From a virus: 38,670 nt of DNA. Location of the stretch: positions 1 through 38,670 of IMG/VR virus record IMGVR_UViG_3300030098_004356. One strand, 5' to 3'. The notes under the pieces were generated by a model, which saw only the letters and a list, made by a program, of their open reading frames with translations, was not told the origin of the DNA and made no database searches. How positions within the stretch are numbered: position 1 is the stretch's first letter; each line of letters starts with the position of its first letter. Of the stretch, positions 1 to 38,670 are shown piece by piece. A program made the translations under genes and the position numbers.

Positions 1-1
1 T

Positions 2-253
2 GGTTCCATATCTGAGTGTGTTGAATTTTTTGGCGGTGGAACTTGGGAGGCTCTTGCACATAAGTCAGAAGCTGGTATCGGGTACGCCAAAGATGAAGAA
101 CATGACACCTTTGTTCCCCCAAAGCCTTATCCATCATGGCAAATCAACGACACTTATAATGGATGGAACCCGCCAGCAGGAAAAGAAAAACCCACTGATG
201 GAAAAATATATGATTGGGTTGAAACTACTCAACAATGGGTAGAAAGAGATTAA
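2..253 (+). CDS. Tail protein, C-terminal part (5' end outside window)
   Basis: An open frame enters from the left edge and stops with TAA at 251-253, giving the last 83 residues. The segment is rich in aromatic residues and contains PPKPYPSW and a later DGKIYDWVETTQQWVE. This proline/tryptophan pattern is one I know from the C-terminal ends of tail fibre or tail accessory proteins of marine phages. It is directly followed by small genes on the same strand. The frame at the left edge does not continue the tail gene at the right edge if the two ends are joined directly. The tail assignment rests on motif resemblance only. Confidence 0.6.
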   Translation, partial: GSISECVEFFGGGTWEALAHKSEAGIGYAKDEEHDTFVPPKPYPSWQINDTYNGWNPPAGKEKPTDGKIYDWVETTQQWVERD

Positions 254-289
254 TATAACTAGGTATAAAAAGCCGTAAAGGGGAGACAT

Positions 290-493
290 ATGGAACAAGG
301 GGCGCCTGAACCAGGGGTAACACCACAGGACTGGCAAGAGTGGATAAAAGGAATGATGGAAAGATTCCCTCAAGAAGGGCAAATGCTTATTGATGGTATC
401 GTTTCATCACGTATAGTTACTGAAAACAGAATACAGCTAGAGCAAATAGAGCAAAAGGCTACGGAGAAAAAAAATGCCAAAGGTCGGGGGTAA
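290..493 (+). CDS. Hypothetical protein, 67 aa
   Basis: The protein begins at ATG after a good GGGGAG ribosome binding site. It is acidic at the N-terminus with a PQDWQEW segment, followed by a helical stretch ending in Glu/Gln/Lys-rich sequence that suggests a short coiled coil. No catalytic motif or membrane segment is visible. Its 3' end overlaps the next small gene by 20 bases, so the two are probably co-translated. Its position after a tail gene in a run of small genes suggests a minor virion or lysis-region protein, but no function can be assigned. Confidence 0.6.
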   Translation: MEQGAPEPGVTPQDWQEWIKGMMERFPQEGQMLIDGIVSSRIVTENRIQLEQIEQKATEKKNAKGRG

Positions 494-590
494 AAAATAT
501 CCCTATACAAAAACCGGTATAAAACAAGCAGCCGCTGCTCGCAAAAAGCAGAGTGCTAAGAAACCTGTGAAAAGAAAAAGGGGCAGGTAG
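474..590 (+). CDS. Small basic conserved phage protein, 38 aa
   Basis: This 38-residue peptide opens with MPKVGGKKYPYTKTG and continues as a Lys/Arg/Ala-rich tail. The PKVGGKxYPYT start is a pattern I recognise from many short proteins of marine phages, usually near structural genes, whose role is unknown. The ATG follows GGAG within the overlapping upstream gene. The stop TAG shares one base with the GTG start of the next gene (TAGTG), which suggests translational coupling. The high positive charge would suit nucleic acid binding, but that is inference. Confidence 0.65.
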   Translation: MPKVGGKKYPYTKTGIKQAAAARKKQSAKKPVKRKRGR

Positions 591-946
591 TGACAACTAA
601 ACCAGAGAAGTCAACAAGTGAAATAAAAGATAGTGTTATTCAGGAAGATCCTGTCAGTCCTAAAAAGGATACTAAACCTAAGAAGAAACCAGCAAAGAAA
701 CGCACTAAGACTACGACTGCGAAAAGCAAACGACGTAAACCTGCTACTAAAACATTAAGTAAACCAGCTCCTCCGCCACCTCCTCTAACTATTGAGGAAT
801 TAAAAGAGCAAGGCAGAGAAGCTAAGCAGGAAATTGTAAATGCGGTTGTTGAACCTGCGCTTGAAGCTGCCGGTTCTTTGTCGCAAACAATCAGAGATAC
901 GATTAGCGGGGCCTTCTCAGGGCTTCTCAGTCGTAAACGTAGGTAG
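590..946 (+). CDS. Lysine-rich disordered protein, 118 aa
   Basis: The protein starts at GTG, overlapping the previous stop by one base. Residues 1 to about 65 are dominated by Lys, Thr, Pro and Ala with a PAPPPPP run, so this half is likely disordered and very basic. The second half, from about residue 68, reads as amphipathic helices rich in Glu and Ala and ends in RKRR. The composition resembles histone-H1-like or DNA-condensing tails, but no fold can be named. An opposite-strand frame of similar length here lacks a plausible start site and is a shadow. Confidence 0.55.
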   Translation: MTTKPEKSTSEIKDSVIQEDPVSPKKDTKPKKKPAKKRTKTTTAKSKRRKPATKTLSKPAPPPPPLTIEELKEQGREAKQEIVNAVVEPALEAAGSLSQTIRDTISGAFSGLLSRKRR

Positions 947-948
947 TA

Positions 949-1116
949 ATGCACCCACTAGGCTGGCTATTCAAATACTTCTTTGCGTCAATTGTTGGCG
1001 CAGCTACAGTTGTGCAAGCAATTAAGATAGCTAAGTTTGAATTGGGGAACACTGTTGAGGGACTAATCTTTCGTGACGGTGTTCACCCTGATAAACACAA
1101 GAGGGATGATGAGTAG
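949..1116 (+). CDS. Small membrane protein, 55 aa
   Basis: The ATG lies two bases after the preceding stop. The first half (about residues 4-28) is hydrophobic and aromatic, with WLFKYFFASIVGAATVV as a likely single membrane segment. The rest is hydrophilic and ends in a charged HKRDDE tail. The gene sits among very small genes just upstream of tatC. A holin-like or other inner-membrane role is possible. It does not show the amphipathic helix expected of TatA. Function unknown. Confidence 0.5.
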   Translation: MHPLGWLFKYFFASIVGAATVVQAIKIAKFELGNTVEGLIFRDGVHPDKHKRDDE

Positions 1117-1210
1117 CTTTGACAGTTCAGTCATTGGTTTTCGCCGAAATATTTTCGGTAGAATAAACAAGTTAGGTGTTCTCAATTTCGGGAACACAAA
1201 GAAAAAATAA
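1106..1210 (+). CDS. Very small basic protein, 34 aa
   Basis: This short frame starts at tandem ATG codons behind GAGGG and overlaps the end of the preceding gene by 11 bases. It encodes a serine-rich start, then FRRNIFGRINKLG, and ends in KKK. It has no membrane segment. It would fill the otherwise empty gap between two small membrane-peptide genes. Support is limited to the binding site, the overlap and the compact context, so it may not be translated. Confidence 0.35.
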   Translation: MMSSFDSSVIGFRRNIFGRINKLGVLNFGNTKKK

Positions 1211-1219
1211 GAGGGCAAC

Positions 1220-1342
1220 ATGCCAAACGACCCAATCATCATAGGTATAGCAGTTATTGCAATCGCTGTTCTTGGTTATACAGCCATCAACGGAATGATG
1301 AGCAGTAGTAAAAGCAAAGACAAGACCGACAAGAGCGCATAG
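1220..1342 (+). CDS. Single-span membrane peptide upstream of TatC, 40 aa
   Basis: The ATG follows GAGGGCAAC. Residues about 6-20 (IIIGIAVIAIAVLGY) form one hydrophobic span, followed by a short Ser/Lys/Asp-rich tail. The stop lies three bases before the tatC start, so the two genes are almost certainly co-translated. Size and order (short N-terminus, one helix, charged tail) resemble a stripped-down TatA/TatE or a small holin. The Phe-Gly hinge and amphipathic helix of real TatA are not visible, so a Tat role is only suggested by adjacency. Confidence 0.55.
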   Translation: MPNDPIIIGIAVIAIAVLGYTAINGMMSSSKSKDKTDKSA

Positions 1343-1345
1343 TCT

Positions 1346-2257
1346 ATGAGCCTCTCCGCTTACGAGCGGGGGTTCAGGTTCGGTCAGCGGTTTAGAAACA
1401 CCGTATTTCTGTGCATCTTAGCGTGGAGCATTGGAGCAGGTGCAACATTCTGGTGGCACCCAGAGGTGTTCGCTTTCCTGCTTGCTCCCGCAGAAGAGAT
1501 GCTGTCTCCCTTTGAGGGAAGACCTGTCTTTACAGCACCCCAAGACATGTTCGGTTCTACCTTGAGCCTGTCTATGAAGGGTGGTCAGTTCGTAGCGTTC
1601 CCTGTGCTTGTTGTGGGTGCGCTAACAATGCTCAAGCCGTTTGTTCCACGGCGATTCTGGTTGTTTATAACAACGTACTCAGCAATATCTATTGCAATGT
1701 TCCTATTAGGTGCATCATTTGTATTCTGGGTAATGATGCCAGTGTCACTCCACTTCCTCTTGAACTTTGGTAGTGGCATAGCTGTCCCTGTAATCCTGCT
1801 TACAGAGTACATAGCCCTGTTGTTAAGCCTGTTGTTTTGGATAGGGATAGTGTTTGAGTTACCTATAGTGATGCAGCTACTGGCAAAGTTTAGGGTTGTC
1901 TCTTACTCAAAGGCCAGAAAGCTACGTAAGTGGATTGTTCCGACAGCTTTTATCTTTGCTGCTCTTATCACACCGTCACTAGATGGAACACTTACATTCT
2001 TAGTTGCCCTCCCTATGCTGATTCTCTACGAGATAGGCTTGATAGCAGGGTGGCTTACTGATCGTGAAGGTAATTACTTTGCTGACCTACCAATGGTTCA
2101 AAACATCTATCAATTAATACGTAAGATATACAAGGTAGTTAAATCAAGAGTAATGAGGGTTGTCTACAAGATGCGTTCAACGATAAGGTTAGCAGTACAG
2201 GTAGTTCAGCGTGGCGGTAGGAAAATCGTACACTATTGGAAGCGGTTGGGCTACTAA
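1346..2257 (+). CDS. tatC: TatC-like twin-arginine translocase subunit, divergent
   Basis: This 303-residue protein has six predicted membrane spans in the TatC pattern. Family landmarks are FELP at residues 170-173 at the end of span 4, ITPSLD at 208-213 and LYEIG at 227-231 in span 6. TatC normally forms the inner-membrane receptor for folded proteins carrying twin-arginine signals. Here the N-terminal HLxELRxR motif is replaced by FRFGQRFR, with Gly13 where Glu is expected. The short loop after Pro101 (PRRFW) also lacks the second conserved Glu. A strongly basic 67-residue tail (237-303) follows the last span. The upstream gene ends three bases before it and a hairpin terminator follows. 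TatC homology is secure; normal signal-peptide recognition is doubtful. Confidence 0.85.
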   Translation: MSLSAYERGFRFGQRFRNTVFLCILAWSIGAGATFWWHPEVFAFLLAPAEEMLSPFEGRPVFTAPQDMFGSTLSLSMKGGQFVAFPVLVVGALTMLKPFVPRRFWLFITTYSAISIAMFLLGASFVFWVMMPVSLHFLLNFGSGIAVPVILLTEYIALLLSLLFWIGIVFELPIVMQLLAKFRVVSYSKARKLRKWIVPTAFIFAALITPSLDGTLTFLVALPMLILYEIGLIAGWLTDREGNYFADLPMVQNIYQLIRKIYKVVKSRVMRVVYKMRSTIRLAVQVVQRGGRKIVHYWKRLGY

Positions 2258-2308
2258 CTATTTGCAGGCCGCTCTGTTGATCTCTGGTTACAGGGCGACC
2301 GCCCTCTG

Positions 2309-2347
2309 CGCCTCTCGTCGGCATCAGTCCCCGGCGAGGGGCGTTTG
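2309..2347 (+). terminator. GC-rich hairpin terminator between convergent genes
   Basis: A 13-base-pair stem (2309-2321 with 2331-2343, two G-U pairs, nine-base loop) is followed by TTT. It lies 52 bases after the tatC stop and just before the stop of the convergent minus-strand operon. A second small hairpin (AGGGC/GCCCT, 2291-2304) precedes it. The T-run is short, so termination may be partial, but position and stem strength fit an end point for rightward transcription and perhaps leftward as well. Confidence 0.6.
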
Positions 2348-2348
2348 G

Positions 2349-2438
2349 CTATTGACACCAGTCGCACATATAAGCGCCTATGAAACCAACAACGGCGTAG
2401 ATAGCTACGAGTATTAGTAATGCGAATAGGTCTGTCAT
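2349..2438 (-). CDS. Tiny membrane peptide with C-terminal CDWC, 29 aa
   Basis: This 29-residue peptide starts at an ATG that shares one base with the stop of the upstream gene (TAATG), a classic coupling arrangement. It is nearly all hydrophobic (LFALLILVAIYAVVGFIGAY), forming one membrane span, and ends in CDWCQ. The CxxC at the membrane exit could bind metal or a disulfide partner. It is the last gene of the leftward operon and converges on tatC. No family is recognised; a holin-like or regulatory membrane peptide is possible. Confidence 0.5.
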   Translation of the reverse strand: MTDLFALLILVAIYAVVGFIGAYMCDWCQ

Positions 2439-2746
2439 TAATTGCGACTAAACTTTTCTGGAGTATTCAGCTCAACATCTCCTGGTAGGCTGTCGTCGGA
2501 CAGCTCGCCTTTAATCATGCTTGAGGGTACATAAAACATGCATCCGCAATCGAAATTAACAAAAAGGTAAGTACCCTCGCCATCTGTTAAAGAGTGTTCT
2601 TCATCTACATCACCGCCAATCTCTTCGTGCACACTCATTAGAGGGTACATCCATAAGCCTGGGTCCCAGTTAGAAGCTGTCTCTTCAGACATCCCAACTT
2701 TTTGTGCGCATGACATCTGCACTATTGGCTGCTTGCTTTTATTCAT
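2438..2746 (-). CDS. Hypothetical early protein, 102 aa
   Basis: The start overlaps the preceding stop by four bases (ATGA). The protein is acidic, with a central DEEHSLTDGEGTY stretch and a CGC pair (FDCGCMFYVP) near residue 68, plus one earlier cysteine (MSCAQK). No known domain is recognised. It is the penultimate gene of the leftward operon, coupled on both sides, which supports it being real. Function unknown. Confidence 0.65.
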   Translation of the reverse strand: MNKSKQPIVQMSCAQKVGMSEETASNWDPGLWMYPLMSVHEEIGGDVDEEHSLTDGEGTYLFVNFDCGCMFYVPSSMIKGELSDDSLPGDVELNTPEKFSRN

Positions 2747-2973
2747 AGTGTAGACCCTACTGTTACAAAGACAGGGGTGTGTTCACCCACGTATGCGCCA
2801 CTTACATTGAACTCAAAGTATTCAATGGCTTCTTCTTGTGACATGTCTCTTGCAAGAATTTCAATGCACTTGTTGTAATCGTATACCGCTACGTCGAATG
2901 TGAACCTGTTACCCATACCGATCATGGCTTCAGAGAATCCATCTGCTAGTAACGCTTTTCCAGTAAAGTTCAT
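2743..2973 (-). CDS. Conserved small phage protein, 76 aa
   Basis: The ATG is preceded by AAAGGA. The protein contains KCIEILARDMSQEEAIEYF followed by a FNVSGAYVGEHTPVF segment. I recognise this CIEIL...EAIEYFEFNV.GAYVGE.TP pattern from short conserved proteins of unknown role in many phages. It is predicted to be a small alpha/beta protein without membrane segments. It overlaps the downstream gene by four bases. The family resemblance is clear, but no biochemical function is known to me. Confidence 0.75.
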   Translation of the reverse strand: MNFTGKALLADGFSEAMIGMGNRFTFDVAVYDYNKCIEILARDMSQEEAIEYFEFNVSGAYVGEHTPVFVTVGSTL

Positions 2974-3015
2974 TCGAAATTTTTCCTTTGGTCAATCGCC
3001 CTTGCCATTAGCTGT

Positions 3016-3252
3016 TTAATTTTTTTCTATAGCTTCACGCAGGTTGTACGGGTTGTAATCTGCTTTCTCTTCGTTACATTTTTTACAAAGCATTTGCAAA
3101 TTATCTTGGGTATTCGTCCCGCCCTTAGCTAGTGGAATGATGTGATCTATTGTTAGGTTGCTGACAGCCCCGCAGGACGCACAGAACCGGCGTCGGCGTC
3201 TGGACATGCGGGAGCGCTGCTTGCGCTTCTGTGCGCTGCTTATACGGCTCAA
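3016..3252 (-). CDS. HNH endonuclease, 78 aa
   Basis: A compact HNH nuclease. Zinc-binding cysteines are at 24, 27, 56 and 59, the catalytic Asp36-His37 pair lies in TIDHIIPLAKGG, and Asn51 is in the NLQMLC helix. An Arg/Lys-rich N-terminus precedes the first cysteine pair. The start is TTG six bases after AAAGGA, the best-placed binding site. Small HNH proteins of this type act as homing or packaging-associated nucleases in phages. Here it lies in the early module, far from the terminase, so a role in host DNA attack, recombination or homing is more likely than packaging. Confidence 0.85.
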   Translation of the reverse strand: MSRISSAQKRKQRSRMSRRRRRFCASCGAVSNLTIDHIIPLAKGGTNTQDNLQMLCKKCNEEKADYNPYNLREAIEKN

Positions 3253-3302
3253 ATCAAATCCTTTCTAAGGACATTCTAAACCATGGGCGCATAAAGAATA
3301 CA

Positions 3303-3343
3303 TGCCAAACTGCTAGGACAGTTTTAAAAGGTAAAGTTTGGCA
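3303..3343 (-). promoter_or_regulatory. Intercistronic hairpin with alternative pairing
   Basis: TGCCAAACT (3303-3311) pairs perfectly with AGTTTGGCA (3335-3343). A competing pair, AAACTG (3307-3312) with CAGTTT (3319-3324), shares the left arm, so the two structures exclude each other. The element lies directly after the stop of the upstream gene and before the HNH gene. No T-run follows. It could control expression or processing around the nuclease gene. Confidence 0.45.
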
Positions 3344-3344
3344 C

Positions 3345-3599
3345 TTACAAGACGTTTTGGTTACGCCTTCTAATGTCCGCCTCTACAGCACGTGTTACGT
3401 TTGCAAGTAGTGCTTCTATATACACGGTAGCGTCCATAAGTTCCTCTTGTAACTCTAGTAGCCAGTCAACTTCACTGTAGTCTCTACGTGTAGTGTCTAC
3501 GCCATACTTACTCTTTGCGTTACTGCTACGTGCTGCTATTTTCTTACGGACGGCTTCTACGTTAGGGTCAAGCTCTGTTACTTCGAAGTTTTTGTCCAT
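3345..3599 (-). CDS. Conserved phage helical protein, 84 aa
   Basis: This is an all-helical small protein with KYGVDTTRRDYSEVDWL followed by LQEELMDATVYIEALL. The KYGV...DWL..LQEELMDA pattern recurs in short phage proteins and resembles one helix pair of MazG-like or DUF5664-type nucleotide hydrolases. The protein is too short to be a complete enzyme of that class and the metal-binding set is not evident. The start overlaps the end of the upstream nuclease gene by 22 bases. A role in nucleotide metabolism is a guess from resemblance. Confidence 0.65.
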   Translation of the reverse strand: MDKNFEVTELDPNVEAVRKKIAARSSNAKSKYGVDTTRRDYSEVDWLLELQEELMDATVYIEALLANVTRAVEADIRRRNQNVL

Positions 3600-3916
3600 T
3601 TTACAAAGTCCTCTGCTCGCATAAGTACGTAATGGTCAATCTTTTGTACTTTGGTGCGGTTAGTGATGCAGACAAGCGGGATTTTATCCACGCCTTCATG
3701 CTCTAGGCTGTGCTCTTGTGCTGCGACAGCTTGATCTACTGCCGTAGACAGCCGGGTGCTCATTACGTTGCCGTACTTTACCTCTATTGCAAACTCATCA
3801 TGGCTGACGTCCGGGGCAGCCCCGCGAGACCTGCCTGTGACAGGGACACGTGCGCCACCAAGTAATTCAGCCCACCATCGCTCCCATTTTTTCCACGTAG
3901 CTGAGGGCTTAGGCAT
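3578..3916 (-). CDS. PD-(D/E)XK-type nuclease, Holliday-resolvase-like
   Basis: The protein has a basic aromatic start (WKKWERWWAELLGG), RVPVTGRSRGAAPDV and then FAIEVKYG. The Asp of PDV plus the EVK form the core of a PD-(D/E)XK fold as in phage Holliday-junction resolvases and related endonucleases. A later AVDQAVAAQ helix also fits. The start at 3916 is preferred over an upstream ATG because it has a GAAGG site at good distance and the family similarity begins there; the upstream extension covers a hairpin. It is encoded just after the primase, so a role in recombination or replication intermediates is likely. Confidence 0.65.
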   Translation of the reverse strand: MPKPSATWKKWERWWAELLGGARVPVTGRSRGAAPDVSHDEFAIEVKYGNVMSTRLSTAVDQAVAAQEHSLEHEGVDKIPLVCITNRTKVQKIDHYVLMRAEDFVKWTKTSK

Positions 3917-3940
3917 AATCCTTCTACTTTCTAGGTACTG

Positions 3941-3969
3941 TAGGGGTCCCCCTAAAGGGGGACTCCCTA
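3941..3969 (-). promoter_or_regulatory. Strong intercistronic hairpin
   Basis: A 12-base-pair stem (3941-3952 with 3957-3969) contains one bulged base and a four-base loop, TAAA. It lies between the prim-pol stop at 4049 and the nuclease start at 3916. There is no T-run on either strand, so it is unlikely to be a simple intrinsic terminator. RNA processing, mRNA stabilisation or partial attenuation are possible roles. Confidence 0.55.
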
Positions 3970-4048
3970 GACATCTGTCGTATACCATGAATGATGTTGC
4001 TCGCTTCAAAAGTTTTATTTACTCGCTCGCAACACATTCCTACATCAG

Positions 4049-6097
4049 TTACTTGATAGACCAAACCTTTCTCACCTTGCCTGTTGTCATGTCAATCGTT
4101 TGATTGTATCCAGTCCCACGTTTCAAAGCCTTGCTTACGGCGTCATGTGATACATGCTTGCCAGTGCTTCCGTCATTGAGTTCTTCAACTATCTCAGCGA
4201 TTGTTCTATGATTGCCGTCTTTCAGCAAGCGCTCCACCTGGTACGGCACGGGCAGGCCTGCGGCGAGCTGGGTCATAGACATAACCGATGTTTTAGTAAA
4301 CCTGATTGTGTCTTCCCCGTGATCTATGCGTATAGCAAGTGGTGCCTGTAGTTTGAAGCCGTTAGCTTTCCTATGCTCTAAGCCTACTGTTAGATAGTCA
4401 GCGTCAGGGAGTTGCTCGTTACTCATACGCCACACAGATCTAGCATAGTTCCACCAGAACGCAGACCCGAAAGGTTTCTTTGCGTCTTCTTTACTTACGT
4501 GTGCAAGTATTAGTGCAGGTCTACCTACCTGACGTAAGGCTCTGAACAAAGCCTTTGGTGCTTCCACATCGTTTACGTCGTCAGACGCAGCCGGAACAGC
4601 CGAATCAACAACTAAGAACACGCACTCATCTTCCTCGGCTTTCTTTTCTATCTCATCAGCCATGCCTGACAGATTGTCTTGGCATGGTACATACGTAAGG
4701 TCAAAGTCTTCATTGGTTAGGTACTCCCCGTTCGGTCCTACAGGACCCAGCCCTTTAGCTATCTTGTTTACCATGTCCAAGACGTCCTCTTCATCAGACT
4801 CCCAGTCTAGGTACATAGCATTGCCTGTAATGTCCGGCTGCACACCGGGGACAATCTCTAGTCCTGATGCAACAGACATACAGATAGCAACAGCAAGCGT
4901 TGACTTACCTGAGCCACCGTCCGCATACAGCACGGACGGCTTGAGCGCAGGGGTTAGTGGCTTTACAGCCCACCTTGACGCTTCACTAGGTTGACTCTTA
5001 CGCAAATCTATAAACTCCGTAGCTGCTTCTACACTGAATGTAACTAGCCGTGCCGCGGCTGACAGCATCTCTAACCACGGGCGCTCTTCGCGCTTAGCTA
5101 AAGCCCTGACTAACTCTGTAGTCTTGCTTGTAGATAGCGTGTCGTAACGTACAGGTCCTATAAGGTAGCCAAGATCGGTTGACTCGATTGTCACCTGTGT
5201 TGTTACACTTGTGCGCCCTTTGTACGGACGGTCAAACGACATGGTTACTCCTTCGTCAGGGAACATAACCGTGACTAGCCCTGACTCACTGATTCTTACA
5301 AGCGGGTCTTTGATCTTCACCCCTAAATGGCTGCGTATCTTTGACTGCTCGTAGCGAGTAACACTCTTGACTACCCTTGCAAGGTCTGACATCTGCATAG
5401 GTGGAGTGCACCTATCAGCAAACGTAGCAAGGGTAGACATGATTATGTCAGGCTGTACACCTCTGCTATGGAAGTAACCTGCTAGACGTGTAGCCATTTG
5501 GTCTCGCTGTCCCTGAGTAACACCCTGCTCTAAGGCTTCGGTTACCCACGGAGCACCTGAGCCTGTGAGAGGGCTATAGTTCTTAGTGGACTTCCTGCCA
5601 AGCAGTTCATCAGGTATGTCGTTCCAGAATACAGGTGGAAGATTCTTGCTGACCTTGTACACTTTTTCGCCTACTGTAGACGGCGGGGCTACAACGTATC
5701 CACCTGTGCTCCGTATATCTACATGGTCTATGATGCTTGTGCTTTGCTTCAAGTCCGGCGTGAACTGGAAGTAGTAGTGCAAGCCGTTAGGCGTGCGTAC
5801 CACTCTAGTCTCAGGCAGGTTTACATCTGCTTCAACGATAGCCATAGCCCCTGCCCTGCCGTCGATATCGAGAACGCTGAGACCGCTGATCTCCCCAGTC
5901 ACGATACCTACGTTAGCTTCAGGCACAGCTTCCCAAATCTTCAGCACCTCATCTTTAGACAGCCGTGTTTTTTGTAGCTGCGCCCATGAGTTTTGCAAAG
6001 GAGTCTTCTCGTTCGGGTTCAACGGGATTACCGACATGCCTTCGTTTACATACTGGAGCGCAGCATCTAGTTTCGGATTGGCTTTACGGGGTGGCAT
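4049..6097 (-). CDS. Bifunctional primase-polymerase / AAA helicase fusion
   Basis: This 682-residue replication protein has an N-terminal prim-pol domain (about 1-170) with catalytic Asp77 and Asp79 in VLDIDG, RTPNGLHYYF, and the IRSTGGYVVAPPS segment typical of bifunctional DNA primase/polymerases. A RepA-like AAA domain follows: Walker A GGSGKST near 394-401, YLDWESDEED, Walker B VFLVVDS near 495 and LILAHVSKE as sensor. The last 60 residues look like a winged helix (TIAEIVEEL...VSHDAVSKALKRG). The protein probably primes and unwinds phage DNA. Its start overlaps the upstream gene by 14 bases. No separate DNA polymerase is seen in this window. Confidence 0.88.
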   Translation of the reverse strand: MPPRKANPKLDAALQYVNEGMSVIPLNPNEKTPLQNSWAQLQKTRLSKDEVLKIWEAVPEANVGIVTGEISGLSVLDIDGRAGAMAIVEADVNLPETRVVRTPNGLHYYFQFTPDLKQSTSIIDHVDIRSTGGYVVAPPSTVGEKVYKVSKNLPPVFWNDIPDELLGRKSTKNYSPLTGSGAPWVTEALEQGVTQGQRDQMATRLAGYFHSRGVQPDIIMSTLATFADRCTPPMQMSDLARVVKSVTRYEQSKIRSHLGVKIKDPLVRISESGLVTVMFPDEGVTMSFDRPYKGRTSVTTQVTIESTDLGYLIGPVRYDTLSTSKTTELVRALAKREERPWLEMLSAAARLVTFSVEAATEFIDLRKSQPSEASRWAVKPLTPALKPSVLYADGGSGKSTLAVAICMSVASGLEIVPGVQPDITGNAMYLDWESDEEDVLDMVNKIAKGLGPVGPNGEYLTNEDFDLTYVPCQDNLSGMADEIEKKAEEDECVFLVVDSAVPAASDDVNDVEAPKALFRALRQVGRPALILAHVSKEDAKKPFGSAFWWNYARSVWRMSNEQLPDADYLTVGLEHRKANGFKLQAPLAIRIDHGEDTIRFTKTSVMSMTQLAAGLPVPYQVERLLKDGNHRTIAEIVEELNDGSTGKHVSHDAVSKALKRGTGYNQTIDMTTGKVRKVWSIK

Positions 6098-6383
6098 CTT
6101 CCGACCTGTCTCGCCATACCTGCGTCATGCCTGAACCATCTGCTAGTGTGTGATGGCGTAAGTGGGAGTCCCACAGTGACCACCTTTGTCTAGCAGAGTT
6201 CAACCGACGAACTGTTGGACAGGTCTCCCTGCTGCCTGAGCAGCAGTCGTTCACCCTAAACCCAGAACCTGAAACCAATGCAGCCAATGCTGCCGTTTCC
6301 GGGTGCCGGGCTTTACCCCGGCGCCCAGTTGTGACAAGTGCAGCAGTTACCTCTGCTTCTGTCATAGGCGTGATACTACTCAC
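6084..6383 (-). CDS. Hypothetical early protein, about 99 aa
   Basis: This short protein overlaps the prim-pol start by 14 bases. From MTEAEVTAAL onward it has a helical first half and then a Cys/Arg-rich part (NDCCSGSRETCPTVRRLNSA) with an SHLRHH cluster, so metal binding is possible. The true start is uncertain. A GTG at 6383 lies ten bases after AAAGGA, an ATG at 6365 is further away, and an ATG at 6452 would overlap the upstream gene by 37 bases. No family is recognised; its tight coupling suggests a replication-linked role. Confidence 0.5.
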   Translation of the reverse strand: MSSITPMTEAEVTAALVTTGRRGKARHPETAALAALVSGSGFRVNDCCSGSRETCPTVRRLNSARQRWSLWDSHLRHHTLADGSGMTQVWRDRSEDATP

Positions 6384-6415
6384 GATGGTGTAGTCCTTTC
6401 TGACTATAAGTCGTG

Positions 6416-7276
6416 CTATTTGTTTTCCGCGTAGTTGATTATGGATTTCCACTGTTCGGCTGACAGGTCAGACCAATCTGATGGAAGTGAAAGTGCTTCT
6501 CGTATCTCTTCACTTGCTGCTATAGGGCTGTCCCAGTTGCTTGTAAGCATCGCTACAGCCTTTTGCTTTAGGCTGTCTATGCTTTCCTCTGTTTTCCACG
6601 GAACTGATTCCACCAGCTCAGCTAAAGGATCTCCAGCTTCCGTACTCTCAGGTGCCTGGGCTTCAGGTTCTGTAACCTCAGGAAGTTCCTGCTCTAGCAG
6701 CCACTCGAATGGAGTTCTACCCTTCATCGTCTCTGCAAGCGCACGGTTCCATAAGTCTTTCGCATCGTCGTATGAAAGCGGCCAAAGTCTGGTCCCGTCC
6801 CCATCAAAAATGCTCTCCGCTTCTTTACTGGCAAGCATGACTGTTATGTTGTTGAACGCCATGCTCATGTTGATGCGCTCTTGCTGCGTCAACCCACTAC
6901 TTGGCTCTTGCTCCTTGCCTTCGGCTGTCTTGAAGACGGTAACAGGGGTTTCGTCAGAGACTTTCACACACCTGTATACGTCGTAGAACACCTTGTCACC
7001 TCTGCCGGGGTTCGCACTCAGGTCAACCTCAACCTTAGTGCCCTCTTCAAAGGGCGTGCCTTCCCACGGTATGCGTCCACTACCCTTGACGTAAGTGCCT
7101 TGCATATTCCATATAGGCTTGCGACCCTGACTATCTCGACCTGTGTCCTCTACGAACGAGTAACCTGTACCAAAATTCGTGAACACTTTGTCTATCGTAA
7201 CCACTACCGTGTTGAATGTTTCACGGTTGTTGTTGATGGACTTCACGTTATGTGGCCATCTACTTGAGTAACTCAT
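6416..7276 (-). CDS. Hypothetical early protein, possibly OB-fold DNA-binding
   Basis: This 286-residue protein has a beta-rich N-terminal third (TVVVTIDKVFTNFGTGYSFV..., KVEVDLSANPGRGDKVFYDVYRCVKV) that could be an OB fold. A long acidic linker rich in Pro, Glu and Ala follows, and the C-terminus is helical (SDLSAEQWKSIINYAENK). Folded beta domain, acidic linker and short C-terminal tail are the layout of single-strand DNA binding or recombination mediator proteins, and it lies next to the primase. No diagnostic motif is present, so this is inference. GTG at 7279 and ATG at 7276 are both possible starts behind GGGGAG. Confidence 0.55.
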   Translation of the reverse strand: MSYSSRWPHNVKSINNNRETFNTVVVTIDKVFTNFGTGYSFVEDTGRDSQGRKPIWNMQGTYVKGSGRIPWEGTPFEEGTKVEVDLSANPGRGDKVFYDVYRCVKVSDETPVTVFKTAEGKEQEPSSGLTQQERINMSMAFNNITVMLASKEAESIFDGDGTRLWPLSYDDAKDLWNRALAETMKGRTPFEWLLEQELPEVTEPEAQAPESTEAGDPLAELVESVPWKTEESIDSLKQKAVAMLTSNWDSPIAASEEIREALSLPSDWSDLSAEQWKSIINYAENK

Positions 7277-7595
7277 CACTCTGCTCCCCTGCTGCTTTCA
7301 CAGCACTTGTATTTGTTGCTGTCATAACAACGTCACCGTCAGCGTTTAGAAACTCTGCGGTAAAGCCGTCTTCAGATACCCGCACTTCGGGTTGCTTAGT
7401 CATAACCATGCCGACGATGTCGGTCATAACTAACTCGCCGTCTTCACCTTCTTTCTTCCATACGAACTGTGCGTATGTCTGTTCTGCTGTAAAACCTTTG
7501 TTGAAACAAGGAGCACAGTAACCACGTATCATCTGCATACATGTCGGACACATCTGCTTCTTGTCGATCAGCCAGCTACCTCTTCTTACTGCCAT
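7260..7595 (-). CDS. Small zinc-ribbon protein, 111 aa
   Basis: Near the N-terminus, CPTCMQMIRGYCAPC holds two CxxC knuckles ten residues apart, a typical zinc ribbon (residues about 16-30). The rest is beta-rich and acidic (GEDGELVMTDIVGMV, GFTAEFLNADGDVVMTA). The ATG follows GAAGGAG. It overlaps the next gene by a few bases and is one of several small Cys-rich proteins in this operon. It may bind nucleic acid or a host RNA polymerase part, but the target is unknown. Confidence 0.65.
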   Translation of the reverse strand: MAVRRGSWLIDKKQMCPTCMQMIRGYCAPCFNKGFTAEQTYAQFVWKKEGEDGELVMTDIVGMVMTKQPEVRVSEDGFTAEFLNADGDVVMTATNTSAVKAAGEQSDELLK

Positions 7596-8039
7596 CTAGT
7601 TCTTCTCCTTCACAGAAAAAGACGTAGACTCAGGTAGTCGTGCGGCTACTATAGCTTTGCCAACTTCTGATTCTACCCCGTACTTTATCAGGAGACTGCG
7701 TGCCTTCCTGCCATCTACCACCGTCTCTGTCTTTGGTGGCGTGTACTTTTCTATAACTAACTCTTCTGCGTCCTGAGGGTTTAGCAGTTCTCGTAAGGCA
7801 GTCATCTTACCGATATCGTACGACGCTCCACCTACACGACTGATCGACAGCTTAGAGTGCGGTAACTCTCTGCCCTTGTTGGCAAGCAGTCTTTTATGTA
7901 TCTCGTAGCTGACTGCGCCTATCGCACTTCGGTAAGTGCGAGCGCCTTCCTTCAATCCTTGTAGCAGAAACCCAATGGACTCATCGTCCAGAGACGCACA
8001 CTCTGCTGCTACCTCAAGAAGGTTGTTGTTGTTTTGCAC
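7596..8039 (-). CDS. Hypothetical early protein, 147 aa
   Basis: The start is GTG behind AAAGGA. The first half is helical (LLQGLKEGARTYRSAIGAVSYEIHKRLL), and the middle carries a basic stretch with SKLSISRVGG. A C-terminal RKARSLLIKYGVESEVGKAI follows. No known domain or catalytic motif is recognised. It sits directly between two zinc-binding small proteins with almost no spacing, so it is part of the same transcript. Function unknown. Confidence 0.6.
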   Translation of the reverse strand: MQNNNNLLEVAAECASLDDESIGFLLQGLKEGARTYRSAIGAVSYEIHKRLLANKGRELPHSKLSISRVGGASYDIGKMTALRELLNPQDAEELVIEKYTPPKTETVVDGRKARSLLIKYGVESEVGKAIVAARLPESTSFSVKEKN

Positions 8040-8220
8040 GTTTGATAGCTTCCTTTCTATGCTTCGGGCTTCCCCGCCATGAATTGTATTGTGCCATAGG
8101 TATGCTGTTTAGGTGGTCTTTCTCTAGCCCACATTTCTTGCATACACCCGGCGACGTAGGACCACCTTCAGGTGGCTCGATAATGAAGTGGTGAACACAC
8201 CCCTTAGTCTTCGCTTTCAT
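8014..8220 (-). CDS. Conserved small zinc-binding phage protein, 68 aa
   Basis: The protein has Cys8, His10 and His11 in GCVHHFIIE, then GPTSPGVCKKCGLEKDHLNS, giving a Cys/His plus CxxC zinc site. The tail is basic (KHRKEAIKRAKQQ). The pattern HHFIIE.P.GPTS.GVCKKCG is one I know from small proteins found widely in phages, with no assigned function. The ATG has a GGAGGAG site. It overlaps both neighbours, consistent with coupled translation. Confidence 0.75.
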   Translation of the reverse strand: MKAKTKGCVHHFIIEPPEGGPTSPGVCKKCGLEKDHLNSIPMAQYNSWRGSPKHRKEAIKRAKQQQPS

Positions 8221-8842
8221 TGAATTGGACTCCTCCTACTCCTACAGCGAATACAAGTGTCGTAAGTGCCGCGCACTCACGTTGGAACTTCTTTGTAAGA
8301 CGCACAAATTTTGTACGCTTTTCTGCGTAGTCAGACGGGGCGTTTGGTGGCGTAGCGTTGGAGTGCTCATGGTTTATGAGCGGGTCACTACTTATCTCAC
8401 ACTGGCACAAAGGGATAAGGGAATAGTTCTCACTCCCGAACAACTTAGCCAACTGTCTATGATACTCGTGCCCCAACATTCCAAGTGCTTGAAGGTACTC
8501 ATCTGAGCCGTTCATCATCGTCGCAAACGCAGGGCTACTCGCGAAGCCTTTAGCTGTGTTTATTAGCCCTTTAGCTGCGCCTATCTTGCCACGTATTACC
8601 TCCTTGAGACTTTCAACAGCCTCGTCCGGTATGCCTGACTGTCTTGCAGCTTCTGCTGCTGCTTCAATCTGCTCTTCGAGTGGCATTGAGGGGTCTATTG
8701 CAAACCCTGCCACCTTCGACACCTCAAAGCCACCCGCTTCCTCACTTGGGGGGTCAGGTAGCTTTTGCAAGTCCTCTTCCAAGAAGGATAGGTCAAACGG
8801 CTCCTTCTTGTTATCGTCTTGATTTTTTTCTGGAGTTTCCAT
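8204..8842 (-). CDS. Hypothetical early protein, 212 aa
   Basis: An acidic, proline-rich N-terminal region (about 1-45) is followed by a helical domain with IDPSMPLEEQIEAAAEAARQSGIPDEAVESLKEVIR arranged as several helices. The C-terminal part holds ECAALTTLVFAVGVGG, a moderately hydrophobic stretch. Two cysteines occur in LCQCE. It lies directly downstream of the VWA gene, so it may act with the MoxR/VWA pair, for instance as an adaptor or substrate. That link is positional only. Confidence 0.55.
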   Translation of the reverse strand: METPEKNQDDNKKEPFDLSFLEEDLQKLPDPPSEEAGGFEVSKVAGFAIDPSMPLEEQIEAAAEAARQSGIPDEAVESLKEVIRGKIGAAKGLINTAKGFASSPAFATMMNGSDEYLQALGMLGHEYHRQLAKLFGSENYSLIPLCQCEISSDPLINHEHSNATPPNAPSDYAEKRTKFVRLTKKFQRECAALTTLVFAVGVGGVQFNESED

Positions 8843-8865
8843 ACATACTCTTTCTATGCTATCGC

Positions 8866-10488
8866 TTACTGACGTACCTCAGCAAGGAATCTCATTGTGT
8901 TTTGTAGGTTGTAAAGTTCATCTTCGCTACTAATGTTCACGCTACTTTCGGACGGGAATATCGTGTCCATGTTAGAGAGGTCGTGCCCTATCAAGACAGA
9001 AGCAAACCTTAGTCCGTCACGTATGAACCCGTAATTCACGGCTTTTGTGCACTCACTATAGTTTGGATATCCATCTGTAATAAGCACGGCTGCAGACGCT
9101 CCTATATCAGACAGGATAACCTGCTTCAAGAACAAAGCGCCTGTGCAGGTTGGCGTACCTCCACCTAAAGTTCTACTCACCTCATCGTGTGTCGGCTGTT
9201 GCCCTGTAGGATTTGTGGCTATCGTAGCAGAGCACGAACCAGTCCCTCTCCCAGACGAGTATGAGTACACACTAGACTCAGGGAAAGCCTTCATAATTGC
9301 ACCGGCTGCTTGCCATGCCAACCATGCAGGTGAGCGCAAGTTGGTGTTGTACATGTAGCCTCTGCGACGGCGACCATAATTTGCGCAACGGGAACAGGGG
9401 CAGCCCATAGACCCGCTCATGTCCACCATGATCGCCACCTTGCCACGCACTTTAGGGTTGTCCTCAAAGACAGCCGTGTCCCCAAGCATACCTAAGCGCC
9501 ATATGTCACGACTAGGCATACCTTTGAACTTATTTTTCGTCTTGCCCCAGAGACCACGTGTCTCATCAAGCACCAGTGTTGTAGCTGAGCCAAGTTCAAT
9601 CGGCTCTGATCTCACCTGCCTTACATCAGAGAAGAGATGTTCCTGTCCTTTGATGTTTACAGCTTTCTTAGGTCCGACTACATCGTGCCCTATGCCGTCA
9701 CCATCTGACCGATCTGCTTCTGCCTCTTGGTTTTTGACAGCCTTGATCTCGTCACGCTTTTGCTTGTCTTTGGTTTGGACTTTCTCAAGCAAGCCTCCTG
9801 GGTCTACGCTCCCGTTACCCGGCGGTGGTCTACGAAAGTTCTCAGGTCGTGACATGTTCAGGTACTCTGCGATCTCAGCAGACAAACCGATCAGGCTCTC
9901 CTGATCGTCTGCGCCTATGGCTGTTGTGATTCGCTTCCCGAACTTCTTACGCACCTTATCCATAATTGGGTGTGCGTTAGGTGAAGGCACGTCTATCCCT
10001 ATACGTAGCATCTCTGTCCGCAAGTTGCTTCCAGTTATTGCTTGCTCGGCAGTTATAGGCGCCGGGTCTGGACGCTTGCTTACTGCCGAGTAGAACTCTT
10101 GCATAATCTTGCCGTTGTGATAATGATCGGCTGCTTTATGTGCAGTCCTCACGTTCTCCAACGTATCCCATATGCTTGCTACGTCTGAACCGACCGCTTC
10201 CTTGAGTGTTTCCGTAGCCCCTAGAGGGCTGAACTTAGCCCGCCCTGCACCAAGCAGCTTAGCTTCAAAGCTAGACTGCCGTGGCAGGTACACCTCAGCC
10301 TGACGATGAGCATAGTCGTTCCTATTTACGGCGTCCCCGTACTGATCGTCAAGCCCACGCCCCGCTGCTATGTCACTTGCGTCACGCTCTGCGTCACGCT
10401 TGATCTTCGCCCTACCACCGCCAGATATCATACCGAAGAACGAACCGTAGTCCGAAAATCGGGTGTCTCTGGATTTTTTCTTAGGCAT
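8866..10488 (-). CDS. VWA-domain protein partnered with MoxR ATPase
   Basis: This 540-residue protein has a long hydrophilic helical N-terminal region (about 1-345) and a C-terminal von Willebrand A domain. The metal site is DMSGS at 356-360, with a later GGGTPT and VLITDGYP supplying the other MIDAS positions. Directly after the MIDAS motif is CPCSRC (363-368) and an Arg-rich loop, an unusual insertion that could bind zinc. Layout and partner gene resemble the CobT or Mg-chelatase D type, in which a VWA subunit recruits the target for an AAA+ ring. The MoxR gene ends eight bases upstream. Cobalt chelation itself is not implied. Confidence 0.82.
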   Translation of the reverse strand: MPKKKSRDTRFSDYGSFFGMISGGGRAKIKRDAERDASDIAAGRGLDDQYGDAVNRNDYAHRQAEVYLPRQSSFEAKLLGAGRAKFSPLGATETLKEAVGSDVASIWDTLENVRTAHKAADHYHNGKIMQEFYSAVSKRPDPAPITAEQAITGSNLRTEMLRIGIDVPSPNAHPIMDKVRKKFGKRITTAIGADDQESLIGLSAEIAEYLNMSRPENFRRPPPGNGSVDPGGLLEKVQTKDKQKRDEIKAVKNQEAEADRSDGDGIGHDVVGPKKAVNIKGQEHLFSDVRQVRSEPIELGSATTLVLDETRGLWGKTKNKFKGMPSRDIWRLGMLGDTAVFEDNPKVRGKVAIMVDMSGSMGCPCSRCANYGRRRRGYMYNTNLRSPAWLAWQAAGAIMKAFPESSVYSYSSGRGTGSCSATIATNPTGQQPTHDEVSRTLGGGTPTCTGALFLKQVILSDIGASAAVLITDGYPNYSECTKAVNYGFIRDGLRFASVLIGHDLSNMDTIFPSESSVNISSEDELYNLQNTMRFLAEVRQ

Positions 10489-10496
10489 ATACCCTC

Positions 10497-11513
10497 CTAC
10501 TTACTGCCTTGTATACCACTGATCGCTTGTAAGATTTCCTCAGGCGTCATCTTGGCGATAGTAGCTGCTACGTTCTTAGCTTCTTGCGGTTCTGCTACCT
10601 GCTTAGGCTTAGGTGCAGGAGCATTTACTGCGTTGTTGGGGAACATAGCAGAGTTTCCCATCACCACTTTATTGCTAGCCGGGTCAAAGTGAGCACGTGC
10701 ACCTGTGAGTAAGGCTGACACCTCACCATACTTAGGTGTGATCGTGTACTCAATCGCTTGAAGTGGCGTAAATCCACGCATGGTCATTTCCGCAGCAGCA
10801 GTCAGGTCACCAGTGTTTATGTTGGTGCTTGTTGCTTCACGTGCATCATCTACCCATGACGTAAACCGCTTCACCCTGTCAGCCTGCTCGGTTGTGCCGT
10901 CCCCAAGTATGTACGTTAGTGCCTTCTCTTCGTCTGCGAGTGGCTGATCTACCGTACGCACCCATTTGAACCTGCGCAGGAAAGCCTTGTCTAAGTTCTG
11001 AGACAGGTAGCCTTTGCCGGGTGGGTTAGCCGTAGCAATAACCGAGAACTTATCCGACACAGGAACCTGCGCCTCACCGTTCTCAGGCAGAGACCAGTAC
11101 GCACCGACCGAATCCATAACACCGTACATACGTGACATGAACTCCTGCGGTCCGCGTGTAGCCTCTTCAAGCATGAACGTCTTGCCTTCACGAACAGCGT
11201 TCGTAAACGCACCGTCCTGCCACTCAATCGTAACGCCACCGCCTTCAACAGGTGACGGTCTCCACTGTCCCACCAAGTCCCGTATGTCCATACCTGGGTG
11301 AGCGTTCACAGCAACGAACGGGTTGCCGAGAATCTTCATCACAGTCTGGACGATGAAGGTCTTACCCCAACCTGTGCCACCGAGCAGGAGCCTGTGCAGT
11401 CCGTCTGTACGGCACAAGTCCCACGCAATTTCTTTGCCCAGATCGTTGAAAAACCGACCCTGCTCTTCGAGTTCACCCAGCTTAGCCGTAAACTCCTGAT
11501 GTGTAATAGACAC
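10497..11513 (-). CDS. MoxR/CobS-type AAA+ ATPase
   Basis: This 338-residue AAA+ ATPase has Walker A GGTGWGKT at 45-52, Walker B FMLEEA at 113-118 (Glu where Asp is usual), sensor 1 in VIATANPPGKGY, and LDKAFLRRF holding the arginine finger. VNAHPGMDIRDLVGQW is characteristic of the MoxR/CobS branch. Such ATPases work as hexamers with a VWA partner to remodel or metal-load a protein, and the partner gene follows directly. The C-terminal third is Ala/Pro-rich and probably flexible. The start is GTG five bases after AAAGGA. The substrate is unknown; maturation of a phage complex or attack on a host one are both possible. Confidence 0.85.
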   Translation of the reverse strand: MSITHQEFTAKLGELEEQGRFFNDLGKEIAWDLCRTDGLHRLLLGGTGWGKTFIVQTVMKILGNPFVAVNAHPGMDIRDLVGQWRPSPVEGGGVTIEWQDGAFTNAVREGKTFMLEEATRGPQEFMSRMYGVMDSVGAYWSLPENGEAQVPVSDKFSVIATANPPGKGYLSQNLDKAFLRRFKWVRTVDQPLADEEKALTYILGDGTTEQADRVKRFTSWVDDAREATSTNINTGDLTAAAEMTMRGFTPLQAIEYTITPKYGEVSALLTGARAHFDPASNKVVMGNSAMFPNNAVNAPAPKPKQVAEPQEAKNVAATIAKMTPEEILQAISGIQGSK

Positions 11514-11524
11514 GTATGTCCTTT

Positions 11525-11947
11525 CTAGGGCTGTTGCCCTTGCTTATCGTTCCATTCTTTTGCAGCTTTCTCAGACACCTTATGCGGGGAAGCCATCGCA
11601 TCTATGAACCCACGTAACCTGCCTAAGTCTACGTACAGGTTCTGCAAGTCCTCTCGCTTAGGGTCTTCCCTGTTTAGCATGTACCTAGCTGAATTCTCAG
11701 CTGCTATAGCGTGATTCAGCACAGAGTCAACTCTGGCAGACACCCCTAGCAATGTGAACAAGTCAGACACACGCACTTCCAGTTGATTGATAGCCCCGTC
11801 ACTACGTTTGAGAGTAACCTCACATAATACCTCATCACCTACGTTATGTTCTAAGACATGTGACGTAAGCATGCTTATGTTCTGCTCCGTTTGCTTGCCC
11901 GAATACTCATGTCGCAAATGGTTGTAATGCACGTCTCTAGCTGTCAC
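11525..11947 (-). CDS. Hypothetical early protein, 140 aa
   Basis: The protein starts at GTG. It has a beta-rich first half (HNVGDEVLCEVTLKR, INQLEVRVSDLFTLLG) and a helical second half (VDSVLNHAIAAEN...DLQNLYVDLGRLRGFIDAM). It ends in a hydrophilic tail. No family is recognised. It lies just upstream of the MoxR gene on the same transcript, 11 bases apart, so it may be functionally linked to that pair. A hairpin element separates it from the preceding gene. Confidence 0.55.
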   Translation of the reverse strand: MTARDVHYNHLRHEYSGKQTEQNISMLTSHVLEHNVGDEVLCEVTLKRSDGAINQLEVRVSDLFTLLGVSARVDSVLNHAIAAENSARYMLNREDPKREDLQNLYVDLGRLRGFIDAMASPHKVSEKAAKEWNDKQGQQP

Positions 11948-11979
11948 CCTTACCTAACCTTTCCGTGTCTGTATATGGC

Positions 11980-12017
11980 GTCCCCGCCTACCGTCAGACA
12001 CACCGGCAGACGGGGAC
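11980..12017 (-). promoter_or_regulatory. Intercistronic hairpin
   Basis: The arms at 11980-11993 and 12004-12017 pair over 14 positions with two mismatches (outer seven GTCCCCG/CGGGGAC perfect) around a ten-base loop. A second pair, GTGTCTG (11965-11971) with CAGACAC (11995-12001), interlocks with it in H-type pseudoknot order. The element starts seven bases after the stop of the upstream gene. No T-run follows. Confidence 0.5.
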
Positions 12018-12023
12018 TAAAAT

Positions 12024-12257
12024 CTAGGCTGCTGCTTCTGCTGCCTTCTGTATCGCAGCTATCGCCTTACGTACACGGGTTTCTGGCTTGCCCTTGAAGC
12101 CGTTCACCTTCCGTGCAATCGCCTTGTATGCAGCATGTAGCTGCTCAGCGTTGGAGCGGGACTCAAGTTCCTTCACCAACGTGTGTCGTGCGACGCCTTT
12201 TGTAGGTACACCGAGTACCTGACCTAAGATCAATCGCTGCTCACTTCGTGTTGCCAT
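12024..12257 (-). CDS. Small basic helical protein, 77 aa
   Basis: The ATG follows AAAGGA at eight bases. The protein is mostly helical and rich in Lys, Arg and Ala (SEQRLILGQVLGVPTKGVARHTLVKEL..., RKVNGFKGKPETRVRKAIAAIQ). A helix-turn-helix is conceivable around LGQVLGVPTKGVARHTLVKEL but is not clear. The gene is isolated between two strong hairpins, so its expression may be set separately from its neighbours. A small DNA-binding or architectural role is a guess. Confidence 0.55.
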   Translation of the reverse strand: MATRSEQRLILGQVLGVPTKGVARHTLVKELESRSNAEQLHAAYKAIARKVNGFKGKPETRVRKAIAAIQKAAEAAA

Positions 12258-12312
12258 GTCGTATATCCTTTCACGATGCTAATGGCTTTCGAGAACAAAA
12301 TTTTTGGGGTTC

Positions 12313-12375
12313 ATCACCTCTCCCCTTTTATCCTCTTTCACTTTGTTCAAGAGGAGAAAAGGTGGAGAGGGTGAT
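12313..12375 (-). promoter_or_regulatory. Long intercistronic hairpin
   Basis: ATCACC (12313-12318) pairs with GGTGAT (12370-12375). The arms continue inward through TCTCC/GGAGA, CC/GG, TTTT/AAAA and CCTCTT/AAGAGG with small bulges, about 23 pairs in all, around an 11-base loop. It begins 12 bases after the stop of the upstream gene. On the minus strand an AAAAATTTT tract lies several bases beyond the stem, so partial termination is possible. Confidence 0.6.
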
Positions 12376-12386
12376 AGGGTCGGAGT

Positions 12387-13010
12387 TCAAACCTCGAATT
12401 TGTGTGCGCCTACCTGCTTGGCTATTTCCGTCAGTTTTTCTTCCGTAGTTGCGACCATGACGTACGCCGTGTAGTCGCTCAACGCATCTTGTAACTGCTC
12501 CGCAAGCGTTTCAGGTAACCGCACCTGCTTCTCTGATTTGTAGTTCCAGCTACGCACCTGTTCCCACGGGTGCAAGTACCAAACCTCATTCCTTTGCTTG
12601 TCTGCATACTCGCGCTTGCGCTTGTATGCCAACTTAGCTTTCTCGGTAATCTCATACGTGTCCGCATCATCTAAGAACATGAACACAAGATCACGCAACT
12701 TGGTTCGTGGTTCACCACGTGTCACGTCGTGAACATCTCTTGGGTGCGGAACTAAAGACGCAAGTTCCTCGTACCCGCCTACGTAATCAACAGCTATTCG
12801 CACCGCAGATTTGCTAACATCGTCCTGTATACGTTCGACTGCGTACTCTAGGTGCTCTGCCGCGTCACTGTACGTAATTTCCTCTGGCGATTCCGCAATT
12901 TGCTTAGCCCTACGTAACAGTGCGTCCCCTATCCACCTAACCATCTGCTCGCGCCTTTGAACAGATATGCTGGCGCCCTTGCGCTTAGTTACTGACTTCT
13001 CGTATGCCAT
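12387..13010 (-). CDS. Hypothetical early protein, 207 aa
   Basis: The start at MAYEK is preferred because GAAAGGTAG lies at suitable distance; an in-frame ATG 21 bases upstream has no binding site. The protein is helical and charged, with a basic start (SVTKRKGASISVQRREQMVRWIG), a VDYVGGYEELASLVPHPRDVHD segment and a C-terminal helix. No catalytic motif is recognised. It is flanked by hairpin elements on both sides. Function unknown. Confidence 0.6.
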   Translation of the reverse strand: MAYEKSVTKRKGASISVQRREQMVRWIGDALLRRAKQIAESPEEITYSDAAEHLEYAVERIQDDVSKSAVRIAVDYVGGYEELASLVPHPRDVHDVTRGEPRTKLRDLVFMFLDDADTYEITEKAKLAYKRKREYADKQRNEVWYLHPWEQVRSWNYKSEKQVRLPETLAEQLQDALSDYTAYVMVATTEEKLTEIAKQVGAHKFEV

Positions 13011-13050
13011 ATGTATGTGTCTACCTTTCATGGCTATGTGTTGGTGGTGA

Positions 13051-13123
13051 TACCCACCCAGAGGGACACAAGCCGGAAAGGTAGCTTATGCCCCTGTGGG
13101 TAGGTGACAGCACGAACTGTCAC
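13051..13123 (-). promoter_or_regulatory. Tandem intercistronic hairpins
   Basis: Two adjacent hairpins fill this gap. In transcript order these are a tight one, GTGACAG/CTGTCAC (13104-13123, six-base loop), then a wide-loop one, TACCCAC/GTGGGTA (13051-13102), whose loop can pair further through GGG/CCC. The same order of tight then wide hairpin occurs in two other gaps of this operon. No T-run is present. Confidence 0.55.
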
Positions 13124-13155
13124 TCACCCTTGCCCTTACTGCTAGTCACGTAGCA

Positions 13156-13392
13156 TTACGCACTCCCTTCAGACGGAACGATACGGAACTCGTCTTTGCT
13201 GTAGCCGTGATCTGGCTCACGCTCACCCGTAGCTATCTGACTGTCAATTTCTGACATGTACCCGTCAAGCTCAGCTTGCGCTTCGGCTTCCGTGTCGTAC
13301 GTTAGGGGCACAACTTCCCCCTTGCCGTTCTGAGTTGTAGACGCATTTACCCACCCGTCTAGCCACGTGTAGTGCTGTATCTCAAATGTCAT
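13156..13392 (-). CDS. Conserved small phage protein, 78 aa
   Basis: The start at MTFEIQ is chosen because GAGG lies nine bases upstream and family similarity begins there. The protein reads FEIQHYTWLDGWVNA, then TEAEAQAELDGYMSEID and DEFRIVP. This YxVQxY...DGWVN...AEAEL...YRIV pattern is one I know from short proteins in many phages and some bacteria, of unknown role. It overlaps the upstream gene by 11 bases. Confidence 0.7.
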   Translation of the reverse strand: MTFEIQHYTWLDGWVNASTTQNGKGEVVPLTYDTEAEAQAELDGYMSEIDSQIATGEREPDHGYSKDEFRIVPSEGSA

Positions 13393-13642
13393 CAGTTCCA
13401 GCCTCGTGCACCCATCTTGAAACATCTACAAAACGGTCTGTATTAGTTTCAATCCACTGTTTGCCAGTGGCTAGGTCCGTAACATCTACATTCTGGTACA
13501 CAGCTACCTGCAAGGGCGAACCATCATCAGGTAGCCAGAAGTTTACTTCTAGCATCGACTCATCAAGCCCGTCCCACCAATCTACCTCACACCCATCATC
13601 TACCCACCGTTGGTGAGATTTCTGTAAGCTGTTCTTTATCAT
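13382..13642 (-). CDS. Hypothetical early protein, 86 aa
   Basis: The ATG overlaps the preceding stop by four bases. It is a small acidic alpha/beta protein rich in Trp and Asp (RWVDDGCEVDWWDGLDES, VNFWLPDDGSPLQVAVYQNV). No membrane segment or catalytic motif is present. It is coupled to neighbours on both sides. Its acidic, aromatic character is like that of DNA-mimic or inhibitor proteins, but nothing specific supports this. Confidence 0.55.
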   Translation of the reverse strand: MIKNSLQKSHQRWVDDGCEVDWWDGLDESMLEVNFWLPDDGSPLQVAVYQNVDVTDLATGKQWIETNTDRFVDVSRWVHEAGTDDI

Positions 13643-13893
13643 TCTGCTAAGCCGTCCTTTCTAGTCCAATATAGCCACGCGGCTTTCCACGCACCGCTAC
13701 GTAGTACGTACGGCAACTCTCCTGTGTCGTAGATCAATTTGTAGTTAGTTGCGACCCCCGCAGGTTCATCTGTGAACACGTTTGTGTACGCCAGTATGAC
13801 CTCAACGGGTGGGTCAGCTTCCCCGCCTACCTCATACACGCCATCGTTAGCGACAATCTGATCGACTATCGCTTTATCCTGAACACTTGACAT
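13639..13893 (-). CDS. Hypothetical early protein, 84 aa
   Basis: The ATG lies after AAGG. A short helical start (SSVQDKAIVDQIVANDG) leads into a mostly beta-strand protein ending with an aromatic segment (SGAWKAAWLYWTRKDG). Charge is acidic overall. No family is recognised. The stop overlaps the next start by four bases. Function unknown. Confidence 0.55.
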   Translation of the reverse strand: MSSVQDKAIVDQIVANDGVYEVGGEADPPVEVILAYTNVFTDEPAGVATNYKLIYDTGELPYVLRSGAWKAAWLYWTRKDGLAE

Positions 13894-13900
13894 ACGTACC

Positions 13901-14140
13901 TTAGCCTGCTTTCTCTGATGTAATGCTGTCTTCGTCTACTGCCCAGCCGAACGACGCCCAGCGCATCGCAGTAGGGGGTCTTAGCCCTGCTAATTCCACT
14001 GTCATGCCCTTACCGTCGTACATACCCTCAGGGGAGGGCATCATAGCTTCGGCGCTATAAGTGGGAAATGCTTGGTCGTACCTGAGCATGTCCGCAGGGA
14101 ACGGATACTTTCCGCTCACCGTGTACCTATATATCCGCAT
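13901..14140 (-). CDS. Conserved small phage protein, 79 aa
   Basis: The ATG follows AAAGG. The N-terminus (YRYTVSGKYPFPADMLRYDQAFP) matches a pattern I know from short phage proteins in which a strand is followed by PFPxDMLRYD. The C-terminal half holds PPTAMRWASFGWAV. There is no catalytic motif. The role of the family is unknown to me. The gene is packed seven bases from the next one downstream. Confidence 0.6.
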   Translation of the reverse strand: MRIYRYTVSGKYPFPADMLRYDQAFPTYSAEAMMPSPEGMYDGKGMTVELAGLRPPTAMRWASFGWAVDEDSITSEKAG

Positions 14141-14143
14141 GGC

Positions 14144-14410
14144 TTAGCCACCTTTCACTAATTGTTGGTTCACACTTACGTCGTCCGGATCACCCTGCAT
14201 AGCCACACGCATAATTGCATGGGTAGCCCTGCGTGGCTTCTTGCTAAAGCCCCACCACTTAGCGAGCGTCAAGCTACGCTTTAGGTGACGGCGAATCCAA
14301 TTTGCTTGCTCAGGGGTTACGTCACCTGCGTACCCTGGCTCAAGTAGCGCAATGTCGCTATCAACCGGTGCCGATAGAACTTGTGCCTTCGTGTATACCT
14401 GCGTCTTCAT
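14144..14410 (-). CDS. Hypothetical early protein, 88 aa
   Basis: The start at MKTQVYTK is chosen because GGAAAGG lies seven bases upstream. A longer reading would run through the arm of a strong hairpin and yield an artificial Lys/Arg-rich start. The protein has VDSDIALLEPGYAGD, then a basic helical part (WIRRHLKRSLTLAKWWGFSK) and ends in VNQQLVKGG. A nucleic-acid-binding role fits the basic helices, but no family is recognised. Confidence 0.55.
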   Translation of the reverse strand: MKTQVYTKAQVLSAPVDSDIALLEPGYAGDVTPEQANWIRRHLKRSLTLAKWWGFSKKPRRATHAIMRVAMQGDPDDVSVNQQLVKGG

Positions 14411-14440
14411 GTCAAACCTTTCCAAAATTTCAACTTTATG

Positions 14441-14497
14441 CCCCCTCCGCTTTTTCCTACCCTTCATTTCATTCAGGGTAGGATAAAAGCGGGGTGG
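14441..14497 (-). promoter_or_regulatory. Long intercistronic hairpin
   Basis: The arms at 14441-14462 and 14476-14497 pair over about 18 positions (CCTACCC/GGGTAGG, TTTT/AAAA, CGC/GCG and outer CCCC/GGGG) with small bulges and a 13-base loop. It sits between the stop at 14517 and the start at 14410. No long T-run follows. Confidence 0.55.
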
Positions 14498-14516
14498 CTA
14501 ACCTCAGCTTCCCAAC

Positions 14517-14813
14517 TTACGCTACGTCGTACTCAGGTACGTCGTTTGAAGTAGGGTCAAATTCGTTGCAGTCCCAGCACCACTTACGCCCACATGCCGA
14601 GTCGTACATACTTACGTACTCGCCGTCGTCATGCTTCCAGTACATCTGGGAGCCACCTCCGCAATCCATGTCCGTAATGGGTACGCCGTCCGCGTCCGTC
14701 ATGTCAGCTTCTAACCTAATGGCAAGCTGATGCCATTGCTCGTAGGCGGCTACGATATCACTACCCATATAGCGATCCTTACCTGCCTCGTCTATCACGT
14801 AGAACGTGACCAT
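14517..14813 (-). CDS. Cysteine-containing early protein, about 98 aa
   Basis: The protein begins VTFYVIDEAGKDRYMG and is acidic throughout. Its C-terminal half holds DMDCGGGSQMYW and then CGRKWCWDCNEFDP, giving four cysteines of which the last three form CxxxxCxxC. This could bind zinc. Both TTG at 14819 and ATG at 14813 can be served by AAAGGA, so the first two residues are uncertain. The leader upstream is unusually structured (repeats and hairpins at 14843-14923). Function unknown. Confidence 0.55.
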   Translation of the reverse strand: MVTFYVIDEAGKDRYMGSDIVAAYEQWHQLAIRLEADMTDADGVPITDMDCGGGSQMYWKHDDGEYVSMYDSACGRKWCWDCNEFDPTSNDVPEYDVA

Positions 14814-14842
14814 AGTCAATACTATCCTTTCCTATGCCGTGT

Positions 14843-14923
14843 CATGTGTACATGTGTACCCATGTGTAGCAAGCTGAACTATTGCTCAGATTGCTACACA
14901 TGAGCAGGACGCCTGAGCGTCCT
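14843..14923 (-). promoter_or_regulatory. CATGTGTA repeats with tandem hairpins
   Basis: CATGTGTA occurs three times in direct order (14843, 14851, 14861) and once inverted (14895-14902). The third and the inverted copy form a perfect 12-base-pair stem, CATGTGTAGCAA/TTGCTACACATG, with an 18-base loop. A tight AGGACGC/GCGTCCT hairpin (14906-14923) precedes it in the transcript. The repeats lie just upstream of the ribosome binding site of the next gene and could be a protein-binding operator at DNA or RNA level. Confidence 0.6.
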
Positions 14924-15194
14924 ACCCACACTGCGGGGTGGTATACACCACCCTGCGTTGTACGGTAATTCGACCATGATAAATTTCGTCCACTATGTGT
15001 TGCCACATGTCACGAAGCAGTTCCACTGACGGAGAATGTCCGTACTTGTCATACGTAGCCTTACGTACGGCTTCAGTCCACGGCACCAAACTTTGGCGGG
15101 TTGCAAATTCAGCACCGTACACGACCTGCATATCTACGAGCATAATTACGTCGTCATCGTCCGCGACCCACGTACCCTTCGCTTTCAATTCCAT
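14922..15194 (-). CDS. Hypothetical early protein, 90 aa
   Basis: The start at MELKAKGTW is chosen because GGAAAGG lies eight bases upstream; another ATG six bases earlier would be too close. The protein is alpha/beta with DDDDVIMLVDMQVVYG, VPWTEAVRKATYDKYG and a C-terminal helix-strand (LLRDMWQHIVDEIYHGRITVQRRVVY in two parts). No family or catalytic set is recognised. Hairpin elements flank it on both sides. Confidence 0.55.
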   Translation of the reverse strand: MELKAKGTWVADDDDVIMLVDMQVVYGAEFATRQSLVPWTEAVRKATYDKYGHSPSVELLRDMWQHIVDEIYHGRITVQRRVVYTTPQCG

Positions 15195-15238
15195 TTTCAT
15201 ACCTTTCCATATGTGCTCATGGCGTACACTGCGTACCC

Positions 15239-15302
15239 ATGTACGGAGAGCCAAATCACTCGACTTGACGCTCCGTACATAGGCGGGTGTGTCTCCACAC
15301 CC
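15239..15302 (-). promoter_or_regulatory. Tandem intercistronic hairpins
   Basis: In transcript order there is a tight hairpin, GGGTGTG/CACACCC (15285-15302, four-base loop), then a wide one, ATGTACGGAG/CTCCGTACAT (15239-15280), with a perfect ten-base-pair stem and a 22-base loop. They fill the gap after the first gene of the early operon. The arrangement repeats that at 13051-13123 and 14861-14923. Confidence 0.6.
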
Positions 15303-15315
15303 ACCCTGTACCTGC

Positions 15316-15957
15316 CTACGATGCAGAGTCTTCGATCATGTCCTCATGTGCGGCTACGTAGGTTTGTAGTGCCTGCACTACAGGTTGGAAGTTGGCAACC
15401 TCAACTTCCAGCTTTGCGACACGTTGGGATATGTCCGCAAGTGAGTGCACCTCCGACGTAGGTGCAGGTGCCGTAGGTGTAGGCGCCTTAGCGTCACGTT
15501 CGATTTTTGCCAAACGGTTTTTCAAGGCTTGCCCCTTTAGGGGGTTGCCGTTTTTATCGACGTGGGTCACCGTAGCCGGGTCTACGTACCCGCTCGTTAC
15601 TCGCACACGGCTTGCAGAACGCACCTTGTTGTCCTGCTGAGCCACAGGCTCTTCAGCCTGCCGTGCGTCACGGCGTACGGTGCGAGGCTTCGATGCCCAG
15701 CCTCGAATTGCCGAATCTTCGATTACGGAAGGCTTTGCCTTAGCCTTCGCCTTAGGTGCCGTAGGTGATGCAACTGCATATGCCGTCTGCATAGCTGTGC
15801 ACCATGTGATGTGACGCTTTGCGCCGTTGACACCAAAGGTGCCTTTTCGTCGTCCCTGATGTGTAGGACATGCGAACTTCTCGCCGTCCGTGATGGAAGC
15901 CAAAAACTCTTCCATTGTGCTCGTAGCTACCTGAGCTACCTGTGCCGTGCCTGTCAT
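15316..15957 (-). CDS. First gene of early operon; CHHC zinc-finger protein
   Basis: This 213-residue protein has a probable zinc site: Cys30, His33, His49 and Cys53 (CPTHQG...RHITWC). A Lys/Ala-rich and then Arg-rich flexible middle follows, with a final helical part (LADISQRVAKLEVEVANFQPVV) that looks like a coiled coil. The ATG follows AGGAAAGG. Being the first gene of the leftward operon, next to the divergent control region, it is a candidate DNA-binding regulator, but no known regulator family is recognised. A second minus-strand frame over the same DNA is a shadow. Confidence 0.6.
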   Translation of the reverse strand: MTGTAQVAQVATSTMEEFLASITDGEKFACPTHQGRRKGTFGVNGAKRHITWCTAMQTAYAVASPTAPKAKAKAKPSVIEDSAIRGWASKPRTVRRDARQAEEPVAQQDNKVRSASRVRVTSGYVDPATVTHVDKNGNPLKGQALKNRLAKIERDAKAPTPTAPAPTSEVHSLADISQRVAKLEVEVANFQPVVQALQTYVAAHEDMIEDSAS

Positions 15958-16168
15958 GTTGTGATCGCCTTTCCTGCGATTTGGATCCGACCCTGTGCCG
16001 AATCACTTTTTCAACTATGACATATTTGGAGACTGATTTGCTATGCGACGCACCCAACGTAGCGTGCCAATCGAAGATTGTCCTAGGCGGGCACGATCCC
16101 GGGCGGGACAAATAGCGCGCACGCGAGGCTGAGGCTAACCATAACGGTCAAAAAATATGCCAAAAATC

Positions 16169-16206
16169 TGCTATATTTGACAGCGGTGCTATAACCTGTG
16201 CGCACA
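16169..16206 (+). promoter_or_regulatory. Candidate tandem extended -10 promoters with palindrome
   Basis: Two extended -10 boxes occur 18 bases apart: TGCTATATT (16169-16177) and TGCTATAAC (16187-16195). No good -35 is seen, as is common for extended -10 promoters. A perfect ten-base palindrome, TGTGCGCACA (16197-16206), covers the expected start site of the second. They point toward the small-terminase-like gene in the divergent region (15958-16279), which holds no other gene. Confidence 0.4.
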
Positions 16207-16215
16207 TGAAGTGGA

Positions 16216-16252
16216 GTGCATAATGCGCACCTACTTAGTGCACAATCAGCAC
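16216..16252 (+). promoter_or_regulatory. Paired GTGC-N7-GCAC operator-like sites
   Basis: Two 15-base sites of the form GTGC-N7-GCAC lie at 16216-16230 and 16238-16252, with starts exactly 22 bases apart, about two helical turns. They follow the candidate promoter and precede the gene start at 16280. Spacing on one DNA face is typical for cooperative dimer binding. Confidence 0.4.
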
Positions 16253-16279
16253 ATGAGAATACTATTCTGGCGGGTACTG

Positions 16280-16792
16280 ATGAGCAATCTACGGCGAGGA
16301 CAAAGCGATTTGAACAGCACCAAGCATGGCGGTGCTCCAACGAAGTTGACAGCGAAGATTCATAGAGCCATCGTCGCTTCCGTACGAAACGGTAACTATG
16401 TAGGCACGGCAGCAAAAGCTGCTGGTGTTGCACGTAGCACGGTTTCGGCGTGGAAGCGAAAAGCTGACTCAGGGATTGAGCCATACGCTAGGCTATTTGC
16501 TGAAATCGAAGCAGTCTCTGCTAAAGCAGAGGAGGAGACAGTTTCGGAACTACGCAGTAACCCTGACTGGAGAGCCAAAGCATGGTGGCTTGAGCACGGT
16601 CCGATGCGGGAAGCATGGCGCACGGACTCAGCGGGACAAGCTACCGAATTGGCTGTGGCACTACTAGATCAGCTACGAACTAGGTCAGTTGCTCAGCAAG
16701 CTGAGCAGCCGATGCTGGAGGAAGCCTCGTACACAGACGACGACGTAGTCGTCACGACGCGCACGGCTGAGGCTCAACAACCAAAGCACTAG
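16280..16792 (+). CDS. Terminase small subunit-like HTH protein
   Basis: This 170-residue protein has a helix-turn-helix at about residues 30-60 (VRNGNYVGTAAKAAGVARSTVSAWKRK). A helical region with DWRAKAWWLEHGPMREAW follows, and the tail is acidic. GNY...A...AGV..ST...W...G plus DWRA.AWWLE is the pattern of small terminase subunits that bind the packaging site. The start at 16280 avoids the operator-like repeats that any earlier start would cross. The large terminase lies about 770 bases downstream. A general transcription regulator is the main alternative. Confidence 0.65.
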   Translation: MSNLRRGQSDLNSTKHGGAPTKLTAKIHRAIVASVRNGNYVGTAAKAAGVARSTVSAWKRKADSGIEPYARLFAEIEAVSAKAEEETVSELRSNPDWRAKAWWLEHGPMREAWRTDSAGQATELAVALLDQLRTRSVAQQAEQPMLEEASYTDDDVVVTTRTAEAQQPKH

Positions 16793-16834
16793 TCGAAGAC
16801 TAGGACAGCATGCAATAACATGCCGTAAGGCATG
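16789..16834 (+). promoter_or_regulatory. Two small hairpins after the HTH gene
   Basis: CTAGTC/GACTAG (16789-16803) has a three-base loop and includes the stop codon of the HTH gene. CATGCC/GGCATG (16819-16834) has a GTAA loop. Neither is followed by a T-run. They open the 530-base non-coding segment between the HTH gene and the next gene. They may protect the 3' end of the transcript or be part of a packaging site. Confidence 0.4.
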
Positions 16835-16878
16835 ACACGGAAGCCCTTGCAATCAGTCGCAGACTACAGATCCAGTGA

Positions 16879-16991
16879 TGGCGGTGTGGCGGTGTGGTGG
16901 TGGTGTAGGCGGTGGTGGAGACAGCAGCTAGCGAGCAGCAAGGACGGAAGTCATTGAGGCGCAGGTAGATGTTGTTGTGGGTGGGGGTTAG
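16879..16991 (+). other. GT-rich low-complexity tract between terminase genes
   Basis: From 16879 to 16918 the plus strand is almost only G and T, built of overlapping GGCGGTGT and GGTGGTGG units. A second G/T run follows at about 16969-16989. Strong strand bias with short repeats, no coding frame, and a place between the small and large terminase genes fit a packaging (pac/cos) or origin element. The two GGCGGTGT units differ from random DNA but no defined family of sites is recognised. Confidence 0.4.
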
Positions 16992-17103
16992 CCTTGGGAA
17001 TATTCGTCAGTGTCGTCTGGAGGGGACCCTCCTATATTTAATTCGTCATTTGGCCCCCTGTAGTAGACTAGCCTGGCTACAAAACAAAAAACCTGATGAT
17101 TGA

Positions 17104-17136
17104 GAAGTGCTGTCAGCTTGTCCTGACAGTCACTTC
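17104..17136 (+). promoter_or_regulatory. Hairpin upstream of late genes
   Basis: GAAGTG-CTGTCAG (17104-17116) pairs with CTGACAG-T-CACTTC (17123-17136), a 13-base-pair stem with one bulge and a six-base loop. No T-run follows. It precedes the operator-like palindromes. A palindrome, GGAGGG-GA-CCCTCC, lies further upstream at 17019-17032. Confidence 0.5.
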
Positions 17137-17150
17137 GTCTAAACCTTTAG

Positions 17151-17188
17151 TAAGACATGTGTCTGAGTACTATAAGACATTTGTCTGA
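17151..17188 (+). promoter_or_regulatory. Twin operator: TAAGACA-N2-TGTCTGA repeated
   Basis: Two 16-base copies, TAAGACATGTGTCTGA (17151-17166) and TAAGACATTTGTCTGA (17173-17188), differ at one base. Each contains the palindrome AGACA-N2-TGTCT, and the two starts are 22 bases apart. This is the classic layout for a pair of dimeric repressor or activator sites. They sit about 135 bases upstream of the first gene of the terminase operon. Confidence 0.6.
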
Positions 17189-17200
17189 TTGGGGGGACTA

Positions 17201-17300
17201 TAGGGGGGATAGGGTACTTAGGTACTTAGGTACTGTTAGCAGGACATCCGCAGGGTTTAAGCCCTGCTACTGTCCATGCTAAGCTACTAGGGGGATAGGA
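17201..17300 (+). promoter_or_regulatory. Structured leader of the packaging operon
   Basis: The segment is bracketed by direct repeats TAGGGGGGATAGGG (17201-17214) and TAGGGGGATAGGA (17288-17300). Inside are three GGTACT units spaced eight bases apart (17213-17234). A long hairpin follows: TTAGCAGGACA (17236-17246) pairs with TGTCC-a-TGCTAA (17271-17282), and an inner GCAGGG/CCCTGC stem (17250-17267) sits beyond a three-by-three internal loop. It ends 23 bases before the next start codon. It may be a regulatory RNA leader or a protein-binding site. Confidence 0.55.
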
Positions 17301-17323
17301 GATCCAAGAGGAAAGGGGGAATC

Positions 17324-17560
17324 TTGAGAAAAACCGCCAGATTATATTTTGATGAAGACCTTGAGTGGCCTGATGAGGCGATTGCTAACATCCAAAAGCA
17401 TATTGAGTCCAGTCTGATACGCTTAGACTTAGATCTAACCTGGGATGACGTAGAAATAAAGGTGTACTACTATGGTGGAGGCATTGAAGACGACCCAGAT
17501 CACGGTAAATATCAGCGAGGAGCTGGTTTTTACGCCGAAGTTAGCGTTGAAGTGCAATAA
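17324..17560 (+). CDS. Hypothetical protein at head of packaging operon, 78 aa
   Basis: The start is TTG behind a strong GAGGAAAGGGGG site, which decides it over internal codons. The protein has an acidic alpha/beta layout: EDLEWPDEAIANIQKHIESSL, then strands VEIKVYYYGGG and FYAEVSVEV. No family is recognised. It stops two bases before the terminase start codon, so the two are probably co-translated. A small regulator of packaging is possible on position alone. Confidence 0.6.
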   Translation: MRKTARLYFDEDLEWPDEAIANIQKHIESSLIRLDLDLTWDDVEIKVYYYGGGIEDDPDHGKYQRGAGFYAEVSVEVQ

Positions 17561-17562
17561 AC

Positions 17563-18984
17563 ATGCTACTAACCGAAGACCGTAAGAACTTATTAGGCGC
17601 AATAAAGGATTTTGAAGGTTTACCAGTACATACATGGCATGAACAAGATGAAATCCTGGCTCATCCGGCACGTGTCCAACTTGTTGCGGGTGGTGAGCGT
17701 GCAGGTAAGAGCTTCCTTGGAGCACTCAAAGTCATCAGTCACCTTGACGAGTACCGTCGTGGAGATGTTGTCTGGCTCGTCGCAAGAGATTACGAGCGAA
17801 CCCGCGCTGAATGGAACTATTTGCTTAACATGCTCAGCCAGCTTGGTCTCGTTGTCAGCTCATCCAAAAGGATCGACCCTGGCGTTATGGTCGTCAACTG
17901 CGGCTCCGCAGCCAGTCCTAACGATACGTTTGAAATCAAAACAAAATCAGCTAACGACTACCGAACCCTCGCTATGGAAGCTCCTCGTGGCATTGTTGCG
18001 TGTGAAGCCAGCCAGCTTGACCACGATAGCTACCTTAGACTTCGAGGTCGTATCGCAGAAAAACGTGGATGGCTCTTCATGGAAGGGACATTCGAGATGT
18101 CTCTTGGGTGGTACCCTTCCCAGTGGGAACAGTGGCAGTCTTACCCCAATGAACTCGATAGCCGCAGCTTCTCACTTCCCTCATGGACCAATCAACGTGT
18201 TTACCCCGGAGGTAGAGACGATGACGAGATCTTAGCGCTTGAGCGTGTTCACTCTGAGAATTGGTTTAACGAACGAATCGCTGGTGTTCCCGCTCCACCT
18301 AAAGGCCTTGTCCACCCGACATTTAAAACAGGAGTGCACGTAGATCCCGGATTAGCATATGTTGCAGGAGAACCTGTACACTTGTGGGTTGACCCAGGTT
18401 ATTCACAGGTTACTCAATCAGCTTATGCTGTTGAGGCAGTCCAAATCATTGACGGACAGGTGAGGGTCTTTGATGAAGTGTTTATGAGGGCTAATAGTTC
18501 CGGGGCTATTACAACAGAAGATGTTATCGACAGGTGCCGCAGTAACTTTTGGTGGAAAGATGTAAAGCATGGAGTAATTGACGTTGCCGCGAAAAACCTG
18601 AGTGAAGTTAGACCGATAGATGTCTGGTTAAATTATGGTGGGCTATATATGGCAACCGACCAAAATCGTGTAGGTATCCTTGACGGTATTGAGCGGTATA
18701 ACTCATTCTTAAAAATAGACCCGATTACTAATGAACCTAAGATGGTTTTTTCTGAAAGATGTAAAGGGGTTCTTAGTGAAATGGGTGGCACGGTTAACCC
18801 GTTTGATGAACAGGTTCATGTATATTCTTGGAAGACAGATAGAGAAGGCAACGTAGTAGGCAAAGTACCTAGAGATGCTTTTAACCATGGTATAAAAGCT
18901 ATAACGTATGGGTTAGTATCTAATTACGGTGTCACAAAAACCGCCCTGGGGTCCAAGCGAATTAAAGTAAAACGGTGGGCATAG
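17563..18984 (+). CDS. terL: Terminase large subunit
   Basis: This 473-residue terminase has an N-terminal ATPase with Walker A GGERAGKS near residues 43-50, an aromatic adenine-side helix (VVWLVARDYERTRAEW), and Walker B in GIVACEASQ followed by a coupling segment (LFMEGTFE). The C-terminal RNase H-like nuclease begins at LWVDPGYS, with Asp near residue 276, and continues through VFDEV and HGVIDVAAK. It would cut concatemeric phage DNA and pump it into the prohead through the portal encoded directly after it. Length is typical. The ATG lies two bases after the upstream stop. Confidence 0.9.
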   Translation: MLLTEDRKNLLGAIKDFEGLPVHTWHEQDEILAHPARVQLVAGGERAGKSFLGALKVISHLDEYRRGDVVWLVARDYERTRAEWNYLLNMLSQLGLVVSSSKRIDPGVMVVNCGSAASPNDTFEIKTKSANDYRTLAMEAPRGIVACEASQLDHDSYLRLRGRIAEKRGWLFMEGTFEMSLGWYPSQWEQWQSYPNELDSRSFSLPSWTNQRVYPGGRDDDEILALERVHSENWFNERIAGVPAPPKGLVHPTFKTGVHVDPGLAYVAGEPVHLWVDPGYSQVTQSAYAVEAVQIIDGQVRVFDEVFMRANSSGAITTEDVIDRCRSNFWWKDVKHGVIDVAAKNLSEVRPIDVWLNYGGLYMATDQNRVGILDGIERYNSFLKIDPITNEPKMVFSERCKGVLSEMGGTVNPFDEQVHVYSWKTDREGNVVGKVPRDAFNHGIKAITYGLVSNYGVTKTALGSKRIKVKRWA

Positions 18985-20829
18985 ATGGCAAAAATAGACG
19001 ACCTGCTTCGAAAAATGCAGGATATGTGGGACTCGAACGGCTTTACAAACCGTAGGACTCGCATGGAAGAGGATTATCGCCTCTATACTCTTGAACCCTA
19101 TGACGCCGGTGACGGATATCAGTCTTATACATCTAACGCCCCTAAAGTTACCGCCGATAAGATCATTAGCTGGATGAATGATTCGCGAATGATCGTAACC
19201 ACCCCCTTCGGGCAACGCCTTGATACCAGAGACTCTGGTGACTCCAAAGAAAAATATATCGTAGGCGCTATGAACATGGCGGACTCTCGTTTAATCGCAA
19301 GGGGAATGTTGCCGTCTAAAAACCAACTAGCAGCGCATATAGTTCTCAGAGGTTGGTTTGCAGGGCGTGCTGTCTTAAATAAACGAAAAGACAAAACCTA
19401 TGTAGACATTACCCCGTTTGATCCTTTACGAGTAGTCTTCGAGCAAGACGATGACGGAATTATCTGGCTTGCTTATCGGACACTAAGATCATCACAGACA
19501 ATTAAACAGCTATACAACGTCGACGTTCCTGAACCAACTAACTCCGAATACGACGATGAGTTTGGTGTAGCTGTTTGGGATTACTATGATCGCGAACAAC
19601 ATGCGATTGTAATTGACGGGCAAGCCCCACGATGGGGTAAAAAGCCTCTTCCTCACGGGGTGACAAACACTGAAGGCGAAGGCGTAGCGCCTGTGTTTGT
19701 TGGCCCTGTAGGGATTACTCCTTGGATTCAAGGTGTATACGGAGACGCAGATAAGACTAGCGATTACGGAGAGTCAGTCTTTTCAGCTAACCGGAATCTA
19801 TTTGAAGAATACAACTTTGTTATGAGTGCCACTAAGACACTTGTCCGAAGAGGTGTAAGACAGCCTTATGTAATCGAGTCTCCAGATGGAACTCAAACTT
19901 TGGACACAGATCCATGGCAAGACGGCACAGAGGTTCCACTTCCTGCAGGCACCCAAATCAAACCAATGCCTGAAATAAAAATGCCGACAGATACTCCGGC
20001 GTTTCAGGCTTTAGTTTCTGGGGAGATACAAAGAGGCGGACTATCTAACGTCCATATGGGTGAGTTGCCTTTTGCGATTTCTGGATATGCAGCGAACGTA
20101 GTTCGCGAAGGATCTGCCCACCAACTTGAGCCTAGGCTAAAAGCTTTAAGTAGTGCATTTACCCAGATCGGTGAACTACTTGCAATGCAATATATTTCAA
20201 ATAAGTTTGGGAAACTCAAACTATCAGGGCGATTAAATGACCTTACCGACCAGTTTGATGAAGAGATTGACCCTGAGCAAGTTGAAGATGGCGGGAGAGT
20301 AGAGGTTGAGTTTAAGCCAAACTCAGGATTAGAAGATCCTCAGAGAATAGCCACAGCCCAAATGCTAAGAGAAGGGGAGAACCCTCTAGCCCCTGATGAC
20401 TGGATTTGGGAAAACGTCCTGGAAGTTTCAGACACAGAACAATTTAAAACAGCTATTAGCGCACAAAAAGCAAACTTAGGGGACCCTAAGGTGCAGCTAA
20501 TGAATATGATTACAGCTCTGTTAAAATCTGGCGAAGACAATAAGGCGATGATATATATCGACTTACTGATGAAGACAGTTGAACAAGAGAGAATGACTGA
20601 GCAAATGCAAGCAGCACAGTTCCAAGCAGCGCAACTTCAGGCTAGTTTGCCTCCACAAATGGGTGGCGGACAACCTGCGCAACCTGCTAGTCTTGGTGTT
20701 CAAGCAGGGGCGATACCTCAAGCTCAATTTACAGGATCTTCTGGAGTGCCGCAGCAGGCGGCTCCTGGGGAAGCAGGCGGTCCATCAATCGAAGCCGTGC
20801 TTAATGCTATCGGCTTAAGTGAAGGATAG
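18985..20829 (+). CDS. Portal protein
   Basis: This 614-residue protein directly follows the large terminase with no spacer. The N-terminus (LLRKMQDMWDSNGFTNRRTRMEEDYRLY) is the helical entry of phage portals. Next are an alpha/beta core with ITPFDPLRVVFEQDDDG and long helices (SVFSANRNLFEEYNFVMSA...). A Gln/Ala-rich C-terminus follows, with QAAQFQAAQLQAS and Pro/Gly-rich sequence that could line the crown. It would form the dodecameric ring at one capsid vertex. The call rests on position, size and architecture rather than a single diagnostic motif. Confidence 0.82.
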   Translation: MAKIDDLLRKMQDMWDSNGFTNRRTRMEEDYRLYTLEPYDAGDGYQSYTSNAPKVTADKIISWMNDSRMIVTTPFGQRLDTRDSGDSKEKYIVGAMNMADSRLIARGMLPSKNQLAAHIVLRGWFAGRAVLNKRKDKTYVDITPFDPLRVVFEQDDDGIIWLAYRTLRSSQTIKQLYNVDVPEPTNSEYDDEFGVAVWDYYDREQHAIVIDGQAPRWGKKPLPHGVTNTEGEGVAPVFVGPVGITPWIQGVYGDADKTSDYGESVFSANRNLFEEYNFVMSATKTLVRRGVRQPYVIESPDGTQTLDTDPWQDGTEVPLPAGTQIKPMPEIKMPTDTPAFQALVSGEIQRGGLSNVHMGELPFAISGYAANVVREGSAHQLEPRLKALSSAFTQIGELLAMQYISNKFGKLKLSGRLNDLTDQFDEEIDPEQVEDGGRVEVEFKPNSGLEDPQRIATAQMLREGENPLAPDDWIWENVLEVSDTEQFKTAISAQKANLGDPKVQLMNMITALLKSGEDNKAMIYIDLLMKTVEQERMTEQMQAAQFQAAQLQASLPPQMGGGQPAQPASLGVQAGAIPQAQFTGSSGVPQQAAPGEAGGPSIEAVLNAIGLSEG

Positions 20830-20834
20830 CTTTT

Positions 20835-21974
20835 ATGAAATTATATGAAGTTGAGTCGGCCAGTGGTATCACCTATGTTAGAGCGCCTAGCATGGAAGCT
20901 GCAGAAGCATACGCTGCGGCAACCTTTCAAAACTACAGTGGCATCAGGGAAGCAGCTACCAACAACCCGATGCCTCTTGGGGGTTCTAGAGTAGGCGCAG
21001 GAATTTTTGCAGTAGATGCTAATGGCAATGGTCGTGCAGTCGGAACGCTTAATACGGACAATGATTTTGCACGTCTAATAGACATGGGGAATAACGCGGA
21101 GCTAACCTTCGACTCATTTGCAAATAATATAGCCCAAGACCCCTCATTTATGTCTGCTCCGGTTAATATGCCAGCCAACCTTGGAGCCCCAGGAGCAGCA
21201 GGAGATGGAGGCCCCGGCGGGGACTTTGGATCTACAAATGAAAATGTAGGAAATACAGACGGGATTTCCCTTACTGATTTTGCTGGCATTGGCTCTGGCT
21301 ATAAACCTGATACAGATCCAGCTTGGGCAAATCCAGTGGCAGGATTTTTACATGGTCTTGGTTTTTCGCCTGGGTCAGGATATGACTGGGACAGCCCGGG
21401 AGCAGGGTTCCGGTTTATTAGAAACATGGCTGGTTCTGCGCCAGGGGTTGCGGCTGCACAAAACTTTGCCGACTTTTACAGAGGCATGATGGGTCAGGGA
21501 GGATTAAACGCTGAAGATACATTGGCGTTTACGCCTACAACTTTTGGTCAAAGATTGTCTGGGATGACGAATTTAGGCCGTGAAGGGTATAAGGGAGATT
21601 TCCGCAAAGGAATGACTGGGCTGGGACAGCTGGGACTGCAAGCATTAGGCAGTCTTGGCTATTTAGGTGGCTTAGGGTCAGATGTTGGAACAGGAGATAC
21701 TGCTGCAAGAAAGTTTGTTAACCCTTTGACATCCTCTGAGCTTGAGTCAGGCGATATAGCCAGCCTAGTAACCTCTGCTCTTACAGGCGCAGGACTTTCT
21801 CCTTACTTTTCAGGGCCAGTTTATGCCAGTGATATAAACGATTTGTATACCCGATATGTTGGTCTGAACCCTCAATCATTTGGGTCGGGTGCGATTACCG
21901 ATACTGAAGCGGGCAACTTTCTAAACTTTGTTCGAGGGCACTATGGCTTAGATAAGTTCCCTAGCCCTTTTTAA
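20835..21974 (+). CDS. Virion-associated protein of unknown function, 379 aa
   Basis: The first 40 residues form a small strand-helix unit (KLYEVESASGITYVRAPSMEAAEAYAAATF). A long Gly/Ala/Asn-rich region with low complexity follows, and the C-terminal part is more ordered. The motif AARKFVNPLT (residues about 290-299) reappears almost unchanged in the giant protein two genes downstream. The position between portal and the giant protein suggests a head-interior or ejection protein. No enzymatic motif is visible. Confidence 0.55.
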   Translation: MKLYEVESASGITYVRAPSMEAAEAYAAATFQNYSGIREAATNNPMPLGGSRVGAGIFAVDANGNGRAVGTLNTDNDFARLIDMGNNAELTFDSFANNIAQDPSFMSAPVNMPANLGAPGAAGDGGPGGDFGSTNENVGNTDGISLTDFAGIGSGYKPDTDPAWANPVAGFLHGLGFSPGSGYDWDSPGAGFRFIRNMAGSAPGVAAAQNFADFYRGMMGQGGLNAEDTLAFTPTTFGQRLSGMTNLGREGYKGDFRKGMTGLGQLGLQALGSLGYLGGLGSDVGTGDTAARKFVNPLTSSELESGDIASLVTSALTGAGLSPYFSGPVYASDINDLYTRYVGLNPQSFGSGAITDTEAGNFLNFVRGHYGLDKFPSPF

Positions 21975-21983
21975 GGATTAAAT

Positions 21984-22325
21984 ATGGCTTTTGAGTTAGA
22001 CCCAAGTGTTAATCCTTGGCTTAGGTTTTTAGAAGATCAACCAAAAACAGCTTTTCTTGGAGCTGCCCAACCTTGGCTTGCAGGCGCTGGAAACACCCGA
22101 GCGAACCAGCGAAGCATTGAAGATGTTTTCCAGCAAACTCTAGCTGACTTTCAAACAGAGTTAGGTAGGCGTGCCCTTTCTAATGAAAATCCAGATTTAC
22201 TATACTCTGAGTTTGTAGGGGGGTTGAAGCCTATGGACTTTACTCGTAGGTTTGCGCGTGTAACAGACGCCATTCCTTCTACGCAAAGATTTAATCCAAG
22301 GACACGAAGATTATATTTCAGTTAA
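21984..22325 (+). CDS. Hypothetical structural-region protein, 113 aa
   Basis: A compact, probably helical protein with NPWLRFLEDQPKTAFLG near the start and RFARVTDAIPSTQRFNPRTRR at the basic end. It lies ten bases after the preceding gene, and its stop is immediately followed by the ATG of the giant protein (TAAATG). No family is recognised. Its size and coupling suggest a chaperone or accessory for the giant virion protein, but this is positional inference. Confidence 0.55.
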   Translation: MAFELDPSVNPWLRFLEDQPKTAFLGAAQPWLAGAGNTRANQRSIEDVFQQTLADFQTELGRRALSNENPDLLYSEFVGGLKPMDFTRRFARVTDAIPSTQRFNPRTRRLYFS

Positions 22326-25300
22326 ATGACTACAGATTTACGCGGCTTCAGGCCAGCAGGAAATCCATACAGAGGCCCTCAAAGCGCACCGCCCCTAAAA
22401 CCATATGGTAGAGCCGGGATGGGGTCAGGGGCTGGCGGACCTGGTCTTAACTTAGAAGATCTTGCACGACGTAGGCAAATTCAGGCTCAAGCAAGAAGGC
22501 AAGCCCAAGGCCCTCCTCAGCAGCCAAAAGGTCAAGAGTTACAGTCTTATCAAGAATCAGCCTTTGTTGGACCTCTATGGGAAAACTACATGGAGGAAAT
22601 GGCGGATGTCTTTGGTAGAGCTTTAGGCTCTGAGGTTGACATTAAGATAGAAAACCCTGAGAAGTTTGGCGGGGTAGTTAAAGCTGTTACAGATCTTAAA
22701 AAAGGCTGGCAAGAGCAGGGCTTAGGTGAAGTTGAAGCAGGTAATGCTGCGTTCCACACAATCTTTGAGGCCATGCTGCCCGGATTAAATTATAACGCTA
22801 ATGCTGTTGCTCCCGGATTAAACTTTAAACTTGCAGAAGATCCTTTAAAAGCAGCCTTCCCTCCCCCTCCTCCTCCTCCAGAACCTACACAGTTTGAGCG
22901 TTTAGCTGCAGTAATTGGAAACCCAATGTTACGAGCATCCGGGCTTATGGGTGATAGTGGTCCTGGGTTGCACGGATTATCAACCGCGGATGCGGCAAGG
23001 GGATTTGTAAACCCTCTTACCCCAATAATTCCTGAATCATTTGTAGGGGACGCTGGTGGGGCAAACCGTGTTGCTCGCCAAGCCCTCCGAGATCTTTCGT
23101 CTCCAGCGGCTTTAGCTATTACTGCAGGAGCGCCTGCAGCAGGAGGTGCAATAGCAAGGGGCTTAGCTCCTAAGGTTGCAGGTCAGGCTTGGAATAGTAG
23201 GTACTTTGCACCAAAGCTACTTAAAGCAGTAGCCGAGCCTATACCTGGCAGTTATGGAAGAAATGTTCTAGCTGAAGGTATGGGTGAAGCAGGGGCATCT
23301 CTTGCCATACGTGCATTAGAAGACCAGGGAAAACTACCTGAATCTATACCTGGACAAATCGCAATTGGACTTGGTGGAGGACTTACTGGCTTTACTACCG
23401 GTGCCTTAACTCCGCCAGCGGTAGGAGCGGCACGCAGAGGTCTAGGCAATTTAAGCCCGACATCATTAGTCGATCCTGACTTTAGAGGAATAGCAGATCT
23501 GCCTCCTGAAGGACCAGCTAGAGATAGTTGGATGCTAGAGGAATTGCTAGGAAAGTACCGCCTAGAAGCTAACCCTTATCTTACTAGAAGTGGCGGCGGG
23601 CGAGTAGTGTCTCAAGGGCCTCTGACCGAGGAGGGGCAAGCTTTAAAAGACGCATCAGAAAAGATGCTAGAAAACCCCGAACTATTAGAAGAGCAAGTGC
23701 GGGTAATGAGAACCGTTGAGCCGATGTATGGAGGTACAGGAGCACAAAGAAGAACGGGAACTGCTGACCTAATGCGAGATGAATACGGCGAGATTATACC
23801 TATGGATCTCGGTACGGCAACGGTCAGGGATACCGAGGGCAACCCTATCGCTTCCCCTATGCCTTTTTCTGAAGAAACTACAGCGAAGTATGTAACAGAC
23901 ACAGGCATGGTTCTGAGCCAGGACGCTGAAGGAAATGTCGTTGGAGATATCCAAGGAGGGGCGTTCCGAGCCGGGTTATATGACCCTGTAAAATCTCCAG
24001 ACCACGGGGTAGGTAGTTTCGGGACCACTTACTCAAGGGACACAGTTATAACACCAGATAATTTTGGAAGATGGATAGAAGATAGGTCCCCTGAGGAAAT
24101 AGCCTCGCCGTATACAAGAGGATTTGTATCGAGAACTGGTCCTGATGGTATGCCTCTACCAGAGGGGGAGAAGAGAACAGCGCATTTTGAAGTAAAGCTA
24201 GCTAAGGGTAATTATGAGGAAGACCAAGGCTATTATGTTAATGAAGTTGTACTAGATGAATCTGGGCAACCCAGAAAGCTTAGCCAAGAAGAAGCCAATG
24301 AGATTTGGGGTGCGAGAGAGTATCAACTTAAGCCTGACCCTAAAGACCCTAATGTGATGTTAACCCAAAAAGATACGCAGGGAAGGCCTGTTCTCGCCTT
24401 AGACCCAGATGGCCAGCCAATACGGAGAGCGCCTGAACCAAACCAATTTATAAAGGATGCTGAAGGAAATATCACAGGACTGAAACGAATACTAATTAGT
24501 CTTCGCAAAACGTATGGTGGTACCCAAAAACATGAGGGAGTATTTGAGGGGGGTCCATATAAAGGCGCCTCAAAAATAGGTGAGTACAACTACCATTTTG
24601 ACGTATACGGCTATGACCCTTCATTCGCCAGTTACACAGTAGGTGAAAGCCGGCGTCCTATAGCTGGACAGCAAAGACGTGTAGACCTTGGAGGCTTCGA
24701 CCAGAAAAACGCTCTAGGCAGAAAAGGCCTAGCTCAAGCATTAGAAAAAATTATGGACCTGCAAAAAGCTAAGGGGTGGGAGGAGCTTGTTGGATTTGTA
24801 GGTTCAAGGATTCATGGCGCTCGAAATACTGTTTACACTTCAGCTAATGAAATACATAAGGGCGCAAGAAACAGGACCCCAGGCACGCGTGCTGGGGAAT
24901 TTGAGATCGACCCTGAAACTGGACGAAAAGTAGGATATGACGAAGGCAGAAAGGCAAGAAAGGCAATTAATGCTGAATCATTTGCAAGGGGTCCTGTCAG
25001 CACAATCGTCAGAACCTGGGATGATGTAGCGATAGGACTTGCCAGGTCGTTCCCGACACTAACAGATAGGGAGGTTCTTGGTGCAGTAGCTTTTATGAGG
25101 GCAAGGGCTAAAACTGCGAGGGATAGCTGGGATGCAGACCCGGAAACCCGAGGTAAGTATAAATCTGATGTAGATTGGGCACGTGAAAGAATTGCAGGGT
25201 TTAACGCAGACGGCTTAATTTTAATGAAAGACGGGAGGGTTCTAAGCCCAGATCTTAAAACAGGCTTAGGGGCGGCTGTCCAATCAAAGACCAACGTAAT

Positions 25301-28300
25301 GCTAGGTGCTAGCCAACCAGGCTTTACCGTGGAGGTTATAGGCAACCCTGGAACCATAGAAAAAATTAGTCTGTTTGGTCGTAAAGTAGTGCGTGCTGTA
25401 GTGTCGTCTAATTTTGGGAGACTGGACCCCCAGCGGCAGATAAGTCAACAGATTATAGATACAGACCCTAAACTTCAGAAAGAACTAATTCAAGACAGAG
25501 TAAGAACTGAGTCAATAAAAGAGAAGGCGCTTGGTTGGGACCCGCTAGCACAGCAAGCGGGATTGTCGAAGCCTTTAGAACTATATCGACCTCCGTGGGA
25601 TCGAAGAGATTCAGGTAGAAATTGGCACCCTCTCTTAGAGCCAAAAGACAGCGTATGGCGTAAACGCTTTGATGAGGAATTGGGGGCTATGTGGCATGAG
25701 CTGGGCCATATCATCAGGAAGGACATCTACGACTTAGATCCTAACGCTTATTTTGTTCTTAAAAGCTTTTCGATGAGTAAGGAAGAATTTGATAAGTCAA
25801 CTTATAAGCACCCTCTCTTAGAGCCTAATGCGGAATCGGTGCAGCCACCCATAGAAGGTGCTGCTATTTTTTCACGGCAAGAAGGACTTTTCACAGAATG
25901 GCAAAAAACGCCCGATGAGTATCTAGGTTATGATAATTGGTCACAGGAAGCTGAAGAAAAATTTGCAGCAGGCTTTTTAAGTTACATACTTGACCATGAA
26001 GGCTGGAGGCTTAACACAAGAAATTTTGGACAGCTTGAGAAAAACAACCTTGCAAAAGTATTTGACTTTGTAGGTAGGTGGCTACGAGATATAGGGCGCC
26101 TTACTCAAGACGCGCTTGATGAAGGCTTTACGGCAGGCAGGGTTAGCCTAAATGAAACAGAGTACCGTGCTTACGATCAGCTAATTACTACAGTAAAAGA
26201 TAAGAGAACGCTACTTGGGCCTGAAAGTGGAATTGGGGGACAATCAGGACTCACTGTTTCAACCCCTGAAATGAGAGAGTATACAGGCCTGCCTCGCTTC
26301 CCTGAAGGGATGCCGCTAGACCAGAGGAGGATTATAGACGCACGTGCAAACCCTAGAGAGGGTGATGTTTCGCAGCCTTTGATGGACCGGAACATACAAG
26401 AAGGTACCGTTCCGTACCAAAGGCTGGCACCTGACGCTCCTTCTGGACCGACAAGGCCCCGCTATGATGAACTAGGTTTCGAGTTAGACCCTGATGAAGA
26501 TGCAGATCTATTAGTACTTCGGGACTTCCTAGATGAAGATGCAGACTTTGGTGGACATGAAGATGTTGCAGCAGATCTACATGATGAAAGAATCCGCAGG
26601 CAGCTTGAAGTTCAGCGACGGCCTGTAAACAGAACCCCGCCGCCACCGGCAGTCAGGCCTGCAATTTTTGACCTAGCCACAACTTCTGTCAATGAAAATA
26701 ATTACTGGAACCCCCTCCGGTCAGATGGGCAACGTAGCTCGGCGATAATGTTCGGAGGTTCCCGTAACGCTGGTAGCGAGCCACCAATTGAACTTGAACG
26801 AAGAGGTCGTAGCACGATTATAGCGCGCGAGATAATTGACCGTCGGGAGCCAAGAAGAAACCCTGATGAGCGTAGCTTTGCAGTTCTAGATCAGAATTGG
26901 TTTAATGAAGACATTGCGCCGTTGGCCTATATTCATTTCACCAGGCTCCCAAGAAATCAGGCAGCTTCCCGAGGCTTTATTGATAACGCTAAGGTATGGG
27001 AAGTTAGCGTAATGACTAGAGACCCGGGTGTACAAAGGGAGTTGCAATCGGTAGATGCCGCAAGGCGCTACGGGTTGGATGTTAGGAATGTAGCGAATGA
27101 CTCGCATATAGGTGACTGGATAGAAAAGATAGCGACTGACCGTAATTATAAAAGTGATACTAGCTGGGCAATAAATAACGTAGTTGGGTATACCCGCCCT
27201 AATGACCTTCCGTCAGGCCATCGCCTAAATGATATTCCATATGTGCTAGACGGTGACTTTAATATAATAGAAGCCTCTTCAGATCGCCCCCCTACTGGTG
27301 CGGATGAAGTTGCCCTACTGGCTTCACGGAGAGAGCAAAACCTTGACGATCTTCCTGAAGCAGATCTAAGTTTTATAGACCGTGCCCAAACTCCAGCAGA
27401 AGCAGCTAGTCCTTACGGTCAGATAAATGCTCAAAATGTAAGTCTTGAAGACAGGCACTCACAGGCAGTATTTGCTGCTAGGCAAAGGCGAGGGTATGCA
27501 GACCCTACTAACCCAAGTGACATTGAACTTGAAAAGAAATCATGGAAAGGACGCCAGATTCCGTTTGAAGATGCAGACAGGCTTCTTAAAGGTAGCGTCA
27601 GAGAAAAAGGCATAGCGGCTATTGGGGATCGACGCGCTGCAACTGAAGACACTATTGCACGTAGACGTGAAGAAAATCGCATGCTGGTAGGTAGAGGCGC
27701 TGGAGTTCGTAGCGACCCCAGATATGCAGGGCGAGAATCTGCTGCTCGTGCCAGTTCCGCCTTAACTCCAAAAGGCGCAAGAGATGTAACCGATATTAAG
27801 TTTGAGCCTTTAGATCCAGCAGAATTTACTGAAGCCGATCTTCACATAGTCTTTGAGTGGATAAATAGAAACCCAAAGATGCGGGAGTACACGAAGCACA
27901 ATACTACTAGGGCGGTATTCAAGCTAATTGACGGTGAAAACATAACCCGGTTTGATATTGTCAGGCTTAGAGAGGTTTTTGGAAAAGAGTTAACTGCCTC
28001 ACTGTTTGATACTCGGGGCTTCAAACGTAAAGCCTTTGACGAAATCATGGATATCCTTGGGATTCCGCGGCTATTGCTAGCAACCCTTGATTTCTCAGCT
28101 CCTCTTCGACAAGGTTTGCTTTCACTTGGAGGACACCCTGTTCGATGGACAAAAACAACAGGACCCGCATTTAGGGCTGCCTTAAGTGGTAAATACGAAG
28201 AAGGCTTACGTGCTCGCAGAGAAAACCATGCAAACTACGCGCTATTTACTGGGCAGACTGATCGTCTTCCTGAGCAAGGAGGAGGCTTTGGGTTACACCA

Positions 28301-30122
28301 AACTGATCCAGAGGCCGGAATGACAGACAGAGAAGAAGCTTTTATGTCTCGCTTCTTACAAAATATGCCTAATAGAGCAGGAAAAATCCCTGTTATTGGT
28401 GAAGTGGCTAAGCCTTTATTAAAAGGTATGGGTCAAGTCATGGGGTACCCTATCCGCTTTTCTGATCGAGGCTACAACTCTTTCTTAAATGAGCTTAGGT
28501 TTAACCTTATGAATGATGCTTGGGAAAACTGGAAAGCATCAGGTAAGGGCTTTAACCAAGACGGGTCACCTACTATGCAAACGATACAAGATGGGAAGCA
28601 TCTAGCTAGGTGGTTTAATATCTCAACAGGTCGAGGGGATCTAGGAGCGGCAGAGCCTCTTGCCCCCCTTCTTGCAAACATTTTGTTCTCTCCAAGGTTA
28701 GCTGCTGCAAGATTAGAGACTCCGTACGAGCTACTTAGGTGGGACCACTCAATGAGAGTGAAGCAACACGTAGTACGTGATGTGGCTGGAACGACAATGC
28801 TTGGCACAACTGTTCTTGGTCTTGCTGCTATGGCAGGGGTTGATGTAGACCTTGACCCAACATCTTCAGACTTTGGCCGTATGCAAATTGGAAACACTCG
28901 TATTGATATCTGGGGTGGATTCCAACCGCTTGTACGGACATTCTTTAGAATTGCGCAACAAAGAAGAAAGTCAACGGGAACAGGCAAAAGCACAGACTTA
29001 AGCAATGAAGATCTCTTTAATGAGTTCTGGAGCTTCTGGCGAAATAAGCTAGCACCTATACCTGGGTTTGCCGCAGACCTTCTAGGAGGAGGAACCTTTA
29101 CAGGTGATGAGATTAACTGGGAAGAAGAGAATGTAAAACGTGAACTGTGGAATAGGTTTGTTCCATTAATGCTTCAAGACTTAGAAGAGGCTTATTCAGA
29201 AGATGGAATAAGGGGCGCATGGCTTGCTGTCCCATCGTTCTTTGGCACCTCAGTTATTTCATACCAAGGTGTTGAAGAGTTAGCCCGGAGAGATTACAAG
29301 TATCCAGATGGGCGGACTCCCGCTAGAGGTGTTGACCGGCTTAGAGAACCTACGTACTCAATGTTCCAAGACCTTCCTCCTTTCTTGCAAGATCACGCAA
29401 TCTACATGAACAAGTTTGAGACCAATCGTAGTGAGACAGAGTTCTCTGAGTTAATCGAAAGTATTGACCATGAATACTGGACAGAGCTGGTAGGAATCGT
29501 TAGTAATACAGAAACTTCTGACTCGGTTAAAGTGTCTCAGTATTTTAATGCAGGAAACACGCGCTCTGATAAAAGAGCAGGAGCTTTTGAAGCTCAGTAT
29601 GGGGCATTTGAAGGAACTCGGGACGAGCCTAGGGACAATAACGAAAAAGCGCTTCAGCAGTATTACCAAATGATTGAGGATTCTACAGATGCAGACTTTT
29701 CTTTTAATAGTGAATACTTCAACGCAACCTTTGACTCACTTCTAGCGACATGGACTCCTGAGCAAGAGGAATGGGTTCGCGCTAACACCAACACTAAAGA
29801 TATTCCAAAGGCTATGTTTGATCTTTTACCTGACAAGCAAAAAGAGAACATCGAAAAGTCTAATGCTGCGAGAAAATCTTTAATTCAAAAATGGGCTAAG
29901 TCTCCAGATGAAATTGCAGAAGAGCAAGCCGGAGCTGCCCCAGACGTGGACATAACTCTATCTGAAATAGAGCGCAGGCAACTTGAGATAGATCAGCGCA
30001 GAGAAGCGCACAGGTCAGAGGCAGGGCTAGAGGCTGTGCCACCACGTAAAAAAGAATTAGATCCTTTAGGTCGTGAAGTTATCCCTCCAATATGGGAACG
30101 GGAGCCTGCTCTTACCCGGTAG
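22326..30122 (+). CDS. Giant polyvalent virion protein with metalloprotease motif, 2598 aa
   Basis: The N-terminal part holds a poly-proline run (about 179-185) and two Gly/Ala-rich hydrophobic stretches (about 255-290 and 340-370) that could insert in membranes. HELGH at 1124-1128, with acidic EE at 1210-1211 in a following helix, marks a zinc metallopeptidase of the kind found in phage polyvalent proteins. An acidic DEDAD region lies near 1385. Residues about 1905-2270 (LDFSAPLRQG, FSPRLAAARLETP, SSDFGRMQIGNTRIDIWGG) match a domain I know from large phage polyvalent proteins. It probably travels in the capsid and is ejected into the host. Most of its length has no assignable domain. Confidence 0.75.
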   Translation: MTTDLRGFRPAGNPYRGPQSAPPLKPYGRAGMGSGAGGPGLNLEDLARRRQIQAQARRQAQGPPQQPKGQELQSYQESAFVGPLWENYMEEMADVFGRALGSEVDIKIENPEKFGGVVKAVTDLKKGWQEQGLGEVEAGNAAFHTIFEAMLPGLNYNANAVAPGLNFKLAEDPLKAAFPPPPPPPEPTQFERLAAVIGNPMLRASGLMGDSGPGLHGLSTADAARGFVNPLTPIIPESFVGDAGGANRVARQALRDLSSPAALAITAGAPAAGGAIARGLAPKVAGQAWNSRYFAPKLLKAVAEPIPGSYGRNVLAEGMGEAGASLAIRALEDQGKLPESIPGQIAIGLGGGLTGFTTGALTPPAVGAARRGLGNLSPTSLVDPDFRGIADLPPEGPARDSWMLEELLGKYRLEANPYLTRSGGGRVVSQGPLTEEGQALKDASEKMLENPELLEEQVRVMRTVEPMYGGTGAQRRTGTADLMRDEYGEIIPMDLGTATVRDTEGNPIASPMPFSEETTAKYVTDTGMVLSQDAEGNVVGDIQGGAFRAGLYDPVKSPDHGVGSFGTTYSRDTVITPDNFGRWIEDRSPEEIASPYTRGFVSRTGPDGMPLPEGEKRTAHFEVKLAKGNYEEDQGYYVNEVVLDESGQPRKLSQEEANEIWGAREYQLKPDPKDPNVMLTQKDTQGRPVLALDPDGQPIRRAPEPNQFIKDAEGNITGLKRILISLRKTYGGTQKHEGVFEGGPYKGASKIGEYNYHFDVYGYDPSFASYTVGESRRPIAGQQRRVDLGGFDQKNALGRKGLAQALEKIMDLQKAKGWEELVGFVGSRIHGARNTVYTSANEIHKGARNRTPGTRAGEFEIDPETGRKVGYDEGRKARKAINAESFARGPVSTIVRTWDDVAIGLARSFPTLTDREVLGAVAFMRARAKTARDSWDADPETRGKYKSDVDWARERIAGFNADGLILMKDGRVLSPDLKTGLGAAVQSKTNVMLGASQPGFTVEVIGNPGTIEKISLFGRKVVRAVVSSNFGRLDPQRQISQQIIDTDPKLQKELIQDRVRTESIKEKALGWDPLAQQAGLSKPLELYRPPWDRRDSGRNWHPLLEPKDSVWRKRFDEELGAMWHELGHIIRKDIYDLDPNAYFVLKSFSMSKEEFDKSTYKHPLLEPNAESVQPPIEGAAIFSRQEGLFTEWQKTPDEYLGYDNWSQEAEEKFAAGFLSYILDHEGWRLNTRNFGQLEKNNLAKVFDFVGRWLRDIGRLTQDALDEGFTAGRVSLNETEYRAYDQLITTVKDKRTLLGPESGIGGQSGLTVSTPEMREYTGLPRFPEGMPLDQRRIIDARANPREGDVSQPLMDRNIQEGTVPYQRLAPDAPSGPTRPRYDELGFELDPDEDADLLVLRDFLDEDADFGGHEDVAADLHDERIRRQLEVQRRPVNRTPPPPAVRPAIFDLATTSVNENNYWNPLRSDGQRSSAIMFGGSRNAGSEPPIELERRGRSTIIAREIIDRREPRRNPDERSFAVLDQNWFNEDIAPLAYIHFTRLPRNQAASRGFIDNAKVWEVSVMTRDPGVQRELQSVDAARRYGLDVRNVANDSHIGDWIEKIATDRNYKSDTSWAINNVVGYTRPNDLPSGHRLNDIPYVLDGDFNIIEASSDRPPTGADEVALLASRREQNLDDLPEADLSFIDRAQTPAEAASPYGQINAQNVSLEDRHSQAVFAARQRRGYADPTNPSDIELEKKSWKGRQIPFEDADRLLKGSVREKGIAAIGDRRAATEDTIARRREENRMLVGRGAGVRSDPRYAGRESAARASSALTPKGARDVTDIKFEPLDPAEFTEADLHIVFEWINRNPKMREYTKHNTTRAVFKLIDGENITRFDIVRLREVFGKELTASLFDTRGFKRKAFDEIMDILGIPRLLLATLDFSAPLRQGLLSLGGHPVRWTKTTGPAFRAALSGKYEEGLRARRENHANYALFTGQTDRLPEQGGGFGLHQTDPEAGMTDREEAFMSRFLQNMPNRAGKIPVIGEVAKPLLKGMGQVMGYPIRFSDRGYNSFLNELRFNLMNDAWENWKASGKGFNQDGSPTMQTIQDGKHLARWFNISTGRGDLGAAEPLAPLLANILFSPRLAAARLETPYELLRWDHSMRVKQHVVRDVAGTTMLGTTVLGLAAMAGVDVDLDPTSSDFGRMQIGNTRIDIWGGFQPLVRTFFRIAQQRRKSTGTGKSTDLSNEDLFNEFWSFWRNKLAPIPGFAADLLGGGTFTGDEINWEEENVKRELWNRFVPLMLQDLEEAYSEDGIRGAWLAVPSFFGTSVISYQGVEELARRDYKYPDGRTPARGVDRLREPTYSMFQDLPPFLQDHAIYMNKFETNRSETEFSELIESIDHEYWTELVGIVSNTETSDSVKVSQYFNAGNTRSDKRAGAFEAQYGAFEGTRDEPRDNNEKALQQYYQMIEDSTDADFSFNSEYFNATFDSLLATWTPEQEEWVRANTNTKDIPKAMFDLLPDKQKENIEKSNAARKSLIQKWAKSPDEIAEEQAGAAPDVDITLSEIERRQLEIDQRREAHRSEAGLEAVPPRKKELDPLGREVIPPIWEREPALTR

Positions 30123-30195
30123 TATTAAACATCTGTTAGTATTTTTATGAACATCGGATATCACCCTTAGTGGTACACGAGGAGAAAAAAAGAAT

Positions 30196-31044
30196 ATGGT
30201 CAACAAAGGACCCGAACAGGAACAGCAATCTCTTCCAGATGACTTGTTAGAAGTTGACACCTACGTCCAAGAAGAACCGGAAGGAACTCTCACGCGAGAT
30301 GTAGCCGCTGGGGTAGGTAATGAGGACGCAAGGCGCAATGATGGCGGAAATCAAGAAGGGACGGTTGCAGCCGACCGGAACGCCAATGTAGACACCGCGC
30401 AGGCTGGGCCTGAACAAGCTCTGTACGAAACGCCGGGATTTAAAGAATATCAATCTAAAACAGACCAGCGTATTGCACAGTTGCAAGGTCAGGTAGAGCA
30501 AGCAAATCAAGCGCAACAGATGCAACGACGACAAGCCGAAGTCGAGCAACTGGAAAACACTGTCCAAGCGTGGAAACACCAGCAGTATCAGGCTTTGATC
30601 GACCGTGGGGTTGAGGACGCAACGGCGCAAGAAATTGCAAACGCGTACGGCGACCTTGCCAAGCAGAGCTATCTCGCCAATAAGGGAGCTACCTCTGCTG
30701 AAGCGCAAACATCAACTGCACAAGGACAGGTAGCTGAACAAGTTAAAAAAGCACGCGCTTATGAGCTTTCTGCACAGTATCAAGTACCGTTCAATGAGTT
30801 AGCAGGAATCAATGACCCTAACTATATGGAAACCCACGCTAAGAATTTAGCTAGGATGGCAAAGTTAGAAGGTCAACTTTCTGGTCAAACCTCTGGACAG
30901 GTCTTTGATACAAGCCAACCCGCCACTGATGTCGCTCCATCAGATGCGGAGCGTATACTAGATGCTTATGCTGCTGGTGACTCTAGGGTCACTAGAGATA
31001 TGGCAGCCGCTGCTTCAAAGCAGTTAGGGATGTCTATCTTTTAG
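30196..31044 (+). CDS. Capsid scaffolding protein
   Basis: This 282-residue acidic protein precedes the major capsid gene. It has a disordered Glu/Gln/Asp-rich first third, a central coiled coil (RIAQLQGQVEQANQAQQMQRRQ and following residues), and a short ordered C-terminus (DAERILDAYAAGDSR...ASKQLGMSIF), the usual capsid-binding end. Composition, size and place are typical for a scaffold that directs HK97-fold shell assembly and then leaves. The ATG follows GAGGAG. No protease is fused to it, and no separate prohead protease is recognised in the window. Confidence 0.75.
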   Translation: MVNKGPEQEQQSLPDDLLEVDTYVQEEPEGTLTRDVAAGVGNEDARRNDGGNQEGTVAADRNANVDTAQAGPEQALYETPGFKEYQSKTDQRIAQLQGQVEQANQAQQMQRRQAEVEQLENTVQAWKHQQYQALIDRGVEDATAQEIANAYGDLAKQSYLANKGATSAEAQTSTAQGQVAEQVKKARAYELSAQYQVPFNELAGINDPNYMETHAKNLARMAKLEGQLSGQTSGQVFDTSQPATDVAPSDAERILDAYAAGDSRVTRDMAAAASKQLGMSIF

Positions 31045-31065
31045 CCGGTAGCAGGAAAATCAAAA

Positions 31066-31938
31066 ATGGCTACACAACTTTCAACAACTAGCGTGTTGCA
31101 ACAGATGTCTCGAATCATGCTTGTAAAAGCACGTGAGACTGAAGAGCACAACATGCCGGTTGTAAACTTGATTGAGAGATTCAATCTACCTAAGGGTCAC
31201 TATCAACTTGATATTCCTAAGGTAGGACAGATGACTGCATCCGACCTGGATGAAGGCATCGACATGACCGATACGGAAGACATCAACCCGTCCATTGTTT
31301 CGGCAACGACGGCTGAGGTCGGCCTTAAGGTCATCGTAACTGACATTCTGCTTCGTCAGAATAACGAGTCAGTCTTTAGCATTATCGGTCGCCAGATGGG
31401 TACTGCTATGGCTCGCAAGAAGGACACTGACGCAATAGCGCTCTTCGTCGGACTTAACGGCGGAACTGAATTTGGTGCTGACGGTGCTGACTTTACGTTG
31501 GCTAACGCTTCGGCATGTATTGCGAAAGCTAAGGCAAACAAAATGGGGTCGCCTTTGTTTATTGTCCACCACCCTAATGCGATCTTTAAGTTCATTAGTG
31601 GCTTCTCTGGGCCTATCGCTTCTGGCGGTAACTTGCCCAAGCCGTTTGCGGCAGACGCTCTAGCGGACTTCTGGACTGGCATTAAGGTCAGCGGCGTACC
31701 GTTCTTTGAGGATGGAAACATTCAAAAGACATCGGGTGTTGACTCCGGATTCGGGGTCATCGCAAACAAGAACGCCATGGGCTACCTTGTTGCTAAGGGC
31801 AAGACTGAAGAGCGAGACCGAGACATCTCGCTTCGTGCATGGGAAGTCGTCGTTACTGAGGACTACAGCATGTTCGAGGTAGATGACACTCTTGGTGCCG
31901 CTTTGGAATACGAAATTGGTGACCACGCAACGTCATAA
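31066..31938 (+). CDS. Major capsid protein, HK97-like
   Basis: This 290-residue protein starts 21 bases after the scaffold stop behind AGGAAAA. It has a helical N-arm (TTSVLQQMSRIMLVKARETEEH), then strands DIPKVGQMTASDLDEG and AEVGLKVIVTDILLRQN. The long spine helix with SIIGRQMGTAMARKKDTDAIALF follows, then PLFIVHHPNAIFKF and the axial-domain end with SMFEVDD. This order matches short HK97-fold capsid proteins of environmental phages. It is encoded between scaffold and decoration protein, as expected. Confidence 0.85.
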   Translation: MATQLSTTSVLQQMSRIMLVKARETEEHNMPVVNLIERFNLPKGHYQLDIPKVGQMTASDLDEGIDMTDTEDINPSIVSATTAEVGLKVIVTDILLRQNNESVFSIIGRQMGTAMARKKDTDAIALFVGLNGGTEFGADGADFTLANASACIAKAKANKMGSPLFIVHHPNAIFKFISGFSGPIASGGNLPKPFAADALADFWTGIKVSGVPFFEDGNIQKTSGVDSGFGVIANKNAMGYLVAKGKTEERDRDISLRAWEVVVTEDYSMFEVDDTLGAALEYEIGDHATS

Positions 31939-31953
31939 GTAAGTAGGTAAGTA

Positions 31954-32397
31954 ATGCCCGGTAAAAAAATAAAGATTTCGGACGAGCTGCGAGAGACGCT
32001 TAGGCGCTCTGGCTATTCGCCTGTAACTATGCAGGTTGCAGGAGTCAAGAAAGTCACACTCTACAAAGAGTCTGATGGCCAATGGTTCCCTATGCCTAAC
32101 ATGCCGGGAGATCCTCACAGTCTCCAGAGGTACCTTTCTAGAGGTTTCCTTCTGGCACCACCTGGATCGAATACTACTGAACACCCTGACTACGTTGTTA
32201 GTAATCCTGAAGCAACACGGGAGGCCGACACGGTAAAGCCGAAGAAGCCTCCCGTGGATGCTGAAGAACAGGGCGAGTTCTTTTGCAATGTTTGTGATGA
32301 TGGCAAGGTGTTTACATCAATGCTTGGCTTGAAGACACACAGGCGAAAGAGTAAAGTCCATAAAAGCGCTTTGAAGGCTGCGCCTAAAGTCCTTTAA
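31954..32397 (+). CDS. C2H2 zinc-finger protein next to capsid gene, 147 aa
   Basis: Residues 1 to about 70 form a small domain (SDELRETLRRSGYSPVTMQV, LYKESDGQWFPMPNMP), followed by a Pro/Lys-rich linker. The C-terminus holds CNVC-x14-H-x6-H with the Phe and Leu core positions of a C2H2 finger (CNVCDDGKVFTSMLGLKTH) and a basic tail. Spacing is slightly longer than in the common eukaryotic finger. The gene lies between capsid and decoration proteins, so it may be a virion component that binds DNA or a completion factor. Function unknown. Confidence 0.7.
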   Translation: MPGKKIKISDELRETLRRSGYSPVTMQVAGVKKVTLYKESDGQWFPMPNMPGDPHSLQRYLSRGFLLAPPGSNTTEHPDYVVSNPEATREADTVKPKKPPVDAEEQGEFFCNVCDDGKVFTSMLGLKTHRRKSKVHKSALKAAPKVL

Positions 32398-32406
32398 AAG
32401 GTGTAA

Positions 32407-32454
32407 CGATAGACCGAGCCTTTAATATCGGACTATCGCAGGTCTTAGAACCTG
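32407..32454 (+). promoter_or_regulatory. Two leader hairpins before decoration gene
   Basis: CGATAG (32407-32412) pairs with CTATCG (32433-32438), and immediately after it CAGGT (32439-32443) pairs with ACCTG (32450-32454). The second is followed by TAAAACTT, a poor terminator. They precede an AAGGAGG ribosome binding site and the start at 32484. They may tune the ratio of capsid to decoration protein. Confidence 0.4.
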
Positions 32455-32483
32455 TAAAACTTATCCCAAGGAGGGATATTAAA

Positions 32484-33254
32484 ATGGCATTTCCACCCGT
32501 AGTATCTGGTTCACCCGGATATGATAAAACCACTAGCACGACCCAGAAGCACCGCCTTGGAACCAAGATGGTGTACCCAGACGGGCGAGTCTTTTACTAC
32601 TGCAAAGCTGCTGAAGCTATTACCGCTGGTTTAGTTACGATGGGTTCGCAATCTGCTACCGATCACGATGCTGACCTAGCTGTTGCTGAAGCCGCCGCTG
32701 TTGGAGCAACCCGAATAAAACTAACTAACGGTGGTTCTACTGCTATTACAGGTAGTGGTAAGTTCACAGGCGACTTTGCTACTCGTGGTGATTATGTAGA
32801 TGGCTACATTTTCATTAACGACGATGCTGGGCAAGGGCAGATTTTCTCAATCGCAGACCACAGTACAGCAGCTACTAGCGCAACTTTGACGATTGATCTT
32901 GCTGACAACGAGTCAGTTCAGACTGCACTAACCACTTCATCTAAGGCTGGTCTTCATAAGCCTCTCGGTCATTCAGTAGAAATCTTTGACATCAGTGACA
33001 TTGATGGCTCAGTTATGGGGATTCCAACCCATGACATTGCTTCAGGGGAATACTTCTGGAACCAAACAGCAGGACCAGCAGCAGTTTTATCTGTAGCAAG
33101 TCTTGTGCTTGGCAATGAAGCGTATACCTGTGGTACTGATGGAGCAGCAGGCCCATCCGCTTCTGATAACTCAGTAGAAGTAAGGCTTGGTGTAGTGCTT
33201 GCTGTTGAAGGCAACACGGACTATTCACTTATAGACCTTCAGGTTAGGTACTAA
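32484..33254 (+). CDS. Capsid decoration / head-stabilising protein
   Basis: This 256-residue, mostly beta-strand protein has GRVFYYCKAAEAITAGLVTM near the start, a central GDYVDGYIFINDDAGQGQIF segment, and an end with LGVVLAVEGNTDYSLIDLQV. This order (GRVFxYxKA..., GY.VNDG.G.G, ...G.AL....YS) is one I know from proteins encoded just after the capsid gene in environmental phages, close to the DUF2190-like or head-fibre type. It has a near-ideal AAGGAGG site, so it is likely made in large amounts. A strong terminator follows. Confidence 0.7.
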   Translation: MAFPPVVSGSPGYDKTTSTTQKHRLGTKMVYPDGRVFYYCKAAEAITAGLVTMGSQSATDHDADLAVAEAAAVGATRIKLTNGGSTAITGSGKFTGDFATRGDYVDGYIFINDDAGQGQIFSIADHSTAATSATLTIDLADNESVQTALTTSSKAGLHKPLGHSVEIFDISDIDGSVMGIPTHDIASGEYFWNQTAGPAAVLSVASLVLGNEAYTCGTDGAAGPSASDNSVEVRLGVVLAVEGNTDYSLIDLQVRY

Positions 33255-33258
33255 ATTT

Positions 33259-33310
33259 AAAGGGGTTGGCTTACTCGATGGTCGGAGTAGGCTAGCCCCT
33301 TTCTTTATCT
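33259..33310 (+). terminator. Rho-independent terminator after decoration gene
   Basis: An 18-base-pair stem (33259-33276 with 33285-33302, three G-U pairs, eight-base loop) is followed by TTCTTTATCTT. It starts four bases after the stop codon. A CCC-TTCG-GGG tetraloop hairpin follows at 33312-33321. This should end or reduce transcription between head genes and the connector/tail genes. Confidence 0.85.
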
Positions 33311-33379
33311 TCCCTTCGGGGTGGCGGTGAGCTTAGTTTTTAGCTCCCCAGGCTGCTTGGTGAACCGCTGAAAGGAATC

Positions 33380-33733
33380 ATGGAACTCTCAGGCAAGAAG
33401 CGAATCATAGTCCCTCCCTCAACTACTGAAAGGTACGGATTCAAACATGTCGAAGAAGACACTTTTTTCGTCGGACCCCAAGCAACGCCGGTATACATTC
33501 CTGGCGCTTCTTCCCTCTACTCACAAGCACAACTTGATGAAATCCTTGCATGGCAGACGGAACGTGAAGAAGAAGCGTACAAAAAAGAACAAGAAAAAAT
33601 TGCTGAAAGAGCTAATGTAACCGCAGATCAAGTAAGAGAGATGCGAGAAGCCTTGCAGGCCAGGGTAAAATGGGAAGACGACCGTAAGAGAGCCAGGGGA
33701 GAGCTACCGGCAGACCAGGGAGACATTCTCTAA
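33380..33733 (+). CDS. Hypothetical head-region protein, 117 aa
   Basis: The ATG follows AAAGGA. The N-terminal third (KKRIIVPPSTTERYGFKHVEEDTFFVG) is strand-rich. The rest is a long charged helix (LDEILAWQTEREEEAYKKEQEKI...MREALQARVKWEDDRKRAR) likely to form a coiled coil. The stop overlaps the next start by one base (TAATG). It lies between the decoration and connector genes and may help assemble them. No family is recognised. Confidence 0.6.
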   Translation: MELSGKKRIIVPPSTTERYGFKHVEEDTFFVGPQATPVYIPGASSLYSQAQLDEILAWQTEREEEAYKKEQEKIAERANVTADQVREMREALQARVKWEDDRKRARGELPADQGDIL

Positions 33734-34986
33734 TGGCAGTAATGCAAGCAATCACACGCGTAGACACACGACAAGCAGTCGGAGAAGAACTGGGTGTCGT
33801 ATATATAGGTGCAACTACGTCAGCAGCAGATACTTCTTCAGTTATCGACACCAACCTATTAGGAGGCACTAATGACCACGTTGGAAAGTGGGTTAGAGTT
33901 ACTTCTGGGGGTGCTTCAGGTGAGACACGGCGAGTAACAGCTTTCAATGGATCTGGAGATCTTACGACAACTGCATTTAGTACAAACATTGCTTCTGGTG
34001 TCACGTTTGAACTGTGGGAAGCTCAGGCTGACCCCCGTGCTGTTGACCGTATGATTAACAGAGCTATCACACAGCGAACTTCTAGGGGGCTGGTTGTAGA
34101 TGAAGACATGTCTCTGCACTCTCACGAGCGCACAACTAACTACGCTATCCCCGGCAGCTTAATTGGTATTACAGAGATCAGGTACAGGAACAAATTTGTA
34201 GGTGATGTACTAGATGACGCTATGAAGGCCTGGACCGAGTCAACTGGGACAAATGCAAGCACCTCTACTGATACAGAAGACTTTCGATACGGTAACGCTA
34301 GTATGCGTATCGACTACACAGGCTCTACTGATGGAATAATCCTTACATCTCAAAGTATCACCAGCGCAAATCTTTCAGCTCGGGACTATGTAGAGTTCTG
34401 GATAAAAGCTGATACCGCTACGGCTGCAGCAGATCTACGCTTAAGGCTTAGCGCATCCGCTAATGCGGGAGCGGAAACAGATTACGTGGATGTCCCTGCC
34501 CTTACTGCTCGTTCCTGGCAATACGTCAGGGTTGCTCTCAATAACCCCGAGAACAATACAGCGATTATTAGCATCGGGCTTGAATATAACGCTAATGCAA
34601 AAGCTAATACCATCTGGCTTAACCGTGTAAAAGCAACTACAGATAACATGGGAAACTGGGAAACACTTCAAAGAAGCCAATGGGATGTTGATCCCGAGGC
34701 AAATGAATTTCGTATCCTAAAGGATGGGCGTGACACTATGGGTAGCTCCTTAATGAATGTTATCGGCTACCGATTGCCAGCCCTTCCCTCTTCTGATTCT
34801 AGCTCAATAGAGTTGTCTCCAGATCTTATTAAGGCTCGTGTTATATCTCACGGCAAAATGTCTCTAACCCAGGGATCCAGGACGGACCGTGACAACTTAC
34901 GCCAAGATGCTGAATACTGGGAGCGGCAAGCATCTATGGCGGAAGCAGGTCTTCCATTAATAAAAGCAGGGACAAAATTTGCATGA
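33733..34986 (+). CDS. Head-tail connector-like protein with inserted beta-sandwich
   Basis: This 417-residue protein has a beta-rich N-terminal part (HVGKWVRVTSGGASGETRRV), then a helical part (DPRAVDRMINRAITQRTSRG) and a C-terminal helix (TDRDNLRQDAEYWERQASMAEAGL). The latter two are features of head-completion or adaptor proteins. Between about 165 and 310 lies a jelly-roll-like segment (NASMRIDYTGSTDGI, YVEFWIKADTA, WQYVRVALNNPENNTA, NTIWLNRV) resembling carbohydrate-binding modules. Position after the head genes fits a connector whose inserted domain could face outward. The connector call is moderate; the sandwich is inferred from strand pattern. Confidence 0.55.
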   Translation: MAVMQAITRVDTRQAVGEELGVVYIGATTSAADTSSVIDTNLLGGTNDHVGKWVRVTSGGASGETRRVTAFNGSGDLTTTAFSTNIASGVTFELWEAQADPRAVDRMINRAITQRTSRGLVVDEDMSLHSHERTTNYAIPGSLIGITEIRYRNKFVGDVLDDAMKAWTESTGTNASTSTDTEDFRYGNASMRIDYTGSTDGIILTSQSITSANLSARDYVEFWIKADTATAAADLRLRLSASANAGAETDYVDVPALTARSWQYVRVALNNPENNTAIISIGLEYNANAKANTIWLNRVKATTDNMGNWETLQRSQWDVDPEANEFRILKDGRDTMGSSLMNVIGYRLPALPSSDSSSIELSPDLIKARVISHGKMSLTQGSRTDRDNLRQDAEYWERQASMAEAGLPLIKAGTKFA

Positions 34987-35288
34987 GGCTAAAGTCAGGC
35001 GCTACTAACGTAAGCTCGTCCGGTACTGCTGTACGCCTAAGTAATACAAACGAGATAGTTACTCGCATCTATTTATCAACACCTGCGGGCAACAGTTCTG
35101 TTGTTTACTTTGGGGACTCTACAGTTGAAGGGTCTAGTGGTGTAAGCGGGTTAATTGTTGTCAAAGGGACAGCGCCTACCGAGATTAACTTTAGCAAGGA
35201 CGGTAAAGGCGGCATCCAATTTAAAGAATTATGGGTTGATGCCGCAACAAATGGTGACGATTTAATGTGGCTGGCGGTAATTGAATAA
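34983..35288 (+). CDS. Small beta-rich virion protein, 101 aa
   Basis: The start overlaps the previous stop by four bases (ATGA). The protein is nearly all beta strand (NTNEIVTRIYLSTPAGNSS, VVYFGDSTVEGSSG, GIQFKELWVDAATNGDD) with few charged residues. This compact fold could be a short spike, plug or capsid/tail surface protein. Its stop shares a base with the next start (TAATG). No named family is recognised. Confidence 0.6.
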   Translation: MRLKSGATNVSSSGTAVRLSNTNEIVTRIYLSTPAGNSSVVYFGDSTVEGSSGVSGLIVVKGTAPTEINFSKDGKGGIQFKELWVDAATNGDDLMWLAVIE

Positions 35289-37219
35289 TGGCTCTTCCAT
35301 CAACATCTGTTTTAGCTGACGCCTCGGTTGTAGACGAAGACGAGATAGCTCTTGGGGGTTTTAGATTTAAGGTTGCTAGTGCGCCAAAGAGAATACTTAC
35401 GTCTATACAAGCCCCACGTTTTACTATTGGAGATACACAGCGTGGCGCAGATCAACGGTCGTCTATCCTGACATGGAACGACTGGCGTGGCGGTATCGGA
35501 GTGCACCGTGGCACAGACTCAACCACGGCTGACCGTAGCTGGTGGTCTACTATGCAGACTCGCCATAAAGAACACCTTGTCTTGCCACGTAAAGCTGTAA
35601 AGACAGCAAATGTTGATAACACAGCAGGCCTTGTAAACATAATTACAGACTTAAATAACGAGGTTTACTGTGTAAAAAAAGACAAGGTTTTTAAGTACAA
35701 CAACTCTACTGATTCTTGGGGGTCAGCTTTAGACACACTCCCTGGTGATGCTGTTAGTGCGATAACAGACCGGGTTAACGGTACGGTTTACATGATTATC
35801 TTCCACACAGGAGGGTATACGTACACAACAGACGGTGCATCTTTTACAGACAGGACAACTAACGGGATCTACGGAGTAATCTGGCGCAATCAATTATGGA
35901 TGATCGACGATGACGGACTACTTAGGTCTAACTACGACATAACTGATGAAAACGCATGGGATGAAGACGCTCAACTACCTGTACCAAGTGGCTCCGTAAC
36001 AGGGCTTTTTATATCTAGAGATGCGTTCGGAGAATTTGTTATCTATGCGGCAACAAAAAGAGGCGTGTTCTCTCACGATGCAGACAGTAAGTTGTGGCAT
36101 CCAACAGAACCACGTTTTCCAAGACACACAAAAGGGGCATTGGGATCTAATGACTGGGCTGAAGCAATATATATACCAGTTGGTCTCTCGGTTTATAAGC
36201 GTGTTATCGGCTCTGGTGGAGCCACCTCTACCGTCATGGGGCCGGACAGAGACCACGGAGTGCCCTCCGACTATCGCGGATCAATTGCAACGTCCGCTGC
36301 GGCCCACAATGAATTGCTCGTCGGAACAGAAGTCTCAGCAGCCGATGAAATAGTTTTAAGCGGTGGTGCGATATCTAGCGGTCAGGGAAGCATGGCTTTC
36401 TTTACGCAAGATGACATAACAACTGTTGGCTACGCTGTAATCATGGGCTGGAACGATATCTCTTGGGAAGTGAAGTGGGTAGGAGGAGACTTTGGAACAA
36501 ATGTTACCTCCATGTTTGTAACTGACGCCTACACAGCAAGCAACATAGATATCTATCGCTTATGGTGGGGCTATGGTGGGCTTGTTTACTACATAGACAT
36601 TGAAGCAGACATAGTAAACCCAGACCAGGTTGCAAATCAGGTATACGCAACAGAGGGAACACATATCACCCCCTTCTTTGACGGAGGAGATGTAGTCCAT
36701 GAAAAACTAGCCCTTGATGTCACCTTTATAACGAATAATCTTTCATCAGGGACTCGGGAAATTGCTGTTTACTACGCAACAGACTTCTCAAATACATGGA
36801 CGTTATGGACAACCTTGACCACTAATGGAAAACAGACTGTAGCTTTTAAAGATAGTAGTAATAACCCTGTTGGTTTGTCGTTTTCTGAGATAGCTTTCAA
36901 GTTAGTATTTTCTGGTCAGGTAGACGCAACCACCTCCCCCGATCTACCAATGATGGAACTTAGGTGGCGTGAAAAACTGAACCCTAAATATGGTTGGCAG
37001 ATAACTATTGACCATACAGAAAACTACGGAGGGTTAACACCAGATGAGCAAAGAGAGGCTATTCAAGCATGTGTAGCAAATCAAACATTGCTCCAGTTCA
37101 CATATAAAAATGGTGATGCAGACCAAACTTATTGGGTAGATGCAACAAATCTAACCGGAGTTGAATCAACAGGGTTGGACAATGCTGGTGTAACCACCTT
37201 AAGTGTGGTGGAAACGTAA
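35288..37219 (+). CDS. Tail protein with propeller-like repeats
   Basis: This 643-residue protein has repeated blade-like segments from about 95 to 400 (LVNIITDLNNEVYCVKKDKVFKYN, AVSAITDRVNGTVYMIIF, GIYGVIWRNQLWMIDDDGLL, EFVIYAATKRGVFSHD), each a run of short strands. This suggests a beta-propeller as in nozzle or tail-tube-end proteins of short-tailed phages. The C-terminal 100 residues (MELRWREKLNPKYGWQI, ENYGGLTPDEQREAI, QTYWVDATNLTGVE) resemble conserved ends of tail proteins in environmental phages. It is coupled to neighbours on both sides by TAATG overlaps. Confidence 0.6.
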   Translation: MALPSTSVLADASVVDEDEIALGGFRFKVASAPKRILTSIQAPRFTIGDTQRGADQRSSILTWNDWRGGIGVHRGTDSTTADRSWWSTMQTRHKEHLVLPRKAVKTANVDNTAGLVNIITDLNNEVYCVKKDKVFKYNNSTDSWGSALDTLPGDAVSAITDRVNGTVYMIIFHTGGYTYTTDGASFTDRTTNGIYGVIWRNQLWMIDDDGLLRSNYDITDENAWDEDAQLPVPSGSVTGLFISRDAFGEFVIYAATKRGVFSHDADSKLWHPTEPRFPRHTKGALGSNDWAEAIYIPVGLSVYKRVIGSGGATSTVMGPDRDHGVPSDYRGSIATSAAAHNELLVGTEVSAADEIVLSGGAISSGQGSMAFFTQDDITTVGYAVIMGWNDISWEVKWVGGDFGTNVTSMFVTDAYTASNIDIYRLWWGYGGLVYYIDIEADIVNPDQVANQVYATEGTHITPFFDGGDVVHEKLALDVTFITNNLSSGTREIAVYYATDFSNTWTLWTTLTTNGKQTVAFKDSSNNPVGLSFSEIAFKLVFSGQVDATTSPDLPMMELRWREKLNPKYGWQITIDHTENYGGLTPDEQREAIQACVANQTLLQFTYKNGDADQTYWVDATNLTGVESTGLDNAGVTTLSVVET

Positions 37220-37614
37220 TGGTTTTTGCTGCCGCCGTACCAACAAGCAAAGACTCAGGATCTGACCCTGAAATTGCAGTATTTAATGCGCTGCTACAGT
37301 TAGGAAAGAGGCCTGACAGGGACTTTATATTCCAAAGCAAGCAGTTCGGAGGGCGTGTAGAAAAAGGTGGGCGGATTGTAGACTTCCAATTTATTGAGCC
37401 ACCAGACCTTGCTATTAACGTGCAAGGTATTTACTACCACTATGAAAAAGGCTCAGCAATTGTTCAATCTGATATTCAAACACGTTCTTTCCTAGCCTCT
37501 ACAGGTGTTACCCTAATCTTTATAGACGAGGATGACGCTCTAACAAATGCTAAATACTATGTTCGAGAAGCACTAGAGTATCGAGACCATTCTCGCCTGG
37601 GTGCAGGAGCTTAA
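37219..37614 (+). CDS. VSR-like PD-(D/E)XK nuclease in tail cluster
   Basis: This 131-residue protein has a VSR/DUF559-like layout: Glu18 in the first helix, RIVDFQF with Asp55, AINVQGIYYHY at 65-75, then Q83, D85 and R89 (QSDIQTRSFLASTG), and a strand LIFIDEDD. In typical members the second metal ligand is Glu or Asp in the strand after Asp55; here the strand reads INVQG, so activity may be altered. Similar proteins occur near virion genes of marine phages. It is coupled by TAATG to the tail gene. It may be a virion-carried nuclease or a structural derivative. Confidence 0.6.
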   Translation: MVFAAAVPTSKDSGSDPEIAVFNALLQLGKRPDRDFIFQSKQFGGRVEKGGRIVDFQFIEPPDLAINVQGIYYHYEKGSAIVQSDIQTRSFLASTGVTLIFIDEDDALTNAKYYVREALEYRDHSRLGAGA

Positions 37615-37616
37615 CT

Positions 37617-38670
37617 ATGACAGTCGATCTTTTAGGGTACGCTTTTAACTTAGCTGGATCACCAGTGGAGGGCGCAACAGCTCAGGTCCTCACTAAAAAC
37701 ACTACCACTCAAATAGCAACAGTTGACACTGACTCAAATGGTAAGTTTGAGTTCAGTGGCATTGCTGAAGGCTTGTATGACATCAAGGTCACGTCTGGTT
37801 CTTCTGTCCGCTGGCGAAAGTATGATGATGAAATCCAGACTGCCGTTATGGAAGCCGGATCTTTACGTCTACGTGGCACCAATGGCTCCTATGCGCATGT
37901 CTTCCAAGGCACCCCGACAGCCACTCGTACTATTACATTCCCAGATGCCTCAGGCACAGTCGCTCTCTCAGGTGGCACAGGTGACATTGCGGTCAATGAC
38001 AATGTTGACTTCTCTCTTGGGTCAACATCAGGGGGTGATGCACTCCTGCGCTGGTCAACAGGTGACTCATCTAACGAAGCCCTTGTCCTTGGCTTAGGAG
38101 ACACGAGCCAGCAGTTTCATATAACAGACAAGGCTGCGATAGCAACTGACTGGGCTAGATCAGCAGGTACTAACCCTGAATTAGCTATCCACAACAACGC
38201 CGCTCCAATTACCGACTATCTTGCTATAGGCAACCACGACGGTACAACTGCATCTATTGATGTGGTTGGAGGCACAACACTATCCTTAAAGATAGGCGGT
38301 ACAGCCGAAGCCACCCTTACAGCGTCTACTTTAGATGTGCAAAACAATGCGGTTACAACTACAGGAGTCGTTACTGCTGGTGGTTTTACTATTGGTAGCG
38401 CTGCAATAGTTGAGTCTGAGTTGGAGATGATAGACGGCATTACTGCCGGAACTGCTGCCGCTTCAAAAGCCCTTGTTTTAGATGCCAACAAAGACGTAGG
38501 AACTATCCGAAACCTAACTATAGATGGCACCTTTTCTGACGGGAACTACACCTTTGATACAAGCGGGAATGTATCTGGCTTAGGAACTATAGGTTCAGGT
38601 GCAATAACGTCTACAGGCACAAGTTCATTCGGTGCTGCTTCATTTTCAGGATTAATCACAGCCAACGGTG
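37617..38670 (+). CDS. Tail fibre/appendage protein (3' end outside window)
   Basis: The ATG lies two bases after the preceding stop, and the frame stays open for 351 codons to the right edge. Residues about 4-62 form a carboxypeptidase-regulatory-like beta-sandwich (VEGATAQVLTKN, DSNGKFEFSGIAEGLYDIKV). Next comes TRTITFPDASGTVAL, a motif common in tail fibres. A low-complexity Gly/Thr/Ser repeat region follows, with ELEMIDGITAGTAAASKALV and GNVSGLGTIGSGAITSTG. This layout is typical of fibre shafts in marine phages. The receptor-binding tip lies outside the window. Confidence 0.75.
   Translation, partial: MTVDLLGYAFNLAGSPVEGATAQVLTKNTTTQIATVDTDSNGKFEFSGIAEGLYDIKVTSGSSVRWRKYDDEIQTAVMEAGSLRLRGTNGSYAHVFQGTPTATRTITFPDASGTVALSGGTGDIAVNDNVDFSLGSTSGGDALLRWSTGDSSNEALVLGLGDTSQQFHITDKAAIATDWARSAGTNPELAIHNNAAPITDYLAIGNHDGTTASIDVVGGTTLSLKIGGTAEATLTASTLDVQNNAVTTTGVVTAGGFTIGSAAIVESELEMIDGITAGTAAASKALVLDANKDVGTIRNLTIDGTFSDGNYTFDTSGNVSGLGTIGSGAITSTGTSSFGAASFSGLITANG

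Follow-up and report, generated by a model that had tools for sequence, protein, structure and literature searches.

TatC is the receptor that reads twin-arginine signals, and the question raised by this locus is what a virus does with a TatC in which the residues for that task have been replaced. The window, i.e. the whole stretch of DNA analysed, comprises 38,670 nucleotides (positions 1 to 38,670) of the virus record IMGVR_UViG_3300030098_004356, the full length of which is 42,263 bases; among its genes are one that weakly matches terminase and others for a Phage_capsid_4 capsid protein, a Prim-Pol and a MoxR-type ATPase, and no tRNA was found in it. The features of interest are collected in Table 1.

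Table 1. Coordinates of the tatC gene and its upstream neighbours (window numbering).
Feature	Position	Strand	Description	Basis
gene A	590..946	+	118 aa, Lys/Pro-rich disordered part, then amphipathic segment; conserved first gene of the cassette	
gene B	949..1210	+	zero-frame 55 aa (949-1116); +1-frame extension to 1210, 86 aa	
TTTCGT, putative +1 frameshift site	1069..1074	+	codon 41 of gene B	
gene C	1220..1342	+	40 aa, one hydrophobic span, directly upstream of tatC	
viral tatC	1346..2257	+	303 aa, ATG start	PF00902 profile, alignment, model, Foldseek

A sequence-only reading had assigned the last frame of Table 1 to TatC from three landmarks, FELP (residues 170-173), ITPSLD (208-213) and LYEIG (227-231); the frame and all three motifs were found as described, and the profile search and structure prediction that it had proposed gave the same assignment. 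Profile PF00902 matched at 121 bits (E 6e-35; cut-off 25.1 bits), residues 15-223 lying on positions 5-208 of the 208 in the profile, which makes the protein a member of the TatC family over the whole domain. Search of solved structures returned Aquifex TatC (4b4a, E 4e-24) as the top relative, together with other TatCs; the predicted model (built from 38 relatives; pLDDT 89.8) had the TatC fold, all seven Foldseek matches at E ≤ 0.001 being TatC. The gene thus encodes a full-length phage TatC, which carries in addition a basic C-terminal helix of 52 residues (249-300).

Close relatives of the protein (69-88% identity) were present in 16 viral contigs; deeply divergent viral TatCs were added by profile-guided and motif-guided scans and from the contig L191 of a metagenome-assembled genome (G291). 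Of the TatC matches in a public phage collection, those inspected resembled bacterial contigs and not phage relatives. One contig, IMGVR_UViG_3300005512_000026 (64.6 kb), contained two divergent copies of the viral TatC (L233 and L257). Between members of the viral group dN/dS was about 0.04-0.13, so the altered TatC has been kept by selection and a pseudogene was rejected; with 16 relatives at the above identity, neither the gene nor the loss at its signal site described below can be put down to chance or decay.

The signal-reading site was compared in an alignment of 15 viral TatCs and 69 cellular TatC frames (61 distinct; taken from one order of Chloroflexota and from the phylum at large), E. 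coli TatC serving as the ruler. The positions followed were H12, E15, F94 and E103, which are known to contact the signal peptide. Cellular TatCs retained H12 in 69/69, E15 in 68/69, F94 in 67/69 and E103 in 69/69; H12, E15 and F94 were each found in none of the 15 viral proteins and E103 in two (L191 and L263), so that neither the E15/H12 pair nor the F94/E103 pair of a twin-arginine receptor was present in the viral set. Position 15 was R in 11 viral proteins and K, Q, G or Y in the rest; position 103, outside the two exceptions, was F, Q, W, V, K or H. In the window protein E15 was changed to R15, F94 to a residue of L/M type and E103 to F104, and Glu was absent at both signal-contact positions from this protein and its 10 aligned close relatives. 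The core was kept: P48, P172 and D211 in 15/15 viral TatCs, with T or S at position 208 in 15/15. The losses fell on H12, E15, F94 and E103 while P48, P172, D211 and T208/S remained; the changes thus coincide with the signal-contact positions.

The central proposal of the sequence-only reading, a phage TatC with an intact core and both signal-contact glutamates lost, was therefore borne out, and the loss proved to be clade-wide and to include H12 and F94. Its placing of E15 at Gly13 was a wrong register; aligned through the 69 cellular TatCs, E15 falls on R15, a register favoured by that alignment and by R17, which is kept in 13/15. An artefact of alignment was rejected as the cause of the missing Glu, since the registers G13, Q14 and R15 are all without it. 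What stands at position 15 is the loss and not the glycine: Arg or Lys in most viral TatCs amounts to a reversal of charge. For the other glutamate, which aligns with F104, the loss was confirmed in the window protein and in 13/15 viral TatCs; it does not extend to the two basal ones that keep E103.

The E. coli TatC variant F94A/E103A (FEA) is blocked in substrate interaction and still binds TatA and TatB (PMC5201420). Judged from the E. coli mutants, it is very unlikely that the viral TatC reads twin-arginine signals. F94 and E103 are changed in the viral protein as in the FEA variant, and the fold and partner binding would be expected to survive in both; the viral protein differs in being natural and selected and in having lost H12 and E15 as well, the latter reversed to Arg. 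The residues T208 and Q215 form the polar cluster docking TatA/TatB. Position 215 in the viral TatCs was Q in 7, T in 6 and A in 2, and docking of a TatA/TatB type is plausible from these residues. An ordinary, functional twin-arginine TatC, carried as an auxiliary gene and compensated by residues at other positions, would be in keeping with the clear TatC homology and with the retention of R17 and of E170 (12/15); it is highly improbable, given the clade-wide loss of H12, E15 and F94, a virus in which no gene showed a twin-arginine-type N-terminus or substrate, and a neighbour (gene C) for which homology to TatA was not shown.

Likeness to cellular TatC (Aquifex 4b4a/4hts, E. coli 9e01/9dzz and the TatCs of the Chloroflexota order) thus covers the full-domain profile, the fold and the shared core residues, mostly with E170, and it extends to descent. 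In maximum-likelihood trees the viral TatCs formed one clade (100/100) with a long stem, nested inside the TatCs of that one order; the clade was still at 100/100 after the columns of both signal-contact loops had been removed. Trees and profile scores together show that tatC was captured once, by a tailed-virus lineage, from a peptidoglycan-less Chloroflexota order that would be SAR202-like. The loss of E15 took place on the viral stem; that of E103 came later or in parallel, since L191 and L263 keep it. The viral protein differs from its cellular counterparts in the dismantled site, in the basic C-terminal extension, in being encoded by a virus and in having genes A, B and C as partners in place of a demonstrable TatA/TatB.

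The host was approached by a DNA motif scan and by whole-genome profile searches; a scan of genome contigs with an alignment of phage TatCs alone gave no match. By TatC profile score one order of Chloroflexota stood apart (MAGs SP4360 and KW1-S15_215): 109 of its 117 genomes matched, many of them scoring 120-160 bits, and no match elsewhere in the phylum-wide sample exceeded 122 bits. The short contig L191, with the same cassette, had been binned with a genome of that order (G291); beside its divergent cassette lies a gene for a Mom-family DNA modification protein (L191 38-646; PF25680, 82 bits). A search of 247 genomes of the order against half of the virus record for CRISPR spacer or provirus links gave matches at chance level. 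No MraY/WecA family member scored over the cut-off in 59 host-order genomes, and a transpeptidase was detected in 1 of 40; control genomes were positive in both searches. SAR202 bacteria are described as lacking peptidoglycan (PMC10444878, PMC11994032), and we infer that the order is SAR202. The viruses, a marine family, probably infect these wall-less Chloroflexota. SAR202 bacteria and their relatives are abundant in the ocean; to our knowledge, their viruses are hardly known.

Genes A, B, C and tatC stood in fixed order in the TatC-bearing viruses with enough sequence. Gene A encoded 79-124 aa (charged or disordered, then amphipathic) and gene C 36-57 aa; the position and form of gene C, with an acidic residue ahead of the hydrophobic span and a basic tail, were conserved in all TatC-bearing viruses with sequence at this place, and in L268 it was the sole cassette gene found upstream of tatC. 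Gene C is similar to TatA in anatomy; homology was not shown by HMM against shuffles or by hhalign. In the continuous contigs L221, L222 and G506 the cassette followed fibre-like genes and closed the late region, so that small membrane proteins come last among the late genes, as in a lysis cassette. Profiles of A and B matched the window, G506 and G499, the contig of the last ending where tatC should start; they gave no match in four long capsid-homologous relatives without TatC (G500-G503), the records of which are possibly incomplete. In three of these four, the slot was filled by a small TM or TM/coiled-coil protein and a membrane protein of 379-425 aa (L399 1813-2952, minus strand; L400 8469-9746, minus strand) with a possible beta-helix part and no known family. 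Because the four genes are conserved as a unit, and the unit is replaced by other membrane proteins in the TatC-less relatives, A-B-C-TatC acts as a single module that can be swapped within a late slot for membrane proteins.

The slot itself bears on two further explanations. It lies close to fibre-like genes and in relatives holds other membrane proteins, among them one that may contain a beta-helix, which would suit a part in entry, superinfection exclusion, assembly (as a platform) or another membrane process during infection; nothing specific to TatC points to such a role, which we regard as distinctly unlikely. A dominant-negative TatC, joining TatA/TatB of the host and shutting down its export, would find its targets, since TatA (in 38/40 genomes) and a canonical TatC are encoded by the host order itself, and a largely kept docking cluster with substrate binding lost is the make-up to be expected of a decoy, as far as residues can indicate. 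A decoy needs neither a late position nor three co-inherited partner genes, however; simple blocking of host Tat leaves the co-encoded cassette less well accounted for, and this explanation appears quite improbable.

Gene B was split in 12 viruses, and in all 12, the distant L233 included, the hexamer TTTCGT was invariant and lay at codon 41. Slipping by +1 at this point (TTT C GTN) gives exactly 86 aa in 11/11 viruses and 87 aa in L233. In seven other viruses gene B was a single uninterrupted frame, colinear through the junction (GLIF followed by VTVFTLINTRGMM vs GIVFVNTWAAVTAKAGM). Through the +1 extension the product would gain another hydrophobic segment and a tail of basic residues. In the long genes of the window TTT was followed by C 9 times vs 37.8 expected (p 2e-9); such avoidance would be expected if TTT-C slips, and codon-context bias could also be its source. 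The hexamer is probably a programmed +1 frameshift site. The 34-aa frame at this place had been considered as a mimic of the twin-arginine signal ('RR peptide'); this was rejected, as relatives do not share the RR and the segment forms the C-terminal part of gene B.

When some 30 proteins of the window were scanned with PHROGs and Pfam, no endolysin was found, and among the tested window and cassette proteins no holin, spanin or endolysin family was matched significantly; an endolysin-like function could be hidden, as most of the phage genes have no annotation. The best explanation, which we hold tentatively and would not yet call probable, is a substrate-independent, Tat-derived membrane complex that permeabilises the membrane late in infection. 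The signal-peptide site was dismantled on the viral stem by loss of H12, F94 and E15 (the last mostly replaced by Arg), and the protein retained its fold, D211 and, of the cluster that docks TatA/TatB, T208; TatC, the small membrane proteins B and C and the amphipathic helper A would form the complex, to which gene B would contribute its probable frameshift-extended form. At the end of infection the cassette would permeabilise the cytoplasmic membrane in a holin-like step and, the host having no peptidoglycan, opening of the membrane alone could suffice for lysis. The complex with B and C, the late expression and the lytic role of the cassette are what we infer; lysis agrees best with the position in the late slot, with several small membrane proteins encoded together, with the lack of a recognised endolysin and with a host that has no wall. 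Weakening of the membrane by TatA-type proteins has been likened to the action of holins (PMC9527704). The viral proteins resemble phage holins by functional analogy only, as small membrane proteins that close the late genes; TatC itself differs, being a large six-span protein with no holin family match and no endolysin recognised beside it. Against lysis count gene C, which is not demonstrably TatA-like, and the replacement proteins of the slot, which are not recognisable holins; the two viral TatCs that keep E103 and the chance-level spacer and provirus matches also count against the preferred explanation. That viruses of wall-less Chloroflexota have made of Tat a stand-alone lysis device, with a charge-reversed signal site and small-protein partners, one of them frameshifted, is possible and rather doubtful.

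Selection on the scaffold also bears on export. TatC with B and C might move or insert a viral protein bearing a signal other than twin-arginine, with R15 recognising an acidic signal or one of another kind: strong selection keeps the scaffold, D211, E170 and the docking cluster, seemingly more than a plain pore would require, and position 15 is charge-reversed and not merely lost. Neither a candidate cargo nor a conserved alternative signal was seen, however, H12, F94 and E103 are lost too, and position 103 varies freely; such a retargeted exporter is unlikely, though worth keeping in mind. A TatC held under strong selection with its signal site dismantled suggests a separable second use of the scaffold, and the viral clade supplies variants in which to study what TatC does when it has no substrate; if the lysis explanation is true, the cassette would be one exit route for viruses from bacteria without peptidoglycan.

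In the open-licence literature no study of a viral or auxiliary-gene TatC was found besides an annotation: Virus_1, a circular marine virus of 39.7 kb, has Prim-Pol and TatC annotated automatically in a figure legend (PMC10564846). Compared by that annotation alone, it shares the Prim-Pol and TatC combination with the present virus.

Several neighbouring genes were recorded as well. A membrane protein with a VTT/DedA domain (L221 6863-7426, minus strand; PF09335, 42 bits) adjoins tatC convergently, and the protein convergent to tatC in G506 (35723-36376, plus strand) has a similar sequence start. Near the cassette of L233, a protein (8484-9023, minus strand) begins with a signal-like segment and shows a weak similarity to S24/S26 peptidases that falls below the cut-off. 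In the window, the region 8866-11513 (minus strand) encodes a MoxR/AAA_5 ATPase and a 540-aa protein without matches, a pair kept in relatives with and without TatC. A protein of 2598 aa without significant Pfam or PHROGs match (22326-30122; 1992-3500 aa in relatives) is encoded upstream of the capsid gene, and the capsid protein (31066-31938) has 434 relatives among viral contigs, which mark a large group of marine viruses that has scarcely been described.
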